DNA of 64,000 bases from Roseobacter sp. GAI101. Lineage in GTDB: Bacteria > Pseudomonadota > Alphaproteobacteria > Rhodobacterales > Rhodobacteraceae. The notes under the pieces were generated by a model that saw only the letters and a list, made by a program, of their open reading frames with translations, was not told the origin of the DNA and searched no databases. Position 1 is the first letter of the stretch. Each line of letters opens with the position of its first letter. Made by a program: the position numbers and the translations under genes. Where the stretch lies: positions 2,390,747 to 2,454,746 of the forward strand of contig NZ_DS999213.1 in assembly GCF_000156335.1 (NCBI RefSeq). Direction: 5' to 3'. Below, in pieces: positions 1 to 64,000 of the stretch.

Positions 1-45
1 AGACAAAATCATTTTCGGCCAGTTGACGGGTGGGCCTTGCCGGTT

Positions 46-642
46 TCACGCGGCCCTTCCGACCGCCCCTTCCGCAACAAAGTCGAACCACAGCCTGCCT
101 TGGCGGTATTCACCCCTGATCAAATGACCCGGCCTTGCGATTTCGGGAAAGTCGCAGACCCAGTCACGAAACCGGTCGTTCGAGATCACGGACGCGCCCC
201 TGTCCCGCGCAGCCTTCAGGATATAGGGATCGGCGGGTGACCCTTTGGGCACAACCGTGACACATTCGACCGGCAGATTCAGCAGCTTGCTGATGGCCTT
301 GTCACCACGATAGCTCCCGGCAAAAAGATACCCTGCATTTGCATCGAACATCACGCCCGGCTTGTATCCAAGCGCGGTCAGATGGCGCACAACCTCTTGG
401 ACCGGTTCGATTTGCGGATTGCCGTCGCGCCAATACATCACGTTCGATCCGTCCACGACAACCGATCTGGACGCACGCCCGCGATGTGTGAAAAACCGGT
501 TTCTGACATCTTTGAAAAACAAGATCAGGCTTGCCACGGCACAAGGCCCAGCAAGCAAGATCAGGTCAGACCAACCGTGGCCCGAAAATGCGACCCCAAC
601 GCCGATCAGTGAAACCAGAAGCAAAGCACCAGATACAATCAT
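46..642 (-). CDS. Membrane-anchored NYN/Zc3h12a-like ribonuclease domain protein
   Basis: This 198-residue protein has two hydrophobic segments near the N-terminus (about residues 3-19 and 26-43). A cytosolic PIN-like NYN domain follows, beginning at the VVVDGSNVMYW motif near residue 62. Later acidic positions (MFDANAGY, GSPADPYIL, ISNDRFRDW) fit the metal-binding pocket of NYN/Zc3h12a RNases. Such domains are metal-dependent RNA nucleases, but the substrate here is unknown. It starts at an ATG and ends near the window edge, separated by about 90 bp from the carbonic anhydrase on the same strand. The domain call is firm; membrane anchoring is inferred from hydrophobicity. Confidence 0.75.
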   Translation of the reverse strand: MIVSGALLLVSLIGVGVAFSGHGWSDLILLAGPCAVASLILFFKDVRNRFFTHRGRASRSVVVDGSNVMYWRDGNPQIEPVQEVVRHLTALGYKPGVMFDANAGYLFAGSYRGDKAISKLLNLPVECVTVVPKGSPADPYILKAARDRGASVISNDRFRDWVCDFPEIARPGHLIRGEYRQGRLWFDFVAEGAVGRAA

Positions 643-732
643 AGCGCGAGGAAAGCACCACGGGCACCTCGAAACAAGGACTTTATCACTATTTCGAAAC
701 TGGCCACGGACCCGCAGCCCAGCAATACGCCC

Positions 733-1383
733 CTAGACCTGGACGAACAGTTTCTTATCGGCGCTGTAGCATTCAAGGCCGCCCTCGCCGATGTCGGTCC
801 AAAGCCCGTGCAACGTCAGCTCATCAGCTTTGACCTTTTCCGCGATCCACGGGAAGGTCATCAAGTTCTCGAGCGAGGTCATGACCGAAAGCTTCTCAAG
901 CTGGCGCACCTGCTCTTTCGGGTCATCAATATCGGCAACGATATCATATTTCGGGCGCAAAATATCCATCCAGCGGCCCACAAAGCTGTTCTTCTCTTCT
1001 AGACCCGGGGCCTTGCCCTGACACATGTCGATGCACCCTTGCACGCCACCGCAGCTGGAATGGCCAAGGACAATCACATGCGCGACCTTAAGCACCTGCA
1101 CCGCATATTCCACCGCAGCGGACGTCCCGTGCTGTTCACCATCAGGCAGATACGGCGGCACAAGATTGGCGATGTTGCGGTGAATAAAGAATTCGCCCTG
1201 ATCCGCGCCGAAGATCGACGTGACATGAACCCGGCTGTCGCAGCATGAAATCACCATTGCACGCGGATGCTGACCATCGCTGGCAAGACGTCGATACCAA
1301 GCTTGGTTTTCCGCATAGCTGGTTGCTTTCCAACCGTGATATCGCTGCACCAGATAAGAGGGCAGAGGTTTTGCGTTGTCCAT
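733..1383 (-). CDS. Beta-class carbonic anhydrase
   Basis: The enzyme interconverts CO2 and bicarbonate using zinc. Zinc ligands and catalytic dyad are visible: CCDSR near residue 45, and the HSSCGG segment near residue 100 supplying His and Cys. Length (216 aa) and the downstream ASLENL-type segment (MTSLENLMTFPW) are normal for bacterial beta-CAs. I chose the internal ATG giving MDNAKPLPS; an upstream in-frame start would add only 11 residues without family similarity. It is transcribed divergently from the HPt-like gene, so the roughly 150 bp between them should hold both promoters. Confidence 0.93.
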   Translation of the reverse strand: MDNAKPLPSYLVQRYHGWKATSYAENQAWYRRLASDGQHPRAMVISCCDSRVHVTSIFGADQGEFFIHRNIANLVPPYLPDGEQHGTSAAVEYAVQVLKVAHVIVLGHSSCGGVQGCIDMCQGKAPGLEEKNSFVGRWMDILRPKYDIVADIDDPKEQVRQLEKLSVMTSLENLMTFPWIAEKVKADELTLHGLWTDIGEGGLECYSADKKLFVQV

Positions 1384-1531
1384 GTCCGTAACGTCCCTTC
1401 TAAAGTCCTTCTGCAATACCCTGAATTGTCATCACATTCGAGCAAAAAGGCATTTGGGCTTCAACCATTTGAAAATAATTCTGGCCCATACCTGCTTCTT
1501 AGTCGTGGGGACACATCTAAGGGGTGAGCAA

Positions 1532-1909
1532 ATGCATGTTTTACAAATGCGACCGACAGAACAGGTCAGCGTCGACCAGGAAAGGCTTGGCACGCTTTAT
1601 GCGCAGCTTGGCGAAGCCGGGGCAGAAGACGTGGTTTGCCGTGCGATGGAGGAACTGGCCCTGCGCATGTCGCATTGTGACAGGTTGTTTCGCGAATCGA
1701 ATTGGGATGAATTACGCAAGAACAGCCGCTCGTTGATCGCGATCGCCGATCAGGTTGGGCTGCAAAAACTCGGTCTTGTCGCAAGCGATGTGATGTCTGC
1801 AATCGACCAGCACGACGAGGTCGCTGTTGCCGCCACCCTGACCCGCCTGATCCGCATTGGCGAACGGTCGCTGACCGCCATTTGGGACACGCAAGATATG
1901 TCGGTCTGA
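1532..1909 (+). CDS. HPt-like helical protein lacking the phosphorylatable histidine
   Basis: This 125-residue, mostly helical protein resembles histidine phosphotransfer domains in pattern (helices around residues 25-120). Where HPt domains carry H-x-L-K-G, this one reads R-S-L-I-A (in KNSRSLIAIADQVG), so it should not accept phosphate. The ATG at 1532 follows a purine-rich AAGGGGTGAG. A longer in-frame extension upstream overlaps the divergent carbonic anhydrase start and is unlikely. It precedes the M17 aminopeptidase by about 70 bp on the same strand. The fold assignment is tentative and the role unknown. Confidence 0.6.
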   Translation: MHVLQMRPTEQVSVDQERLGTLYAQLGEAGAEDVVCRAMEELALRMSHCDRLFRESNWDELRKNSRSLIAIADQVGLQKLGLVASDVMSAIDQHDEVAVAATLTRLIRIGERSLTAIWDTQDMSV

Positions 1910-1978
1910 CAGGCTTGCGGCGGGGAAGGATACGTCTAGGTTGGTCGGCAAATCCAATGCCCCGAAAGGTACCGCCTG

Positions 1979-3361
1979 ATGCCCGCCAGCTTTGCTGATA
2001 CGTCCGCCCCCCAAATCCCGCTTTACGCAATTGCCGAAGACCGGTTGTCCGGTTGGCTAGCCGATCAGCCCCAGGCCACCGCCGCATGGGTCGAGGCAAA
2101 CAGCTTTACCGGCGCGTTGGGTCAGGCACTGGCGCTGCCCGGCGCGGACGGCGCTGTCGCCATGGCGCTGGTGGGATATGGCACGGAAAAATCCCGGAGC
2201 AGGGGGCGGTTCCACCTGGCAGGAGGCGTCGAAAAGCTGCCCAAGGGCGCTTACCGCATTGAGACGGATTTGGCTGCCGAGGATCTGGAAAATGAGGTTT
2301 TAGGCTGGCTGTTGGCATCCTACCGCTTTGACCGTTACGCCAAGCAGACACCGCTCAAGGCCAGCCTGGTCGCGCCAACGACCATCGACACCGACAAATT
2401 GCGCGCCCAAGCCGAGGGTGAGATGTTGACCCGCGATCTGATCAACACGCCGGCCTCTGACATGGGGCCACCTGATCTGGAAAACGCCGCGCGGACATTG
2501 GCCGAGAAACACGGGGCCACCATCAGTGTTGTTACCGGCGATGATCTGCTGGTGCAGAATTTCCCCATGATCCACACCGTCGGCCGTGCCGCAGACCGCG
2601 CGCCGCGTCTGATCGACATGAAATGGGGTACGACGGGCAAGAAACTGACGCTTGTGGGAAAGGGCGTTTGCTTTGACACTGGCGGTTTGAACTTGAAACC
2701 CGGGGCTTCCATGGGCTTGATGAAGAAAGACATGGGGGGTGCCGCCGCCGTACTGGGCCTGGCGCATATGATCATGGCGACTGGCATGAACATCCAACTG
2801 CGCGTCCTGATTCCAGCAGTTGAAAATGCAGTTTCAGGCAATGCCTTCCGTCCGCAAGACATCTTGACCTCGCGCAAGGGCCTTACAGTCGAAATCAACA
2901 ACACCGATGCCGAAGGGCGGCTGGTGCTGGCCGATGCGCTGGCCCTCGCGGAGGAAGACAAGCCCGATCAGATCATCTCGATGGCGACGTTGACCGGTGC
3001 CGCGCGGGTTGCCGTAGGCCCGGACCTTGCGCCCTATTTCAGCGATGATCCAAACTTTGTCACAACGGTTGAAACTGCCGCTGCGGCCCATGCCGATCCC
3101 GTATGGCGCTTGCCGTTTCACGCCCCTTACGAGACGATGATCGAACCCGGGATCGCCGATCTGGACAACGCACCTTCGGGCGGTTTTGCAGGGTGCATCA
3201 CTGCCGCGCTATTCCTCCGCCGTTTCGTCACACAAACACCTTATGCGCATTTCGACATTTACGGCTGGCAGCCCAGCGCGGCACCTGCTCGTCCGAAAGG
3301 CGGCGTGGGCCAAGCCACGCGCGCGCTGTACGCGGCTCTTGGTGATCTGTTGACGAAATGA
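1979..3361 (+). CDS. M17-family leucyl aminopeptidase
   Basis: This cytosolic dizinc aminopeptidase of 460 residues removes N-terminal residues from peptides. The C-terminal catalytic domain shows VGKGVCFDTGGLNLKP (metal-binding Lys and Asp), the KKDMGGAA loop, and the family signature NTDAEGRLVLADAL with metal-binding Asp/Glu and the Arg that holds bicarbonate. The N-terminal domain (about residues 1-140) is poorly conserved, as usual in M17. The stop overlaps the start of the NlpC/P60 gene by 4 nt (ATGA), so the two are translationally coupled and probably work together in peptide or murein-peptide turnover. That joint role is inference. Confidence 0.93.
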   Translation: MPASFADTSAPQIPLYAIAEDRLSGWLADQPQATAAWVEANSFTGALGQALALPGADGAVAMALVGYGTEKSRSRGRFHLAGGVEKLPKGAYRIETDLAAEDLENEVLGWLLASYRFDRYAKQTPLKASLVAPTTIDTDKLRAQAEGEMLTRDLINTPASDMGPPDLENAARTLAEKHGATISVVTGDDLLVQNFPMIHTVGRAADRAPRLIDMKWGTTGKKLTLVGKGVCFDTGGLNLKPGASMGLMKKDMGGAAAVLGLAHMIMATGMNIQLRVLIPAVENAVSGNAFRPQDILTSRKGLTVEINNTDAEGRLVLADALALAEEDKPDQIISMATLTGAARVAVGPDLAPYFSDDPNFVTTVETAAAAHADPVWRLPFHAPYETMIEPGIADLDNAPSGGFAGCITAALFLRRFVTQTPYAHFDIYGWQPSAAPARPKGGVGQATRALYAALGDLLTK

Positions 3362-4155
3362 CCGACCATCGGCTTATACCCGATCCCGCAAAGGTGACGA
3401 TGAACGGCACAGGGCAAATCGCAGTGTCCCTGACGGACATCTGCCGCAGCCCAGGTGGTGCGCGTGACCGTCAGACGCTGTATGGTGACAAGCTGACGAT
3501 TCTGGCCGAAGACGACGGTTGGTCCTATGTCCAACTGACCAAGTGCGGATACTGCGGATACGTTCAAACCTTGGCGGTCTGCGCCATAACGCAGGCATCC
3601 CATAGGGTATCGGCCCCTGCCACGCATGCCTACGAGGCCCCGGATTTCAAAAGCCGGGACCAGATATCGCTTAGCCACGGCAGTCTTGTCACCCTATCGT
3701 CTACCGAAAACAGATTTGCGGGCACCGATGCGGGATACATCCCTTTGCAACATCTCGCGCCGATAGAAGATAGGGCGACAGACCCTGCGGTGATTGCGCA
3801 GCTCTACCTTGGCACGCCTTATCTATGGGGCGGGAACAGCCGCTGGGGCATCGATTGCTCCGGCCTGATTCAGTCTGCATTCCTTGCCTGTGGCGTCACT
3901 TGCCCTGGTGACAGCGATCAACAGCAATCACGGCTTGGGCAGGATCTTCCGCAGGGAGCAGACTACAAGCGCAATGATCTGTTGTTCTGGAAGGGTCACG
4001 TCGCATTGGTCCTGGAACCGGCTATCTTGATCCACGCCAACGCGCATCATATGGCCGTAACGCTTGAGCCGATCCGCGACGCGATCCAACGCATCGCCGA
4101 AACCGATGGCCCGGTGACGGCGCACAAACGTCTATCCCCTTCCAAATGGACTTAA
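3358..4155 (+). CDS. NlpC/P60 family cysteine peptidase with N-terminal SH3-like region
   Basis: This 265-residue protein is a probable cell-wall gamma-D-glutamyl-diaminopimelate endopeptidase. Residues 20-140 look like bacterial SH3 repeats. The C-terminal NlpC/P60 domain has the catalytic Cys in YLWGGNSRWGIDCSG (about residue 163), the first His in GHVALV and a polar third residue in ILIHANAHH. No signal peptide is apparent, so it may act on recycled muropeptides in the cytoplasm, consistent with coupling (ATGA overlap) to the M17 aminopeptidase upstream. Dipeptidyl-peptidase VI-like enzymes share this architecture. Confidence 0.88.
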   Translation: MTDHRLIPDPAKVTMNGTGQIAVSLTDICRSPGGARDRQTLYGDKLTILAEDDGWSYVQLTKCGYCGYVQTLAVCAITQASHRVSAPATHAYEAPDFKSRDQISLSHGSLVTLSSTENRFAGTDAGYIPLQHLAPIEDRATDPAVIAQLYLGTPYLWGGNSRWGIDCSGLIQSAFLACGVTCPGDSDQQQSRLGQDLPQGADYKRNDLLFWKGHVALVLEPAILIHANAHHMAVTLEPIRDAIQRIAETDGPVTAHKRLSPSKWT

Positions 4156-4187
4156 ATCCATACCCGCCAACGGCTGGACGCCTGGGC

Positions 4188-4553
4188 CTAGTCGTCGACC
4201 GCGCGGATCAATTTACGCTCCAGCACCCGCAGAACGGCGCGTAGGTCCTGCCCACGGCGCAGCACCTGCCCATTGACACCGACGACTGAATACATTCCTT
4301 GCTTCAGCCGCATCTTCGGTCGTTTCTCGATCCGGTACAGCGGCATTTCAGCGGTCCGCCGAAACACCGAAAACACGGCCACTTCACGCAGGCATGAGAT
4401 CCCGTAGTCCCGCCATTCGCCCGCCGCAACCATCCTGCCATAGAGCGACAGGATCACCGAAAGCTCTGTCCGGTGGAACGCGACCTGTTCGGGCGCACGA
4501 TCATGTTGCGGGTTGGGGTTTTGCGGGTGGGAAGGATGTATATGCAACGTCAT
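4188..4553 (-). CDS. DUF2794 family protein
   Basis: This 121-residue conserved alphaproteobacterial protein of unknown function is recognised by the core EWRDYGISCLREVAVFSVFR, followed by a basic RIEKRPK stretch and a C-terminal LERKLIRAVDD tail. I chose the ATG at 4553 (MTLHIHPSH); a TTG at 4583 would add ten residues, and neither has a clear ribosome site. It converges with the NlpC/P60 gene (32 bp between stops) and is divergent from paaI, with which it shares about 117 bp of upstream DNA. Confidence 0.85.
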   Translation of the reverse strand: MTLHIHPSHPQNPNPQHDRAPEQVAFHRTELSVILSLYGRMVAAGEWRDYGISCLREVAVFSVFRRTAEMPLYRIEKRPKMRLKQGMYSVVGVNGQVLRRGQDLRAVLRVLERKLIRAVDD

Positions 4554-4670
4554 GTTTTGACAGTTGCGCCGTTCGCGGGTCAAATCAAGCCCAATGCTTC
4601 ATGAAATATCTTGAAAGTGTTACAACTTGCGTGCAATTGATTAATTTATGAAACGTGAAAGCCTGCCATC

Positions 4671-5108
4671 ATGACACCTCAAACCCGCGCTGAAAAATCC
4701 GCAGCAGCAATGTGGAAGACCGATACGGCCAGCCAGAACCTTGGCATGAAGATCGATCATATCGCACCGGGCGAAGCGACGCTTTCGATGCCGGTGACCG
4801 ATAAGATGCTGAATGGACACGGAATTTGTCATGGGGGTTATATCTTTACCCTCGCGGACAGCGCTTTTGCCTTTGCGTGCAACAGCTACAACCAGCTGGT
4901 CGTCGCCCAGCAGAATCAGATCACCTATCTAGCCCCCGGCAAAGCTGATGAAAGGTTGACGGCCACAGCCGTCGAACAATCAAAAACCGGGCGCTCCGGA
5001 ATTTACGACGTGAAAGTCACGGGGGAGGACGGCCGCACCATCGCGCTGTTCCGTGGCTTGTCACGCACCATAAAAGGCCAGCATTTCGAGGAGGAAATGA
5101 CCCAATGA
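4671..5108 (+). CDS. paaI: Phenylacetate pathway hotdog thioesterase PaaI
   Basis: This 145-residue hotdog-fold acyl-CoA thioesterase hydrolyses ring-hydroxylated phenylacetyl-CoA and related dead-end thioesters, freeing CoA during phenylacetate breakdown. The signature NGHGICHGGYIFTLADSAFA carries the catalytic-site Asp (in LADSAFA) and the HGG turn. Its stop overlaps the paaK start by 4 nt (ATGA), which supports the specific PaaI assignment over a generic thioesterase. The upstream spacer has a TTGAAAG half-site also present near the tetR gene, perhaps an operator. Confidence 0.9.
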   Translation: MTPQTRAEKSAAAMWKTDTASQNLGMKIDHIAPGEATLSMPVTDKMLNGHGICHGGYIFTLADSAFAFACNSYNQLVVAQQNQITYLAPGKADERLTATAVEQSKTGRSGIYDVKVTGEDGRTIALFRGLSRTIKGQHFEEEMTQ

Positions 5109-6415
5109 AAGACCTCACCCCTGCCCGCGACAGCCTTGACCCGATTGAGATTGCCAGCCGGGATGAGATCAGTGCGCTGCAACTCGACCGTCTGAAATGG
5201 TCCCTGCGCCACGCCTATGACAACGTGCCCTTCTACCGCAAAAGCTTTGATGCCGCTGGCGTGCATCCCGATGATTTGCACAGCCTCAGCGATCTGGCCA
5301 AGTTCCCCTTTACCGTCAAGACTGACCTGCGTGACAACTACCCCTTCGGGATGTTTGCCGTTCCGCGTGAACAGGTTGCGCGCATCCATGCCTCTTCGGG
5401 CACTACTGGCCAACCGACGGTCGTCGGCTATACCAAGACAGACCTTGAAAACTGGGGCAGCGTCGTGGCGCGATCCCTGCGCGCCGCGGGTCTGAAACCC
5501 GGTGACATGCTGCACAATGCCTATGGCTACGGGCTGTTCACCGGCGGGCTTGGCATCCATCTCGGGGCCGACGCGCTTGGGCTCAGCACGGTCCCGATCT
5601 CGGGCGGCATGACCCCGCGACAGGTCCGCCTGATCGAAGATTTCAAACCGAACGGCATCACAGTCACCCCGTCCTACGCCTTGTCGATCCTTGACGAATA
5701 CGCGCGCCAGGGCATCGACCCGCGCCAATCTTCGTTGGACGTGGGGATTTTCGGGGCTGAACCCTGGACCAACGCGATGCGCCTTGAGATTGAACAGGCC
5801 TTCGACATGCATGCCGTCGACATCTATGGCCTTTCCGAGATCATGGGCCCCGGCGTGTCCTGCGAATGTATCGAAACCAAAGACGGGCTGCACATCTGGG
5901 AAGACCATTTCTATCCCGAGATCATCAATCCCGAAACCGGCCAGCCTGTCGTCGACGGCGAAAAAGGCGAACTGGTCTTTACCTCGCTGACCAAGGAGGC
6001 GTTTCCGATTATCCGCTACCGCACCCGTGATCTGACCCGCCTGCTGGCCGGCACAGCCCGCACCATGCGCCGGATGGAGAAAGTTACCGGGCGCAGCGAC
6101 GACATGATCATCCTGCGCGGCGTCAACGTGTTTCCGACCCAGATCGAAGAAGCCCTGATGTCGATCCCCGGCCTTGCCCCGCATTTCCAGATCGAACTGA
6201 CCAAGCCTGATCGCATGGATCAGATGCGCGTGCTGTGCGAATGCGCCGACGCATCCCTGAGCGCCGAACTGCGCGCCTCCTCGGCGGCCGCACTGTCGGC
6301 ACAGATCAAGCAGACGGTCGGGATCAGTGTTAAGATTGATGTTGCCGATGCTGGCACCGTGCCGCGCTCCGAAGGCAAGGCCGTCCGGATCATTGACAAG
6401 CGGCCCAAAGCCTAG
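5105..6415 (+). CDS. paaK: Phenylacetate-CoA ligase PaaK
   Basis: This 436-residue AMP-forming ligase activates phenylacetate to phenylacetyl-CoA, the entry step of the aerobic CoA-dependent pathway. It shows the adenylate-forming P-loop SSGTTGQPTVVGYT (about residue 97), the DIYGLSEIMGPG motif typical of PaaK, the hinge RTRDLTRLL and the C-terminal GRSDDMIILRGVNVFP. Length is standard. The ring epoxidase genes (paaABCDE) and paaZ are not in this window. The stop codon shares the palindrome CTAG with the convergent tetR stop. Confidence 0.94.
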   Translation: MKDLTPARDSLDPIEIASRDEISALQLDRLKWSLRHAYDNVPFYRKSFDAAGVHPDDLHSLSDLAKFPFTVKTDLRDNYPFGMFAVPREQVARIHASSGTTGQPTVVGYTKTDLENWGSVVARSLRAAGLKPGDMLHNAYGYGLFTGGLGIHLGADALGLSTVPISGGMTPRQVRLIEDFKPNGITVTPSYALSILDEYARQGIDPRQSSLDVGIFGAEPWTNAMRLEIEQAFDMHAVDIYGLSEIMGPGVSCECIETKDGLHIWEDHFYPEIINPETGQPVVDGEKGELVFTSLTKEAFPIIRYRTRDLTRLLAGTARTMRRMEKVTGRSDDMIILRGVNVFPTQIEEALMSIPGLAPHFQIELTKPDRMDQMRVLCECADASLSAELRASSAAALSAQIKQTVGISVKIDVADAGTVPRSEGKAVRIIDKRPKA

Positions 6416-7029
6416 ACACCGTAGCGTGCCATGAACATCTCGACCGCGCCGTCCACCACGCGGTCGATTTCGGCATCCGACACCGATCGCACGACCCCGA
6501 ACATCAAACGCGGCCACAGATCTGCCTTGCACAGCTCTCCGAACTGATCGGCGGCCAACACAAGGTCCTCGATGTTCAGTTCGCCCCGCGCAATCGCAGC
6601 CTTGAAATACGTGACCATTTCCTTGCGCAGCACCGCTGGTCCAGAATTGTAGAACCGTTGACCCAGTTGCGGGAAACGATCCGATTCAGCGACGAACAGC
6701 CGGAACATCTGCTGCCCCAGCGTCGAAGTCAGGAACCGCAAGATATGCCGCCCAGCCTGCCCCAACACCTCGGCGGGGGCCGCATCCGTGTCGATGTGAT
6801 CCAGCGCTTCCTGGGCTTGCCGGGCACATTCGTGGTCCGCCACTTCGATGAACAGGATACGCTTGTCGGGAAAGTAGCTATAAAGCGTCGCCTTGGACAC
6901 GCCTGCCACCCGCGCGATGTCATCCACGCTTGCGCCCTCGAATCCGTCGGCCAGAAAAACCTCGCGGGCCCCGGCAAGCACTTGACCGAATTTGCGCCCC
7001 CTGCGAACGTGATCTGGTCCGTTGGTCAT
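6412..7029 (-). CDS. TetR family transcriptional regulator, probably of the paaIK genes
   Basis: This 205-residue regulator has an N-terminal TetR helix-turn-helix: the segment ASVDDIARVAGVSKATLYSY (about residues 35-54) followed by FPDKRILF. A helical ligand-binding and dimerisation half with the AefR-like C-terminal region follows. I chose the ATG at 7029; one four codons upstream is possible. It converges with paaK (stops share CTAG) and diverges from mbfA. Control of phenylacetate genes is inferred from position only; regulation of mbfA is less likely because that promoter has its own Irr-type site. An ACTTT-C-AAAGT palindrome at 7050-7060 is a candidate autoregulatory operator. Confidence 0.87.
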   Translation of the reverse strand: MTNGPDHVRRGRKFGQVLAGAREVFLADGFEGASVDDIARVAGVSKATLYSYFPDKRILFIEVADHECARQAQEALDHIDTDAAPAEVLGQAGRHILRFLTSTLGQQMFRLFVAESDRFPQLGQRFYNSGPAVLRKEMVTYFKAAIARGELNIEDLVLAADQFGELCKADLWPRLMFGVVRSVSDAEIDRVVDGAVEMFMARYGV

Positions 7030-7137
7030 CGGGCGCTCCAATCCATTGAACTTTCAAAGTATAATCTGAATTCTTTGGTTCCAAGGCCTAAATCGCGCTG
7101 CGCCATTTATCGCTCTTGTTCGGATCAAACCATTAGA

Positions 7138-7152
7138 TTAGAATTATTCTAA
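7138..7152. promoter_or_regulatory. Iron control element (ICE box), candidate Irr operator of mbfA
   Basis: The inverted repeat TTAGAA-TTA-TTCTAA is perfect and lies 20 bp before the mbfA start codon. It matches the ICE motif bound by the haem-responsive Fur-family regulator Irr, and mbfA is a recognised Irr target in alphaproteobacteria. By analogy Irr would repress mbfA under iron limitation. The match is seen directly; the regulator is inferred and not encoded here. Confidence 0.8.
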
Positions 7153-7172
7153 ATCAGTAAATCCGGTGCCCC

Positions 7173-8147
7173 ATGCTTTTTTCGATCAATCGCAAACGCT
7201 TCAAAGACCTCTCGGAACAGGAAATCCTCGCACTGGCAATCTCGTCCGAGGAGGACGACGCCCGCATCTACCGCGGATATGCCGAAAACCTGCGCGCAGA
7301 ATACCCCGACAGTGCCGAAATTTTCGATGGCATGGCTGCCGAGGAAGACGAACACCGCAAACGTCTGATTGACCTGCATACCGATCGTTTCGGCCCGACA
7401 ATTCCGCTTATCCGCCGCGAACATGTCTCTGGCTACTACGCGCGTACCCCGGTCTGGCTTATCGAGAACCTTGGCCTTGACCGCATCCGTGCCGAAGCCG
7501 CCGCAATGGAGCACGCCGCCGAGGCATTTTACCTTCAGGCCGCAGCCCGCACCAAGGATGCCGCAACGCGCAAGCTTCTGGGCGATTTGGCCGCCGCCGA
7601 AGCAGGCCACCAGCGCAAGGCCGATGACCTTGCCGCAGAACATCTCGACCACGCAACCCTCAGCGAAGAAGACCTTCAGGCCCACCGCCAGTTCGTGCTG
7701 ACATGGGTCCAGCCGGGGCTTGCAGGGCTGATGGATGGCTCTGTCTCTACCCTCGCGCCAATCTTTGCCACGGCCTTTGCCACACAGGACACCTGGACCA
7801 CGTTTCTCGTCGGCTTGGCCGCCTCTGTCGGTGCAGGTATCTCGATGGGCTTTACCGAAGCGGCGTCGGACGACGGGCAACTGTCCGGCCGCGGCTCGCC
7901 TGTCAAACGGGGTTTGTCTGCTGGCGTGATGACGACGCTGGGCGGGTTGGGCCACGCGCTGCCCTATCTGATCACGGATTTCTGGACCGCAACGACCATC
8001 GCCTTTGCCGTTGTCTTCATTGAACTTTGGGCCATCGCCTGGATCCAAAACCGTTACATGAACACGCCATTCTTCCGCGCGGCGTTCCAGGTGGTTCTGG
8101 GCGGCGCATTGGTCTTTGGGGTCGGCGTGCTCATCGGCTCGGGATAA
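7173..8147 (+). CDS. mbfA: MbfA, erythrin-VIT1 fusion membrane iron exporter
   Basis: This 324-residue protein joins an N-terminal ferritin-like (erythrin) di-iron domain, residues 1-160, to a C-terminal VIT1/CCC1 membrane domain. Iron-ligand glutamates are visible in ISSEEDDARIY, AAEEDEHRK, EAAAMEHAAEAFY and AAAEAGHQRK. The membrane part begins near residue 175 (GLAGLMDGSVSTLAP) with about five hydrophobic segments. Homologues export ferrous iron and protect from iron and peroxide stress. The ICE box upstream and the length agree with this call. It may be the iron-overload outlet of the cell. Confidence 0.93.
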   Translation: MLFSINRKRFKDLSEQEILALAISSEEDDARIYRGYAENLRAEYPDSAEIFDGMAAEEDEHRKRLIDLHTDRFGPTIPLIRREHVSGYYARTPVWLIENLGLDRIRAEAAAMEHAAEAFYLQAAARTKDAATRKLLGDLAAAEAGHQRKADDLAAEHLDHATLSEEDLQAHRQFVLTWVQPGLAGLMDGSVSTLAPIFATAFATQDTWTTFLVGLAASVGAGISMGFTEAASDDGQLSGRGSPVKRGLSAGVMTTLGGLGHALPYLITDFWTATTIAFAVVFIELWAIAWIQNRYMNTPFFRAAFQVVLGGALVFGVGVLIGSG

Positions 8148-8195
8148 ACGCGCGGCACGGTTGCGCCCGCGACAGTTGGCCGCTAGGAATTTCGC

Positions 8196-9125
8196 ATGTT
8201 GGCGATCTTCCTCAAAACTCTGCCGTTTTTCGCGCTGATCGGTCTGGGCTACTGGGCCGGTCGCACCCGTTTCTTCACGTCCGAAGCAACGGCCTACCTT
8301 ACTAAATTCGTGTTCTATTTCGCCCTTTCGGCAATGCTGTTCAACTTCTCCGCCAACCTGTCGCTGGCAGAGGTCTGGGACGGCCGCCTTGTCGCTGCCT
8401 ATCTGTGGGGCACGGCCTTTGTCTACGGGCTCGTCAGCCTGATCGGCTTTCTGCGTAATCTTGACGTCGCCAACAACGCGATGGAAGCGCAATGCGCCGT
8501 GATCGGCAACACTGGCTTTCTAGGTGTCCCGATGCTGACCCTGCTGCTGGGACCAGAGGCGATCGGCCCGGTCGTCCTCGCGCTCGCCGTTGATCTGATC
8601 ATATTCTCCAGCCTGATCGTGATCCTGATCACCGCCAGCCGCGATGGTCAAATGAGCCTGCGCGTCATCCGCACCATCGGCCTGGGGCTGCTGAAGAACC
8701 CGATGATCGTGGCGATGACCCTGGGCTTTGTGTGGTCCGGCCTGCGTCTGCCGATCCCAACCCCGATGAACGACTTTCTGGTCATGCTCGGGGCCGCCGC
8801 CACCCCCGGTGCGCTCTTCGCGATTGGGGCCTCCCTCGCCTCGAAATCCGCCGAAAAACTTTATGTCGCGGGCTGGCTCAGCTTTTGCAAACTGGTGCTG
8901 CACCCTGCCTTCGTCGCCATCGCGGCCCTCTTAATTTTCAGGGTCGACCCCTACAAAGCCGGTGTCATCATCTCCGCTGCTGCCCTGCCCGTCGCGGGGA
9001 ATGTCTATATGCTGGCCCAACACTATAACGTCGGCCCGCAACGCGTTTCCGCGGCCATCCTCGTCTCGACCGCGATCAGCATCCTCAGCGTCAGCATTGT
9101 GATCGCCTGGGTCACAACATTCTAG
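8196..9125 (+). CDS. AEC (auxin efflux carrier) family transporter
   Basis: This 309-residue inner-membrane protein has around ten hydrophobic segments, starting MLAIFLKTLPFFALIGLGYW. The central NTGFLGVPML motif is typical of bacterial AEC/MdcF-type carriers, as are the late GVIISAAALPVAGNVYMLA segment and a C-terminal helix. AEC carriers move small organic anions such as malonate or malate; the substrate cannot be read from sequence. It follows mbfA by 48 bp on the same strand but no functional link is evident. Confidence 0.88.
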   Translation: MLAIFLKTLPFFALIGLGYWAGRTRFFTSEATAYLTKFVFYFALSAMLFNFSANLSLAEVWDGRLVAAYLWGTAFVYGLVSLIGFLRNLDVANNAMEAQCAVIGNTGFLGVPMLTLLLGPEAIGPVVLALAVDLIIFSSLIVILITASRDGQMSLRVIRTIGLGLLKNPMIVAMTLGFVWSGLRLPIPTPMNDFLVMLGAAATPGALFAIGASLASKSAEKLYVAGWLSFCKLVLHPAFVAIAALLIFRVDPYKAGVIISAAALPVAGNVYMLAQHYNVGPQRVSAAILVSTAISILSVSIVIAWVTTF

Positions 9126-9130
9126 ACTTC

Positions 9131-9165
9131 ACCCTTTCCCAAATACTCCCCGCGGAGCGTCCAAC
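9131..9165 (-). repeat. AAATA-YCCCCG intergenic motif, copy 1
   Basis: The spacer between the AEC gene and fghA holds CCCAAATACTCCCCGCGGAG. On the minus strand this reads CTCCGCGGGGAGTATTTGGG. A close relative occurs at 55661-55692. The GC-rich part can form a small hairpin. Similar sequences are, to my recollection, common between genes in Rhodobacteraceae; the function is not established. Confidence 0.4.
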
Positions 9166-9227
9166 CCTTGCCGCAGGCTCCAATGCCCGCTAGCCATGAC
9201 GCAACACCAAAGAAAAGGAGCCACCCC

Positions 9228-10061
9228 ATGAAAACCGTCTCGGAAAACGCCAGTTTCGGTGGCACGCAAGGCGTCTATTCACACAGCTCGGCCGCTTGCA
9301 ACTGCGACATGACCTTCGCCCTCTTCCTGCCCGAAGAGGCCAGACAAGGCCCGGTCCCCCTGCTGTGGTTCCTGTCCGGTCTCACCTGCACCCATGAAAA
9401 CGCCATGACCAAAGCCGGCGCGCAAGCCTGGGCTGCAGAACATGGCATTGCTGTCGTTTTCCCGGATACATCCCCCCGCGGGGACGATGTCGCCGATGAC
9501 GACGCCTATGATCTGGGGAAGGGTGCCGGCTTTTACGTTGATGCCACCCAAGACCCCTGGAAACCGCATTTCCAGATGTGGACCTATATCGCCGAGGAAT
9601 TGCCCGCCCTGCTGGGGGAAAACTTCGCTCTTGATATGGAGCGTCAAGCGATCAGCGGGCACTCCATGGGCGGCCACGGCGCGCTGACGCTGGCGATGAA
9701 CCTTTCAGGGCGGTTCAGATCCGTGTCGGCCTTTGCGCCCATCGCAAACCCCACCGACAGCGACTGGGGCCGCAAACAACTGACCGCCTATCTGGGCGAC
9801 GACGAGGCAACATGGCAAAGCCACGACGCCGCTCTGCTCATGGCCGACAAGGGCTTTGACGGGCCGGTTCTGATCGACCAGGGTACGGACGACCAGTTCC
9901 TCGACCTGCTCAAACCCGAAGCCCTGGCTGCCGCCATTGCAAAACGCCGGCAGAATGCGACCTTCCGGATGCAGCCCGGCTATGATCACAGCTATTTCTT
10001 CATCTCGACCTTCATGGAAGACCACATCGCCTTCCACGCTGATGCCCTTTACGCAGATTGA
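9228..10061 (+). CDS. fghA: S-formylglutathione hydrolase
   Basis: This 277-residue esterase-D family enzyme hydrolyses S-formylglutathione to formate and glutathione, the second step of glutathione-dependent formaldehyde oxidation. The nucleophile Ser sits in [11 protein letters not shown] (about residue 146), the Asp in [10 protein letters not shown] and the His in PGYDHSYFF. The N-terminal [10 protein letters not shown] oxyanion region is characteristic. The ATG at 9228 is preceded by AAAAGGAG; an in-frame upstream start lacks this. The partner formaldehyde dehydrogenase gene is not in the window. Confidence 0.95.
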
Positions 10062-10071
10062 CCCCCTAAGC

Positions 10072-10521
10072 ATGACAGAGCTTTACATCGACGCAGATGC
10101 CTGCCCCGTGAAGGCCGAAGCGGAACGGGTCGCCACACGGCACAAGATCCGCATGCATGTCGTCTCGAACGGAGGGCTACGGCCGTCGCAAAACCCGCTG
10201 GTTGAAACGGTGATCGTCGCGGATGGGCCGGACGTTGCCGACATGTGGATCGCCGACCGCTGCGGCCCAGGCGATGTCGTCGTCACCGGCGATATTCCCC
10301 TGGCCGCGCGCTGCGTCGAAGCCGGAGCGCGGGTTTTGAAACACAACGGCGAAGCCCTGACTTCGGCCAATATCGGCAATGTGCTTGCCACACGGGACCT
10401 CATGACGGACCTGCGGGCAGCAGATCCGTTCAGACAGGGCGGCGGCAAGGCATTTACAAAAGCAGACCGCTCGCGTTTTCTGGAAGCACTTGAGCGCGAA
10501 ATAAGAGCGGCACAGCGATAG
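10072..10521 (+). CDS. YaiI/YqxD (DUF188) family protein
   Basis: This 149-residue PIN-like-fold protein of unknown activity starts [14 protein letters not shown], whose clustered acidic residues are the family hallmark. [20 protein letters not shown] and a C-terminal [14 protein letters not shown] follow, both diagnostic for DUF188. The start lies 11 nt after the fghA stop, and an upstream in-frame reading overlapping fghA is rejected. It is probably cotranscribed with fghA and the HAD gene. Confidence 0.9.
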
Positions 10522-10549
10522 GGCTGGCCGTTCCTTTGAAAAAACGGTT

Positions 10550-10569
10550 CGGAATTTTCGAAAATTCCG
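10550..10569. repeat. Perfect 20-bp palindrome CGGAATTTTCGAAAATTCCG
   Basis: The 20-bp palindrome lies between the DUF188 stop and the HAD phosphatase start. The transcript could fold it into a tight hairpin, and the double-stranded DNA could bind a dimeric regulator. It has no T-tract on either side, so a simple intrinsic terminator is not supported. I saw no second copy in the window. Confidence 0.6.
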
Positions 10570-10592
10570 GCACCAACACAAAGGGCAGACCC

Positions 10593-11213
10593 ATGAAACC
10601 CAAGGCCGTGGTTTTTGACATCGGAAACGTACTGATCGAATGGCAACCCGAACGGTTTTTCGATTCCGTGATCGGAGAAACCCGCCGCCGCGAAATGTTT
10701 GCGCAAGTTGACCTGCATGGGATGAACGACCGCGTGGACAGTGGCGAGAACTTTACCGACACGATCTATGCCACAGCCGATGCCTATCCCGCCTGGCGCG
10801 ACGAAATCCGCATGTGGCATGACCGCTGGATCGAAATGGCAGCCCCGGTCATCCCCCATTCCCTGCGCCTGATGAAAGCGCTTCAGACCAATGGGATCCC
10901 CGTCTTTTCCCTGACCAACTTCGGCATTCAGTCCTACGATCTGGCCGCACGGCACTATCCGTTTCTGCGTGAATTCGACCGTGATTTCATCTCGGGGCAT
11001 CTATCGATGATCAAACCGGTCCCCGCGATCTATGAAGCATTGGAAGACCAAACGGGCGTCACCCCGTCCGATCTAATCTTTACCGATGATCGGGCGGACA
11101 ACATCGCGGCAGCAAAAGCGCGCGGTTGGCGAACCCATCTTTTCGAAGGCCCCGAAGGCTGGGCCGCCCGCCTCGTCTCCGAAGGACTGCTAAGCGCAGA
11201 AGACGCCGCATGA
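10593..11213 (+). CDS. HAD-superfamily phosphatase (YihX-like)
   Basis: This 206-residue hydrolase carries the nucleophile Asp in VFDIGNVLIEW (residues 6-16). The second motif-I Asp is replaced by Asn, as in YihX-type glucose-1-phosphatases. Motif II is FSLTNFG, the Lys is in SMIKPVPAIY and the acidic motif IV is IFTDDRADNI. A helical cap lies between. The substrate is unassigned, probably a small phosphorylated metabolite. I chose the ATG at 10593 after the palindrome; an upstream in-frame ATG would place the palindrome in the coding sequence. It is coupled to the next gene by ATGA. Confidence 0.87.
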   Translation: MKPKAVVFDIGNVLIEWQPERFFDSVIGETRRREMFAQVDLHGMNDRVDSGENFTDTIYATADAYPAWRDEIRMWHDRWIEMAAPVIPHSLRLMKALQTNGIPVFSLTNFGIQSYDLAARHYPFLREFDRDFISGHLSMIKPVPAIYEALEDQTGVTPSDLIFTDDRADNIAAAKARGWRTHLFEGPEGWAARLVSEGLLSAEDAA

Positions 11214-12130
11214 CGCAGATTGATATCATCCCCTTCGACGCAGGCGAGGCGCAACTGGACTGGATCGGTTTCACCGATGCGCTGGCCGCAGGTCACGACC
11301 TGCCCAAAGCGGAAATCGCCGATACGTTTCTATACCGGGGCCAAGATACGCTGCTTAACCGTGCTGCCTGGATTGACGGCATGGGGCTGGCGGTGAAATC
11401 CGCGACCGTTTTTCCCGGCAACCCTGCCAAGGGTCAGCCGATGGTCAATGGGGGTGTCTCGCTTTATTCGGACGTCGATGGCATGCTGGAAGCGATGGTG
11501 GATTTCCACCTTGTGACGAAATGGAAAACCGCCGGCGACAGCCTGCTGGCCGCACGCCGTCTGGCACGCCCTGACAGCCGCAACATCCTGATCGTAGGCG
11601 CTGGCACCCAAGGTCGTGGCTTGCACGCCGCATATTCCGCCGCTTTCCCGGACGCCAAATTCACGCTGTGGAACCGCACGCCAGACAACGCCAAGGCGAT
11701 GGCCGCAGACATCCCCGGCCTGACCGTCGCCGCCGATCTGGAAGCCGCCGTGCGCGCCGCTGACATCATTACCAGCGCCACCATGTCGACCGCCCCGCTG
11801 ATCAAGGGGGACTGGCTGCAGCCCGGCCAACACCTGGACCTGATCGGGGCCTATCGCCCGGACATGCGCGAAGCCGATGACACCGCGCTGACCCGCGCGC
11901 GCATCTTCGTCGACAGCTACGACACGACCGTCGACCACATCGGAGAAATCAAGATTCCCCTGCAATCAGGGGTCATCACGCGGGAGGCGATCGTCGCAGA
12001 TTACTACAGCCTGGATCAGTTCGTGCGCCGTTCGCCCGACGACATAACCCTGTTCAAGAATGGGGGCGGTGCACATCTGGACCTGATGGCCAGCCGCTAC
12101 ATCCTTGACCGGTGGCGCGCCCGCGCATGA
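11210..12130 (+). CDS. Ornithine cyclodeaminase / mu-crystallin family reductase
   Basis: This 306-residue Rossmann protein belongs to the ornithine cyclodeaminase family. Its dinucleotide motif is ILIVGAGTQGRGLHAAY (about residues 124-140), with ITSATMSTAPLIKGDWL and HLDLIGAYRPDMREAD further on. Family members act as ornithine cyclodeaminases, alanine dehydrogenases or Delta1-pyrroline-2-carboxylate reductases. The last activity is common in proteobacterial proteins of this length, but the substrate cannot be fixed. It overlaps the HAD gene upstream and the decayed hydrolase downstream by ATGA junctions, indicating a former four-gene coupled operon. Confidence 0.85.
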   Translation: MTQIDIIPFDAGEAQLDWIGFTDALAAGHDLPKAEIADTFLYRGQDTLLNRAAWIDGMGLAVKSATVFPGNPAKGQPMVNGGVSLYSDVDGMLEAMVDFHLVTKWKTAGDSLLAARRLARPDSRNILIVGAGTQGRGLHAAYSAAFPDAKFTLWNRTPDNAKAMAADIPGLTVAADLEAAVRAADIITSATMSTAPLIKGDWLQPGQHLDLIGAYRPDMREADDTALTRARIFVDSYDTTVDHIGEIKIPLQSGVITREAIVADYYSLDQFVRRSPDDITLFKNGGGAHLDLMASRYILDRWRARA

Positions 12131-13049
12131 TTTGATTTGCGCTGGTCCTACTGGGGATCATCGCGATTCCGATCCTGATTGAACGCTACCGGTCGCCGAT
12201 GAATGACGTGGCACGGGGCAGCGCACCGGGGCAGTTCGCGGAGCTCAGCCGGGGCGTGACCCATTACGAATGGGTCGGTCCCGCGCGCGGCCCTGTCGCC
12301 GTGTGTGTTCACGGATTGACCACCCCCAGCTTCGTCTGGCGCAGCATCACCAAGGGGCTGGTGCTGATGGGATTCCGCACGCTGATCTATGATCTGTACG
12401 GGCGGGCTATTCGGATCGGCCAAGCGGACCGCAGGACCGCGCCTTTTTCCTGACCCAGCTTGAAGAACTGCTTGAGCGCGAAGGCGTGACAAAACCGATC
12501 ACGCTTTTGGGCTACTCCATGGGGGGCTCAATCGCTGCGTGTTTTGCGGCAGCCAACCCTGACCGCATCGACCGTTTGGTGCTGCTCGCCCCCGCCGGGA
12601 TGGGGCTGACACACCACAAGCTGACCAATTTCATCGCCAAAACCCAAGTCATCGGGGACTGGCTGATGCTTGCCCTCTTTCCCACGATGTTCCGGCGCGG
12701 CATCAAGGCCGAACAGGCCGACTCCGCCAGCGTGGCATCTGTCCATAAGGGGCAGCACGCTCAGCTGGACTATAAACGCTACGTGGCCGCTGTGCTTGCC
12801 AGCCGCCGTGGTATTCTGAGGGAGGTTTTGCGCGACGAACATCGCGCGATCCATGCATCCGGTATCCCGGTGTTGGCCATCTGGGGCGGCAATGATCAGG
12901 TCATTCCGCAAACCGCCATCGGAAGCCTGGCCGAATGGAACCGCGCCGTCGAACACGAGGTGATTTCAGGGGCCGGGCATGGCCTGCCCTACACCCACGC
13001 CAACGAGGTGATCGCGAAGATCCGCGACCACCTGTTTGACGCGACCTAG
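12127..13049 (+). pseudogene. Alpha/beta hydrolase with nonsense codon 3 and a frameshift
   Basis: Read conceptually, this is a membrane-anchored alpha/beta hydrolase of about 306 residues. An ATG at 12127 overlaps the previous stop, but codon 3 is TGA. It is followed in frame by a hydrophobic anchor (FALVLLGIIAIPILIERY) and the oxyanion motif CVHGLTTPSF. At 12404-12406 one G appears missing: reading shifts from YDLYGR into GYSDRPSGPQDR. The rest contains the nucleophile GYSMGG, Asp in WGGNDQVIP and His in GAGHGLPY. An intact catalytic half (12486-13049) could still be translated alone, but it would lack the oxyanion strand. Both lesions may be real decay; a base-calling error could explain the frameshift but less easily the stop. 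Confidence 0.85.
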
Positions 13050-14350
13050 GCTGTCACCAGTCCCTCAAGGCGTTTTTCGCGGATCGGCAGATGGACCACC
13101 GCGCTGAATGCCCCGACGGCAACGCCGATCCACCAAACGGCCGTGTAGCCGCCGTAAACATCATAAAGCCGCCCGCCCAGCCAGACACCGACAAAGCTGC
13201 CCAACTGATGGCTGAAAAACACGATACCATAAAGCGTACCCATATAACGCAGCCCATAGATATGGGCGACCAACCCGCTCGTCAGCGGCACGGTCGCCAA
13301 CCAAAGCGATCCCATCGCGATCGAAAATACGATCACCGACAGCGGTGTGATCGGCAACAGGATGAACAGTGCCGACACAACGGTGCGCGCAGTATAGACG
13401 CCCGCCAGCAGGTATTTCTTTGAATACCGCTTGCCCGCCCAACCAGCCAGCAACGTCCCCCCGATATTCGCGAGGCCGATCAGCGAAATTGCCACGGCCC
13501 CCAACGCAGAGGTCGTCGTGATGCCGATGCTGTGCAAGGCGCTCCCGACAAGGATCGGGCCACAAAGCTCTGTCACGAAGGCCGGGAAATGCGCCGTCAA
13601 GAACGCCAGTTGATAGCCGCAGGAAAAGAAACCGACGAAGATCAGCGTAAAGGAAGGGTCTTTGAATGCCTTGATCAGGATCTCTCCAAGGCTTTCGTCA
13701 AGTTCGGTAATGGTGGCCTTGGCGGGGGCGCGCATCAGCGGCAGCGTCAGGGTCATCGCCAGGACTGTCCCGGCAAACACCAGGAATGTGCTTTGCCACG
13801 TCAGAAACCCCAGCATCCATTCCGCCACAGGCGCGCCGAATACCTGCCCCGCACTGCCGGCCGCCGTTACAATCGCCAGCGACATGGACCGGTTTTCCGC
13901 ACTCGACGCGCGCCCGACTACGGCCAGGATCACGCCGAACCCCGTGCCCGCGATGCCAAAGCCAACCAGCCATGCATAGGTCTGATGCTCTAGCGGGGTG
14001 ACCGAGTTTGCCGAGAGAACCAGCCCAATCGCATAAACGATGGACCCGATGACAATCGCACGTCGATCCCCGATTTTCTCGGCCATCGCGCCAAAAAACG
14101 GCTGTCCGATCCCCCAGGCAAGGTTCTGAATGGCGATGGCCAGCGAAAACTCGGACCGTAACCAGCCGAATTCGGCGGCGATGGGAATCTGGAATACGCC
14201 GAAGGATGCTCGCACTGCGAAACTGACCATGATGATCAGGCAGCTTACGATCAAAACAGGTGTAAAGATTGATGCGTTCTTTTCCAAGTCACTGTCCTTT
14301 GGCGTTTTTGATTTGCACCCTATCCTTGAAAATTGCGGCGTCAATTCCAT
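13046..14350 (-). CDS. MFS transporter, oxalate/formate antiporter-like
   Basis: This 434-residue major facilitator has about twelve hydrophobic segments. They include the conserved early ASFGVFQIPIAAEFGW, the loop AEKIGDRRAIV between helices 2 and 3, and a central cytosolic loop near residues 215-235. The pattern best fits the OFA/monocarboxylate group that exchanges organic acids, but the substrate is unknown. Its stop shares CTAG with the hydrolase pseudogene stop. The ATG at 14350 gives a 30-residue polar leader; a start further in is possible. It diverges from zapE. Confidence 0.85.
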   Translation of the reverse strand: MELTPQFSRIGCKSKTPKDSDLEKNASIFTPVLIVSCLIIMVSFAVRASFGVFQIPIAAEFGWLRSEFSLAIAIQNLAWGIGQPFFGAMAEKIGDRRAIVIGSIVYAIGLVLSANSVTPLEHQTYAWLVGFGIAGTGFGVILAVVGRASSAENRSMSLAIVTAAGSAGQVFGAPVAEWMLGFLTWQSTFLVFAGTVLAMTLTLPLMRAPAKATITELDESLGEILIKAFKDPSFTLIFVGFFSCGYQLAFLTAHFPAFVTELCGPILVGSALHSIGITTTSALGAVAISLIGLANIGGTLLAGWAGKRYSKKYLLAGVYTARTVVSALFILLPITPLSVIVFSIAMGSLWLATVPLTSGLVAHIYGLRYMGTLYGIVFFSHQLGSFVGVWLGGRLYDVYGGYTAVWWIGVAVGAFSAVVHLPIREKRLEGLVTA

Positions 14351-14424
14351 TTGGCGGGCTCAAGACGCATACCCAATGGCTTGCACTTCTTTTCAAAGGC
14401 CCCCGCGCGTTGTAAGCCACAACC

Positions 14425-15483
14425 ATGACCGATTTACGCACCCTTTATGACCAACGCATCGCGGACGGCAGCCTGACGGCAGACCCCGCCCAAGAAGCCG
14501 TATTGCCGGAACTGGATCGCATCCGGACGGCCCTGATGAACCCTGAAAAGAAAGGGTTTTTCAGACGTGCCCCTGAACCGCCCAAGGGGCTGTATCTTTG
14601 GGGGGGCGTTGGCCGTGGCAAGTCGATGCTGATGGATATGTTCGCGGCAAATATGGGCGATGTGCCGGTGCGCCGGGTCCATTTCCACGCCTTCATGCAG
14701 GAAATTCACAGCGCCATGCACGAGGCCCGCAAGACCGGCGTCGATGATGCCATTGCGCCTGTCGCTGAACAGGTTGCCGCGTCCGTCAAGCTGCTGGCCT
14801 TTGACGAAATGCAAATCAGCGACATCACCGACGCCATGATCGTCGGTCGGTTGTTTCAAGCGTTGTTCGCTGCGGGGGTGGTCGTGGTGACGACCTCGAA
14901 CCGTGTGCCGGATGATTTGTACAAAGACGGTCTGAACCGTCAGATTTTCCTGCCATTCATCGAATTGATCAAAGAAAAGATGGAGGTCTGGGAACTGACC
15001 AGCCCCCGTGATTACCGGCAGGACCGGCTGGCGGGCACGCAGTCGTATTTCACCCCGGTGAATGCCGAAAGCCGCGCCGCGATGGACGCGGTCTGGAGTG
15101 ACCTTGCCGGCGGTGAGGGGCAGGAACTGACCCTGAGGGTCAAGGGGCGCGATGTCGTCATACCACAGTTTCGAAATGGCGTGGCCCGCGCGGGGTTTCA
15201 CACCCTCTGCGGACATGCCTTGGGGGCTGCGGATTATCTGACCTTGGCGGATGCGGTGCGGGTTCTGCTGCTTGATAATATCCCGACGCTGGGCCGGTCA
15301 AATTTCAACGAGGCAAAGCGTTTCGTCACGCTGATCGACGCCCTTTACGAGGCCAAGGTTCGCCTGATCTGCTCGGCAGCGGCATCGCCCGAAATGCTTT
15401 ACCTTGAAGGCGAAGGCATCTTTGAGTTTGAACGCACGGCGTCCCGCCTGCGCGAGATGCAGGCCGAAGGATGGGGCACCTAG
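14425..15483 (+). CDS. zapE: Cell division ATPase ZapE (AFG1 family)
   Basis: This 352-residue P-loop ATPase has Walker A LWGGVGRGKSMLMDMF (about residue 60), the family motif VHFHAFMQEIH, Walker B LLAFDEMQISD and sensor TTSNRVPDDLYKDGL. Bacterial members bind FtsZ and modulate Z-ring constriction, while mitochondrial AFG1 acts in protein quality control. Length is normal and the gene stands alone, divergent from the MFS gene. In many alphaproteobacteria zapE precedes mdh; here it does not. Confidence 0.93.
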   Translation: MTDLRTLYDQRIADGSLTADPAQEAVLPELDRIRTALMNPEKKGFFRRAPEPPKGLYLWGGVGRGKSMLMDMFAANMGDVPVRRVHFHAFMQEIHSAMHEARKTGVDDAIAPVAEQVAASVKLLAFDEMQISDITDAMIVGRLFQALFAAGVVVVTTSNRVPDDLYKDGLNRQIFLPFIELIKEKMEVWELTSPRDYRQDRLAGTQSYFTPVNAESRAAMDAVWSDLAGGEGQELTLRVKGRDVVIPQFRNGVARAGFHTLCGHALGAADYLTLADAVRVLLLDNIPTLGRSNFNEAKRFVTLIDALYEAKVRLICSAAASPEMLYLEGEGIFEFERTASRLREMQAEGWGT

Positions 15484-15546
15484 AGCCCCGGAGGTTCGCA
15501 TCCTGCCCTGCCAAGGTTTTCGCCACCCGGCGCGCCAGCGAAGCTG

Positions 15547-16083
15547 TCAGAACGATCCTAAAGATGCTGCAGGGGCGACGTGGGCAAGGGTTTTCGGCGG
15601 GTTTTGCGCAAGCTGGATGGCGCTGAGCAGACTTGCCGTATCAAGCCGCCCTGTCTGGGTCAGTAACGCGTCAGGGGGTTTGAAATGCCCCCTTGCTGCT
15701 GCACTGTTCAGAAGGGAATCAATATAGGCGTCTGACTTTTCAGCGCTGATTGCCCAGACCAGATAGGATCGCAGGGTATGATCCTTGTCCGTGCCATCAA
15801 AAGATTTCACCGCCTGTTCGATCAGCGAAGGCATATCCACCGCCCCATCAGCCTGCATCCGGTGCAGCATTTCTGCAGTAGTCAGCGGCGTTGCCCCTGC
15901 GACCAGCGATGCCGGTAATATCTGTTCAGCCCCGCCAATGTCGTGTTCCAGAACCGGTGCCGCGTGGTAAGGACCGCGCCCCTGATCCAGGATCAGGAAA
16001 CCGACCGTGACAACGGCGACCAGACAGAACAATGCGATCATCACCTGTTGAAAAAAGCCATGTTGCGTTTGTGTGGTGATCAC
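15547..16083 (-). CDS. Membrane-anchored protein of unknown function
   Basis: I do not recognise this 178-residue protein. A single hydrophobic segment (about residues 14-32, VMIALFCLVAVVTVGFLIL) suggests an N-terminal membrane anchor. A periplasmic part of about 145 residues, largely helical and without cysteines, follows. The start is GTG at 16083, preceded on the minus strand by a G-rich stretch (TGGGGGGCC) suitable as a ribosome site. It lies between zapE (convergent) and folC, whose start is much further upstream on the same strand. It has codon use like its neighbours and is probably a real gene. Confidence 0.6.
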   Translation of the reverse strand: MITTQTQHGFFQQVMIALFCLVAVVTVGFLILDQGRGPYHAAPVLEHDIGGAEQILPASLVAGATPLTTAEMLHRMQADGAVDMPSLIEQAVKSFDGTDKDHTLRSYLVWAISAEKSDAYIDSLLNSAAARGHFKPPDALLTQTGRLDTASLLSAIQLAQNPPKTLAHVAPAASLGSF

Positions 16084-16179
16084 CAGAAGGCCCCCCAGGA
16101 ACGTGAATGAAGTACACGTCGATCTTAGGGGACCAAAAAATGATAATTCGTAAACGCCTCGCGGTTCAGCACAGAAAAA

Positions 16180-17454
16180 CTAGCTGTTTTCCCTCAGCAC
16201 AGCCCCCGCCAAATACAAAGAGCCGCAAATCAGAACACGTGCGTTGCTATCCAGCGCGTTGATGGCCGATAGAGCCTCTTGCACGCTGTCCGATTGAACG
16301 GCAGTCAAGCCTGCGCTTTCGGCGGCATGGGCTGTTTCAGCAGCAGGCAACGTTGCCGCTTCACCCGGAATGGATACCGCAAAGAGCTTGTCTGCATGGG
16401 CCGCAAGCGGGCGCAGATAGCCGCCGATGTCCTTGGTGTTCAGCATGCCGCAGATCAAATAGGTCGGGCGTTTGGGCATGTCCTTTAGCAAGGCGGCGAT
16501 TGCGTCGCCCGCAGCAGGGTTATGCCCGCCATCCAGCCAAAGCTCGGCATGGGGTGCCGTGTCCACCAAAGGGCCCTTGCACAAACGCTGCATCCGCGCA
16601 GGCCATTGGGCCTGTGTCACGGCGGCCTCGCAAGGGCCGGACGCGATCCCCAGATGTCGCAGCGCGGCAAGGGCAGCACCCGCATTGGATATCTGGTGCG
16701 CGCCCAACAGGTTGGGCTTGGGCAGATCCAGCAAACCGGTCTCGTCCTGATACACCATGCGGCCCGCTTCTGCGCCCACATGCCACTGCTGCCCGTAAGC
16801 CAGCACAGGGGCCATATGGCGCGCGGCCTCGGCCTCTATCACGGCCAGTGCCGCGTCCTGCTGGGGGCCAACGACGCACGGCACGCGCCGTTTGATGATG
16901 CCCGCCTTTTCGCCTGCAATCTCGGCCAGTGTATCGCCCAGATATTGCTGGTGGTCGATCGATACCGGTGTGATCACCGTCAGCGCTGGCGCGTCGATCA
17001 CATTGGTCGCGTCCAACCGCCCCCCAAGGCCGACCTCAAGCAAGGTATAGTCGGCAGGAGTCCGTGCAAAAGCCAGCAAAGCGGCACAGGTCGTGATCTC
17101 GAAATAGGTGATGTTTCCGCCACCGTTGGCGTCGTAACATTCGTCAAGAACCGCCGTAAGATCAGGTTCGGAAATCAGATCGCCAGCCACACGGATACGC
17201 TCGTGGAACCGCGCCAGATGGGGCGAGGTATAGGCGTGCACCCGGTGACCTGCTGCCTCAAGACCTGCGCGGATCATCGCTTGGGTCGACCCCTTGCCGT
17301 TCGTGCCGGCAATATGGATCACCGGCGGCAAGTCGTTTTGCGGGTTGCCCAAGGCGTCCAGCAACCGCCACATCCGGTCCAGGGTCAGATCAATGATCTT
17401 GGGGTGCAGCGCCATCATGCGCGCCAACACCGCATCAGAGGTTTGGACGCTCAT
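16180..17454 (-). CDS. folC: Bifunctional folylpolyglutamate/dihydrofolate synthase FolC
   Basis: This 424-residue Mur-ligase-type enzyme adds glutamate to dihydropteroate and folates. It shows the P-loop VIHIAGTNGKGSTQAMIRAGL (near residue 45), the YTSPHLARFHERI loop and LEVGLGGRLDATN with the metal-binding Glu. VSIDHQQYLGDTLAEIAGEKAGI and the C-terminal DGGHNPAAGDAI also match. The start ATG overlaps the accD stop by 4 nt. The accD-folC order is conserved widely in bacteria. Confidence 0.95.
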   Translation of the reverse strand: MSVQTSDAVLARMMALHPKIIDLTLDRMWRLLDALGNPQNDLPPVIHIAGTNGKGSTQAMIRAGLEAAGHRVHAYTSPHLARFHERIRVAGDLISEPDLTAVLDECYDANGGGNITYFEITTCAALLAFARTPADYTLLEVGLGGRLDATNVIDAPALTVITPVSIDHQQYLGDTLAEIAGEKAGIIKRRVPCVVGPQQDAALAVIEAEAARHMAPVLAYGQQWHVGAEAGRMVYQDETGLLDLPKPNLLGAHQISNAGAALAALRHLGIASGPCEAAVTQAQWPARMQRLCKGPLVDTAPHAELWLDGGHNPAAGDAIAALLKDMPKRPTYLICGMLNTKDIGGYLRPLAAHADKLFAVSIPGEAATLPAAETAHAAESAGLTAVQSDSVQEALSAINALDSNARVLICGSLYLAGAVLRENS

Positions 17455-18395
17455 TTAGCGGGATTTTCCACCGTTTCATCCGGGGTCAGCGCATGCCGCA
17501 GATCGCCCCCTTCGGTGGGGGCAGGCAGATCACCACGCACCTCAGGCGGCAGGTTCATCAACATCCGCGTGATGTTGATCAGCTCGTCGCGCAGTTTCGG
17601 GCGCGGTGTCACACGGTCCAGCATCCCGTGATCCAACAGGTATTCAGCGCGTTGGAACCCTTCGGGCAGCTTTTCGCGGATGGTCTGTTCAATCACCCGC
17701 GGTCCGGCAAAGCAGATCAGCGCGCCGGGCTCGGCGATCTGGACATCGCCCAGCATCGCATAGCTGGCCGTGACGCCCCCCGTTGTCGGATGGGTCAGGA
17801 CGACGATATAGGGCAGGCCCGCTTCTTTCAGCATCTGCACCGCGACCGTGGTCCGCGGCATCTGCATCAGGCTCAGGATGCCTTCTTGCATGCGCGCGCC
17901 ACCGGCGGCGGAAAAAAGGATCAGCGGGCGCTTCAGCTTGACCGCTTCCTGTGCCGCCGCGATGATCGCGTTGCCGACATACATCCCCATGGACCCCGCC
18001 ATGAAGGAAAAGTCCTGGGCGGCGGCCACGATCGGCGTGCGCCCCATCTCGCCCGTGACGACAAGCATCGCCTCGGCTTCGTTGGTCTGCTTCTGAGCCG
18101 CTTTCAGGCGGTCGGGATATTTCTTTTGGTCACGAAAGTGCAGAGGGTCCGGCGTCGGCGCGGGCACTTTGACTTCGTTGAAGACGCCGCCGTCAAACAG
18201 CGCGTGAAAGCGGTCGCGCGGGCTGATGCCCATGTGATGTCCGCAGCTGGTGCACACATTCAGGTTGTCCGACACTTCGCGGTGAAACAGCATCGTGCCG
18301 CATTCATCGCATTTCGTCCAAAGGTTATCGGGCGTCTCGCGGCGCGAGAAGATCGAATTGATCCGAGGACGGACGTAGTTGTTGATCCAGTTCAT
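17451..18395 (-). CDS. accD: Acetyl-CoA carboxylase carboxyltransferase subunit beta
   Basis: AccD pairs with AccA to transfer CO2 from biotin to acetyl-CoA, making malonyl-CoA for fatty acid synthesis. The N-terminal zinc ribbon is seen as WTKCDECGTMLFHRE and CTSCGHH, giving four cysteines. The crotonase-like domain holds SFMAGSMGMYVGNAI, FSAAGGARMQEG, and VLTHPTTGGVTASYAMLGD. I chose the ATG at 18395 (MNWINNY), giving 314 residues; upstream in-frame sequence is not family-like. It is coupled to folC. Confidence 0.96.
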   Translation of the reverse strand: MNWINNYVRPRINSIFSRRETPDNLWTKCDECGTMLFHREVSDNLNVCTSCGHHMGISPRDRFHALFDGGVFNEVKVPAPTPDPLHFRDQKKYPDRLKAAQKQTNEAEAMLVVTGEMGRTPIVAAAQDFSFMAGSMGMYVGNAIIAAAQEAVKLKRPLILFSAAGGARMQEGILSLMQMPRTTVAVQMLKEAGLPYIVVLTHPTTGGVTASYAMLGDVQIAEPGALICFAGPRVIEQTIREKLPEGFQRAEYLLDHGMLDRVTPRPKLRDELINITRMLMNLPPEVRGDLPAPTEGGDLRHALTPDETVENPAK

Positions 18396-18453
18396 GGCGA
18401 ACCTCTGCTGGCAGTTTCGATCTCCAAATAAGCTGCCGCTTCGTAAATTGCAA

Positions 18454-19344
18454 TCAACGCCGGATCGCCAGACGTGCGGCCAGCCAACTGACAAGCATAA
18501 AGCCGAAATCCACAGGCAACCAGGCACGCAACGCCTCGGTATCCTCCATCGAGAAGGGGACCAGATACAGCGCAAGGCCGGACAGGTCATCGGGCATCGA
18601 GGCGATCAGGATCGCGGTCACGTTATTGCAGAAATGCACCGCAATCGCAGGCCCCAGCGACCCCGAGCGCGCGGTAAGATCGGCCATCAGCATGCCGAAG
18701 ACGCCGGCCCAAAGTGCGATCAAGATGGCGTTTTCCCCGGCCTGATCCGGCAGATAATGCCCAAGCGCGAACAGGACCGATGGCAGCACCATCCAGATCA
18801 GCGGCGAATTGAACCGCGCCGCCAACTGCTGCTGGACATAGCCGCGAAAAACAATTTCCTCGGCGCTGACCTGGAGAAGCACGAAGATCAACGAAAAAGG
18901 CAGCAAAAGCACCCATTTGCCAATCGCCATGTTGGACACGAAAGGCGCACCCAAATTCCACGGCGGCAACAGGAGGGTCACAGCGCCAATCACCACCAAA
19001 ATCCGCACAACAGCGAAAAATTGCGGGACCGCAAGGCTGATCGGCCCGATCAACCCCCATACGGACCGCCGGTGGATCACCCGCGTCACGACGGCAACAC
19101 CAACGATCATCAAGCCGAAGCTGCCCAACAGGAAAAACATCGCGACCGGCGTTCGGCCCGTCAGCAGGTCGTCGTAAAAGTTGCCGTAGTCCGGTCCCAG
19201 AACGTTGAACAATGTGTTGAAAAACAGATTGTTGAGCAGCAGATAGATGGCCGATGCCGCAAGAAAGCCGACAATCAGCTTCCAGATCGCGGCAGACGCG
19301 ACCGCCGGGGCGAAAAAGGCCTTGTGGGCTGCGTATCTGTTCAT
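18454..19344 (-). CDS. CPBP family intramembrane glutamic endopeptidase
   Basis: This 296-residue polytopic membrane protein has about eight hydrophobic segments. The CPBP (Abi, type II CAAX protease) motifs are complete. Motif 1 is SAEEIVFRGYVQ, with the catalytic Glu pair and Arg (about residue 163). Motif 2 is FALGHYLPD and motif 3 is AVHFCNN. Family members cleave transmembrane substrates, process prenylated proteins or give bacteriocin immunity. Its start overlaps the stop of the large ABC-like gene by ATGA, so the two proteins are made together. The substrate is unknown; the coupled partner is an obvious candidate. Confidence 0.88.
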   Translation of the reverse strand: MNRYAAHKAFFAPAVASAAIWKLIVGFLAASAIYLLLNNLFFNTLFNVLGPDYGNFYDDLLTGRTPVAMFFLLGSFGLMIVGVAVVTRVIHRRSVWGLIGPISLAVPQFFAVVRILVVIGAVTLLLPPWNLGAPFVSNMAIGKWVLLLPFSLIFVLLQVSAEEIVFRGYVQQQLAARFNSPLIWMVLPSVLFALGHYLPDQAGENAILIALWAGVFGMLMADLTARSGSLGPAIAVHFCNNVTAILIASMPDDLSGLALYLVPFSMEDTEALRAWLPVDFGFMLVSWLAARLAIRR

Positions 19345-22300
19345 GGCTGGCCGTCCTGTGTGGGAGGTGTCCGCTTTGCATCGTCGCGCGGGATATGGAT
19401 ACCTGCGGTGCGCAAAAGCTCTGCAGTCCCCGTCAGGTGACCGGACACGGTGCGCAGCAAGCTCAGCAGGATGACGGGATCATTTTCGATCACCGACCGG
19501 AACTGATCCGCACCGATCCGCAAGAACTGGCTGTCTTCGGTCGCGCTGAAATCAAGCTGGCGGGGTTCGCTCATGATGACGGCAAGATCGCCAATCAGGC
19601 GGCCTGCCTCTACGGTCGAAATATGCAGTTTGGTGCCGTCGGGTTCCGTCCAGTACAATTCACCCATACCGGAAAGGCACAGGTAAACCGCGTCCGCAGG
19701 TTGCCCCGTCGAGAAAATCCTTTCGCCTTTCTTGACCGGAAACCACTGTGCCGCAAAGGCCAGCAAGCGCTGGTTGCGCGGATCAAGGTTGCTGAACATG
19801 GAATTGCCGGCGATGATCCGCAGCTTGCGACGCAGATCGTCGGAAATGCTGTCGTCCTGATTTGGCGTTTCGCTTTGCGCCACCCCGTCAACACGCCCGC
19901 CCCGTATCTTGACAAAGATGTCAAAGTCTTCCGGATGGGAAAAATGGTCATCCAGATAAACCTGCGTCATCTCGGGCAGCAAATTCCCCAAACGGTCGCG
20001 CAGCCGCCTGAAGCCCTCGGCATCCTGCCCGGCAAGCGATTGGTTGAACACCAGGATATCAGGGCGTTTTATCGCAGCCCGGCTGAACGAGGCGCGTTCC
20101 TGGAACGACTGCGAAATATTCGAGCCTCCAATGCTGGTCGGGACATCAAACACCGTGACGGCAACCGCTTTTTGCAGGTCATGCGCCTTGAAGATTTCCA
20201 ACACCAGATCCAGCACCAGATCAGCCTGCAAACCTGCCACGGCAGAAATGCGGCCATACAGGACATTTTCCAGAATTGTCAGACGGGGCAGATAGTTCTC
20301 CGGGCTGATCGGCACGAAAAGATCCTTTGCCTTTTCACGCATGGCAGCGCCCTGATGTTTGCGGATCGCCAGGATCTCCTGCTTGAAGGTCTCGGGGAAG
20401 CCCGGGCCGATTTGTTCGGCGGTAAAGGCAAAGGGCACCGTAAGCAGCAACGAAAACTCGTCCTCGGTCAGCGCGGCATCACCTTTGTTGCGGCGGCGCA
20501 TGGCGATATCGACCAACTGCTCGTAAAGCTCTTCGTCGATCCCCAAGGCGGTGAACAAGGGGTGATCGGTGCCATCCCTGCCAAAGGTCTGGTGCAAGGT
20601 TTCGACCAGTGTCTGTGAAATCGCGACGCCCTGTTCCGCAAGGCCCTGTTCGATGATCATCGCAAGAAACCCTCGCTCCGAGGCCAGCCCGGCCTGCGAA
20701 ATGTTGCGCAAGGGGGCCGCGAACATCAGGTTGCCGCCCAAGGCCAGCGCGGGGTTGAACTTGTCGGGATCAAAGCGGTGCACCACCTTGTCCAGGCCCT
20801 TTTCCTTTAGTTTCTCATAGACCTCCTCGCGCAGCCCCACGATTGCGGCGGCCAGCTTGGGGCGGCTTTCCGGGTCGATGCGATCGGTGACCATCCGCTG
20901 GAACATCACGTCCTCACCGTCCACCGACTTCACCAGCTGGTACCACCAGTCGTTGACATCCTCGAGCGTATCAAGCCCGGCTAGTCCAGGGTCCAGCCAA
21001 TCCGCTTTGGTACTGTCAAGGCTGTTGCCGGCGCGGGCGGCTTCGATGGCCGACATGTCCCGCTGCTTTGGATCCCACAGCACGGTCTTGGGGCTGGTAC
21101 GCAAGGACATCAGCAAGTTATCCCCGATCGTGCCCTTGAACAGATAGGGATGACTGTGCGCATAGCCGATCCTTGCGGCCAGTACGGCCTGATGCAGCCC
21201 CGCCAAATCATATCCCGCCATCGTGATATGCCCGCGGGTCGGAGACACCTCCCGCGTTAAAAGCTCGGCGATCGCGGTGCGTTCCGTCTGGTTGGGTATT
21301 TCGATGGCCACACGCGCACCCATCGGTATTTCAATGTTCAGATCGTCCAGAATTCTGGTGCCGTCATGGTTGCGCAACGTGACATTCTGAAAACTGATTG
21401 GCCCCTTAAGGTGCGGGATTTCATCAGGCTCGCCCTCGAACAGCTTGGCATCGATCATGCCGCGCGGCGCAAAGCGTTCGGTGACCACGTCCCACCGCAG
21501 CGACATGTCCTGTGTCTGGTTGTAATAGGTCAGCAGTTCTTTCCACGGATTGGACAGGTCCTTGTAGGCGGCAAGGGCCGCGACCAGCGCGCCGACCGTG
21601 ATCTGCCCCTTGATCGCAAGATACCCCCCGACCGAATAGAAAAAGAACGGGGTGAGCTGGGTGATGAAGTTATTGAGAAACTTCATGAAAAATTTCTTTT
21701 GGTAGATTTCGAACCGGATTTCGAAAAGGCGGCCCAGCCGGTCCGTGAACGCCGCCAACCGGTACCGCCACCCGCCATTCGCCCGCAAATCCGAAATTCC
21801 GGCAGCGGTTTCGCCGATTTCCGACGAGAACGAGCGCACCTGGATGATCCGCTTTTTGTTCAGCACGTTTATCTGCCGCTGCAACATCGGGATCAGATAG
21901 GCCTGCAGCGGAATAAGCGCCACGCCCGCCAGCCCGAACCAGGGCGATTGTATGAACAAGAACAGCAAGATGATCAGCATCTGCCCGGCCTGGAACACCG
22001 GCTGTGCGACGGCATCCCCCATCAGACCGCCCATCGGTTCTGCCTCGGAGGTCACCATCGACACAAGTTCACCCTGACTGGTGTTCTCGAAATAGCTGCG
22101 CGGAAACCGCATCATCCGCGCAACAAGCTGGTAGCGGAAGCGGCGCAGCAGACGTTCGGACAGGACACCTTTCATCGTGTTCAGCCTCATCTTCATCAGG
22201 CCATGCACCAACACCGCGCCCAGATAGCCGAAACACAGCAGCATCAGGAATTGCACCTGGGTAACCTGCACGCCGAACAGATCAAGCACCTCGACGTCGG

Positions 22301-22451
22301 ACCCGATGGCATCGTTGATGATCCGCTTGGGCAGTTCGAGCGTGACGTATAAAATCGGGAAAGTGACGGCCGTGAGAACCAGCAAGATCAGCTGTTCCCG
22401 GCGGGAATATTTCCAGATGAAGGAAAAAATGGATCGCTCCATGCGGGACAC
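19341..22451 (-). CDS. ABC exporter-like protein with degenerate ATPase, large insertion and cNMP-binding domain
   Basis: This is a 1036-residue protein. Residues 20-310 are an ABC type-1 exporter membrane domain with about six helices. The nucleotide-binding domain starts near residue 350 (PISFQNVTLR), but the ATPase motifs are lost. Walker A reads EIPNQTERT (384-392) with no G-K-S/T, and the Q-loop is AHSHP (431-435). The signature is SNISQSFQ (777-784) and Walker B is DILVFNQ (798-804) with Asn-Gln for Asp-Glu. About 260 mainly helical residues (451-712) are inserted before the signature. Residues 885-1000 form a cyclic-nucleotide-binding domain with a phosphate-binding cassette, IGDLAVIMSEPRQ, keeping the Arg. 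It cannot hydrolyse ATP by the usual mechanism and is likely a sensor, scaffold or regulated channel. It is coupled to the CPBP protease downstream. Confidence 0.85.
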   Translation of the reverse strand: MSRMERSIFSFIWKYSRREQLILLVLTAVTFPILYVTLELPKRIINDAIGSDVEVLDLFGVQVTQVQFLMLLCFGYLGAVLVHGLMKMRLNTMKGVLSERLLRRFRYQLVARMMRFPRSYFENTSQGELVSMVTSEAEPMGGLMGDAVAQPVFQAGQMLIILLFLFIQSPWFGLAGVALIPLQAYLIPMLQRQINVLNKKRIIQVRSFSSEIGETAAGISDLRANGGWRYRLAAFTDRLGRLFEIRFEIYQKKFFMKFLNNFITQLTPFFFYSVGGYLAIKGQITVGALVAALAAYKDLSNPWKELLTYYNQTQDMSLRWDVVTERFAPRGMIDAKLFEGEPDEIPHLKGPISFQNVTLRNHDGTRILDDLNIEIPMGARVAIEIPNQTERTAIAELLTREVSPTRGHITMAGYDLAGLHQAVLAARIGYAHSHPYLFKGTIGDNLLMSLRTSPKTVLWDPKQRDMSAIEAARAGNSLDSTKADWLDPGLAGLDTLEDVNDWWYQLVKSVDGEDVMFQRMVTDRIDPESRPKLAAAIVGLREEVYEKLKEKGLDKVVHRFDPDKFNPALALGGNLMFAAPLRNISQAGLASERGFLAMIIEQGLAEQGVAISQTLVETLHQTFGRDGTDHPLFTALGIDEELYEQLVDIAMRRRNKGDAALTEDEFSLLLTVPFAFTAEQIGPGFPETFKQEILAIRKHQGAAMREKAKDLFVPISPENYLPRLTILENVLYGRISAVAGLQADLVLDLVLEIFKAHDLQKAVAVTVFDVPTSIGGSNISQSFQERASFSRAAIKRPDILVFNQSLAGQDAEGFRRLRDRLGNLLPEMTQVYLDDHFSHPEDFDIFVKIRGGRVDGVAQSETPNQDDSISDDLRRKLRIIAGNSMFSNLDPRNQRLLAFAAQWFPVKKGERIFSTGQPADAVYLCLSGMGELYWTEPDGTKLHISTVEAGRLIGDLAVIMSEPRQLDFSATEDSQFLRIGADQFRSVIENDPVILLSLLRTVSGHLTGTAELLRTAGIHIPRDDAKRTPPTQDGQP

Positions 22452-22593
22452 TTTCGCTGGGGGTCAGGCGCAGCCTGCGGGTGAAGGTCAACCTAAGCCG
22501 AGAGGCGCGCCACTTCAACCGACCGCTTGAGCCTTGCGGCGCAGGGGCTGGATGGTTATTCCGGTGTAAACGTCTAATCAGGGAGGCTTTCTG

Positions 22594-24960
22594 ATGTCCA
22601 CCAACACCCGTTTCGATAAATCCAAACTGCCCAGCCGGCATGTTACCGAAGGACCGGAGCGCGCGCCGCACCGGTCCTATTATTACGCCATGGGCATGAC
22701 GGAAGAAGAAATCCACCAGCCTCTGGTCGGTGTCGCCACCTGCTGGAACGAAGCCGCCCCCTGCAACATTTCCCTAAACCGCCAGGCCCAAGCCGTGAAA
22801 GCCGGCGTGAGGACACAGCAAGGCACACCGCGCGAATTCACCACCATCACCGTGACCGACGGCATCGCCATGGGCCACGAGGGCATGCGCTCTTCCCTTG
22901 CTTCGCGCGAAGCCATCGCTGACACGGTCGAATTGACCATGCGCGGCCACTGCTATGACGCGATCGTCGGCCTTGCGGGCTGTGACAAATCCCTTCCCGG
23001 CATGATGATGGCGATGATCCGTCTGAACGTGCCGTCCGTGTTCCTCTATGGCGGGTCGATCCTGCCGGGCAAGGCCCCTGCCGGTGCCGATGTTCCCGCC
23101 GATTTCGCCAGCCGCGATCTGACCGTGCAAGACATGTTCGAAGCCGTTGGCAACTTTCAGAACGGCACGATGTCCGCAGCCGCGCTTGAAATCCTCGAGC
23201 GTGTGGCCTGCCCGAGTGCAGGTGCTTGCGGCGGCCAGTTCACCGCCAACACCATGGCCTGTGTATCCGAAGCGATCGGTCTGGCGCTGATGAATTCCTC
23301 TGGCATGCCAGCGCCTTACGAATCGCGCGATGCCTATGCAGAGGCGTCCGGCGAAGCGGTCATGAACCTGATCGAGAAAAACATCCGCGCCCGTGACATC
23401 TGCACCCGCGAGGCGTTCGAGAACGCGGCGCGCATCGTCGCGTGCACCGGCGGATCGACCAACGCCGGTCTGCACCTGCCGGCGATGGCACACGAGGCGG
23501 GCATCGATTTCTTCCTTGATGACGTTTGCGAAATCTTCCGCGACACGCCGTATTTTGTCGATATGAAGCCCGGCGGCTCGCATGTCGCGAAAGACCTTTA
23601 TGACGCAGGCGGCGTGCCCGTCGTGATGAAGGAACTGCGCAAGGCTGGTTTGCTTCACACCGATTGCATCACCGCGTCAGGCCGTTCCATCGGCGAAGAA
23701 CTGGACATGATCGAACGCGAAGCGGACGGCAAGGTCATCCACCCAATCAGCACCCCGATCAGCAAGACCGGCGGTGTCGTGGGCCTGAAAGGCAACCTTG
23801 CCCCCGAAGGTGCCATCGTGAAAATCGCCGGCATGTCCGAGGAAGACATCGTCTTTACCGGTCCTGCGCTGATCTTTGAATGCGAACAGGACGCGTTCGA
23901 GGCCGTGCAAAATCGCGCCTATAAAGAGGGTGACGTTTTCGTCATCCGCAACGAAGGCCCCGCAGGCGGTCCCGGCATGCGCGAAATGCTGGCGACCACC
24001 GCAGCCCTGTCCGGTCAGGGCATGGGCAAAAAGGTCGCCCTGATCACCGATGGACGTTTTTCGGGTGCGACCCGCGGCTTCTGCGTGGGTCACGTCGGCC
24101 CCGAAGCAGCCCATGGCGGCCCGATCGCCCTGCTGAAAGAGGGTGACATGATCACCCTGAACGCCATCGAAGGCACGATCAGTGTCGATGTCAGCGATGC
24201 CGAAATGGCCGAACGCAAGGCGGCATGGCCCGGCGCACGCAAGACCAATTACCAAAGCGGCGCGCTTTGGAAATACGCTCAATTGGTCGGCCCAACCTAT
24301 CTGGGGGCCGTAACCCATCCCGGTGCCAAGCCGAAACCCATGACTACATGGACCTTTAAGGGTCCGTTAGCTGCCCTTGCGCTGCTCACCCTGATCGGCT
24401 GCGAAGCCGGTCAGGGGGCGAAACTGGCACCCGGCGCGTCTTCGGGGGCCGGCCAGCAGGCAGCACGTCCACTGTCACGTACGCAAATGGCGGGCGGCGT
24501 CGTTCTGGTCGCACCTTCCGGATTTTGCATCGACCGGACCAGCCTTGAACCGCGGTTTGCCGTGATGGCCCGCTGCGACGGGTTGGGTGTCGCCCCGACT
24601 GGCGGCGGTGCCGCCCCGCGTGGCCTGATCACCGTCAGCCTCACCAAACGCAAGGCAGGATCACTGCCAACGGCAGCGCAGATCGCCACGGCATCCCAAT
24701 TGGCAGTCGTGGATACTGTTGAAGAAAGCCAGGATCAGGTAACATTCCGCGCGCAAGGGCGTATTCCGGTAAGCGGTCTGTCCGCGACACAATGGCGTGG
24801 GGTCGCACATATCGGCGGCCAGACGGCGGGCATCGCGGTCTACGGCCCCGAACGGTCAGAGATCGTCACAAAGATCGGTCGCGCGATCATGCACCAAATG
24901 ATCAACCGCAGCATCGAGGCGACCCCAAAACCTGTGCAAACACCGGCAAAACGGAATTGA
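22594..24960 (+). CDS. ilvD: Dihydroxy-acid dehydratase IlvD, reading through into a lipoprotein sequence
   Basis: Residues 1-582 are a complete IlvD, the Fe-S dehydratase that makes 2-keto acids for valine, isoleucine and leucine synthesis. They contain [24 protein letters not shown] and [17 protein letters not shown], supplying cluster cysteines. [25 protein letters not shown] and the terminal [14 protein letters not shown] follow. IlvD normally ends a few residues later, but no stop occurs here. At codon 583 an ATG continues into about 205 residues starting with a lipoprotein signal. A TGA lies one base on (24341-24343) in another frame, so a one-base indel probably fused two overlapping genes. 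The ATG start at 22594 follows AGGGAGGC. Confidence 0.9.
24340..24960 (+). CDS. Probable separate lipoprotein currently fused to IlvD
   Basis: From the internal ATG at 24340 the frame encodes 206 residues. They begin with a lysine-containing n-region, the hydrophobic stretch [13 protein letters not shown] and then Cys, a good lipobox (L-I-G-C). The mature part has [18 protein letters not shown] and ARCDGLG (two cysteines that could pair) and a helical tail. I do not recognise a function. A lipoprotein signal in the middle of a cytosolic enzyme makes no topological sense, so independent translation is more likely. No clear ribosome site precedes this ATG, so translation may depend on coupling to ilvD. 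Confidence 0.55.
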
Positions 24961-25057
24961 GGTGCCGGTTTTCTGGCCCAATTCATTTGATACGAACCAT
25001 TTCAACGGATAGGGTTTCGAAAAACAACCCTCACAATAATCGGGGCATCGGGCATTT

Positions 25058-25831
25058 ATGGCCAAATTTGGCATTCAGCTTTTAGACAAGGCACTGTCTG
25101 CGCGTGTGATGCGCCGCTGGGCGAAAAAGGCCAACGCTGCCAAAGACGTCGATCTGGAAACGCTCCGCAAGCAATCAGGCCGCGCGCGGGTGCTGAAGGC
25201 CCATCTTGACCACCTGATCCATGTGGCAGAGGAACGCTTGTCCTTGCCGATGGTCGGATCAAAAAAGTTCTTCAAGCCCCATAGCGCCGACTGGTCCTGG
25301 CGCCCGCAGCTTTGGCGCGGGCCGTTGCCGACACCGGGGATGTCTTCGGTCCCGTCCAAGGCGGTGCTGGGCGACGAAGTGACGATTTTCCATGACTGTT
25401 CGCTGGCTGAACTGGGCATGCGTCAACTGCGCAATCTTCGCGAGGCCGATCTGGCCCCTTATGGCCTGCGGCTGGATGTCTTTCGCTTTGGCGGGTCGTT
25501 TCTGTCGCTGGTTCTGGACCTGCCCGACGGGTGCGTCAACGGCCTGAAACGCACGCATCTTTTGCGTATGGACACCATCGTCGAGATGGAAAAACCGATC
25601 GAGATTTTTGCCCGTCTGAACATCCGCCATGGGCCGAACACAGAACAGATCGTGCGGGAATTGCCGCTGGACCAGCAGGATATAACGGTGGAATTCGATC
25701 TGGCCTATTCAAACCTCAATGAAAAACGCGTCGAAAAAGCGTGGATCGACCTGATCTTTGAAGACCCCGAAATGAACGAGATCGTGTTGCGCGACTTGAC
25801 CTTCTCGCGTCGCCCCCGCGCCCAGCTTTAG
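25058..25831 (+). CDS. DUF6478 family protein
   Basis: This 257-residue protein is recognised as the Rhodobacterales family DUF6478 by its overall pattern. A basic N-terminus (MRRWAKKANAAK) and ADWSWRPQLWRGPLPTPG come first. They are followed by a beta-rich domain with IFHDCSLAELGMRQLRN, RFGGSFLSLVLDLP and the terminal FEDPEMNEIVLRDLTFSR. It has no signal peptide or membrane helix. The function is unknown. It is followed after 11 nt by another small conserved gene, with which it is surely cotranscribed. Confidence 0.75.
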   Translation: MAKFGIQLLDKALSARVMRRWAKKANAAKDVDLETLRKQSGRARVLKAHLDHLIHVAEERLSLPMVGSKKFFKPHSADWSWRPQLWRGPLPTPGMSSVPSKAVLGDEVTIFHDCSLAELGMRQLRNLREADLAPYGLRLDVFRFGGSFLSLVLDLPDGCVNGLKRTHLLRMDTIVEMEKPIEIFARLNIRHGPNTEQIVRELPLDQQDITVEFDLAYSNLNEKRVEKAWIDLIFEDPEMNEIVLRDLTFSRRPRAQL

Positions 25832-25842
25832 GATCTTTTCCG

Positions 25843-26214
25843 ATGACCAAACTCACATTGACCAAAACCCGGATGATCGAAGGCACGTGGCAGGGCGTCA
25901 TCACCGGCGCGTCCGATGCCCAGCCTGAAATCTCGGTGACGCATGCGAATATGTCCGTCCCCGATTTCAAGCTTGTCCGGAATGAAACAGCTGATCATTG
26001 GGTTCTGACCATCCCCGTGCCCGCCGCTGCAATCGCAGATGGCATCCAGACGGTGCTTGTCATCGACCGTCAGGCCGACCAGAAAATCGGAGAGTTCGTC
26101 GTGATCGGCGACGAAGTCTCCAGCGTTGATCTGCGCGCCGAGATGGACCTTTTGCGCGCGGAGCTTGATATGTTGAAACGCGCGTTCCGCCGCCACTGCG
26201 TCGAGACCAGCTGA
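25843..26214 (+). CDS. Small conserved protein of unknown function
   Basis: This 123-residue protein has a beta-strand-rich first part (residues 1-90). It ends in a predicted coiled coil, LRAEMDLLRAELDMLKRAF (about residues 97-115). The pairing with the DUF6478 gene and codon usage support a real gene. I do not recognise a function; the coiled coil suggests oligomerisation. Two strong terminators follow, marking the end of this transcript. Confidence 0.65.
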   Translation: MTKLTLTKTRMIEGTWQGVITGASDAQPEISVTHANMSVPDFKLVRNETADHWVLTIPVPAAAIADGIQTVLVIDRQADQKIGEFVVIGDEVSSVDLRAEMDLLRAELDMLKRAFRRHCVETS

Positions 26215-26226
26215 TCCCCCGCGTTT

Positions 26227-26261
26227 AAACTCCTGCAGCCAAGGTCAAACAGGAGTTTTTT
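26227..26261 (+). terminator. Intrinsic terminator for the DUF6478 operon
   Basis: Perfect 9-bp stem AAACTCCTG / CAGGAGTTT with a 14-nt loop, running into six T residues in total. It sits 12 nt after the stop of the small coiled-coil gene. Confidence 0.85.
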
Positions 26262-26277
26262 CAACGAACCCAACGGC

Positions 26278-26310
26278 AAAGGGCCGGCCAATACTGGCCA
26301 GCCCTTTTTT
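26278..26310. terminator. Second, probably bidirectional, terminator
   Basis: A 13-bp stem with one C-A mismatch (AAAGGGCCGGCCA / TGGCCAGCCCTTT), loop ATAC, then TTTTTT on the plus strand. On the minus strand the mismatch becomes a G-U pair, so the hairpin is fully paired for transcripts of ctpA, which ends at 26345. The T-tract on that strand is only three residues, so bidirectional action is likely but weaker. Confidence 0.75.
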
Positions 26311-26344
26311 GTTTCACTTGCGGATCGAACGCCTTGGTGCCGGA

Positions 26345-27694
26345 TTACTCCTTGGGGCCAAGTGCGGACAGACCCTTGAGGATGTCGATGGCGTAGGCCA
26401 GTTGGTAATCCTCTTCGCGCAGGGCGGCGGCGTCTTCGGCCTTGGCGCGGTCCTCCATGATCTGTTCGATCTGGTCCTCTGACAGGCTATCGTTGTTCAG
26501 GCTGCCGCGCAGGTCGGCCTCTGACCGCAGCGGACGGCGGCTTGTGGTGCTTTCCTCTTCGGTTTCGGGCTTGACCGGGGGCTGTGCCACGATGATGTCC
26601 GGCGATACGCCAAGCGCCTGAATAGACCGGCCCGATGGCGTGTAATACCGTGCCGTCGTCAGACGCATGGCCCCTTCCCCGCGCAACGGCATGATGGTCT
26701 GAACCGACCCTTTGCCAAAGCTTTTCGTGCCCACGACAATCGCGCGACGGTGATCTTGCAACGCGCCTGCGACAATCTCGGACGCCGAGGCAGAGCCGCC
26801 GTTGATCAGCACGACGATGGGTTTGCCCTGTGCCAGATCGCCCGGTGTCGCGTTGGTCCGGTCGCCGTCAACCGCATCCCGGCCACGGGTGCTGACGATC
26901 TCGCCCTCTTCGAGGAACGCATCGGACACGGCGATCGCCTGGTTCAGCAGGCCGCCGGGGTTGTTGCGCAGATCGATCACGATGCCACTGACATTGTCGA
27001 TACCGCCTGCGGCTTCGATCTGTTCTTCCAGGCCTTCCTTCAGTTTTGGATAGGTCTGTTCGTTAAAGGTCGTGACGCGCATGACGACCGCATTGCCCAC
27101 GGTGCGAGCGCGCACTGCGGTCAACTGGATCGTGTCGCGGATCAGGGACACGTCGAACGGCTCGGTTTCGCCTTCGCGCACCACGGTAATCACGATCTCG
27201 GACCCGACGGGCCCCCGCATCAGTTCAACCGCATCGTCCAGCGTCAGGCCCAGCAGGCTTTCGCCATCTACATGGGTGATGAAATCGCCGGCCTCGATCC
27301 CCGCTTCCGAGGCTGGTGTGCCGTCGATGGGCGAGACGACTTTTACAAAGCCCTCTTCCTGCGTAACCTCGATCCCCAGTCCGCCGAATTCGCCGCGCGT
27401 CTGGTCACGCATCTTCAGCGCGTCTTTCGGTGACAGATAGCTGGAGTGGGGGTCAAGCGATGTCAGCATGCCGTTAATCGCCGCCTCGATCAGTTCTTCG
27501 GTATCGACTTCTTCGACATACTGCGCGCGAATGCGTTCGAATATGTCGCCAAACAGGTCCAATTGATCATAGACATTGCCAGCCTTGGCGGTTTCCTGCG
27601 CCAGCAAGGGGCCCGCGATCTGTGTTGTCGCAATCACGCCTGCCAGCGTGCCACCCACGGCAGCCATCACGAACTTCTTCATATGCTCATTCAT
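26345..27694 (-). CDS. ctpA: S41 family carboxy-terminal processing protease CtpA
   Basis: This periplasmic tail-specific serine protease has about 449 residues. A signal sequence (KKFVMAAVGGTLAGVIATTQIAG...LAQ) is followed by a PDZ domain (FGGLGIEVTQEEGFVKVVSP). The catalytic core has LRNNPGGLL, the nucleophile Ser in GGSASASEIVAGAL and Lys in GTKSFGKGSVQT, a Ser/Lys dyad. A long acidic C-terminal tail follows. I chose the ATG at 27694, two nt after the envC stop and next to AAGG; the ATG at 27682 is an alternative. The gpmI-envC-ctpA order is conserved in alphaproteobacteria and suggests control of murein hydrolysis. Terminators at 26227-26310 close the unit. Confidence 0.94.
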   Translation of the reverse strand: MNEHMKKFVMAAVGGTLAGVIATTQIAGPLLAQETAKAGNVYDQLDLFGDIFERIRAQYVEEVDTEELIEAAINGMLTSLDPHSSYLSPKDALKMRDQTRGEFGGLGIEVTQEEGFVKVVSPIDGTPASEAGIEAGDFITHVDGESLLGLTLDDAVELMRGPVGSEIVITVVREGETEPFDVSLIRDTIQLTAVRARTVGNAVVMRVTTFNEQTYPKLKEGLEEQIEAAGGIDNVSGIVIDLRNNPGGLLNQAIAVSDAFLEEGEIVSTRGRDAVDGDRTNATPGDLAQGKPIVVLINGGSASASEIVAGALQDHRRAIVVGTKSFGKGSVQTIMPLRGEGAMRLTTARYYTPSGRSIQALGVSPDIIVAQPPVKPETEEESTTSRRPLRSEADLRGSLNNDSLSEDQIEQIMEDRAKAEDAAALREEDYQLAYAIDILKGLSALGPKE

Positions 27695-27696
27695 CC

Positions 27697-28818
27697 TTAT
27701 TCGGTTCGGAACCACGCCTGCGGGTCCTGTGGAATATTATTCTCTCTTACTTCTATATAGAGCGTTTCTGAACGCTCTACGCCAGCCCCATCACCATTTG
27801 GTGACAAAGCGTCGCCATTCGTTGCCGCCGGTCCTCCCATCAGCCCGATCGGCGTGTCTGCGCCGATCACCTGACCGGCCGTTCCATAGACCAGATCCAG
27901 CCCCGCCAGCACGAACAGGGTATTTGCCCGCGGTTCAAGAATGATCACGTTGCCCAGATCCAGCAACGGCCCGGTATAGCGGATCGTTGCCGCGGTGGGC
28001 GTGGTGACGATCGCGCGGGGCCGCGTCGCCAGAATGATCCCCGGACGGGTGATGCCCGCCGCATCCGTCTCATTGGCGCGGCGCAGGATCAACCCCTGAA
28101 CGGGCAGCGCCAGTTCACCGATCTGGCCGTCTATGTTCAACGGGCCGGGTGCAATCTCCTCCGACGTCATTTCGGACAGGCCGCTGGCAAAGCCCGCAAG
28201 GGTTTCCGAAGTCGATATCAGGATCGCCGTGCGCACCGGATCTTCGGTGAAACGGGTGGGCAGATCTGTGCGGTTCGCCATCGCCTGGTTCAGCTCCGTA
28301 CGGGCGCGCTGCACTTCGGTCAGACCTTCTTGCAAACGTTCGGCAGCATCAGACTGCAATATGCGCAGGGTTTTGACTTCTTCAAGATCAGCGCGCAACG
28401 CATCGGCACGGGTGTTCAACGCCGGCGTCAGCTCTGCCAGCAACATACCTGCACGCGCTGTCCCTATCGGGCCTTGCGGATGCAGGAACAGCGTCGGCGA
28501 CGGGGTGCCACCCATGCTTTGCAAGACGCCCAACAGTTGCGCGACCTCGCCATCCCGCGATTGCAGCCTTTTATTTAATTGGGCCTCGTTGATTGCTGCC
28601 TGACGCAGACCTTCGCGCATGGCCCCCAAGCCAACTTCGAAGGCCTGAATAGTTTGGGTCAGCGCCTTGACCCTGTCCCGTGCACCATCTGCGGCCTCAA
28701 GCTGGGCCGATGCGGTTTCAAGTTCGGCCATGGCGCGCCGGGCCTGGTCGGCGGCCTGCGATGCTGCGGCAGGCCCAAGCGGCCAGACCAGCAGGACAAA
28801 AGCGCACCAGCGTATCAT
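27697..28818 (-). CDS. EnvC-like murein hydrolase activator
   Basis: This 373-residue periplasmic protein has a signal peptide (MIRWCAFVLLVWPLGPAAAS). A long coiled coil (about residues 20-215, rich in Ala, Glu and Arg) is followed by a C-terminal LytM/M23 fold. The metal ligands expected of active M23 peptidases are absent: where active enzymes have a His-x-His near the end, this has ILEPRANTLFVLAGL. It is therefore an EnvC-type non-catalytic activator that switches on amidases at the septum. It overlaps gpmI by ATGA and is followed by ctpA. Confidence 0.88.
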   Translation of the reverse strand: MIRWCAFVLLVWPLGPAAASQAADQARRAMAELETASAQLEAADGARDRVKALTQTIQAFEVGLGAMREGLRQAAINEAQLNKRLQSRDGEVAQLLGVLQSMGGTPSPTLFLHPQGPIGTARAGMLLAELTPALNTRADALRADLEEVKTLRILQSDAAERLQEGLTEVQRARTELNQAMANRTDLPTRFTEDPVRTAILISTSETLAGFASGLSEMTSEEIAPGPLNIDGQIGELALPVQGLILRRANETDAAGITRPGIILATRPRAIVTTPTAATIRYTGPLLDLGNVIILEPRANTLFVLAGLDLVYGTAGQVIGADTPIGLMGGPAATNGDALSPNGDGAGVERSETLYIEVRENNIPQDPQAWFRTE

Positions 28819-30332
28819 TCCAGCAGCGACTTTCCAGTCATCTCTGCCGGTTGGTCCAGCCCCATCAACTGCAAAACGGTCGGGGCCAGATCGGCCAAGC
28901 GCCCATGACGCAAGCGTGCCCCTTCGGGTGCACCGACCACGGCCACCGGCACGGGGTTCAGCGTATGCGCCGTATGCGCGCCGCCGGTTTCGGGGTCGAT
29001 CATCGTCTCGCAGTTGCCGTGGTCCGCCGTGATGACCATCGCACCGCCTGCCGCCTCAAGCGCTGTCAAGACGCGGCCAAGCCCTGCATCCACGGCCTCG
29101 CAAGCCGCGATTGCGGCGTCAAGATCGCCGGTATGGCCGACCATATCGGGGTTCGCATAATTCACGACGATCAGGTCATAGCCGTCCTTGATCGCTTGCA
29201 CGAAATGGTCCGTCACCTCGGGGCAGGACATTTCAGGCTGCATGTCATAGGTCGCGACATCGGGCGACTTGGGCATAAAGCGGTCTTCGCCCGTGGCGGC
29301 GGTTTCTTCGCCACCGTTCAGGAAAAAAGTCACGTGCGGGTATTTTTCTGTCTCGGCCAGCCGGAACTGACGCAGCCCATGCTGTGCGACCCACGCGCCA
29401 AGCGTGTTCACGATCGCGGGCTTGGGGTACATCGTGGTCATGTAGGCCATATGTTCGTCAGAATATTCAGCCATCCCCATCAAGGCAGCCCATTCGGGGC
29501 GCTGACCGGTTTCAAACGCACTGAAATCGGGCGCGCCGATGGCGGCCATAACCTCGCGGGCGCGGTCGGCGCGGAAATTCAGACAGAACAGCGCATCGCC
29601 GTCCTTGGCCCCCTCGTAGCCGTCCAGTACCGTGGGCGTGATGAATTCGTCGTTTTCTCCACGATCGTAGGCGGCGGAAACGGCAGCGGCAGCGGTTTTC
29701 GCCCTGTCGCCCTGCGCCTGAACGATGGCGGCATAGGCCTTGGCAACGCGGTCCCAACGGTTGTCCCGGTCCATCGCGAAATAGCGCCCCGTGACGGTCG
29801 CAATCCTGACGCCGTCGGGGATGCCCGCGATCAAATCCTCGAAATATCCAAGCGCCGAACGTGGCGCGACATCGCGGCCATCGGTCAACGCATGGATCAC
29901 CACAGGAATGTCATGCGCCCGCAACGCTTTTACAGCCGCAAGCATATGGGTCAGGTGTCCGTGCACGCCGCCGTCCGAGACGAGCCCCAACAGATGCGCC
30001 GTGCCGCCGGTTTCCTTCAGCTTTGCGACGAAATCCAGCAACGGCGGATTGGTGGCAAAGCTGCCCTGTTCGATAGCAAGGTCAATCTGGCCAAGATCCA
30101 TGGCAACCACCCGGCCTGCACCGATGTTGGTGTGGCCCACCTCTGAATTGCCCATCTGCCCTTGCGGCAGGCCGACATCGGGACCGAATGTGGTAAGCGT
30201 CGCACTGGGGCAGCTTTCCATGATCCGGTCGAAATTGGGCGTGTTTGCCAGCAAGGGTGCGTTGCCCTCGGCGACGTCGCTTAGCCCCCAACCGTCCAGA
30301 ATGCACAATACGACAGGTTTAAGGGGGGTCAT
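28815..30332 (-). CDS. gpmI: 2,3-bisphosphoglycerate-independent phosphoglycerate mutase
   Basis: This cytosolic glycolytic enzyme of about 505 residues interconverts 3- and 2-phosphoglycerate using two Mn ions. The alkaline-phosphatase-fold metal site starts at LCILDGWGLS. The phospho-Ser motif is GQMGNSEVGHTNIGAGR, with HALTDGRDVAPRSA and VVNYANPDMVGHTGD further on and the late TADHGNCETM metal site. I prefer the ATG at 30332, preceded by GGAG; an upstream ATG at 30362 adds ten residues. It is the first gene of the gpmI-envC-ctpA operon. Confidence 0.94.
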   Translation of the reverse strand: MTPLKPVVLCILDGWGLSDVAEGNAPLLANTPNFDRIMESCPSATLTTFGPDVGLPQGQMGNSEVGHTNIGAGRVVAMDLGQIDLAIEQGSFATNPPLLDFVAKLKETGGTAHLLGLVSDGGVHGHLTHMLAAVKALRAHDIPVVIHALTDGRDVAPRSALGYFEDLIAGIPDGVRIATVTGRYFAMDRDNRWDRVAKAYAAIVQAQGDRAKTAAAAVSAAYDRGENDEFITPTVLDGYEGAKDGDALFCLNFRADRAREVMAAIGAPDFSAFETGQRPEWAALMGMAEYSDEHMAYMTTMYPKPAIVNTLGAWVAQHGLRQFRLAETEKYPHVTFFLNGGEETAATGEDRFMPKSPDVATYDMQPEMSCPEVTDHFVQAIKDGYDLIVVNYANPDMVGHTGDLDAAIAACEAVDAGLGRVLTALEAAGGAMVITADHGNCETMIDPETGGAHTAHTLNPVPVAVVGAPEGARLRHGRLADLAPTVLQLMGLDQPAEMTGKSLLE

Positions 30333-30516
30333 CTGCGCGGTGCTCCGGTTTGTCATCGTCATTTCGCGTCTTTTAGCGGCTGCAAGCGCGATGGTGAACC
30401 CAATTCAACCAAGATTAAAAACTTGTAGAGTTTGGGAGCGCCAAAACAATCCGCTCCCCTTGCCCTGAGCGTCCGGTTTGGTCATAACAAAAGCGCACAA
30501 AGCCAAGGACCCAACC

Positions 30517-30696
30517 ATGACATCGCAAGCCCCCGAGACCCGTATCGTCAACACCTGGCGCGTCGCCTGCGACGGAAGCGAAGGCGCTTTGGGTCACCCG
30601 CGCGTCTGGCTGCAAATCCCGCAGGACAAGGGCTGGGTCGAATGCGGCTATTGCGACTGCAAATTCGTGCATAAGGAATTCGAGGGCAAAGTCTGA
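30517..30696 (+). CDS. Zinc-finger (CHCC) domain protein
   Basis: This 59-residue protein has the zf-CHCC pattern: Cys in RVACDGSEG, His in [10 protein letters not shown] and the pair CGYCDCKF. It matches the bacterial relatives of the mitochondrial complex I subunit NDUFS6. It probably binds one zinc ion; its role in alphaproteobacteria is not settled but may touch complex I assembly. The start is an ATG with AAGGAC upstream. Its stop TGA overlaps the proposed CTG start of the next gene. Confidence 0.88.
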
Positions 30697-31367
30697 TCAA
30701 AACCGCCAAATGGCTGGGTGTTTTTTCAGTCATCCCGGTGCTTTATCTGGTTGCGGCAATCATCGGTGCCGTTGTTCCCGGCCCGTCCGACCCTGATAGC
30801 GGTGCTGGCACACGCGAGGTTTTGCTGGTCAGCGGCCCGATCCACTATGATCTGCTGCTGCCATTGGACACCCTATCCGCGGCCCGCTTTGCGCCACTGA
30901 TCCAAAAGGGCATCAACCTGGCCCATCCGGAGGCAGAGTGGCTGGTCATCGGGTGGGGCGCGCAGGACTTCTATGCGCAGACGCCAACCTATCGCGACCT
31001 GAGCCTTTCGACGCTGTGGCGCGGGATCATCGGGGACAATTCCGTTCTGAGGGTCGATATCATCGGCGCAATTCGGGATGATCTGCCGCTGCGCCGGTTA
31101 AAGCTGACCGAATCAAACTACGCCAGATTGCTCGGGAACATCATGGGCACCCTTCAGGTGGGCCCTGACGGGTTGCCGGTTCGGCTGGACGGTGCCGGTT
31201 TCACCCCGACCGACGGATTCTTTATGGCAAAGGGCAGGTTCAACATCCTGCGCACCTGCAACGTCTGGATCGGAGAACAGCTGCGGGCCGCAGGCCTGCG
31301 CTTTGGTCTTTGGACGCCGATGCCCCTGTCGGTCAGCCTGTCCTTTGATCTGTACCAAGGCGACTGA
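30693..31367 (+). CDS. TIGR02117 family protein, probable CTG start
   Basis: This protein of about 224 residues belongs to a conserved family of unknown function. It has one N-terminal hydrophobic segment ([24 protein letters not shown]). The family core includes [27 protein letters not shown] and [18 protein letters not shown], with a conserved Cys and Asn. The only in-frame ATG/GTG choice is GTG at 30738, which would remove the front half of the membrane segment. A CTG at 30693 overlaps the previous stop as CTGA, has GAGG seven nt upstream and restores the anchor, so I choose it. The start is inference; the family call is firm. Confidence 0.8.
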
Positions 31368-31494
31368 AGCAGGCTGCGGGACGCTCCGCGGGAAGTTTAA
31401 TTGGCAAAATGAAGACGCGGTTGCGCGATAAGTCTGCTGGCAGGCCCCGCGGCTTCGTGGCAAAAGAGACCCAATCATTTTAGGGAGCACCGAC

Positions 31495-34290
31495 ATGTCC
31501 GGCACATTTGGCAAGGGTCACCATCTGCATCTGATCGACGGGTCGGCGTTTATTTTCCGCGCCTATCACGCACTGCCGCCGTTGACGCGCAAGTCGGACG
31601 GGCTGCCCATCGGGGCTGTGGCGGGTTTCTGCAACATGCTGCAACGCTATGTCGAAGGCAACCATGGCCCGGACGCCCCGACCCATGTGGCCGTGATTTT
31701 CGACAAGGGCAGTCACACGTTTCGCAACGACATGTACGACCTGTACAAGGCCAACCGCGAGGCGATGCCAGAGGATTTGCGACCGCAGATACCGCTGACG
31801 CGCGATGCGACGAAAGCGTTCAATATCGCCTGCAAGGAAAAGGAAGGCTATGAGGCGGATGACATCATCGCCACCTTGGCCGTGCAGGCACGCGCCGCCG
31901 GCGGGCGCTGTACCATCATCAGTTCCGACAAGGATCTGATGCAACTGGTCGGCGACGGTGTGGAAATGCTGGACGCGATGAAGAACAAGACCATCGATCG
32001 CGAGGGTGTGTTTGAAAAGTTCGGCGTTTATCCTGAACGTGTTGTCGATGTGCAGGCCCTTGCGGGTGATTCCGTCGACAACGTGCCCGGTGCGCCCGGG
32101 ATCGGGATCAAGACGGCCGCCTTGCTGATCAACGAATACGGCGATCTGGACGCATTGCTGGACCGCGCCGAAGAGATCAAGCAGCCCAAGCGGCGGCAGA
32201 CCCTGATCGACAATGCCGACCAGATCCGCCTGTCGCGCAAGCTGGTGCAGCTGGACGAGGATACGCCTCTGGACTTCACGCTGGAGGATCTTGAGGTGCG
32301 CGATCCGGATCCGGACACGCTGCTGGGTTTTCTGGCAGAGATGGAATTTCGCACCCTTTCGAAACGCATTGCTGACGTCCTGGGCCGCGAAGCCCCCGTG
32401 ATCGAGGCTCCGGCCGTGCCGGATGCGCCCGAGGCGGCGGATATTCCGTTTGAGGCCGGCAATTACGAACACGTCAGCGATGCCGCGGCTTTGCAGGTCT
32501 GGATCGACCAGATTTACGAGTTCGGCTATGTCGCCGTGGACACCGAAACCACCGGGCTGGATGAAATGGTCGCCGAACTGGTTGGCATTTCGCTCTGCGT
32601 TCAACCCGGCAAGGCCTGCTACATCCCCCTTATCCACAAGACCCACACGGGCGATGATCTGTTTGGGTCGGAGGATCTGGCCGAGGGTCAAATCCCGACC
32701 GAGGAAGCATTGCGGATGTTGACGCCGATGCTTGAAGATCCGTCGATCATGAAAATCGGTCAGAACATGAAATATGACAGCAAGATTTTCGCCCAGCTTG
32801 GGATTACGGTCGCACCGATTGATGACACCATGCTGCTGTCTTACGTCATGCACGCGGGTCTGCATGGCCACGGGATGGACGCCCTGTCCGAACGGTATCT
32901 TGGGCATACGCCGATCCCGATCAAGCCCCTGCTGGGGTCGGGGAAATCGGCGGTGACCTTTGACAAGGTACCGCTGGCGCAGGCCGTGCCCTATGCCGCC
33001 GAAGACGCCGATATCACCCTGCGCCTGTGGCAATTGTTCAAGCCACAACTGCACCGAATCCAGGTGACCAAGGTCTACGAAACCCTCGAGCGACCGCTTG
33101 TGCCGGTTCTGGCCGCGATGGAACGGTCGGGCATCAAGGTGGATCGCGACACGCTGAGCCGGATGTCGAATGCCTTTGCGCAAAAGATGGCTGGCCTTGA
33201 GGACGAAATTTATGAACTGGCCGGGCGCAAATTCAACGTCGGATCGCCCAAGCAGCTTGGCGAAATCCTGTTCGACGAGATGGGCCTTGAGGGCGGCAAG
33301 AAGGGCAAGACGGGGGCCTATGCCACCGGTGCCGATGTGCTGGAAGACCTGGCCACGGAACATGACCTGCCCGGCCGCATTCTGGACTGGCGGCAACTGT
33401 CCAAGCTGAAATCGACCTATACGGACGCGTTGCAGGATCACATCAACAAGGACACCGGGCGCGTGCACACGTCCTATTCGATTGCGGGGGCGTCAACGGG
33501 GCGTCTGGCATCGACAGATCCGAACCTGCAAAACATCCCGATCCGGTCCGAGGAAGGCCGCCGCATTCGCGAGGCTTTCGTGGCCGAAGAAGGCAAAGTT
33601 CTGGTAGCGCTCGATTATTCCCAGATCGAATTGCGCATCCTGGCGCATATCGCGGATATTCCAGAGCTGAAACAGGCGTTCAAGGACGGGATCGACATTC
33701 ACGCCCTGACCGCATCCGAAATGTTCGGCGTGCCGTTGGACGAGATGACGCCAGACATCCGCCGCCAGGCCAAGGCGATCAACTTTGGCGTCATTTACGG
33801 CATTTCGGGGTTCGGTCTGGCGCGCAATCTGCGCATTCCGCGGGCCGAAGCGCAGGGGTTCATCGACCGCTACTTTGAACGCTTCCCCGGCATCCGGACC
33901 TATATGGACAACACCAAGGCCTTTGCTAAGGAACACGGGTTCGTACAGACGCTGTTCGGCCGCAAGATCAACACTCCCGAGATCGGTGCCAAAGGCCCCC
34001 GCGCCGGTTTCGCACAGCGTGCCGCGATCAACGCCCCGATCCAGGGCACCGCTGCCGATGTAATCCGCCGCGCGATGATCCGCATGCCCGCCGCGATCAA
34101 GGACATCCCCGCGACGATGCTGCTACAGGTCCATGACGAACTGCTGTTCGAGGTCGAAAAAGGGGCCGAGGACGCCTTGATCAAGGCCGCGCGGGACGTG
34201 ATGGAAAACGCATCGGAACCTGTCGTAAAGCTGGATGTAAAGCTGATCGTTGATGCGGGCAAAGGCGCGAATTGGGCCGAGGCGCATTAA
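31495..34290 (+). CDS. polA: DNA polymerase I
   Basis: This 931-residue enzyme fills repair gaps and removes RNA primers. The N-terminal 5'-3' exonuclease domain starts LHLIDGSAFIFRAYHALP and has EADDIIATLA, SSDKDLMQL and DSVDNVPG. The proofreading domain retains its acidic residues (AVDTETTGLDEM, about residue 350). The polymerase has motif A LVALDYSQIELRILAHI, motif B RRQAKAINFGVIYGISGFG and motif C LLQVHDELLFEV, all intact. The start ATG is preceded by AGGGAGCACC. It stands alone, convergent with the DUF2798 gene. Confidence 0.97.
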   Translation: MSGTFGKGHHLHLIDGSAFIFRAYHALPPLTRKSDGLPIGAVAGFCNMLQRYVEGNHGPDAPTHVAVIFDKGSHTFRNDMYDLYKANREAMPEDLRPQIPLTRDATKAFNIACKEKEGYEADDIIATLAVQARAAGGRCTIISSDKDLMQLVGDGVEMLDAMKNKTIDREGVFEKFGVYPERVVDVQALAGDSVDNVPGAPGIGIKTAALLINEYGDLDALLDRAEEIKQPKRRQTLIDNADQIRLSRKLVQLDEDTPLDFTLEDLEVRDPDPDTLLGFLAEMEFRTLSKRIADVLGREAPVIEAPAVPDAPEAADIPFEAGNYEHVSDAAALQVWIDQIYEFGYVAVDTETTGLDEMVAELVGISLCVQPGKACYIPLIHKTHTGDDLFGSEDLAEGQIPTEEALRMLTPMLEDPSIMKIGQNMKYDSKIFAQLGITVAPIDDTMLLSYVMHAGLHGHGMDALSERYLGHTPIPIKPLLGSGKSAVTFDKVPLAQAVPYAAEDADITLRLWQLFKPQLHRIQVTKVYETLERPLVPVLAAMERSGIKVDRDTLSRMSNAFAQKMAGLEDEIYELAGRKFNVGSPKQLGEILFDEMGLEGGKKGKTGAYATGADVLEDLATEHDLPGRILDWRQLSKLKSTYTDALQDHINKDTGRVHTSYSIAGASTGRLASTDPNLQNIPIRSEEGRRIREAFVAEEGKVLVALDYSQIELRILAHIADIPELKQAFKDGIDIHALTASEMFGVPLDEMTPDIRRQAKAINFGVIYGISGFGLARNLRIPRAEAQGFIDRYFERFPGIRTYMDNTKAFAKEHGFVQTLFGRKINTPEIGAKGPRAGFAQRAAINAPIQGTAADVIRRAMIRMPAAIKDIPATMLLQVHDELLFEVEKGAEDALIKAARDVMENASEPVVKLDVKLIVDAGKGANWAEAH

Positions 34291-34301
34291 GGGCGAAGGC
34301 C

Positions 34302-34529
34302 CTAAGCGTTCTTTACCATCCGGGCGACAAGCCTGCGCGCCAGGGGGGCGACGAACAGCACGGTTGGAAAAGCGACCAGCCAGCTTGCCCCCCAGGCCCC
34401 CATCCACAGGCCGAAAATCCCGTCGACCATCCCCGTGGCGCGCAGTGTGGCGATCCCCGACACGATCAGGGACATCAGGCCTGACAGGATAAAGCCGAAC
34501 AGTATCGGCGCGAAACGAGGGGCGATCAT
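34302..34529 (-). CDS. DUF2798 family small membrane protein
   Basis: This 75-residue protein has two hydrophobic helices separated by a short loop. The first is FAPILFGFILSGLMSLIVSG and the second GAWGASWLVAFPTVLFVAP; a basic tail (RRLVARMVKN) ends it. The duplicated-helix pattern is typical of DUF2798. The function is unknown. The ATG at 34529 overlaps the hyi stop as ATGA, so it is coupled to that gene. A short hairpin (AGGGC-GAAG-GCCCT, 34290-34303) lies between its stop and polA. Confidence 0.8.
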   Translation of the reverse strand: MIAPRFAPILFGFILSGLMSLIVSGIATLRATGMVDGIFGLWMGAWGASWLVAFPTVLFVAPLARRLVARMVKNA

Positions 34530-35293
34530 AGCATTTTCATCCAGTCCAGGCTGTTTTCCGTCACAGGACCGGGGTGGTATTCGCCGCTGATCCAACCGCC
34601 GTATTCGCAGGATTTCAGCCTGCTGAAAAGGGCCGCGAAATCAATCCGGGCAATTCCCGTACCTGTGCCGGGTGCCGTGCGGTCCGGACCATCGCCGATT
34701 TGCACGTGACAGATAAGATCCTGATATTGATCAAATACCTTGACCGCATCGCCATGGATCACCTGCGCATGATAGCTGTCATATTGCAGGCCGACGTTGG
34801 CCGCGTTAACGGCCTCCAGAATGTCTTGGGCCAGTTGATAATCATTCAGAAAATAGCCCGGCATCGCGACCGGGTTAAGCGGCTCGATCGTGAGGGTCAG
34901 ACCCGCAGGCGCGGCATCCGAGGCCCAAACCAGATTGCTGATGAATGTATCTGCTGCGGCAGCACCGGACCCGTCACCTGCCATGACATGCACGAATTTC
35001 ACGTTCAGCGCTTCGGCATAGCGATAAACGCGAACCATATCGGCGCGAAACCGGTCGACCAGTTCCGGCACCGCCGCAAAACCACGCGGCCCGCCCGTGT
35101 AATTCGGCGGTGGCGCGTTGATCAAAATCAGGTCCAGACCGTGGCGCAGGCAGGCACGCTTGGTCTCTTTGACGGCGATGTCATAGGGAAACAGCACTTC
35201 GACAGCCGCGAACCCGGCCCTTGCAGCGGCTTCGAAGCGATCAAGATAGGGCAGTTCCTGCCACAAAAGACTTAGGTTGGCAGCAGGTTTCAT
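34526..35293 (-). CDS. hyi: Hydroxypyruvate isomerase-like TIM-barrel enzyme
   Basis: This 255-residue xylose-isomerase-like TIM barrel fits hydroxypyruvate isomerase (hydroxypyruvate to tartronate semialdehyde) in length and motifs. It begins ANLSLLWQELPYLDRFEAAA, with GFAAVEVLFPYD, VHVMAGDGSG, LTIEPLNP and LQYDSYHAQVIHGD (metal-binding residues) further on. HVQIGDGPDRTAPGTG and WISGEYHP complete the barrel. I chose the ATG at 35293 (MKPAANL); upstream residues are not family-like. No glyoxylate carboligase or reductase gene is near. Related sugar-acid isomerases cannot be excluded. Confidence 0.82.
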   Translation of the reverse strand: MKPAANLSLLWQELPYLDRFEAAARAGFAAVEVLFPYDIAVKETKRACLRHGLDLILINAPPPNYTGGPRGFAAVPELVDRFRADMVRVYRYAEALNVKFVHVMAGDGSGAAAADTFISNLVWASDAAPAGLTLTIEPLNPVAMPGYFLNDYQLAQDILEAVNAANVGLQYDSYHAQVIHGDAVKVFDQYQDLICHVQIGDGPDRTAPGTGTGIARIDFAALFSRLKSCEYGGWISGEYHPGPVTENSLDWMKML

Positions 35294-35387
35294 CGGCCCC
35301 CATCGTGCAGTGCGCCGCTTTTTGTAGGATGTCGGCACAGGTCCGGCAATATGCCAGTTTCCGAACCTGTTCCGATTTCACGAACCC

Positions 35388-35978
35388 TCAGTCGGGAAGG
35401 TCTTCCGACGGGATGATCCTGAAAAACGCGCCTTGCGACCAGACCCCGAACCACCCCTCGTGATGGACGCCTAGATCCACCAGCCGATAAAAGCTCTTGC
35501 GGTCGATCAGCGCCTCAAGATTGCGGCGGATGCGTACATAGGGCGATGGCTCTCCGCTTGCTTCGTCACGCACGACGCGGATCGGCAAGTCGGGTCCGGC
35601 AACGGCAATGTCGTCAAGGTTCGTCTGGAAGGTCAGCACCTGATCGCGGCCTTCGCCCTTGGCTTCGAAATCAATGGCCACGAAAGGTGCGTCCTCGACA
35701 GTGATGCCCACCTTTTCGACAGGCGTGACTAGGAAATACTTGTCCTCTTCGCGGATCAGAATCGACGCGAACAGCTTGACCAAACCAACCCGTCCGATCG
35801 GCGTGCCTTCGTAGAACCATGTGCCATCACGCTTGATCTGCATGTCCAGATCACCGCAAAACGGCGGGTTCCACTTTTCCACAGGCGGCAATCCGCGTGT
35901 TTTTGCAGCAGAAACAGAGGCCGCAAGGCTTGTCGCGCTCGGGGTAACGGTTTTTTGTCCACTCATTGCTTTTGCCAT
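35388..35978 (-). CDS. DUF1285 family protein
   Basis: This 196-residue conserved proteobacterial protein of unknown function is recognised by KWNPPFCGDLDMQIKRDGTW, FYEGTPIGR and a late LVDLGVHHEGWFGVWSQGAF. The fold is beta-rich without membrane segments. I chose the ATG at 35978 (MAKAMSG); the next ATG at 35966 is an alternative. It diverges from the moxR gene with a 58-bp shared upstream region, a pairing seen in other Rhodobacterales to my recollection. Confidence 0.85.
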   Translation of the reverse strand: MAKAMSGQKTVTPSATSLAASVSAAKTRGLPPVEKWNPPFCGDLDMQIKRDGTWFYEGTPIGRVGLVKLFASILIREEDKYFLVTPVEKVGITVEDAPFVAIDFEAKGEGRDQVLTFQTNLDDIAVAGPDLPIRVVRDEASGEPSPYVRIRRNLEALIDRKSFYRLVDLGVHHEGWFGVWSQGAFFRIIPSEDLPD

Positions 35979-36036
35979 TTCCAGTTCACGAGATACACTT
36001 ACACATAACAGACATAATCCAGAGGACGCAAAAGTC

Positions 36037-37044
36037 ATGACCGAAGCCAGCGATATGGTCGCCGATATTGAAATACTCGGTGAAAAACTGGCGCAGGCCA
36101 AGGCGTCGATCACCAACCGCTTTATCGGGCAGGAACGGGTTGTTGATTTGACCCTGACCGCGCTGCTGTGCGGCGGGCACGGGTTGCTGATCGGGTTGCC
36201 GGGTCTGGGCAAGACGCGCTTGGTGGAAACGCTCAGCACCGTGATGGGTCTGCATGGCAATCGCGTGCAGTTCACCCCCGACCTGATGCCTGCCGACATT
36301 CTGGGGTCAGAGGTGTTGGACACCGCCGCCGACGGCAGCCGCGCGTTTCGCTTTGTCGAAGGGCCGATCTTTTGCCAGCTTCTGATGGCAGATGAAATCA
36401 ACCGCGCCTCTCCGCGCACTCAGTCCGCCCTGTTGCAGGCGATGCAGGAAAAGACGGTAACCGTCGCAGGTCAGGACCGTCCCCTGGGCAAGCCGTTTCA
36501 TGTTCTGGCCACGCAAAACCCGATTGAACAAGAAGGCACCTACCCCCTGCCCGAAGCCCAGCTTGACCGGTTTCTGGTGCAGATCGACGTTGCCTATCCC
36601 GACCGCAAGACCGAACGCGACATCTTGCTGGCCACCACGGGCGACAGCGATGCGCAGGCCTCTCAGGTCTTTACCAGCCAGGAACTGCTGGCCGCGCAAA
36701 CCCTGTTGCGGCGGATGCCCGTCGGAGACTCTGTCGTCGAGATGATCCTTGATCTGGTCCGCGCCTTCCGCCCCGATGAGGCAGATGCCAGCCAACAGGT
36801 CCGTGATACTGTCGCCTGGGGTCCCGGCCCCCGTGCCGCACAGGCCTTGATGCTGACCGTGCGTGCGCGCGCCTTGCTGCAGGGGCGGCTTGCGCCGTCA
36901 GCCGAAGACGTCATCGACATGGCGCGTCCGGTGCTCAGCCACCGGATGGCGTTGAACTTTGCAGCGCGGGCACGTGGCGACAGCCTGCATGACCTGATTG
37001 ATGCAACGGCGGCCAGCCTGACCGGGAAAAAGGTCGCAGCGTGA
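36037..37044 (+). CDS. MoxR-family AAA+ ATPase
   Basis: This 335-residue cytosolic AAA+ chaperone-like ATPase has Walker A GLPGLGKTRLVETL (about residue 53), QFTPDLMPADILGSEV and Walker B LMADEINRASPRTQSALLQAMQE. Sensor 1 is VLATQNPIEQEGTYPLPEAQLDRF, and a C-terminal lid follows. MoxR proteins remodel VWA-domain or metal enzymes together with DUF58 partners. It heads a tightly coupled four-gene operon; its stop overlaps the GTG of the DUF58 gene. Confidence 0.95.
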   Translation: MTEASDMVADIEILGEKLAQAKASITNRFIGQERVVDLTLTALLCGGHGLLIGLPGLGKTRLVETLSTVMGLHGNRVQFTPDLMPADILGSEVLDTAADGSRAFRFVEGPIFCQLLMADEINRASPRTQSALLQAMQEKTVTVAGQDRPLGKPFHVLATQNPIEQEGTYPLPEAQLDRFLVQIDVAYPDRKTERDILLATTGDSDAQASQVFTSQELLAAQTLLRRMPVGDSVVEMILDLVRAFRPDEADASQQVRDTVAWGPGPRAAQALMLTVRARALLQGRLAPSAEDVIDMARPVLSHRMALNFAARARGDSLHDLIDATAASLTGKKVAA

Positions 37045-37925
37045 TCAACTCCGCCACCCTGCGCGCCAATGCCGAAGATCAGGCCGCCCGCTTTCCGGCG
37101 CTTCTGGCACGTGCCGAGCATCTGGCAGGCGCTGTCCTGCTGGGCGCGCATGGCCGTCGCCGCGCAGGGGTCGGGGATGATTTCTGGCAATACCGTCCGG
37201 CGCAGCAAGGTGACAGCCGTCGCCGGATCGACCACCGCAGGTCGGCCATGGGCGATCAGGAATTCGTGCGCGAACGCGAATGGCAGATCGCGCAATCCGT
37301 GATGCTTTGGGTCGACCAGGGGGCATCCATGCGCTTTACCTCTGATCCGAAGCTGCCGGAAAAGGCCGACCGTGCGCGGCTGCTGGGGCTTGCCGTGGCG
37401 ATCCTGTTGCAACGCGGCGGCGAACGCGTCGGACTGACCGGAACGGCCCTGCCGCCACGGTCGGGCACGCCGCAAATCCTGCGGCTGGCCGAGGCGTTTT
37501 GCCAGGACGATGCCGCCGATTACGCCCCGCCGGAACATCGCGCGATGATCCCCCATGCGCGGGCCGTGTTCATCTCGGATTTCATGGGCGATCTGGACGG
37601 CGTGACGCTGGCCCTGACCAAAGCCGCCGACCGCGGCGTGCGCGGCGTTCTGTGCCATGTTCTTGATCCCTCTGAGGAAGCTTTCCCTTTCACGGGCCGC
37701 ACCATCTTTGAGAGCATGGGCGGCACCATCCACCACGAAACGCTGAAGGCAAATGACCTGAAATCGCGCTATCTGGAGCGGCTGGCCGAACGCAAGGCGG
37801 AATTACAGCGGCTCTGCGCCCTGACGGGATGGCATTACGGCTTGCACCACACCAATGCGTCGGCGCAATCGGCACTGCTGTGGCTGTATTCAGCGCTTGA
37901 TACGCGCGCAGGGGCGGCGGCATGA
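37041..37925 (+). CDS. DUF58 domain protein
   Basis: This 294-residue protein has the DUF58 core RRAGVGDDFWQYRPAQQGD followed by RRIDHRRSAMGDQEFVREREWQ. A VWA-like fold follows, with MLWVDQGASM, where the usual DxSxS MIDAS motif is altered to D-Q-G-A-S. No membrane segment is present. It begins at a GTG overlapping the moxR stop (GTGA) and ends with an ATGA overlap. In this operon type DUF58 acts with MoxR and BatA-like membrane proteins, in envelope or stress functions that are poorly defined. Confidence 0.9.
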   Translation: MINSATLRANAEDQAARFPALLARAEHLAGAVLLGAHGRRRAGVGDDFWQYRPAQQGDSRRRIDHRRSAMGDQEFVREREWQIAQSVMLWVDQGASMRFTSDPKLPEKADRARLLGLAVAILLQRGGERVGLTGTALPPRSGTPQILRLAEAFCQDDAADYAPPEHRAMIPHARAVFISDFMGDLDGVTLALTKAADRGVRGVLCHVLDPSEEAFPFTGRTIFESMGGTIHHETLKANDLKSRYLERLAERKAELQRLCALTGWHYGLHHTNASAQSALLWLYSALDTRAGAAA

Positions 37926-40684
37926 CGGTTCTGGGTGGCATCGGTTTTTCGGCCCCGTGGCTTTTGCTGGGCCTTTTGGCGCTGCCGATCCTGTGGCTGA
38001 TCTTGCGCGCCGTTCCACCGGCACCGATCCGCCGCCGCTTTCCCGGCGTGGCGCTTTTGCTGGGCCTCAAGGATTCCGAAACAGTCTCGGATCGCACTCC
38101 GTGGTGGCTGCTGCTGCTGCGTATGCTGGCGGTGGCTGCGATCATCATCGGCCTTGCCGGGCCAATTCTGAACCCCCAAGAACAGCAGGCCGACGGGTCC
38201 GGCCCCTTGCTGATTGTGCTGGATGGCTCTTGGGCCGGGGCACCCCGCTGGGCGCAGCAATCCGAGGTGATCGACGCGCAGTTGACCCGTGCCGCACGCG
38301 CCAACCGTACCGTCGGCTTTCTGACGCTGACCCAGCCCGAAGAACCCGCCTTTCAATCGGCGGATGTCTGGCGCACGCGGCTTGCGGGGCTCCAGCCCGC
38401 GCCGTGGCAACCCTCTGACGGGAATATCACCCGCGCGATCGAGATTGCCGAAACTCTGGACGGGTTCGATACGCTTTGGTTCAGCGACGGGCTTGGCTTT
38501 GACGGCCGCGAAGATATGCTGGCTGCCCTGCAGGATCGGGGGTCAGTCGAGGTCTACCAGACCGGCGCGAACGTGATGGGCATGGCCCCCGCCACCTACG
38601 AGGATGGCGCGATCACCCTGACCGTGAAACGTGCACTTGCAGGCACGCCCCGCGAGGTATCCCTGAACGCCCAAGGCCGCGATCCCGCGGGGAACATCCG
38701 CATTTTGGCAACTGTGCCCGCAACCTTTGAAGACGGCGCGGTTGAGGCCACCGCCCAGCTTGCCCTGCCCGCTGAATTGCGCGCGCGTATCACGCGGTTC
38801 GACATTGCGGGACAACGGTCTGCCGGCGCGACGACGCTGGTAGATGACGGCTTGCGCCGCCGCGAGGTCGCGCTGATTGCCGGGCGTGATGACCGCGAAG
38901 GGTTGGAGCTGCTGTCGCCGCTGCATTACATCGAGCAGGCCCTTGCCCCAAGCGCCGATCTGATCGACGGGTCATTGGCCGATATCCTGCCCGCCAATCC
39001 GGACGTCATCGTGATGGCCGATGTGGCGACCCTGTCGGATGCCGAACAGGCCCCCCTGATCGAATGGATCGAAAACGGCGGCATGCTGGTACGTTTCGCC
39101 GGCCCCCGCATCGCTGCCAGCGATATTTCCCGCGACACCGAAGACCCCCTGATGCCCGTGCGCCTGCGCGCCGGTGGCCGCAGCGTCGGCGGCGCGATGA
39201 GCTGGGGAGAGCCTAAATCCCTTGATGCCTTCCGCGACAGTTCACCGTTTTTCGGTCTGGAGATTCCGTCGGATGTGGTCGTGTCGGCCCAGGTCGTGGC
39301 CCAGCCCGACCCGACGCTAGCAAACCGCGTGATTGCATCCCTCAGTGATGGCACGCCGCTGGTCACGCGCAAGGCGCTTGGCCAAGGGCAGATTGTGCTG
39401 TTTCACGTCACAGCGACCGCCGAATGGTCGACCTTGCCGCTGTCGGGCCTGTTCGTTCAAATGATGGAACGGCTTGCGATATCCTCCTCTTCTGCCGGTA
39501 TCGACGCGCAGGACCTGCAAGGCACCACATGGACCCCGCTGCGGGTGATGGACGGGTTCGGCCTGCTGGAAGATGCCGGAAACCTGCCCGGCGTCGACGG
39601 GGCCGATCTGGCCGGCGCGGCCACCGGTCCGGGCCTGCAACCGGGCATCTATGCCTCTGGCGACCGGCGCATCGCGCGCAACGTGGTCACGGCGCAAACC
39701 GTGCTGTCACCGGCCAAATGGCCCGGCGACGTTCCCGTGCGTGGCCTTTTCGTGGCCCCGGAAAAACCCCTTGCCGGATGGCTGCTAAGCCTGTCGATCT
39801 TGCTGCTGCTCGCCGATGTTGTGGCATCTTTGGCTTTGTCCGGCCGCCTGTTGAAACGCAGCAATGCGGCGGCGGTCGTGCTGTTGGGCCTGCTGTACAT
39901 GCCCGCCCCTGCGGATGCGCAAGATGCCGATGCCTTTGCCTTGAACGCCACTGCGGAAATGACGCTGGCCTATGTCGTCACCGGGAACGGCGCTGTGGAC
40001 GAACTGTCGGAAGCAGGCCTGCGCGGCCTGTCCGACACCCTGTTTTTCCGGACATCGGTTGAACCCGCGAATCCCATCGGCGTCGATCTTGAACGCGACG
40101 AGCTGGCGTTTTTCCCGATGCTGTATTGGCCGATCACTCCCGAACAGCCGCGCCCGTCGGGCGACGCTTATGCCAAGCTGAACGACTATCTGCGCTCTGG
40201 CGGGCTGATCCTGTTTGACACACGCGACGCCAATATCGCGGGGTTCGGCGCGGCCAGCCCCAACGGGCGCAAGTTGCAAGAGCTTGCCGCGCCGCTTGAT
40301 ATTCCACCGCTTGAACCACTGCCCGGAGATCACGTTCTGACCCGCACCTTCTATCTCCTTCAGGACTTTCCCGGCCGCCATACCGGCCGCGACGTCTGGG
40401 TCGAATCCTCGCCCCCTGACGCGGAACAGATCGAAGGGATGCCGTTTCGCAACCTCAACGACGGTGTGACGCCCGTCGTGATTGGCGGCAACGACTGGGC
40501 CGCCGCCTGGGCCGTGACGCCGGGCGGGGCCCCTATGGTGCCTGTCGGGCGCGGCTTTGCCGGGGAACGGCAGCGCGAACTTGCCTACCGTTTCGGGGTC
40601 AATCTGGTCATGCATGTGCTGACCGGCAATTATAAATCCGATCAGGTTCATGTGCCTGCGCTCTTGGACAGGTTAGGCCAATGA
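37922..40684 (+). CDS. BatA-type membrane protein with C-terminal DUF4159
   Basis: This 920-residue protein starts with an aerotolerance-regulator (BatA) N-terminus. It has two helices, LGGIGFSAPWLLLGLLALPI near residue 3 and WWLLLLRMLAVAAIIIGLAG near residue 58. A VWA-like region follows (LLIVLDGSWAG). Two further helices lie near residues 615-665, and then DUF4159 runs from about residue 680. DUF4159 is marked by FPMLYWPITPEQPRPS, LRSGGLILFDTRDA and a glutamine-amidotransferase-like fold. It is anchored in the inner membrane with the DUF4159 part on the periplasmic or cytosolic side (not decidable here). It is coupled on both sides by ATGA. Confidence 0.88.
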   Translation: MTVLGGIGFSAPWLLLGLLALPILWLILRAVPPAPIRRRFPGVALLLGLKDSETVSDRTPWWLLLLRMLAVAAIIIGLAGPILNPQEQQADGSGPLLIVLDGSWAGAPRWAQQSEVIDAQLTRAARANRTVGFLTLTQPEEPAFQSADVWRTRLAGLQPAPWQPSDGNITRAIEIAETLDGFDTLWFSDGLGFDGREDMLAALQDRGSVEVYQTGANVMGMAPATYEDGAITLTVKRALAGTPREVSLNAQGRDPAGNIRILATVPATFEDGAVEATAQLALPAELRARITRFDIAGQRSAGATTLVDDGLRRREVALIAGRDDREGLELLSPLHYIEQALAPSADLIDGSLADILPANPDVIVMADVATLSDAEQAPLIEWIENGGMLVRFAGPRIAASDISRDTEDPLMPVRLRAGGRSVGGAMSWGEPKSLDAFRDSSPFFGLEIPSDVVVSAQVVAQPDPTLANRVIASLSDGTPLVTRKALGQGQIVLFHVTATAEWSTLPLSGLFVQMMERLAISSSSAGIDAQDLQGTTWTPLRVMDGFGLLEDAGNLPGVDGADLAGAATGPGLQPGIYASGDRRIARNVVTAQTVLSPAKWPGDVPVRGLFVAPEKPLAGWLLSLSILLLLADVVASLALSGRLLKRSNAAAVVLLGLLYMPAPADAQDADAFALNATAEMTLAYVVTGNGAVDELSEAGLRGLSDTLFFRTSVEPANPIGVDLERDELAFFPMLYWPITPEQPRPSGDAYAKLNDYLRSGGLILFDTRDANIAGFGAASPNGRKLQELAAPLDIPPLEPLPGDHVLTRTFYLLQDFPGRHTGRDVWVESSPPDAEQIEGMPFRNLNDGVTPVVIGGNDWAAAWAVTPGGAPMVPVGRGFAGERQRELAYRFGVNLVMHVLTGNYKSDQVHVPALLDRLGQ

Positions 40685-42726
40685 CTTCTACAATCGTCTT
40701 TGATCCGCTTATCCCTCTGGTGCTTTTGGCTGTCGTGGCACTGGTTGCCTTGGCCGCTGTTGTGCTGGCCGTGATCCGTGGCTTGCAAGGCTGGGCGCTG
40801 CGCGGACTGGCCATGCTGGTGGTGATCGCGGCCCTCTCGGGTCCGTCGTTCCAGCAAGAAGATCGCGCGCCGCTGACCGATATCGTCATCCTGCTTGAAG
40901 ACGCCAGCGCCAGCCAGAAACTGGCCGACCGCGCCACCCAAAGCAGCGAGGCCGCAGATGCCCTTGCTGCGCGGATCGAAGCCCGCGCGAACACAGAACT
41001 GCGCCGCGTGACAGTGCCCGATGGCGTTGGAGATGCAGGGACGCAGCTGATGACCGCGCTTGGCGATGCCCTTGCCGAAGAGCCCCGCGCGCGGATCGCC
41101 GGTATACTTGCCGTCAGTGACGGACGCATTCATGACGCTGATCTGCCCGTCGATCTGCCCGCGCCCATGCACCTACTGATGACAGGAAAGGAAACCGATT
41201 GGGACCGCCGCCTGTCCGTGCGCAATGCCCCTGCTTTTGCGATCATCGGCGAACCCGTCACGCTGACCCTGCGGATCGACGATTTGGGCACTGCCCCAGC
41301 GGATGGCGGGCTGGCCCAGCTTGATATCTCGGTTGACGGTGAAGAACCGCAATCGTTTCGGGTGCCTGTCGGTCAAGACCTCGACCTGCCAGTAACCCTG
41401 CCCCATGGCGGCCGCAACGTGATCCGGTTTTCGCTGCCCGAAGCGCCCGGCGAACTGACCGATCGCAACAACGCGGCGCTGATCCAGATGAACGGCGTGC
41501 GCGACCGTCTGCGCGTATTGCTGGTCAGCGGGGAACCACATCAGGGCGGGCGCACGTGGCGCAACCTTCTGAAATCCGACAGTTCGGTCGATCTGGTGCA
41601 TTTCACCATCCTGCGCCCCCCCGAAAAGCAAGACGGCGTGCCGGTGGATGAACTGTCGCTGATCGCTTTCCCCACCCGCGAATTATTCATGGAGAAGATA
41701 GATGATTTCGATCTGATCATCTTTGACCGCTACAAACGGCGCGGCATCCTGCCCTCTCTCTATCTTGAAAATGTCGCCAATTACGTGCGGCAAGGCGGGG
41801 CCGTTCTGGTCGCTGCCGGTGCTGATTTCGCCAGTGCCGACAGCATCTTCCGTTCGCCCCTTGGCGCGGTGTTGCCCGCCACGCCTTCGGCACGGGTGAT
41901 TGAGGAACCCTTTCTGCCTGTCGTCTCGGATCTGGGGCAGCGTCACCCTGTGACCACCGATCTGCCGGGTCGCGGCGACTGGGGCCGCTGGCTGCGCCAG
42001 ATCGATGTGACCGATCCGATCGGCAATGTGGTGATGACCGGTCAGGACGACCGCCCGCTGCTGGTCCTGAACCGGGTCGACGAAGGCCGGGTGGCGCTGC
42101 TGGCGTCAGATCATGCATGGCTCTGGAACCGTGGCTACGAGGGGGGCGGGCCGCAGCTGGAATTGCTGCGTCGGCTGGCCCATTGGATGATGAAAGAACC
42201 CGAGCTTGAGGAAGAGGACCTGACCGCTACAGCCGAGGGCCAGACCATGCGCATCATTCGCCGTACCCTTGGCGACGATGTGCCCCCCGTGACCATCACC
42301 GGCCCCGATGGCAGTACCGTGACCCTGCCCCTGACGCAATCCGCCCCCGGCGTCTTCGAAGGCCTGTACGAGGGGCCCGAAATCGGCCTCTATCGGTTGG
42401 AAAACGGCGACGAGGTCACGGTCATCGGCCTTGGTCCTGCCGCCCCGAAAGAGTTTGTGGAGACAATCGCGAGCGACGTCACGATGGCACCGATACTCGC
42501 CGCCCTGCGCGGCGGTGTTGCCCGGATCGAAGACGGCCTGCCCCGCATCCGCGAGGTCCGTCTTGGCCGACCCGCCGCCGGACGCGGCTGGATCGGGCTG
42601 ACCCCGCGCAATGCCTATGAAACCCGCGATGTGCGCCAGACACCGATCCTGCCGGGCTGGCTGGTCCTGCTGCTAAGCGCGGCACTAATCGTCGCCGCCT
42701 GGCTGCGCGAAGGTCGCCGCAGCTAA
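40681..42726 (+). CDS. Membrane protein of the MoxR operon, glutamine amidotransferase-like
   Basis: This 681-residue protein has two N-terminal helices (LVLLAVVALVALAAVVLAVI and WALRGLAMLVVIAALSG). An extracytosolic VWA-like segment (DIVILLEDASASQKLADRA) is followed by a class-I glutamine-amidotransferase-like fold (about residues 270-480, LRVLLVSGEPHQGGRTWRN). A C-terminal helix (LPGWLVLLLSAALIVAAWL) comes before a basic tail. No catalytic Cys triad is evident, so it is probably structural or regulatory. It is the last gene of the operon; its stop is 8 bp from the convergent pbpC stop. Confidence 0.85.
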   Translation: MTSTIVFDPLIPLVLLAVVALVALAAVVLAVIRGLQGWALRGLAMLVVIAALSGPSFQQEDRAPLTDIVILLEDASASQKLADRATQSSEAADALAARIEARANTELRRVTVPDGVGDAGTQLMTALGDALAEEPRARIAGILAVSDGRIHDADLPVDLPAPMHLLMTGKETDWDRRLSVRNAPAFAIIGEPVTLTLRIDDLGTAPADGGLAQLDISVDGEEPQSFRVPVGQDLDLPVTLPHGGRNVIRFSLPEAPGELTDRNNAALIQMNGVRDRLRVLLVSGEPHQGGRTWRNLLKSDSSVDLVHFTILRPPEKQDGVPVDELSLIAFPTRELFMEKIDDFDLIIFDRYKRRGILPSLYLENVANYVRQGGAVLVAAGADFASADSIFRSPLGAVLPATPSARVIEEPFLPVVSDLGQRHPVTTDLPGRGDWGRWLRQIDVTDPIGNVVMTGQDDRPLLVLNRVDEGRVALLASDHAWLWNRGYEGGGPQLELLRRLAHWMMKEPELEEEDLTATAEGQTMRIIRRTLGDDVPPVTITGPDGSTVTLPLTQSAPGVFEGLYEGPEIGLYRLENGDEVTVIGLGPAAPKEFVETIASDVTMAPILAALRGGVARIEDGLPRIREVRLGRPAAGRGWIGLTPRNAYETRDVRQTPILPGWLVLLLSAALIVAAWLREGRRS

Positions 42727-42733
42727 AAGGGCG

Positions 42734-44761
42734 TCATTGCAGTCTGATCTCGACCTCGGCGCTGCGCCCGCGTGCGTCAATGACAGAGATCCGCGAGAAT
42801 CCCGCCCCGTCGAGCGGAAGCCACGTTTCGCGATCCCGCAGGCCGGTCAGCACGGGCGCGCCGTTGACCAGAACTGTCAGCGGCAACTTACCGGACCGGA
42901 GCTTTAGCGGGATGCCTGCCCCCCCGCGCCGCAGCACCGCGCCCTGAGGGGGGAAGCTGACCATCGGGCTGTCCGTCGCGAGATCGAAGATCGCCCCACG
43001 GCTGCGGAACCGTTGCAGGGGCGCGGGCAAATCGGCAGTGCGGAGCATCAGCGTTTCGTCGGGCGGGAGGGGGCCGGGGGCGCGTTTTTCGGATACACGG
43101 CCGAAGGCCTCGAACAGAATCGGTGCTGCCAGATCACCGCCAAAAGCCCCCGGTACAGGCGTGCCATCGGGCCGTCCCAGCCAAACGCCGATCACATGTT
43201 GCCCATCGAAACCGATGCTCCAGGCATCGCGGTGCCCGTAGGACGTGCCCGTTTTATACGCGATCTGGCGGCGCGGTCCGCCGATATGCAATGGTGGTGC
43301 CAGATCGGCAAGGATGTCCCATAGCTGCCACGCCGCCACATCCGACATGATCCGCTTGGGCTGGCGCGCAGCCGCGTCTTTGCGCCAGATCAACGGCTGC
43401 ACCTGCCCGCCGTTAGCTATTCCCCCGTAAAGCTGCACCAGATCATGCAACGTGATGCCCACGCCCCCGAGGGCGACCGCCAGCCCCGGCTTGCCCCCCG
43501 GCACCACTGGCGCTGCCCCCCCGCGCCGTAAAAGGGCCATCAGACGGGACGGGCCAAGTTCGTTCAGCAAGACCACAGGCGGAATGTTCAGCGACTGAAG
43601 CAAGGCAGACCGCACTGTCAGTTCGCCGCGATACTCCCCATCGAAGTTTTGCGGCGCATAGCGGCCAAAGGCGGTCGGCGCGTCATTGATCAGCGTTTCG
43701 GGATGCACCAGACCTTGTTCAAAGGCGATCCCGTAGATGAAAGGCTTGAGCGTCGATCCAGGCGACCGCAACGCCCGCGTCATATCGACGAACCCCAATG
43801 CACCATCCGCCCCCGAATACGCAGGCGACCCGACCGAGGCGAGGATTTCGCCGGTGTGATGATCCGCCACGATGATGGCCGCGGACAGACGGTCATCGCG
43901 GCCACGCACGGCGCGGGCGGCAAGGTCCTGGATCTGTTCTTGAAGGCCGGCATCCAGCGTCAGGTCGATGCGTTGCGTCTTTGGTACCTCGCGCAGCGTC
44001 AGGTCGGTCAGATGCGGGGCAAATCGGGGAAACGGCGTCATGCGGCGCGGCACTGGCGCAAGACGGGCTTGGTCGGGCGCCTTGGTGCGCTGCAAGACGC
44101 GGGCACGCGCCTGACGTGCGGCCTGCGGGTGTCTGTCGGGTCGGCGGGTTTCCGGGGCTTGGGGCAAGGCGACCAGCAATGCGGCTTCGGCCAGGGTCAG
44201 CCGCGCGGGTTCTTTGCCAAACCACGCGAGCGTCCCCGCGCGCAGCCCTTCCACAGCGCCACCATAGGGCGCATGAGCAAGATAAAGTGTCAGGATTTCA
44301 TCCTTGCCAAGAACCCGTTCAAGAGCGAGCGCCAGCCGGATCTGGCGCAGCTTGCCCTGCCAACGGCCCGTCCCGGAGTTTTCAAGCAGGCGGGCGACCT
44401 GCATCGTCAGCGTCGACCCGCCCGATACAATCCCGCCATTTGTGACCGCCTGAACCGCAGCCCGAAGGCCGGCACGCAGGTCGACGCCGTTGTGATCGTA
44501 AAACCGCTTGTCCTCGTAGGCGATCAGCATGTTCAGGAACCCAGGGTCAACATCCTTCAGGCGCAGCGCCATGCGGGTACGCCCGTTTTCGACCGGATAG
44601 ACACGCAGCAACGCACCGTGGCGGTCGCGCATCTCGACCGATGTTTCGACCAGCATGGACGGAAGGACTGTCGATGCGATCCAGCGGTCGGTCGCATCGC
44701 GCAGGCCCCCCACGGTGCCCAAGAGCATGACCAGCGCGAACAGGCCAAAGCGGCGGATCAT
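42734..44761 (-). CDS. pbpC: Penicillin-binding protein 1C
   Basis: This 675-residue bifunctional peptidoglycan synthase has an N-terminal membrane anchor. The GT51 transglycosylase domain carries the catalytic Glu in AYEDKRFYDHNGVD, the GGSTLTMQVAR motif and LALERVLGKDEILTLYL. The transpeptidase domain has the nucleophile in SPGSTLKPFIYG (SxxK) and YKTGTSYGHRDAW (KTG). A C-terminal BiPBP_C domain follows (SPMVSFPPQGAVL). Its start overlaps the alpha-2-macroglobulin stop (ATGA), the same gene pair as yfhM-pbpC in E. coli. Confidence 0.95.
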   Translation of the reverse strand: MIRRFGLFALVMLLGTVGGLRDATDRWIASTVLPSMLVETSVEMRDRHGALLRVYPVENGRTRMALRLKDVDPGFLNMLIAYEDKRFYDHNGVDLRAGLRAAVQAVTNGGIVSGGSTLTMQVARLLENSGTGRWQGKLRQIRLALALERVLGKDEILTLYLAHAPYGGAVEGLRAGTLAWFGKEPARLTLAEAALLVALPQAPETRRPDRHPQAARQARARVLQRTKAPDQARLAPVPRRMTPFPRFAPHLTDLTLREVPKTQRIDLTLDAGLQEQIQDLAARAVRGRDDRLSAAIIVADHHTGEILASVGSPAYSGADGALGFVDMTRALRSPGSTLKPFIYGIAFEQGLVHPETLINDAPTAFGRYAPQNFDGEYRGELTVRSALLQSLNIPPVVLLNELGPSRLMALLRRGGAAPVVPGGKPGLAVALGGVGITLHDLVQLYGGIANGGQVQPLIWRKDAAARQPKRIMSDVAAWQLWDILADLAPPLHIGGPRRQIAYKTGTSYGHRDAWSIGFDGQHVIGVWLGRPDGTPVPGAFGGDLAAPILFEAFGRVSEKRAPGPLPPDETLMLRTADLPAPLQRFRSRGAIFDLATDSPMVSFPPQGAVLRRGGAGIPLKLRSGKLPLTVLVNGAPVLTGLRDRETWLPLDGAGFSRISVIDARGRSAEVEIRLQ

Positions 44762-47700
44762 GGGGCGATCGTTACTTGCCCCGTCCCGGTGTTCGCGCGG
44801 TATTCGGGGCGGTACATGTCGGTGACCACAGCTGCCGGATGATGATAGCTGCCCGGTGTGACCGCACGAACCACATAAGCAAGCTGAAACGGATCGGCCC
44901 CCCGGTGGTCGACAGCGGCGAGAAAGCGGTCACTGCGGAATTCGGCGTGTTCTGCGTCGGCCGTTTGCAGCCAGTCCAGCGCGGCAAGGTCACCGCTGCG
45001 GATCAGGTTCGGATTGTCGATCTCGAACCCCGCAGGCAGGGAGTCATCGACCATCAGCCGCGCGCCGACTTCTTCAAACGGGGTCACCTTGAGGACCACG
45101 ACCATCCAGTCGCCAGACGCGAAAGCGTCGCTGACGGGGGTGCCATGCACGGTGTAATAATTGCGGGTCAGGGCGTAGCCATAGCCGCCCGCTTCGGGGG
45201 CGACCTCTGGCACGCCGAAGGTGGTCATCGTCACGTCAATCGCACGTTGATCCGTGTTCCGGATTACCGACGGGCGCGGGTCCGCATCGTCAATCCGCTT
45301 GACCATGGTCCCCGCGCTTGGGGTGCCATCGACCGAAATCCCGGACCCTGCCGTCGTCGTTGCCAAAGCATTTGCAGCCAGCACCACATGCGCGGCTTCC
45401 TGGGTTGAGAATTCCCGCGCCACCGATCCCAGATCAGAGACAAGATTGCCGCGGCTGATCGCCGTGCTGCCCGCTTCGACCGCGAGGGTCAAAAGACCGG
45501 CGGTGTCACGCAGGGTGCTGCCGTAGTCACCGCGCCACGCGAGCGGATCCACCGATTGCCCAAGCCGCGCGGCCGCCATGGCAAACAGTCTGTCCGCACG
45601 CTTTTGATCCCCATACGCCGCAAGCGCCGCGCCAAGTTGCGCCAGGCTGAGGGGGGTGGCAAAATTGTCGGCCTTGGTATCTGCATAATAGCGCAAGTCG
45701 CCCATCGACGCAGCCCCTTCGCGGGCCAGTACCAGCAGCGCATAGGCGATGTCTTCGCCGCCCAGATCAAAATCGGGGGCATAGCTGATCCGGTTGCGCA
45801 GATTATCCATCGCCGTGGCAAAGCCGACATCAGGCACGGCATATCCGGCCTTGCGCGCACGCGACAGGAAATCGGTCACATAGGCATCAAGCCAGAAATT
45901 GCCGTCCAGTGGCCCCCACGCCCCGAAGCCCCCCTTGCGGGTCTGCCGCGTCAAGATTTGCGAGATGGCACCTTGCACCTTTTCCGCCAGCTTTTCGGGC
46001 GCGCCCAGCCCCGCGTCACGCGCCATGCTGCTAAGGTACAGCAGCGGCATGGCACGCGACGTCAGCTGTTCGGTACAGCCGTAAGGATAGCGATCCAACT
46101 GCTGCAACAGGCCCGGCACATCAAGCCGCGCCAGCGGCCCTGCGGTCAGCGTCGCACTGGCAGTGCCTGCGCGGAACCCGGCAAAGACATTGCCATCAAA
46201 GGTAAAGCTTTCTCCGGCCCCAAGGCTGAATTGCCGCGTCACGGCAACCTCTGGGTCGGTGTCCCGCACCGGCAGGGTCAGCACCTTGCGCAAGACCTTG
46301 CCGTCCGGCGTGGTCAGCGTCACCGTGATCAGCGGATCACCTGTTTCGCGCCCTGTTACGGGGATGGCAAGCCTGGTCGACCCACCTTGTGCAAGCGTCA
46401 CAGTTGCAGGCACGGTGCCAAGCCCCACAGCGGCATCTGCCACCACGGCTAATTGCATGTCGCCCGCTGCACCTTCTGCATGGACCAGTTCCAGCAGCAG
46501 GCGGCTGTCATCGCCGGGGGCCAGAAAGCGCGGCAGGGATGCAGTTACCACGACGGGATCGCGCGCCAGAACGTCTGTACTGGCGTCCCCCACGGCCCCG
46601 TCGGACCATGCTACGGCCATCAGTTTGATCGTGCCGTTGAAAGCGGGGCGGATGATGTCAATTTCCGCACGGCCTGTCGCATCTACGGTGACAGGTCCGG
46701 AAAAGAACGACATCAATTCTTCGGTCGGCGGCGGTGATTGCAGTTGTGCGTTGCTTGCTGCATCACCGCCAGACCGGACAGCGCCCAGCGCCCCGTTCAT
46801 CCCGTCAATCAGACGTCCATAGATATCACGGATTTCAACGCCCAGACGGCGCTGGCCAAAGTAGTGACCGGTCACATCGGGGGCCGTATATCCGGTGAGG
46901 TTCAGAATGCCCTCATCAACGGCGGCAAGGGTGACATACGCGGTTTGCCCCTCGGCCACGCCGTCCACCAACACTGCCGCACGCAGAATGCCCGGTTGTC
47001 CATCGACCGTGTCGGGCGCGTCGAAACTGACGTTCAGGCGTTTTCTGTCAGGGCGCACGGTCGCATGTACCAGCCCCAGCGCGCGCGCCGGGTTCAGATC
47101 ATTTTCGACGTCCATCGGGCGCAGCACCGAGGCGCTGACATATGCGCCTGTGCCCCATTCAGCCGTCACAGGCAAAGGCACCAGATTTTCGCCTGCGGTG
47201 ACCTGAACGACTTGCCGCGCGATCACCTTGTTCGACAGGACCGAGATCAATGCAGTGCCGTCCGCTTCTGACAGCAGCCGTAACATCGCGGTGTCGCCGA
47301 CGTCATAGTCTGTCGCATCAAGGGATACTGACAGGCGGTCCGGCGTATCCTTGCTGCCGTCCCCGCCATACCATCCGGACGCGAAATCAACCGAAGCGAT
47401 CGCCGCGCTGCCATCCGTCGCCTCAACGATCAGTTCGTATTGGCCCCAGGCGGTGGGCAGGGTCACCGCAGAGGGGGTCGCCCCAAGGGACAGTGTTCCG
47501 GTATCCACGCGGATGCGGCGGGTCACCGGTTCCCATTCCCAGTTCCCGTAAAGTTGATACCATTGATAACGGGTCTCGACCTGATTGAGCGTCCAACGGA
47601 CGGGCATTTCAACGGCCGTGCCATCAGGGCTGACAGCCGTAATCTGGAACGTCGCATCGGCCCCTTCGGTCAGCACATCATCAAATCCCGGTTTGATCCC

Positions 47701-50163
47701 GATCAGGGGGCCAGACGGCGTGACAGGTTTGGTCAGACGGCGTTCTACCGGACGGCCCGATCCTTCGGCCACGCGCAAGACCGCTTCGACCATCAGGGGC
47801 TGGCTGGGGGTTTCGTCAAGTTCGGGCAATGTCAGCGGGATGATGGCACTGCCTGCCGCATCCGTCGTCGCATTCGCCAGATAGGATGTGCGCGCATCAA
47901 AGCGCGTGTCATATCGGCCAAAGAGATACCCTGCCCATCTCTCAAGACTGCGTGTCGCGCGCAGTGATACTTCGCCATCGACCTCAAGCCCTGCGCCGGG
48001 CGCGCCAAACAGATACCGCACATCGACGGTCAACGGCGGCGTGTCCCCCAACCGCAGCGGCGCGTTCGGCAAGCCAAGATCAAAGTCGATCCGCTCGGGC
48101 AGGAAATCTTCGACCAGCAGGGTTTGGCTCGCCAAGGCGGGGCCCTCCACGTCCGACAAGATATCCAAGCGCCACGCGCCACGGGGGACATTGCCCCCCA
48201 AGGGCAGCGCAAAGACATGCCCGCCTGCGACGCTATTGCGGCTTTGGGTCCGGCTGTATTCGACACCGTCGGGGCGCTTCAGGATTGCTGTCACAGGCAG
48301 ATCACGCAACGCCTTGGCCTGACCGTCGCGGGTCAATGCCGTGGCGTAGATGGTATCGCCCGCGCGGTAGGCACCGCGATCCGTCGTCAGGAACGTGTCG
48401 ATCGGCGGGCTTGGGGGGCGGCCTTCGACGCCTCGGTCCGACAGGTCGAACGCAGGGTCCGTCAAAGGCAGAAACGCCACGTCCCGGCTGCCGTCCTCGG
48501 CCATCAGCAAAGCGGGGCTGGCGGCCCCCGTCCCGCGCGTCAGACCTGCGGGGAACTGGGCAAAGCCCTCCTCATCCGCAGTTGCTGTCCCCAAAACCTC
48601 GTTCGCTCTCGAGATAAGCGTCAGTTTAATCCCCGCTTGGGCCGACGCATCGCCTAGACTTCGGACGGCAACGGCGAGACCATCGGTGCCAGCCCATGTC
48701 GTCAGGCCCAGATCGGACAACACAAACCATTGCATCGCCGCCGGGTGTTCATAGGAATCTTGCCCCGGTACCGCGGCACTTAGCGTATAGATACCCGCAG
48801 GCTGATCTGCCAACGCCTCGCCAAGTGGCAAGCGGGTGGTCATATCGGCGTTCAGCGTGTTCTGGATGTTACCGGTCCCACGCCAGATTTCCTGCGCGAG
48901 GGTATCGGCAAAGGCTTCGCCTTCGTATTGGTTCAACGGGCGGCCAAAGTAATTATCCTTGATCGCCGCAACCAGATTTCGGTCACTGACCTTGCGCAAG
49001 ACCAAATCGACCTGATCGACATTCACGCTTTCGATGGGCAGGGCCGCGTCGGCACTGCGCGGCAAAACATAGGCACGCCCCGCAAACCGGACAATCGGTC
49101 CGCGGTCGCGCACATACAGGGTCAGCGGGATGTCCTTGGCAAGCACTTCTCCACTGGCAGCCGGGAGGCCTGCACGAAACGTCACGCGGTACCGCGCGCC
49201 GTGATCCACGCCATCAATGCAAATCTGCTGGCCGTCAGCCTCAACCGACAGGCCGTCGCCGTCGATGCGAACAAAAGGTGTGTAATCGACACCGGCCTGA
49301 ACAAGAGCTTCCGAAAACTCCGCACAGATGCGGGGCGCGGCTGCATCGCTGTCAACGCGATGTTCCGTAATGCGAAACCCGTATTTGCTGATGGCACCGT
49401 CCAATGCCGCATCCAGATCAGCGTTTGGCGTCAGGGCATTTGCCAGACGCAACGCCGGGATCATGTCGCGCCCGCGATTGTTAGCCTCAAGCGCATTGGC
49501 CAGCATCTCAAGCGCCGTGGATTGCAAGCGGGGATCGGTGGCGCGCAGATAGCCGTTGATCGCGGCGGGAACAGCCTCGCTGCGCAATTTCATGCGGTCC
49601 TGATAGGTCAATTGATCGTTGTCTCGCAGGCTAATGCGCGCAAGCTGGACCCAATAGCCTGCCGCGTCAGTTCCCGCGATCAGCTGCCCCGTGGTCCGAA
49701 GCGACACCGCTGACGCGGGCAGATCAGGGCCATCCAGAGGATAGCGCCGCCCAATATCGCCCGCCAGATCGCGCGCGGCCGCCAGATCGCCAGAGTCTAG
49801 AAACGCCAGATCAGACGCGCGGGTTGCAGAACCTTCCAGCAGAGATAAATCGGTCGCCACCCGCATCGCGGACATGGCACCGTCATATGCCTGTTGATTG
49901 GTTATGGCAGATTTCGGAAAGCACGCGTTCGACCGCATGTTGAAGGTGAACGCGACGCAGGTGCTTTGGGCCGCACAGGCACGTTCACAAGCTTCAAGAG
50001 TGGTGTCGAAAAGCTTGCCCAGATCGGCACCGTAGAAATCAACATTTCGCGTAAATACGAATCGATCCGTCGGCACGGCCTGTTGTGCAGTTCCTTGCGT
50101 TCCCAGCCCCGAAAGGCCAAGCATCAAGCTGAAAAGGAACATTAATTTGCGCAGAGTGGTCAT
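44758..50163 (-). CDS. Bacterial alpha-2-macroglobulin with N-terminal PAN/apple domain
   Basis: This 1801-residue periplasmic protein is a protease-trapping homologue of YfhM. A signal peptide (about residues 1-27, without a lipobox Cys) is followed by a PAN/apple-like domain (about residues 35-105) with a run of Cys (LEACERACAAQSTCVAF). MG domains follow, with a bait region somewhere in the middle. The thioester motif G-C-T-E-Q is intact (residues 1362-1366, near 46066-46080), so it can bind attacking proteases covalently. The C-terminal part resembles the terpenoid-cyclase-like and receptor-like domains. It is coupled to pbpC, implying protection plus repair of the wall. The ATG at 50163 (MTTLRKL) is preferred over one 12 codons upstream. 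Confidence 0.93.
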   Translation of the reverse strand: MTTLRKLMFLFSLMLGLSGLGTQGTAQQAVPTDRFVFTRNVDFYGADLGKLFDTTLEACERACAAQSTCVAFTFNMRSNACFPKSAITNQQAYDGAMSAMRVATDLSLLEGSATRASDLAFLDSGDLAAARDLAGDIGRRYPLDGPDLPASAVSLRTTGQLIAGTDAAGYWVQLARISLRDNDQLTYQDRMKLRSEAVPAAINGYLRATDPRLQSTALEMLANALEANNRGRDMIPALRLANALTPNADLDAALDGAISKYGFRITEHRVDSDAAAPRICAEFSEALVQAGVDYTPFVRIDGDGLSVEADGQQICIDGVDHGARYRVTFRAGLPAASGEVLAKDIPLTLYVRDRGPIVRFAGRAYVLPRSADAALPIESVNVDQVDLVLRKVSDRNLVAAIKDNYFGRPLNQYEGEAFADTLAQEIWRGTGNIQNTLNADMTTRLPLGEALADQPAGIYTLSAAVPGQDSYEHPAAMQWFVLSDLGLTTWAGTDGLAVAVRSLGDASAQAGIKLTLISRANEVLGTATADEEGFAQFPAGLTRGTGAASPALLMAEDGSRDVAFLPLTDPAFDLSDRGVEGRPPSPPIDTFLTTDRGAYRAGDTIYATALTRDGQAKALRDLPVTAILKRPDGVEYSRTQSRNSVAGGHVFALPLGGNVPRGAWRLDILSDVEGPALASQTLLVEDFLPERIDFDLGLPNAPLRLGDTPPLTVDVRYLFGAPGAGLEVDGEVSLRATRSLERWAGYLFGRYDTRFDARTSYLANATTDAAGSAIIPLTLPELDETPSQPLMVEAVLRVAEGSGRPVERRLTKPVTPSGPLIGIKPGFDDVLTEGADATFQITAVSPDGTAVEMPVRWTLNQVETRYQWYQLYGNWEWEPVTRRIRVDTGTLSLGATPSAVTLPTAWGQYELIVEATDGSAAIASVDFASGWYGGDGSKDTPDRLSVSLDATDYDVGDTAMLRLLSEADGTALISVLSNKVIARQVVQVTAGENLVPLPVTAEWGTGAYVSASVLRPMDVENDLNPARALGLVHATVRPDRKRLNVSFDAPDTVDGQPGILRAAVLVDGVAEGQTAYVTLAAVDEGILNLTGYTAPDVTGHYFGQRRLGVEIRDIYGRLIDGMNGALGAVRSGGDAASNAQLQSPPPTEELMSFFSGPVTVDATGRAEIDIIRPAFNGTIKLMAVAWSDGAVGDASTDVLARDPVVVTASLPRFLAPGDDSRLLLELVHAEGAAGDMQLAVVADAAVGLGTVPATVTLAQGGSTRLAIPVTGRETGDPLITVTLTTPDGKVLRKVLTLPVRDTDPEVAVTRQFSLGAGESFTFDGNVFAGFRAGTASATLTAGPLARLDVPGLLQQLDRYPYGCTEQLTSRAMPLLYLSSMARDAGLGAPEKLAEKVQGAISQILTRQTRKGGFGAWGPLDGNFWLDAYVTDFLSRARKAGYAVPDVGFATAMDNLRNRISYAPDFDLGGEDIAYALLVLAREGAASMGDLRYYADTKADNFATPLSLAQLGAALAAYGDQKRADRLFAMAAARLGQSVDPLAWRGDYGSTLRDTAGLLTLAVEAGSTAISRGNLVSDLGSVAREFSTQEAAHVVLAANALATTTAGSGISVDGTPSAGTMVKRIDDADPRPSVIRNTDQRAIDVTMTTFGVPEVAPEAGGYGYALTRNYYTVHGTPVSDAFASGDWMVVVLKVTPFEEVGARLMVDDSLPAGFEIDNPNLIRSGDLAALDWLQTADAEHAEFRSDRFLAAVDHRGADPFQLAYVVRAVTPGSYHHPAAVVTDMYRPEYRANTGTGQVTIAP

Positions 50164-50311
50164 GGCACAAGCCCTTTTTTCACGATCTACCAGTGCCACG
50201 GTGGCATGCGCACCCCATAGCTGGCAAGCATCCTGTCGCGCTTAAACACTTGTTCACCTCGTTCGCAGAGTGTCGACATCGCAGGCAACCATCACGGATT
50301 CGGAGCAGCGC

Positions 50312-52483
50312 ATGAGTTTGGCAGACAAGCTGACGCAAGAACGTCGCGGACGTCTCGCGGCTGAGCGTATGCTTGAACTGAAACAAGCGGAACTGTTCGC
50401 CGCGAACCGTAAACTTGGCCAGCACGCGCAACGTCTTACCAACGAAATCGTCGAAACCCGGGCGCAGGTCGAAACGATCCGCGACGAAAACCAGCGCGTA
50501 AAGTCAGACCTTACCGCTGCCCGCGAAAAGATCGAATTGACCGAACGCCGCCTTTGGCAATCAATCGAGACGATCAAGGACGGCTTTGCCTTCTTCAACG
50601 CGAACAACGAAATGATCATGGCCAACCGGGCCTATTTGGCTATCTTCGACGGGCTCGAGATCATTTGCCCCGGGGTAAATTATGTCACGATCCTGCAGGT
50701 GCTGACCGACGAAGGCATTGTGAACACCGGAAATCTGTGCCCCAAAAGCTGGCGGCGGCTGATGACGGAGCGGCTGCAAGACACAGCGCCGGAACCTACG
50801 GTGATCCATCTTTGGAACGGGCAGCATATCAAACTGATCGATCAACGCAGCCCCAGCGGCGACATGGTTTCGCTCGGGCTCGATATCACAGCCACCGTCG
50901 AATACGAGCGCCAGCTGCAAGAAGCGCACAGCATCGCAGAAAGCGCAAACCGCGCGAAATCGGCATTTCTGGCGAATATGAGCCATGAAATCAGGACCCC
51001 GATGAACGGCGTCGTGGGGATGGCCGACGTTCTGCGCGACACTGACCTGACCGAAGATCAACGGCTTTACGTCGATACGATCAAGAACTCAGGCGAGGCG
51101 CTGTTGGTAATCATCAACGACGTTCTCGACTATTCCAAGATCGAAGCGAAAAAGCTGGACCTGCATCCCGAGCCCTTTGATCTTGAACGGGCAATCCAAG
51201 AGGTCATCATGCTGTTGCAGCCACTGGCCCGTGAAAAAGGCCTTGAGATGGCGCTGGACTACGATCTGTTCATGCCCACAACTCTGGTGGGCGACCCCGG
51301 GCGCATCCGCCAGGTATTGACCAACTTGCTGGGCAATGCCGTCAAATTCACCAGCGACGGCCATGTGCTGGTGCGTGTCACCGGCGTTCCTGACAAGGAA
51401 ACGGGCAAGGTACAGGTCAACATCGCCATCGAAGACACCGGCATCGGGATCGCCCCCGATATGGTCGACCACATCTTCGGCGAATTCAATCAGGTCGAGA
51501 ACGAACGCAATCGCAAGTTTGATGGCACCGGGCTTGGCCTTGCGATCAGCCAGAGGCTGATCCAGATGATGGAAGGGGACATATGGGTCACTTCGGAAGA
51601 ACAAGCGGGATCATGCTTCGGCTTCAAACTGCCGTTGGAAGCCCATGGCGAAATAACGACACCGCACCCGCCCTTGCCGCGCGCCCTGCGACATATCATG
51701 GTGGTTGAGGGCGAAACGGTTAACCGGTCTATCGTTTTGAAACAGCTCGAACAACTGGGATTGAAAGTCACCTGCTGCGGTTCGGCCCAGGACGCCCTTT
51801 GCCAAATTGACGACAGCGTGGACCTTGTGCTGACGGATCATATCATGCCCGAGATGGACGGGTTCGACTTGGCCGCCGCGCTGCGCGCCGCAGAAAACGA
51901 GGTTGCCATCATCGTCGTCAGTTCGAACACCAGTCTGGCTGACAACGACCCCTCAAGGGATCTGGTCAGCACCGTGTTGAAAAAACCGATCCCGCGCAGC
52001 GATTTGTTTGCTCAGCTGAGCGCTGTCAAAATCGTGCCCCCCAACCGATCCGATTTGCCTTTGCGTAAAATGCGCATCCTCGCGGCAGAGGACAACAAGA
52101 CCAACCAGCTGGTGTTTTCCAAGATGATCCAACATTTAGATATCGACCTGATGATTGCGAATAACGGCCAGGAAGCCGTTGATATGTATCAGTCCTACAG
52201 ACCTGACATGATCTTTATGGATATCTCGATGCCCAAGATGGATGGCAAGGAGGCGAGCATGGCCATCCGCAAAATCGAAGGCACGACAGGCATCCGCTGT
52301 CCCATTGTGGCACTTACCGCCCACGCCATGAGCGGCGATGACAAAAACATCCTCGCTGCAGGGCTGGACCACTACCTGACGAAACCGTTGCGAAAACAAG
52401 ACATCATCAGCCAGATCGCGCAAAACCAGCCACACGGCACGCGCCCCCTTGAGGCAGATGCACCCCATCACGCTACCGGCTAG
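50312..52483 (+). CDS. Hybrid sensor histidine kinase with two receiver domains
   Basis: This 723-residue cytosolic kinase starts with a long coiled coil (residues 5-85, LADKLTQERRGRLAAERMLE). A PAS-like domain (about residues 85-205) is followed by HisKA with the phospho-acceptor His in FLANMSHEIRTPMNG (residue 225). The HATPase has N (GNAVKF), G1 (EDTGIGIAP) and G2 (GTGLGLAIS) boxes. Two receivers follow. The first has the acceptor Asp (residue 509, VLTDHIMPEMDG) but an altered acidic pocket (VVEGE). The second (LAAEDNKTNQ, acceptor Asp about 637) is canonical. I chose the ATG at 50312 after GGAG; a GTG 14 codons upstream is possible. No partner regulator is adjacent. Confidence 0.92.
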   Translation: MSLADKLTQERRGRLAAERMLELKQAELFAANRKLGQHAQRLTNEIVETRAQVETIRDENQRVKSDLTAAREKIELTERRLWQSIETIKDGFAFFNANNEMIMANRAYLAIFDGLEIICPGVNYVTILQVLTDEGIVNTGNLCPKSWRRLMTERLQDTAPEPTVIHLWNGQHIKLIDQRSPSGDMVSLGLDITATVEYERQLQEAHSIAESANRAKSAFLANMSHEIRTPMNGVVGMADVLRDTDLTEDQRLYVDTIKNSGEALLVIINDVLDYSKIEAKKLDLHPEPFDLERAIQEVIMLLQPLAREKGLEMALDYDLFMPTTLVGDPGRIRQVLTNLLGNAVKFTSDGHVLVRVTGVPDKETGKVQVNIAIEDTGIGIAPDMVDHIFGEFNQVENERNRKFDGTGLGLAISQRLIQMMEGDIWVTSEEQAGSCFGFKLPLEAHGEITTPHPPLPRALRHIMVVEGETVNRSIVLKQLEQLGLKVTCCGSAQDALCQIDDSVDLVLTDHIMPEMDGFDLAAALRAAENEVAIIVVSSNTSLADNDPSRDLVSTVLKKPIPRSDLFAQLSAVKIVPPNRSDLPLRKMRILAAEDNKTNQLVFSKMIQHLDIDLMIANNGQEAVDMYQSYRPDMIFMDISMPKMDGKEASMAIRKIEGTTGIRCPIVALTAHAMSGDDKNILAAGLDHYLTKPLRKQDIISQIAQNQPHGTRPLEADAPHHATG

Positions 52484-52608
52484 GGGCCAAGGAACGCCGA
52501 AACGTTTGGGACTTGCGCGTCTCGCCCAAAAAGTAACGGTACTTGCATCTAAGATATCAAAGCACCCTTGGTCGGAGCTTTCCGTACCAACGCTCGGAAC
52601 GTCAGACT

Positions 52609-52643
52609 TTGGCGTTGAAAGAACGCCAAGCCCGCTATCGGGC
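52609..52643. repeat. Two adjacent hairpins between the kinase and yaaA genes
   Basis: A perfect 8-bp stem TTGGCGTT-GAAAG-AACGCCAA (52609-52629) is followed at once by GCCCG-CTAT-CGGGC (52630-52643). They lie between convergent genes (kinase ends 52483, yaaA ends 52652). Neither has a T-tract, so they may be weak terminators, an RNA-processing site or part of a small repeat. Confidence 0.5.
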
Positions 52644-52651
52644 CTGAAATG

Positions 52652-53410
52652 TCAGGACGCCCGCACAAACACGGGTCTATCCACCTTCGAGGTTTCGGCG
52701 TCAAAGACGTACCCGCCGACGTCAAATGCCTCAAGGTCGCGCGGTTCGTGGATGCTCTCCTGCAAAACCCATCGCGCCATCGCACCGCGCGCGCGTTTCG
52801 CTGCGATCCCGACCACCTTGCGGTTGCCGTTCCGGTCTTCCTCAAAGCGTGGACTGACGACTGTCAAACCCTCCAGAGCAGTCCTGTCCACGCCTTTGCC
52901 ATATTCCTCGGAAGCAAGGTTAAGAACAGTTTCCGTCCCAACCTCCGCCGCGTCTTGGGCCACCGCCTCGGCGATCTTGCTTCCCCAAAACTTGTAAAGC
53001 GTGCCCGCAGGATGCCCCGGGCATTTTCGCCCCATTTCCATCCGGTAAGCGCGCACTGCATCCGTCGGACGCAACAGGCCGTATAGGCCTGACAGCAGGC
53101 GCAATCGTTGCGACGCCGCTGAAACCGCATGTTCATCAAGGGTGCCAAAGTCTAGCTCCCTGTACACATCCCCGTCGAACAACAGGCCTGCCGCACAGTC
53201 CCCGTCGCGCGACCAGCCCGCGAACCTGTCCACGTTAAGCCTGGCGATGGCCGGGGATACCTTCATGATCTGGCAAATCTCGTCCTCCGACCACTCACGC
53301 GCGACCGTTACGATTTCTTCTGCTTCGGCAAGAAACCTGGGGGATGTGCTGGCATGGCCCGCCGCGCGTTCCTCATCTACATTCTTCGCGGGCGATAATA
53401 AAATAAGCAC
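52652..53410 (-). CDS. yaaA: YaaA (DUF328) peroxide stress protein
   Basis: This 252-residue DNA-binding protein limits iron-driven oxidative DNA damage in E. coli by lowering free iron. It starts MLILLSPAKNVDEE and has FDGDVYRELDFGTL, RLRLLSGLYGLLRPTDAVRAYRMEMG in part, NLASEEYGKG and the C-terminal RGAMARWVLQESI, all typical. Length is normal. It may complement the MbfA iron outlet in oxidative stress defence; that link is inference. Confidence 0.94.
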   Translation of the reverse strand: MLILLSPAKNVDEERAAGHASTSPRFLAEAEEIVTVAREWSEDEICQIMKVSPAIARLNVDRFAGWSRDGDCAAGLLFDGDVYRELDFGTLDEHAVSAASQRLRLLSGLYGLLRPTDAVRAYRMEMGRKCPGHPAGTLYKFWGSKIAEAVAQDAAEVGTETVLNLASEEYGKGVDRTALEGLTVVSPRFEEDRNGNRKVVGIAAKRARGAMARWVLQESIHEPRDLEAFDVGGYVFDAETSKVDRPVFVRAS

Positions 53411-53539
53411 TTAATGGCCTCCGTCGTGACTGTGAGTTGGATGAGATAGATCAGGTTTCGGACTACGCAAGGCGGTCTGCGCTTTCTGTCACGACGCCGT
53501 TCAAAGGACAACCGGTGCCCCAGACAGCCTCAATACAGA

Positions 53540-55585
53540 TCAACCCGCCTGTCGCAGCGCATCCAGAAAAGCGGGGCCGAAACGTTCCGCGCGCTTGTCT
53601 CCCAAAATCCTCTCAAGCGCGGTGTTATCCGGATTGCGCAACTGTGCGACCTTGGCCAGCAGGGATGCAGAGCAACTGAGCGGCTTGTCGGTGCCGCCTT
53701 CGCCGCGCGCAAGCTCCGCCTGTATTTCGAGCAACCGATCATACACCGTGCCCGCGTCGCGCCCCGCCAGTTTGCGCCGTGTCGGGTGCATTTCGGCAGA
53801 GGCCCCATTGATCACGTCCAGAAAGGCGCGGCCGTAGCTTTCCAGCTTTTTCGCGCCCACGCCGCCGATCCGCGCCATCGCATCAAGGTTTTCGGGCCGT
53901 TTTTCAGCCATTTCGATCAATGTACGATCGTTAAAAATAATGTAGGCGGGCACTTTCCCGGCCTCCGCCAACCCGCGCCGTTTCGCCTTGAGCGCGGACA
54001 GCAAGGGCGCGTCTTCTTCGCTGACCATGGATTTCACCGCAGGACGCCGCAGCGCCCCCGCCGCGCGAATACTGTCGCGCCGCAGTGAGATTTGTGCTTC
54101 GCCGCGCAAGATTGGCAGGGCCGCATCCGTCATCCGCAAGGCACCGTGACGTTCGGCATCGGGGCGCACCAGATCATGCCCCATCATCTGCCGGAACACC
54201 GCCTGCCACTGGCGTTTGTCGTATTCCTTTCCAACGCCATAGGTCGGCAAACCGGTATGACCGCGTTCGCGTATTTTGTCGGTTTCATTGCCCAATAAAA
54301 TGTCTATCAAATGTCCCGACCCGAACCATTCTTCGGTCCGCAGCATCGCTGACAGGGCCTTGCGGACCGCCGTCGTGCCATCGAACACCTCAGCCGGCGC
54401 GTCACAAAGATCGCATCGCCCGCAGGTGATATCCGTTTCATCGAAATAGCCCAACAACGACTTGCGGCGGCATTCAAGCGCTTCGGCCAAGCCAAGCAAG
54501 GCGTTCAACCGCGCATGGTCTGCCGCGCGCCGCTCTGGCGGGGCAAGTCCTTCGTCAATCTGGCTGCGGCGCAGGCGGATGTCATCGGGGCCAAACAACG
54601 TCAGCGTCTCGGCCGGCGCGCCATCGCGTCCCGCGCGCCCGATCTCTTGGTAATAGGCTTCAATCGACTTGGGCAGGTCGGCATGGGCAACCCATCTGAT
54701 GTCCGGTTTGTCGATCCCCATCCCGAAGGCGACCGTCGCCACCACGATCAAGCCATCCTCCTGCTGGAACCGCCGTTCTGCAATCCGGCGGTCCTCGGCC
54801 TCCATCCCGCCATGGTAGTGCAATGCGACATGGCCCTCGTCCCGCAAGGCCTTGGAAAGACCTTCGGTCTTGGCCCGTGTCCCGCAATAGACGATGCCGG
54901 ATTGTCCCTTGCGGGCGGCGGCAAAATTCAGGATTTGTGCCCGCGGCGAATTTTTCGCCGAAAATGCCAAGTGGATATTCGGCCGGTCAAAACCCCGCAA
55001 AAACGATCGCGGCGCGGCCCCATCAAACAGTTTCTGAACAATCTCGACCTGCGTTTCCGCATCCGCGGTTGCGGTAAAGGCAGCCAACGGGACATCCAAG
55101 ACCCGCCGCAACTCACCTATGCGAAGGTAATCCGGCCTGAAATCATGGCCCCACTGGCTCACGCAATGCGCCTCGTCGACGGCGATCATGGACACGCCAA
55201 CCCGCTTGAGCATGCCCGTCACGGACCCAGCTGCAAGCCGCTCCGGTGCCATATACAAAAGCTTCAGCGTCCCTGCCTCAAGCCCCTCCCAAACCGCATC
55301 GGTCTCCTCGGGTGTGTTGCCGGAGGTCAGCGCACCTGCCCCGACACCCAATTCCTGCAAGGCCCGCACCTGATCGCGCATCAGAGCAATCAGCGGCGAA
55401 ATCACAACCGTCACGCCATCGCGCAGCAAGGCAGGCATCTGGAAACAAAGGGATTTACCGCCCCCTGTCGGCATGATCGCAAGCACGTTTTCGCCTGATG
55501 TGACGGCCTCGACGATCTCTTGCTGTCCGGGCCGAAACCCATCAAATCCAAAGACATCACGAAGTAACGTGGCAGCGCCTGACAT
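53540..55585 (-). CDS. recQ: ATP-dependent DNA helicase RecQ
   Basis: This 681-residue 3'-5' superfamily 2 helicase acts in recombination repair and fork restart. Motif I is MPTGGGKSLCFQMPAL, motif II is AVDEAHCVSQWGHDFRPDY and motif III is FTATADAETQ. Motif VI is YYQEIGRAGRDG. The zinc-binding cysteines are seen in ALECRRKSLLGYF and CGRCDLCD. A winged-helix RQC domain and a C-terminal HRDC domain (RTLIEMAEKRPENLDAMARI) follow. The RecQ family length is usually about 600-720, so it is complete. Confidence 0.96.
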   Translation of the reverse strand: MSGAATLLRDVFGFDGFRPGQQEIVEAVTSGENVLAIMPTGGGKSLCFQMPALLRDGVTVVISPLIALMRDQVRALQELGVGAGALTSGNTPEETDAVWEGLEAGTLKLLYMAPERLAAGSVTGMLKRVGVSMIAVDEAHCVSQWGHDFRPDYLRIGELRRVLDVPLAAFTATADAETQVEIVQKLFDGAAPRSFLRGFDRPNIHLAFSAKNSPRAQILNFAAARKGQSGIVYCGTRAKTEGLSKALRDEGHVALHYHGGMEAEDRRIAERRFQQEDGLIVVATVAFGMGIDKPDIRWVAHADLPKSIEAYYQEIGRAGRDGAPAETLTLFGPDDIRLRRSQIDEGLAPPERRAADHARLNALLGLAEALECRRKSLLGYFDETDITCGRCDLCDAPAEVFDGTTAVRKALSAMLRTEEWFGSGHLIDILLGNETDKIRERGHTGLPTYGVGKEYDKRQWQAVFRQMMGHDLVRPDAERHGALRMTDAALPILRGEAQISLRRDSIRAAGALRRPAVKSMVSEEDAPLLSALKAKRRGLAEAGKVPAYIIFNDRTLIEMAEKRPENLDAMARIGGVGAKKLESYGRAFLDVINGASAEMHPTRRKLAGRDAGTVYDRLLEIQAELARGEGGTDKPLSCSASLLAKVAQLRNPDNTALERILGDKRAERFGPAFLDALRQAG

Positions 55586-55660
55586 GGGAAACCTAACTTC
55601 TATTTGCTCGACAGCGACAGAATCCCACAGTCAGATTACGGGGACAATCCCCCGCTTCTC

Positions 55661-55692
55661 TGGCTTGCCAAATATCCTCCCCGAAGGGCCGA
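55661..55692 (-). repeat. AAATA-YCCCCG intergenic motif, copy 2
   Basis: On the minus strand this reads GGCCCTTCGGGGAGGATATTTGGCA and follows directly after the yggT stop; copy 1 is at 9131-9165. The adjacent CGGGG-ACAAT-CCCCCG (55639-55654) can form a hairpin. It lies between yggT and recQ, which are on the same strand, so a read-through or termination role is possible. Confidence 0.4.
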
Positions 55693-55980
55693 TCAGTAAA
55701 ACATTGCAGCGTTATTGATCAAAAGAATACGCAAAATCGCCACCGATATCAGAACAACCAGCGGTGCCAGATCAAGTCCGCCCATTTGCGGCAAAAAGCT
55801 GCGCACCCGACTGTAAACAGGTTCCAAAAGCCGGTTCAGCCCGTCCCAAACCTGCGCGACCAACGGTTGGCGCAAGTTGAGAACCTGAAAATTGATCAGC
55901 CAACTCATGATCACATGCGCAATGATGATGAACCACACGATGTTCAGCAGCAGCATCAGGATCTGGAAAATAGACGTCAT
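55693..55980 (-). CDS. YggT family membrane protein
   Basis: This 95-residue inner-membrane protein has the YggT pattern. A first helix (IFQILMLLLNIVWFIIIAHVIM) is followed by SWLINFQVLN, the loop LLEPVYSRVRSFLPQMGGLDLAP and a second helix (VVLISVAILRILLI). In other bacteria the family is linked to osmotic stress and envelope/division functions. I chose the ATG at 55980 (MTSIFQ); the upstream extension lacks similarity. Confidence 0.9.
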   Translation of the reverse strand: MTSIFQILMLLLNIVWFIIIAHVIMSWLINFQVLNLRQPLVAQVWDGLNRLLEPVYSRVRSFLPQMGGLDLAPLVVLISVAILRILLINNAAMFY

Positions 55981-56085
55981 GAGCAGGCCTTTCATTTCTT
56001 TGTCCGCAGGTAAGCATATCGCCACCAAAGAACAAGGGCCAGCCGCGCAGCTCAGGTTATTGCAATCCCTCGAAGTTGAACGACT

Positions 56086-56412
56086 TCAGGCGTGCATCGC
56101 GTTAATGACTTTTGAAAAATCAAGCTCGTTGACGAGAAGCATGGACCAATCTGCGAAATACCGACCGTCGACCTTCTTTTCGTCGATGATCTTGAACCCG
56201 CTGTGGCGCGGGTCTTTCTCGATTGCAGTGACAAGGTCACGCACGACCGTCTCCTCGCCCTCCAGAAGCTGGCAGAAGTTTCTGCCATTGAAGGCGAGCG
56301 CCCCCGTAATGTCGCGCTCTGCATTGTTCTTTTGAGAGAATTCTACGATATCCGCGACGTCGGACGTCGTCAGGGATGCACGCGCGGTACTGAAGTAAAG
56401 TAATCGGATCAT
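56086..56412 (-). CDS. Short BLUF-domain blue-light photoreceptor
   Basis: This 108-residue stand-alone BLUF protein binds FAD. The flavin-switch residues are Tyr6 (LLYFSTA), Asn30, Gln48 (NFCQLLEG), Trp89 and Met91 (DWSML). Their spacing is identical to Tyr21, Asn45, Gln63, Trp104 and Met106 of AppA. No effector domain is fused, so it must signal through a partner protein, which is not obvious nearby. The ATG at 56412 is preferred over an in-frame start 30 codons upstream that crosses the AT-rich promoter region. Confidence 0.93.
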   Translation of the reverse strand: MIRLLYFSTARASLTTSDVADIVEFSQKNNAERDITGALAFNGRNFCQLLEGEETVVRDLVTAIEKDPRHSGFKIIDEKKVDGRYFADWSMLLVNELDFSKVINAMHA

Positions 56413-56616
56413 CAGGGGATTAACCTTGTCGTAACTGTTTTGACTATATTGCCAACCAAACCAAACACACCTGTGCATAGTTCCAAATAAAGCAACCCAC
56501 AAGTAATTCGGGCGCTATCGCCGCCGAAAAACGCGGCAACCCGATCCAAGCCGCAAACCATCTCTTGCTTCCAAAGGCGGCGCTGCTCTACCGTCTGACC
56601 AAATCAGGGGGCAGAT

Positions 56617-57990
56617 GTGGCAGAAATTTCAGCGCGGAAAAAGATTTGGGGCTGGTACTTTTTCGACTGGGCCAGCCAACCCTTCAACACACTTATGCTC
56701 ACCTTCATCTTTGGCCCGTATTTTGCACAAACCGCGACTGCGGCGCTGGTCGACGGAGGGATGGACCTTGTCGCGGCCAAGGCGCAGGCGCAGGCTTATT
56801 GGGGGTACGGGCTGACGGTGGCCGGCATATCGATCGCGATACTGGCCCCTACCCTGGGGGCGATCGCGGATTCATCGGGCAAACGCATGCCATGGATATG
56901 GTTGTTCTCGGCGCTTTACGTAGTGGGTTCTGGCGCGCTTTGGTGGACGGCACCACAAGACTTCTCAATACTCTGGGCCCTGTTCTTTTTCGGGATTGGC
57001 CTGATCGGGATGGAGTTTGCAACGATCTTCACGAATTCCTACCTGCCAGAACTTAATCCGGATCCAGACGAGCGCGGGCGCGTTTCAGGGTCGGGATGGG
57101 CCTTTGGTTATGTCGGCGGGCTCGTTGCCTTGGTCATCATGATTGCGCTTTTTCAGGCGGGCAGCACCGGTCGCACGATGGCGGGCCTGGACCCCCTGTT
57201 CGGCCTTGATCCCGCGACCAAGGCAGACACCCGCATTGTCGGTCCCTTAACCGCGGTCTGGTACGCGGTCTTCATGATCCCGTTTTTCCTGTTTACCCGC
57301 GACACGCCCAAGCCAGGCCTCGCACGCTATGAACTTGGCAAGGGGCTAGCTGATCTGGGGCGCACGCTGAAAAATCTGCCGCGCCACCCGTCTTTGCTGG
57401 CCTATCTGGGGTCCTCGATGTTCTACCGCGATGCGTTGAACGGCATGTATACATTTGGCGGCATATATGCGCTTGGCGTTCTGAACTGGTCGATCACCGA
57501 AATCGGTGTCTTCGGCATACTGACCTTGATTTCGGGTTCGATCTTTTGCTGGCTCGGCGGGCGCGTGGATCGGGCTGTAGGGCCCATGCCGGTCATCATC
57601 GCCTGCTGCATCATTCTGACGGGCACGTCTTTCCTGATCATCTCGCTTACACCGACCTCAGTGTTCTGGTTTGTGGTGCAAGACGGGTCGATCCTACCTG
57701 ACATCATGTTCTACATTGCGGGGGCGTTGATCGGGGCCGCCGGGGGAACCTTGCAGGCTTCGTCGCGCAACATGCTGACCCGCCAGGGCAACCCGGACCG
57801 GATGACCGAAGCGTTCGGGCTTTATGCCCTCTCGGGCAAGGCGACGTCCTTTATGGCCCCCGCCTTAATCGCAATCGCGACAGACCTGACAGGTAGCCAG
57901 AGGTTGGGCATCACGCCTGTGGCAGGGCTGTTCATTGTCGGTCTGGTTCTGCTACAATGGGTTAAACCGAACGGAGATTTCGCAAAATGA
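56617..57990 (+). CDS. MFS transporter, UMF1/Atg22 type
   Basis: This 457-residue transporter has about twelve helices. The N-terminal KKIWGWYFFDWASQPFNTL is diagnostic of the UMF1 (Atg22-like) group. APTLGAIADSSGKRMPWI between helices 2 and 3 and NSYLPELNPDPDERGRVSG further on agree with it. Such proteins are thought to export amino acids or other small solutes; the substrate is unknown. The start is a GTG (56617), preceded by AGGGGGC. It overlaps mepA as ATGA, so the two are coupled. Confidence 0.88.
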   Translation: MAEISARKKIWGWYFFDWASQPFNTLMLTFIFGPYFAQTATAALVDGGMDLVAAKAQAQAYWGYGLTVAGISIAILAPTLGAIADSSGKRMPWIWLFSALYVVGSGALWWTAPQDFSILWALFFFGIGLIGMEFATIFTNSYLPELNPDPDERGRVSGSGWAFGYVGGLVALVIMIALFQAGSTGRTMAGLDPLFGLDPATKADTRIVGPLTAVWYAVFMIPFFLFTRDTPKPGLARYELGKGLADLGRTLKNLPRHPSLLAYLGSSMFYRDALNGMYTFGGIYALGVLNWSITEIGVFGILTLISGSIFCWLGGRVDRAVGPMPVIIACCIILTGTSFLIISLTPTSVFWFVVQDGSILPDIMFYIAGALIGAAGGTLQASSRNMLTRQGNPDRMTEAFGLYALSGKATSFMAPALIAIATDLTGSQRLGITPVAGLFIVGLVLLQWVKPNGDFAK

Positions 57991-58922
57991 TCTTGTCTCG
58001 CCTACTTGCCTGCGCCGCTCTCTCCCTGTCTCTCGCTGCCTGCGGCGGATCGGCCACAAAGCCCAACCCAGAAGCATCGAAAATCCTGCCGACCATCGGA
58101 TCGTCCGGTGGTGCGCTTAGCAACGTGCAGGCCAAAAAGTTGTTCGGTGCAAAGTCTGCCCCATCGGCGCAAACGGCGTTCCCCTACGGCAGCTATGCCA
58201 AGGGCTGCGTCGCCGGGGCGCAGGAGCTATCTGAAACGGGACCAACTTGGCAGGCGATGCGCCTGTCACGCAACCGCAACTGGGCCCATCCCGAGATGAT
58301 CGACTTCATCAAGACGCTCAGCGCCAAGGCGGCACGCCAACCGGGGTGGCAGGGGATTTACGTCGGCGACATCAGCCAGCCACGTGGCGGCCCCATGCTA
58401 AGCGGTCATGCAAGCCACCAAATGGGTCTTGACGCAGACATCTGGATGCTGCCGCCCAAAACACTCGGGCTCAGCCGCGCGCAACGCGAAAGCATCTCCT
58501 CCATCTCGATGCGCAGATCAAGTGGTGCTTACGTCAACAGCAGCTGGACCCGTCAACACCACGAAATCCTGAAGGCAGCGGCATCAGACCCTCGGGTCGC
58601 ACGTATCTTCGTCTTTCCCGGTGCCAAGGTGCAGATGTGTAATGATGAAAAGGGCGACCGGAGCTGGTTGAACAAAATCCGCCCCTGGTACGGCCATCAT
58701 TACCATTTCCATGTGCGGTTAAGTTGTCCTAAGGGCGCGCGGGGTTGTGTCAATCAGGCACCGCCACCCGCTGGCGATGGCTGTGCGGACGCGCGGCAAT
58801 GGCAGGCCAATATCCTGAACCCGCCGCCCCCTAATCCGAACGCGCCCAAGCCTAAGCCCAAGCGTGAACTCGTCTTGGCTGATCTGCCGGCACAATGCCA
58901 ATCCGTATTGGAAGCCAACTGA
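57987..58922 (+). CDS. mepA: Penicillin-insensitive murein endopeptidase MepA
   Basis: This 311-residue M74/LAS-type zinc endopeptidase cleaves D-Ala-meso-DAP cross-links in peptidoglycan. A lipoprotein signal is present (LLACAALSLSLAACGG), so the mature protein is probably lipid-anchored in the periplasm. The zinc site is in SGHASHQMGLDADIW (H-x(6)-D type) and the later GHHYHFHVRL supplies H-x-H. Cysteines in KGCVAG, QMCND, LSCPKG and GCVNQ may form disulphides. It is coupled to the upstream MFS gene. The C-terminal tail is proline-rich. Confidence 0.94.
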   Translation: MILSRLLACAALSLSLAACGGSATKPNPEASKILPTIGSSGGALSNVQAKKLFGAKSAPSAQTAFPYGSYAKGCVAGAQELSETGPTWQAMRLSRNRNWAHPEMIDFIKTLSAKAARQPGWQGIYVGDISQPRGGPMLSGHASHQMGLDADIWMLPPKTLGLSRAQRESISSISMRRSSGAYVNSSWTRQHHEILKAAASDPRVARIFVFPGAKVQMCNDEKGDRSWLNKIRPWYGHHYHFHVRLSCPKGARGCVNQAPPPAGDGCADARQWQANILNPPPPNPNAPKPKPKRELVLADLPAQCQSVLEAN

Positions 58923-59788
58923 AAATCTTGATGACTTTCCTCGCGTTAGGCTTGGTCACTGCCGCTCTGGCAGAGGATGGCCCGACGCGCCTTGTCCAGC
59001 GTTCGACATTGGACTGGAGCGAGAAGGCCAACTGGTTTGGCGGCATTTCCGGCGTTGAAGTCAGCAATGACGGCGGGCGGCTGACGGCCATCACCGATCG
59101 CGGTCGTGTGATCGAAGCAAACTTGGTCCGTAATGGTGACCTGCTGGAAGGTATCGAAATTGATCACGCGGTTGCCTTGCACGATCCAGCCGGGAAACGC
59201 TTGGTAAAGCCCTTCATCGATTCCGAGGGGTTGGCGATTGATGCGAATGGCACTGCCTATGTCAGCTTTGAAGGAAAGCATCGCATTGCCACGGTGAATG
59301 TCGCCAACGGTACGACCGCGCCTGTCCCGACGCTACCTGACTTTGACTTTCTCCATCACAACTCCGGGCTCGAAGCCCTTGCAATCAACGCCGACGGCAC
59401 ACTTTTCACCCTGCCCGAGCAAAGTGATGGCGACGCCTTTCCCCTCTTTGCCTACCAGAACGGTGCTTGGTCCCTGGCAGCGCAAATTCCCCGAAAGGGG
59501 CCATTTCTTCCGGTAGGTGCCGATTTTGGTGCCGACGGAATACTTTACCTGCTTGAGCGAACAATCACCCTGCTTGGGTTTCGCAGCCAGATCAGACGCT
59601 TTGATCTGAGCAAACCGGATTTGGGCGAAGAACTTTTGCTGCAAACGCTGCCGTCACGCTTCGACAATCTGGAAGCCATTTCTGTGTGGCAAAATGCGCA
59701 AGGCAACACCTATCTCACGCTGATCGCAGACGACAACTTCATACCGATCCAACGGACCCAAGTGGTCGAGTTCGAATTGCTGAAGTAG
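58895..59788 (+). CDS. Secreted phytase-like esterase (PF13449 type)
   Basis: This 297-residue exported protein has a signal peptide (basic n-region then MTFLALGLVTAALA). A beta-propeller-like fold of the esterase-like-activity-of-phytase family follows, with WFGGISGVEV near the N-terminus, DSEGLAIDANGTAYVSFEG and HNSGLEALAINADG. RFDNLEAISVWQ follows near the end. The substrate is unknown. I keep the ATG at 58895, which overlaps mepA by 28 bp, because it gives a proper basic n-region; the ATG at 58931 is possible. Confidence 0.82.
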   Translation: MPIRIGSQLKILMTFLALGLVTAALAEDGPTRLVQRSTLDWSEKANWFGGISGVEVSNDGGRLTAITDRGRVIEANLVRNGDLLEGIEIDHAVALHDPAGKRLVKPFIDSEGLAIDANGTAYVSFEGKHRIATVNVANGTTAPVPTLPDFDFLHHNSGLEALAINADGTLFTLPEQSDGDAFPLFAYQNGAWSLAAQIPRKGPFLPVGADFGADGILYLLERTITLLGFRSQIRRFDLSKPDLGEELLLQTLPSRFDNLEAISVWQNAQGNTYLTLIADDNFIPIQRTQVVEFELLK

Positions 59789-60070
59789 TTCAACTTAATA
59801 TCGTTTTGGCGGTGTCGTGACACGGCGAACCTGAAATTTCCGAACGAACTTCATCAGGGCTGTCTTGGAATAACTCAATGCCACCTTTGCCGTGGTCACC
59901 GACGGCGACTTTGATGCGGCCCGTTCGTCTTAACAAGATTTAAGTGTTCGGAAAATTGGTCCCACTCAATTTGGATCATTAGCGGAAGGTTCATGCCCCT
60001 GATCTAACCCGAAACACGGAACAATCTGTCGTCCAGCCTAGGACGCAGATTTTACGGGTTGGGGTGACAT
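59789..60070. other. 282-bp spacer, AT-rich on the right, no convincing gene
   Basis: The spacer lies between the phytase-like gene and the flippase-like gene. On the minus strand an open frame of about 48 codons (about 59790-59936) lacks an ATG start and is preceded by a TAA stop; I saw no family similarity. It contains TTAA-CAAGAT-TTAA, one base short of the CtrA spacing. The composition falls to lower GC toward the right, where the next gene begins. Confidence 0.4.
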
Positions 60071-61339
60071 GTGACTGGTTTGAAGCCAAAAGAACACGAC
60101 TCTGGGAGTCGTTTATTTCAGAATAGTGGGTCGGGATGGCGGCACAACTTGCCCAAAGCTTTGAATGGTGCCGGATTTCTAGTCCTTTCTTTTTACCTTA
60201 TATTTGAAGTCGGCCTAAAAGAAGCTGGCATCGTCCTGCTGATCCTTTGCCTTTCTGAAGCTTCATCATCCATCTGTATTTCGCTTGCTCTTTGGTGCAG
60301 TGAGAAACCACATGTGAAAAACCCGGCAAAAGCCGAGGATTTTGGCACGAATCTTTTCTGGATAACCACTTCGTTTCTTGCTTTGACCTTGTTATCAAAC
60401 TTCTGGGGCGTGGTTTCGGCCTTTCGGGAATTTCAGTTCTCCATTCAGACTTTCACGCTTATCACAGTATCTCTTGTTTACATAAAATCGAGCGGTCTGT
60501 TCATCTATAGTATCTCACGCCGCGCCCTTCAGCCACGGTTTGTAATTTATACGCTATTGTTCATTCCATTGCCACTAGGGTCAGGCTTCGACTTGGGCCA
60601 GGCCTTCATCAAACTGGCGGTTGGCGTTGTCATAATATCGATTTTCTTATTTATCCTCCGCAGAGGGCATAAGAAACCCCAAAGGATTTCGAAGAATGAA
60701 ACCTTTCCACCATTGATTTCCTTCCAAAATCCACTTGAGCTGACCTGTCGAAACTTTGATTTGATCATCGTGCCATTTTTGTTTGACATAGAAAGCGTAG
60801 CGGTTTTTCTCATTGCAAGAGGGCTTGCTTTTAATATCGCTCTCAGCCTTTCCATGTTTGGGAATATCCTTGAAAATAGCTCCGATATTTTCCAAAAGTC
60901 CACCACCGTAAAAAGCATCACCATTTTGGCGGCACGGCTTAATCTTGCCATTTTTTTTATTGGATCTGGTATTGCGATTGGTACTTTGGCCACTGGAAAA
61001 TTATTGGCACCAGTGTTTGAAAGCTCTCAACCAATTTTCCTGAGCGTACTGCTTTGGTGCGTCGCCAGATATTCCTCCAAGGCCGTGTTCGGAACCTATG
61101 AGGACATTTTGATCTTGAAGGGGATGAAGGTCATACCCGATGCCTTCAATCTAGCTTTTCTTTCTGGCTTGCTTCTGTATTTTTTTCTTCTACCGATGCA
61201 GACGATCGAAAATTTTTCGATGGTTTTAGCGATTAGTCACCTTCTACCTGCGGCTCTTAGCGCTGGTATTGTTGCCATTAGATATGGAATTTGGCCTGGT
61301 CCAACTGCAATATTTTTCAGACAAATCAAGCTACTTTAG
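60071..61339 (+). CDS. Polytopic membrane protein, oligosaccharide flippase-like
   Basis: This 422-residue protein has many hydrophobic segments (about eleven or twelve) and a pattern like Wzx/PST polysaccharide flippases of the MATE-MOP superfamily, starting near KALNGAGFLVLSFYLIFEVG. I see no family-specific catalytic motif. The start is a GTG (60071). It is visibly AT-richer than most of the window (about 45 percent GC by eye in sampled lines) and sits alone between a metabolic run and flagellar genes, so acquisition by transfer is likely. The flippase role is inference. Confidence 0.5.
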   Translation: MTGLKPKEHDSGSRLFQNSGSGWRHNLPKALNGAGFLVLSFYLIFEVGLKEAGIVLLILCLSEASSSICISLALWCSEKPHVKNPAKAEDFGTNLFWITTSFLALTLLSNFWGVVSAFREFQFSIQTFTLITVSLVYIKSSGLFIYSISRRALQPRFVIYTLLFIPLPLGSGFDLGQAFIKLAVGVVIISIFLFILRRGHKKPQRISKNETFPPLISFQNPLELTCRNFDLIIVPFLFDIESVAVFLIARGLAFNIALSLSMFGNILENSSDIFQKSTTVKSITILAARLNLAIFFIGSGIAIGTLATGKLLAPVFESSQPIFLSVLLWCVARYSSKAVFGTYEDILILKGMKVIPDAFNLAFLSGLLLYFFLLPMQTIENFSMVLAISHLLPAALSAGIVAIRYGIWPGPTAIFFRQIKLL

Positions 61340-61624
61340 GGTAATGGCCTTTTTTGCCCTCAGGGTTAACGCGGCAAGGCCTATTGCACAAATAAGGCGT
61401 TGGCTGAGGGGCCTCTTTCTCACGAACTGACTTACTCTAAGACCCCTGTAGCAGGTTTGCAAAAAGCGATGTTGCGATCACACCCGAACGTGTTGCCCTC
61501 CAAGGCTTTGCTTTGTTCACGGGAAGTGCATCACTAATGACCAAGGATCTGAGCCTGAGCCACACTAAAAACTCGAAGAGAAGAAAGCGGTCCAGAAGCC
61601 TCGATAAAATGGGATCGATATCCC
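61340..61624. other. 285-bp non-coding junction with IS-end-like sequence
   Basis: The stretch joins the flippase-like gene to the fliP end. It contains GGCCTATTGCACAAATAAGG (61379-61398), which recalls the termini of IS5-family elements, but no transposase coding sequence or matching inverted repeat was seen. Possible remnant of a past insertion. No gene is supported. Confidence 0.3.
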
Positions 61625-62362
61625 TTAGAAATAACTTCTAACGAGACTGCCTGCGATCAAGCTCCAACCGTCAGCAACGACAAAGAAGGCGAGCTTGAAA
61701 GGTAGCGAGACCACAGCGGGTGGGACCATCATCATACCCATCGACATCAGTATGGCCGCTACAACCAAATCGATGATCAGGAACGGCAGGTAGACGAGAA
61801 ATCCGATCTGGAACGCGCGTGTTATTTCAGACAACATGAAACTGGGAACCAAGACCGAGAGAGGTGCGTCAAGGTCCAAAGCCAGGCCAGCTGTATCAGG
61901 CCTGAGTTCTGCCATAGCCGTAAAGGTAGCTGGGTCCAGCCTGCCAACCATAAACTGGCGGAACGGTTCCATCGCCTGAGCAAACGCAGTTTCGACATCA
62001 ATCTGCTCATTGGCCAGTGGCTCCAGACCATTTTCCCAAGCTGCGGTAAATACCGGCTCCATGATGAAATAGGTCAGGAAAAGGGCCAGACTGACAATCA
62101 ACATATTGGGTGGTGACTGCTGAAGCCCGATCGCCTGCCTGAGAATTGACAGCACCGTAACCAAAAATGGGAAACACGTCACCATAACTGCAATTCCCGG
62201 TGCCAAGCTGAGAACTGTAATTAGAACAAATAGTTGGATGGTGCGCGCAGACAGCGCCCCTTGATCCCCAAGATCGATTGAAACCTCTTGAGCAAGCGGA
62301 AAGCCGGGTAAGAAAACCAGCAGCGCAGCAAGGGTGCTCAGGGCACGGAGGTTGCGGATCAT
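61625..62362 (-). CDS. fliP: Flagellar type III export protein FliP
   Basis: This 245-residue inner-membrane component of the flagellar export gate has a cleaved-type signal (LAALLVFLPGFPLAQ). IQLFVLITVLSLAPGIAVMVTCF follows in part, then LRQAIGLQQSPPNMLIVSLALFLT. The late signature MLSEITRAFQIGFLVYLPFLIIDLVVA and MGMMMVPP is diagnostic. Length is normal. Its start overlaps the fliN stop by ATGA. Nothing flagellar follows it in this window. Confidence 0.95.
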   Translation of the reverse strand: MIRNLRALSTLAALLVFLPGFPLAQEVSIDLGDQGALSARTIQLFVLITVLSLAPGIAVMVTCFPFLVTVLSILRQAIGLQQSPPNMLIVSLALFLTYFIMEPVFTAAWENGLEPLANEQIDVETAFAQAMEPFRQFMVGRLDPATFTAMAELRPDTAGLALDLDAPLSVLVPSFMLSEITRAFQIGFLVYLPFLIIDLVVAAILMSMGMMMVPPAVVSLPFKLAFFVVADGWSLIAGSLVRSYF

Positions 62363-62652
62363 AGGACGGATTGCATATCGACAACTTCCGTCAATCTCAC
62401 GACGAGCTGATCTGATCCTCCTTCTTCTTGCTCTTCGAGGACCCCGCGCGCGATCAGGCGATCTCCAACGTATAGTTCAACCGGGTCGTCAACGCGCCGG
62501 TCAAGCGTCAGGACTGCGTTCTCTCCCAATGCGACCAGGTCCCTTATGAGAGGACGCGCTTTTCCGACGCAAACTGACACCTCAATTGGAACGGAGGTGA
62601 AAGGGTTTGTCTTATCAGCTGCGGCGCGGCTTACAGAAACAGGATCATCCAT
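62359..62652 (-). CDS. fliN: Flagellar motor switch protein FliN
   Basis: This 97-residue cytosolic C-ring protein belongs to the SpoA family. It has FTSVPIEVSVCVGKARPLIRDL at the start in part, then LALGEN-like LVALGENAVLTLDRRVDDPVE and LYVGDRLIARGVLEE, all typical. Its length equals a single SpoA domain plus a short N-terminus. It overlaps fliH-like by 8 nt and fliP by ATGA, so the export/switch genes are tightly coupled. Confidence 0.9.
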   Translation of the reverse strand: MDDPVSVSRAAADKTNPFTSVPIEVSVCVGKARPLIRDLVALGENAVLTLDRRVDDPVELYVGDRLIARGVLEEQEEGGSDQLVVRLTEVVDMQSVL

Positions 62653-63244
62653 TGTTTGGAACCTCTACAGATTGCTGAAAAAACGAGTCGAGTAAATTGA
62701 GGATATTTTTTCCAAGCTCATCCATGTCGATATACCGTTCCGCTTGATCAACTTTGAGAAAGATCTGCCCCTCACTTAGGGTCTCTTCCGCCTTCAGAAG
62801 GAAAGGGACGGCCGGTTGTTGCTTCAACAAGGTCTCCAAGAACGCTACATTTTTGGGTGACACAATGAATTCGATCGCATTTTCAGTGGATTCAGCCAAT
62901 AAGTCGTGAATTTGTTCAATCAAATGAGCCCTTAGTGATGCGCTCAGAGTCCCGGGCAGCAATTTCAACATTATGGCCTCAAGAACTGGCTTGAGGGATG
63001 TCAAAAGCTTTCCGCGCGCTTCTTGATAGGTGAACGTCATATCTTGAAGATTTTGTGCGAAATCAGCAGAAATTTTTCTTTGCTCAGCTTCAAGCGCTTC
63101 CACTGCGTCTTGCCAGCCGGCCTGGTAACCGTTTTCGAAGGATTCAAGCTTCTCATCAGCATTTGCATCAGTTGATTTCGCGTCTGGCTCGAATACATCT
63201 GATCCCGCTGAACTGAATTCACTGTATCTATGTGCAAGTGACAT
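62645..63244 (-). CDS. FliH-like flagellar export regulator
   Basis: This protein of about 199 residues has an acidic N-terminus and a helical, coiled-coil middle (AEQRKISADFAQNLQDMTFTYQ in part). The C-terminal half fits FliH/YscL-like stator proteins that regulate the FliI ATPase. Its position between fliF and fliN supports this role. Sequence similarity is weak, as usual in FliH. The ATG at 63244 overlaps the fliF stop as TGATG; a GTG one codon upstream is an alternative. Confidence 0.7.
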   Translation of the reverse strand: MSLAHRYSEFSSAGSDVFEPDAKSTDANADEKLESFENGYQAGWQDAVEALEAEQRKISADFAQNLQDMTFTYQEARGKLLTSLKPVLEAIMLKLLPGTLSASLRAHLIEQIHDLLAESTENAIEFIVSPKNVAFLETLLKQQPAVPFLLKAEETLSEGQIFLKVDQAERYIDMDELGKNILNLLDSFFQQSVEVPNNG

Positions 63245-64000
63245 CACGCATTTTCCTCTTTCTCCTCAAGCCAACTACGCAAAATTTCAATTGTTTCTTC
63301 CTGTTTGTCCCCGATCATGCCGCGCAAGCGGTCGACTTGAGTATCCTGCCCGCCTCCCATCATGGGAAGAAATGAACCAGGCTCCATTCCCCCCTGAAAC
63401 CCTTCATCTGAGTCCAGAATTTCTGATTGCCCCAAGCTTTGCGTGCCAAAACCTGAATTCATATCACGGACCTGCTGGTCGGTTTGCTCGCTGTTCGGAT
63501 CAGATGTCAGCGCAGGAAATCCGCCACTGGCATTAGGGAGTGCCTGTCGCGATAGAAGGGGCCTCACAACAAAAAGACCCAGTATGATTGTCACCAGACC
63601 CAGCACTGCCATCTGAATTGCGGACATCAAATCCAGGTTGAACGATCAACGATTGACGTACTCGCCTGCGTACCCATGGGCGGGATCGACTGAAGCGCCA
63701 TTGATTTGATCGTGATGATATCCCCTCGCTCAGCATCAAAGCCAACAGCAGAAGACACCAATTCACGCAAAGCCTCCAACTCGGTGTCGTCTCTTGGTTG
63801 AGAGGTCTCAACACCACTTTCGTCAGTGGCGATTGCGTCATTGATCAAAACAGCAACAGTGATCCTCTTCACAGCTCCCGGCGCGCGCACGATTTCCCGC
63901 TCGGTTTCAGACACCTCATAATTAACACGCTCCCTCGTCTCGCTATTGGACGAGGACGAGCTGTCGCCCCCCGGCTGACCATTATTGCTTGGTAGGTTGC
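63244..64000 (-). pseudogene. fliF: fliF (flagellar MS-ring protein), 3' part, frameshifted, truncated at window edge
   Basis: Only the C-terminal portion is in the window. The upstream segment (from 64000 to 63627) reads through RERVNYEV and EREIVRAPGAVKRITVAVL, ending at a TGA after TSIVDRSTWI. The remainder continues in another frame as SFNLDLMSAIQMAVLGLVTIILGLFVVRPLL, the second membrane helix and FliG-binding tail. The reading frame shifts by one base between 63648 and 63629, consistent with one lost base. Without it the MS ring would lack its C-terminal helix. A base-calling error cannot be excluded from sequence alone. Confidence 0.8.

Follow-up and report, generated by a model that had tools for sequence, protein, structure and literature searches.

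An ABC exporter-like protein of Roseobacter sp. GAI101 with degenerate ATPase motifs and a C-terminal cNMP-binding domain: a candidate ligand-controlled pseudo-ATPase

Gene, domain layout and predicted fold

The gene under study lies within a 64,000-nucleotide stretch of the Roseobacter sp. GAI101 genome (the window), on the minus strand, as do all features given below. Its open reading frame runs from a GTG codon at 22451 to 19341, corresponding to 1036 codons, and the start kept among relatives is an ATG at 22442, which yields a protein of 1033 amino acids and a gene spanning 19341..22442. The span 19341-22451 and the intact frame of 1036 codons given in the original prediction thus hold from the GTG alternative, and the strand, absent there, is now fixed as minus. 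Residue numbers refer to the 1036-amino-acid frame.

In the window protein, a membrane domain resembling that of MsbA precedes an ABC ATPase fold that has lost its catalytic residues, and a cNMP-binding domain follows at the C terminus. The transmembrane domain (TMD; residues 4-330, 21462..22442) is matched over the cut-off by Pfam ABC_membrane (PF00664; residues 43-294, E 9.2e-22), in agreement with the earlier claim that the exporter membrane domain is retained, and is predicted to form the six-helix domain of type I ABC exporters. The N-terminal part of the nucleotide-binding domain (NBD; residues 345-455, 21087..21419) is assigned from a structure match together with an ABC_tran hit (PF00005; residues 368-464) which, at 21.7 bits, falls below the 25-bit cut-off. 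The cNMP-binding domain (residues 906-991, 19479..19736) passed the cut-off of PF00027 (E 1.1e-15; 57.8 bits versus 27.5). An alternative ATPase domain, a possible oversight raised earlier, was looked for, and the Pfam search returned none; the C39 family is likewise absent among the three Pfam matches obtained at E up to 1.

Comparison of the predicted model with exporter folds, as suggested previously, returned the PCAT1 core (Z 24.1) and the isolated ComA NBD (3vx4; Z 23.2, rmsd 2.3 Å, 221 aligned positions over residues 343-854), while SUR2A was the top-Z match, tied with exporters; such matches leave other families possible. The model nonetheless points to an ABC NBD fold in the window protein. 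The membrane domain and NBD fold are held in common with exporters of the MsbA, TM287-288 and PCAT1 type (ABCB-like, type I), from which the window protein differs in its broken catalytic motifs, its C-terminal cNMP domain and an NBD insert of approximately 262 residues.

This insert (residues 456-716, 20304..21086), to which the original prediction did not refer, is located inside the NBD helical region, where canonical exporters have 22 residues. By hhalign, a repeat unit B within it (residues about 560-613, 20613..20774) matches a unit C (residues about 712-770, 20142..20318), which leads into the signature region, at 97.8%, and a post-Q-loop unit A (residues 430-456, 21084..21164) matches unit C weakly, at 84-86% over about 20 columns. 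Judged from these alignments, the insert holds additional copies of ABC helical-subdomain sequence.

Degeneration of the nucleotide-binding motifs

The motifs were called by alignment to four canonical exporters from the same genome, in all of which the catalytic set is complete. In the window protein, Walker A is degenerate (VAIEIPNQTERTAI; residues 381-394, 21270..21311), with Glu-Arg replacing Gly-Lys and hence Arg standing for the Lys; Ser replaces Gln at Q-loop position 433 (21153..21155); the signature reads ISQSF for LSGGQ (residues 779-783, 20103..20117); Walker B has Asn-Gln for Asp-Glu (residues 803-804, 20040..20045); and switch-His position 835 is Asp (19947..19949). The exporter alignment therefore bears out the reported degradation of Walker A, Q-loop, signature and Walker B, and the set of Walker A and B, Q-loop, LSGGQ and switch His that characterizes a type I ABC exporter is lacking. 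ABC nucleotide sites form head to tail; as both the P-loop and the signature are broken, no partner could restore a canonical ATP site to the window protein, and its residues support the loss of ATPase activity.

The protein family occurs in many alphaproteobacteria, and among 209 distinct family sequences, that of the window included, none combines K, S/T, Q, S, G, D, E and H, such that no homologue with the full canonical set was found; public records label some members ATP-binding proteins, a function for which the residues give no support. Within the window's clade (n = 102), Walker A Lys, Gln433, Glu804 (one sequence has Asp) and His835 are each absent throughout, and Gly390 is always replaced, by Glu or Asp in 89 sequences; Glu-Arg or Asp-Arg occupies the Walker A Gly-Lys positions in 89/102. 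As to whether the degenerate motifs are conserved, those four absences are clade-wide, but Walker B Asp is retained in 67 of the 102; its Asn-Gln form is thus a state of the window protein and not of its clade.

Outside the clade, Mg2+-coordinating and signature residues are already missing, while 62 of 107 relatives keep the P-loop Lys; on residue counts, ATPase loss across the family was therefore stepwise. The concerted loss of every nucleotide motif that had been put forward does not agree with these steps. NBD-free relatives nest inside the family in a quick tree.

These partly preserved sites could be read as evidence that ATP or another nucleotide binds non-canonically, perhaps Mg-free, and closes the NBD without fast hydrolysis, a reading which may apply more to unfused relatives. 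Besides the P-loop Lys, signature Gln and D-loop Asp are each kept by 94/107 relatives outside the clade, four of which hold Walker A Lys and S/T together with Walker B Asp and Glu, and within the clade Ser/Thr persists at position 392 in 50/102 sequences alongside the Walker B Asp noted above. The clade-wide absence of the P-loop Lys and the replacement of Gly390, mostly by an acidic residue, weigh against such binding, which we regard as improbable.

Ordinary pseudogene decay would also explain degenerate nucleotide motifs, yet it is extremely improbable, given that long open frames are maintained in more than 100 relatives, that the new Walker A residue pair recurs and that close pairs show low dN/dS; the earlier conclusion against decay is upheld on these three grounds. 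In six close pairs (dN 0.010-0.041), all consisting of relatives, whole-gene dN/dS was 0.026-0.080 and that of the NBD parts 0.009-0.136, supporting purifying selection in close relatives. The median over all 20 greedy pairs was 0.26; in many of these, dN exceeded 0.1 and dS was under 1, a pattern taken as saturation in high-GC sequence; we relied on the six close pairs because of this suspected saturation. Constraint is lowest in the insert (pooled dN/dS 0.35). The dN/dS check for relaxed selection thus indicates constraint in the six close pairs, none of which includes the window gene; the latter, compared with its nearest relative, is near saturation (dN 0.14, dS 1.54).

Sensor fusion, paralogue and gene neighbourhoods

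The phosphate-binding Arg964 of the cNMP domain (19560..19562) is present, as originally predicted, and invariant in 103/103 sequences of the window's clade. The pocket has otherwise changed, with Asp for Glu in 90/103 and the Thr/Ser following the Arg mostly gone, and the ligand in this clade may, therefore, be other than a cyclic nucleotide. Relatives elsewhere in Alphaproteobacteria are mostly unfused; a separate gene for a small cNMP protein is present at 84 of 101 such loci, and 75 of these 84 proteins match the GE..R(T/S) pocket pattern. The fusion is one change on the tree (SH-aLRT 99, quick method), consistent with the proposed gain of the domain, its partner being a separate gene in unfused relatives. 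A similar combination is known from HetC of Nostoc, an ABC exporter with a cNMP-type domain which, in the available text of PMC10986499, binds ppGpp. HetC has its cNMP domain at the N terminus, a C39 peptidase and an ATPase with an essential catalytic residue (same text, PMC10986499), whereas the window protein has dead ATPase motifs and no C39 peptidase match.

The same genome encodes a paralogue, L002, which clusters with the B sequences (SH-aLRT 97), where A denotes the window gene type and B that of L002, the A, B and C types of the genus sample having been set from identity bands. It is conceivable that A and B form an obligate heterodimer acting as one working unit, as B is present in every one of the 13 family-sample genomes that have A, including the window's own, and in 32 genus-sample genomes, 30 alongside A and two alongside C. 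However, 18 of the 48 genus-sample genomes that carry A lack B. A therefore does not need B, which weakens the obligate pair and leaves it quite improbable. Nor does L002, itself degenerate, restore one consensus composite site. As far as the available text of PMC7756269 describes them, TAP, TM287/288 and TmrAB likewise have a degenerate nucleotide site kept under selection, but they hold one consensus site, whereas A and B are both broken in P-loop and signature and thus neither composite site would be consensus.

Flanks were read for 16 unfused loci (including L158, whose ABC gene was missed by gene calling), 13 of which have glycosyltransferase-type neighbours, and for four fused relatives from outside the window's clade, none of which has them. 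The window gene also lacks them, being flanked by ilvD, a CPBP protease, accD and folC. A glycan cargo was accordingly rejected for fused proteins (0/4 loci), and any suggestion of cargo is drawn from unfused relatives only. The tags SMb20810-15 and pRL110053-57 are guesses, in part from position, that are not tied to family genes. With that limit, the available texts term SMb20813 an msbA homologue (PMC10945364), list pRL110056 with the O-antigen enzymes on which root colonisation depends (PMC11103875) and contain nothing to suggest importance of SMb20811 (PMC6180224).

Cyclase genes occur near family members in R. johnstonii and S. meliloti, and one lies approximately 1.4 kb from the own-genome paralogue, with one gene between. 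By tblastn, this own-genome cyclase matched only L166, L002, L025, L032, L126, L151 and L142 among the loci searched, L166/L002 and L126/L151 each being the same place; cyclase linkage is thus too patchy to be a rule and remains suggestive. A CPBP protease follows the family gene in 60 of 75 loci (L038-L117 with a distinct family row; L091, L094, L099, L102 and L111 were left out because their rows were partial or identical), the 15 loci without such a call comprising 12 of C type by our reading, two of A type and one with too little flank. It is present in 57/58 genus genomes, among them all ten that lack an A gene, and in 69/100 family genomes, a sample in which only 18 match the window protein. 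Being equally common without the A gene, it was rejected as an operon partner, and its adjacency is shared synteny, which is no evidence for a functional link.

Proposed function and significance

The observation on the window gene is confirmed by computation, through motif loss in the protein and across its clade, a single fusion, selection in close pairs and an NBD fold in the model. On this basis, we tentatively propose, with somewhat less than even confidence, that the window protein is a pseudo-ATPase of the ABC-exporter type, in which a ligand of the cNMP domain, and not ATP hydrolysis, would control the membrane domain. Ligand binding at the C terminus would set the state of that domain. 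The dead NBD has been enlarged by helical-subdomain copies and keeps its D-loop and fold; its most likely role is to couple the sensor to the membrane domain's intracellular loops. Alternating between inward- and outward-facing states, the protein may work down a gradient as a gated facilitator or flippase. An envelope glycan or glycolipid is a possible ancestral cargo, since among the unfused relatives whose flanks were read, most adjoin glycosyltransferase genes. That hydrolysis was dropped in steps while the NBD grew by helical-subdomain copies, giving a present-day cyclic-nucleotide-gated facilitator or channel with an NBD-free branch, is a possible but doubtful account.

CFTR and SUR1/2 illustrate an ABC fold serving as a channel or regulator; they still bind ATP and are not known to carry a cNMP domain. 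A SUR-like membrane receptor or regulatory subunit, in which the ABC-fold scaffold responds to a cytosolic nucleotide and to a ligand in the membrane or periplasm but itself transports nothing, would leave a sequence record identical to that of a gated facilitator. The missing catalytic motifs, the cNMP fusion, the tied SUR2A match, a TMD that is the best-conserved part in the window's clade (commonest residue at a mean frequency of 0.82), consistent with a ligand pocket, and the want of a recurrent transport or biosynthesis neighbour beside fused genes all fit such a receptor; the unfused relatives, however, resemble glycan-cluster transporters (13/16 loci), and no conserved partner emerged that it could regulate, the adjoining CPBP protease being equally common without the gene. 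We consider the receptor unlikely, though not far-fetched. For the gated facilitator that we prefer, a TAP D-loop mutant that acts as a nucleotide-gated facilitator is described in the available text of PMC7756269.

We found no paper on this ATPase-dead, cNMP-linked ABC family in the literature, most subscription papers being outside our reach. ATP hydrolysis is the defining trait of ABC proteins. Members of this family form a natural gradation, most of it confined to a single bacterial class, that leads from unfused proteins with partial degeneration through dead, sensor-fused ones to proteins lacking the NBD. They allow one to ask by what route an exporter turns into a gate or receptor, and what role is played by an NBD unable to use ATP. 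On the cyclic-nucleotide-gated account, a second messenger would here gate an ABC fold, in place of the ATP that normally powers it.

Domain architecture and degradation of the nucleotide motifs

The minus-strand ORF encoding the ABC exporter-like protein ends at position 19341 of the window and opens at either a GTG (22451) or an ATG (22442) codon, the latter being the likely translation start because Met occupies this position in 91 of 103 aligned sequences of the window's clade. ABC_membrane (E = 9.2e-22) and cNMP_binding (E = 1.1e-15) both exceeded their Pfam cut-offs, ABC_tran fell under its own, and the top NCBIfam match, MsbA, was far below threshold (130 bits versus 602); the missed alternative ATPase domain contemplated in the original prediction was not detected by Pfam in this protein. 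Exporter structures match the predicted model (mean pLDDT 75.6; pTM 0.61) over approximately residues 1 to 854, and the ATPase domain (NBD) of ComA aligns with that of the model (Z = 23.2; rmsd 2.3 Å; 221 residues over 343 to 854), from which the NBD fold is predicted to be intact. Elsewhere in the window, the ilvD ORF (22594 to 24960, plus strand) continues in frame into an apparent separate lipoprotein gene, yielding 788 aa versus approximately 600; relatives seem to carry two genes here.

Alignment with four canonical exporters from this genome, which are in register and carry all of the residues counted, bore out the proposed motif degradation: the window protein harbors Arg for the Walker A Lys, Ser for the Q-loop Gln, ISQSF in place of LSGGQ, Asn-Gln for the Walker B Asp-Glu, and Asp for the switch His. 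As to the homologs with intact motifs that the original prediction had considered, the full catalytic set is present in 0 of 209 family sequences (102 from the window's clade and 107 others, near-identical rows removed; one of the latter, L205, lacks an NBD). Within the window's clade, Lys391, Gln433, Glu804, and His835 (numbering of the 1036-aa ORF) are missing from all 102 sequences, of which 89 have Glu-Arg or Asp-Arg as their Walker A pair, while the D-loop Asp is retained in 81 and the Walker B Asp in 67, and residue 392 is Ser/Thr in 50. The other group retains the P-loop Lys in 62 of 107 sequences, the catalytic Glu in 53, the His in 32, and the Walker B Asp in 19; residue 392, a Ser/Thr that serves as an Mg2+ ligand in canonical exporters, is Glu or Asp in 83. 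This differing retention shows a stepwise loss of ATPase motifs across the family, not in any single order, rather than the concerted loss originally envisaged. As each ATP site pairs the P-loop of one half with the signature of the opposite half, a subunit devoid of both cannot build a canonical site with any partner.

The NBD is further distinguished by an insert, the median number of residues between positions 456 and 717 being 262 in the window's clade and 269 in the other group versus 22 in canonical exporters. Two segments share an FDxxxYNxxATxxENLLFG-like sequence (hhalign, 97.8 to 98.9% to each other) and match the post-Q-loop segment more weakly (65 to 86% over ~20 columns), against a background median probability of 0.5 for 75 comparison windows, repeat hits included, and 0.8 for a reversed profile. 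We read the insert as holding additional helical-subdomain copies of the ABC type, with approximately half or more of its length left unexplained by the repeat units.

Fusion, paralogs, and distribution

In unfused relatives, which lack the C-terminal cNMP domain, a gene for a small separate cNMP-domain protein adjoins the transporter gene; such a gene is present at 84 of 101 unfused loci, its product matching the pocket pattern GE..R(T/S) in 75 of the 84. In a quick-method tree rooted on canonical exporters, the fused proteins constitute a single clade (SH-aLRT 99) with one change of state, subject to a program warning about long root branches.

Matches to the window protein, its own genome included, were obtained in 55 of 58 genomes of the genus (E ≤ 1e-60), 18 of 100 of the same taxonomic family (E ≤ 1e-40), and 96 of 289 of the class (E ≤ 1e-30), with at least genomes G802 (genus sample) and G004 (family sample) matching via membrane-domain-only proteins. 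An unfused query matched 28 of 398 phylum genomes (E ≤ 1e-50), 27 being of the same class and the remaining match being a membrane-domain-only protein. Among named records, the nearest relatives come from Sulfitobacter and Roseobacter; five loci are from records of Moritella, Chromatiales, and Granulosicoccus, an occurrence suggestive of transfer.

The window genome encodes a second family member, L002, which is 38% identical to the window protein and likewise has dead motifs. Genes of the L002 type accompany the window gene type in all 13 family-sample genomes possessing the latter and are absent from 18 of 48 such genomes in the genus sample, types in the genus sample having been set by identity bands. 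L002 itself has ATG at the conserved start position; twelve L002-type or allied paralogs (L027:1507, L030:1501, L035:1507, and nine further loci) have an Ile codon there (ATA in eight, ATC in four), and may use a rare start codon. At L028 and L029, the frame opens just 6 to 7 codons upstream of the Ile position, with no usual start codon between.

A membrane-domain-only branch (381 to 472 aa), exemplified by L274:4989-6386, L275:4812-6209, L279:4922-6226, and L280:5170-6471 (40 to 43% identical to the membrane domain), lacks the NBD; the quick tree placed it inside the family, its long stem making this placement unsure. Several of these genes adjoin genes for small secreted proteins and for a predicted multicopper oxidase, names given by reading of the sequence rather than by family search, and the loci look like a copper-related cluster.

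Gene neighborhoods

Across 20 loci outside the window's clade (16 unfused, 4 fused; ~6-kb flanks), GT28-like and/or GT4 glycosyltransferase-type genes lie near 13 of the 16 unfused loci and 0 of the 4 fused loci, with histidine phosphatase and small methyltransferase genes as further recurrent neighbors; domain names are taken from one locus, L148. On Rhizobium johnstonii pRL11, the order on one strand runs from an adenylate/guanylate cyclase gene through a four-gene ABC importer and three glycosyltransferase genes down to the unfused homolog and the cNMP protein gene (L208:10085-13369), perhaps representing a polysaccharide system. A similar gene order, plus a polysaccharide lyase, occurs on S. 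meliloti pSymB, and a fused Azospirillum homolog likewise adjoins an ABC importer gene set. The window genome yielded only two class III cyclase matches, the stronger of which (L166:10395-11246, minus strand) is located ~1.4 kb from L002 on the opposite strand, with one gene between; cyclase genes near family members are rare elsewhere.

Constraint and proposed mode of action

Regarding relaxed selection, six close pairs of relatives (dN 0.010 to 0.041), none including the window gene, displayed whole-gene dN/dS values of 0.026 to 0.080 and NBD values of 0.009 to 0.136, establishing constraint for these relatives; the window gene and its nearest relative differ by dN 0.14 and dS 1.54. Values are higher in more distant pairs (median 0.26 over all 20 pairs), probably due to saturation.

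The proposed mode of action is nucleotide binding by the cNMP domain, which would shift the NBD scaffold and thereby gate the membrane domain. Given the altered cNMP pocket in the window's clade, the ligand could be another nucleotide, as with HetC, whose cNMP domain binds ppGpp (PMC10986499). Facilitator behavior of an ABC exporter has a precedent in a TAP D-loop mutant (PMC7756269). The nature of the cargo we infer from the neighbors of unfused relatives only. The original observation is upheld and its interpretation is, with the corrections made here, largely right: the window protein is a variant of the ABC exporter type with a putative gating function.
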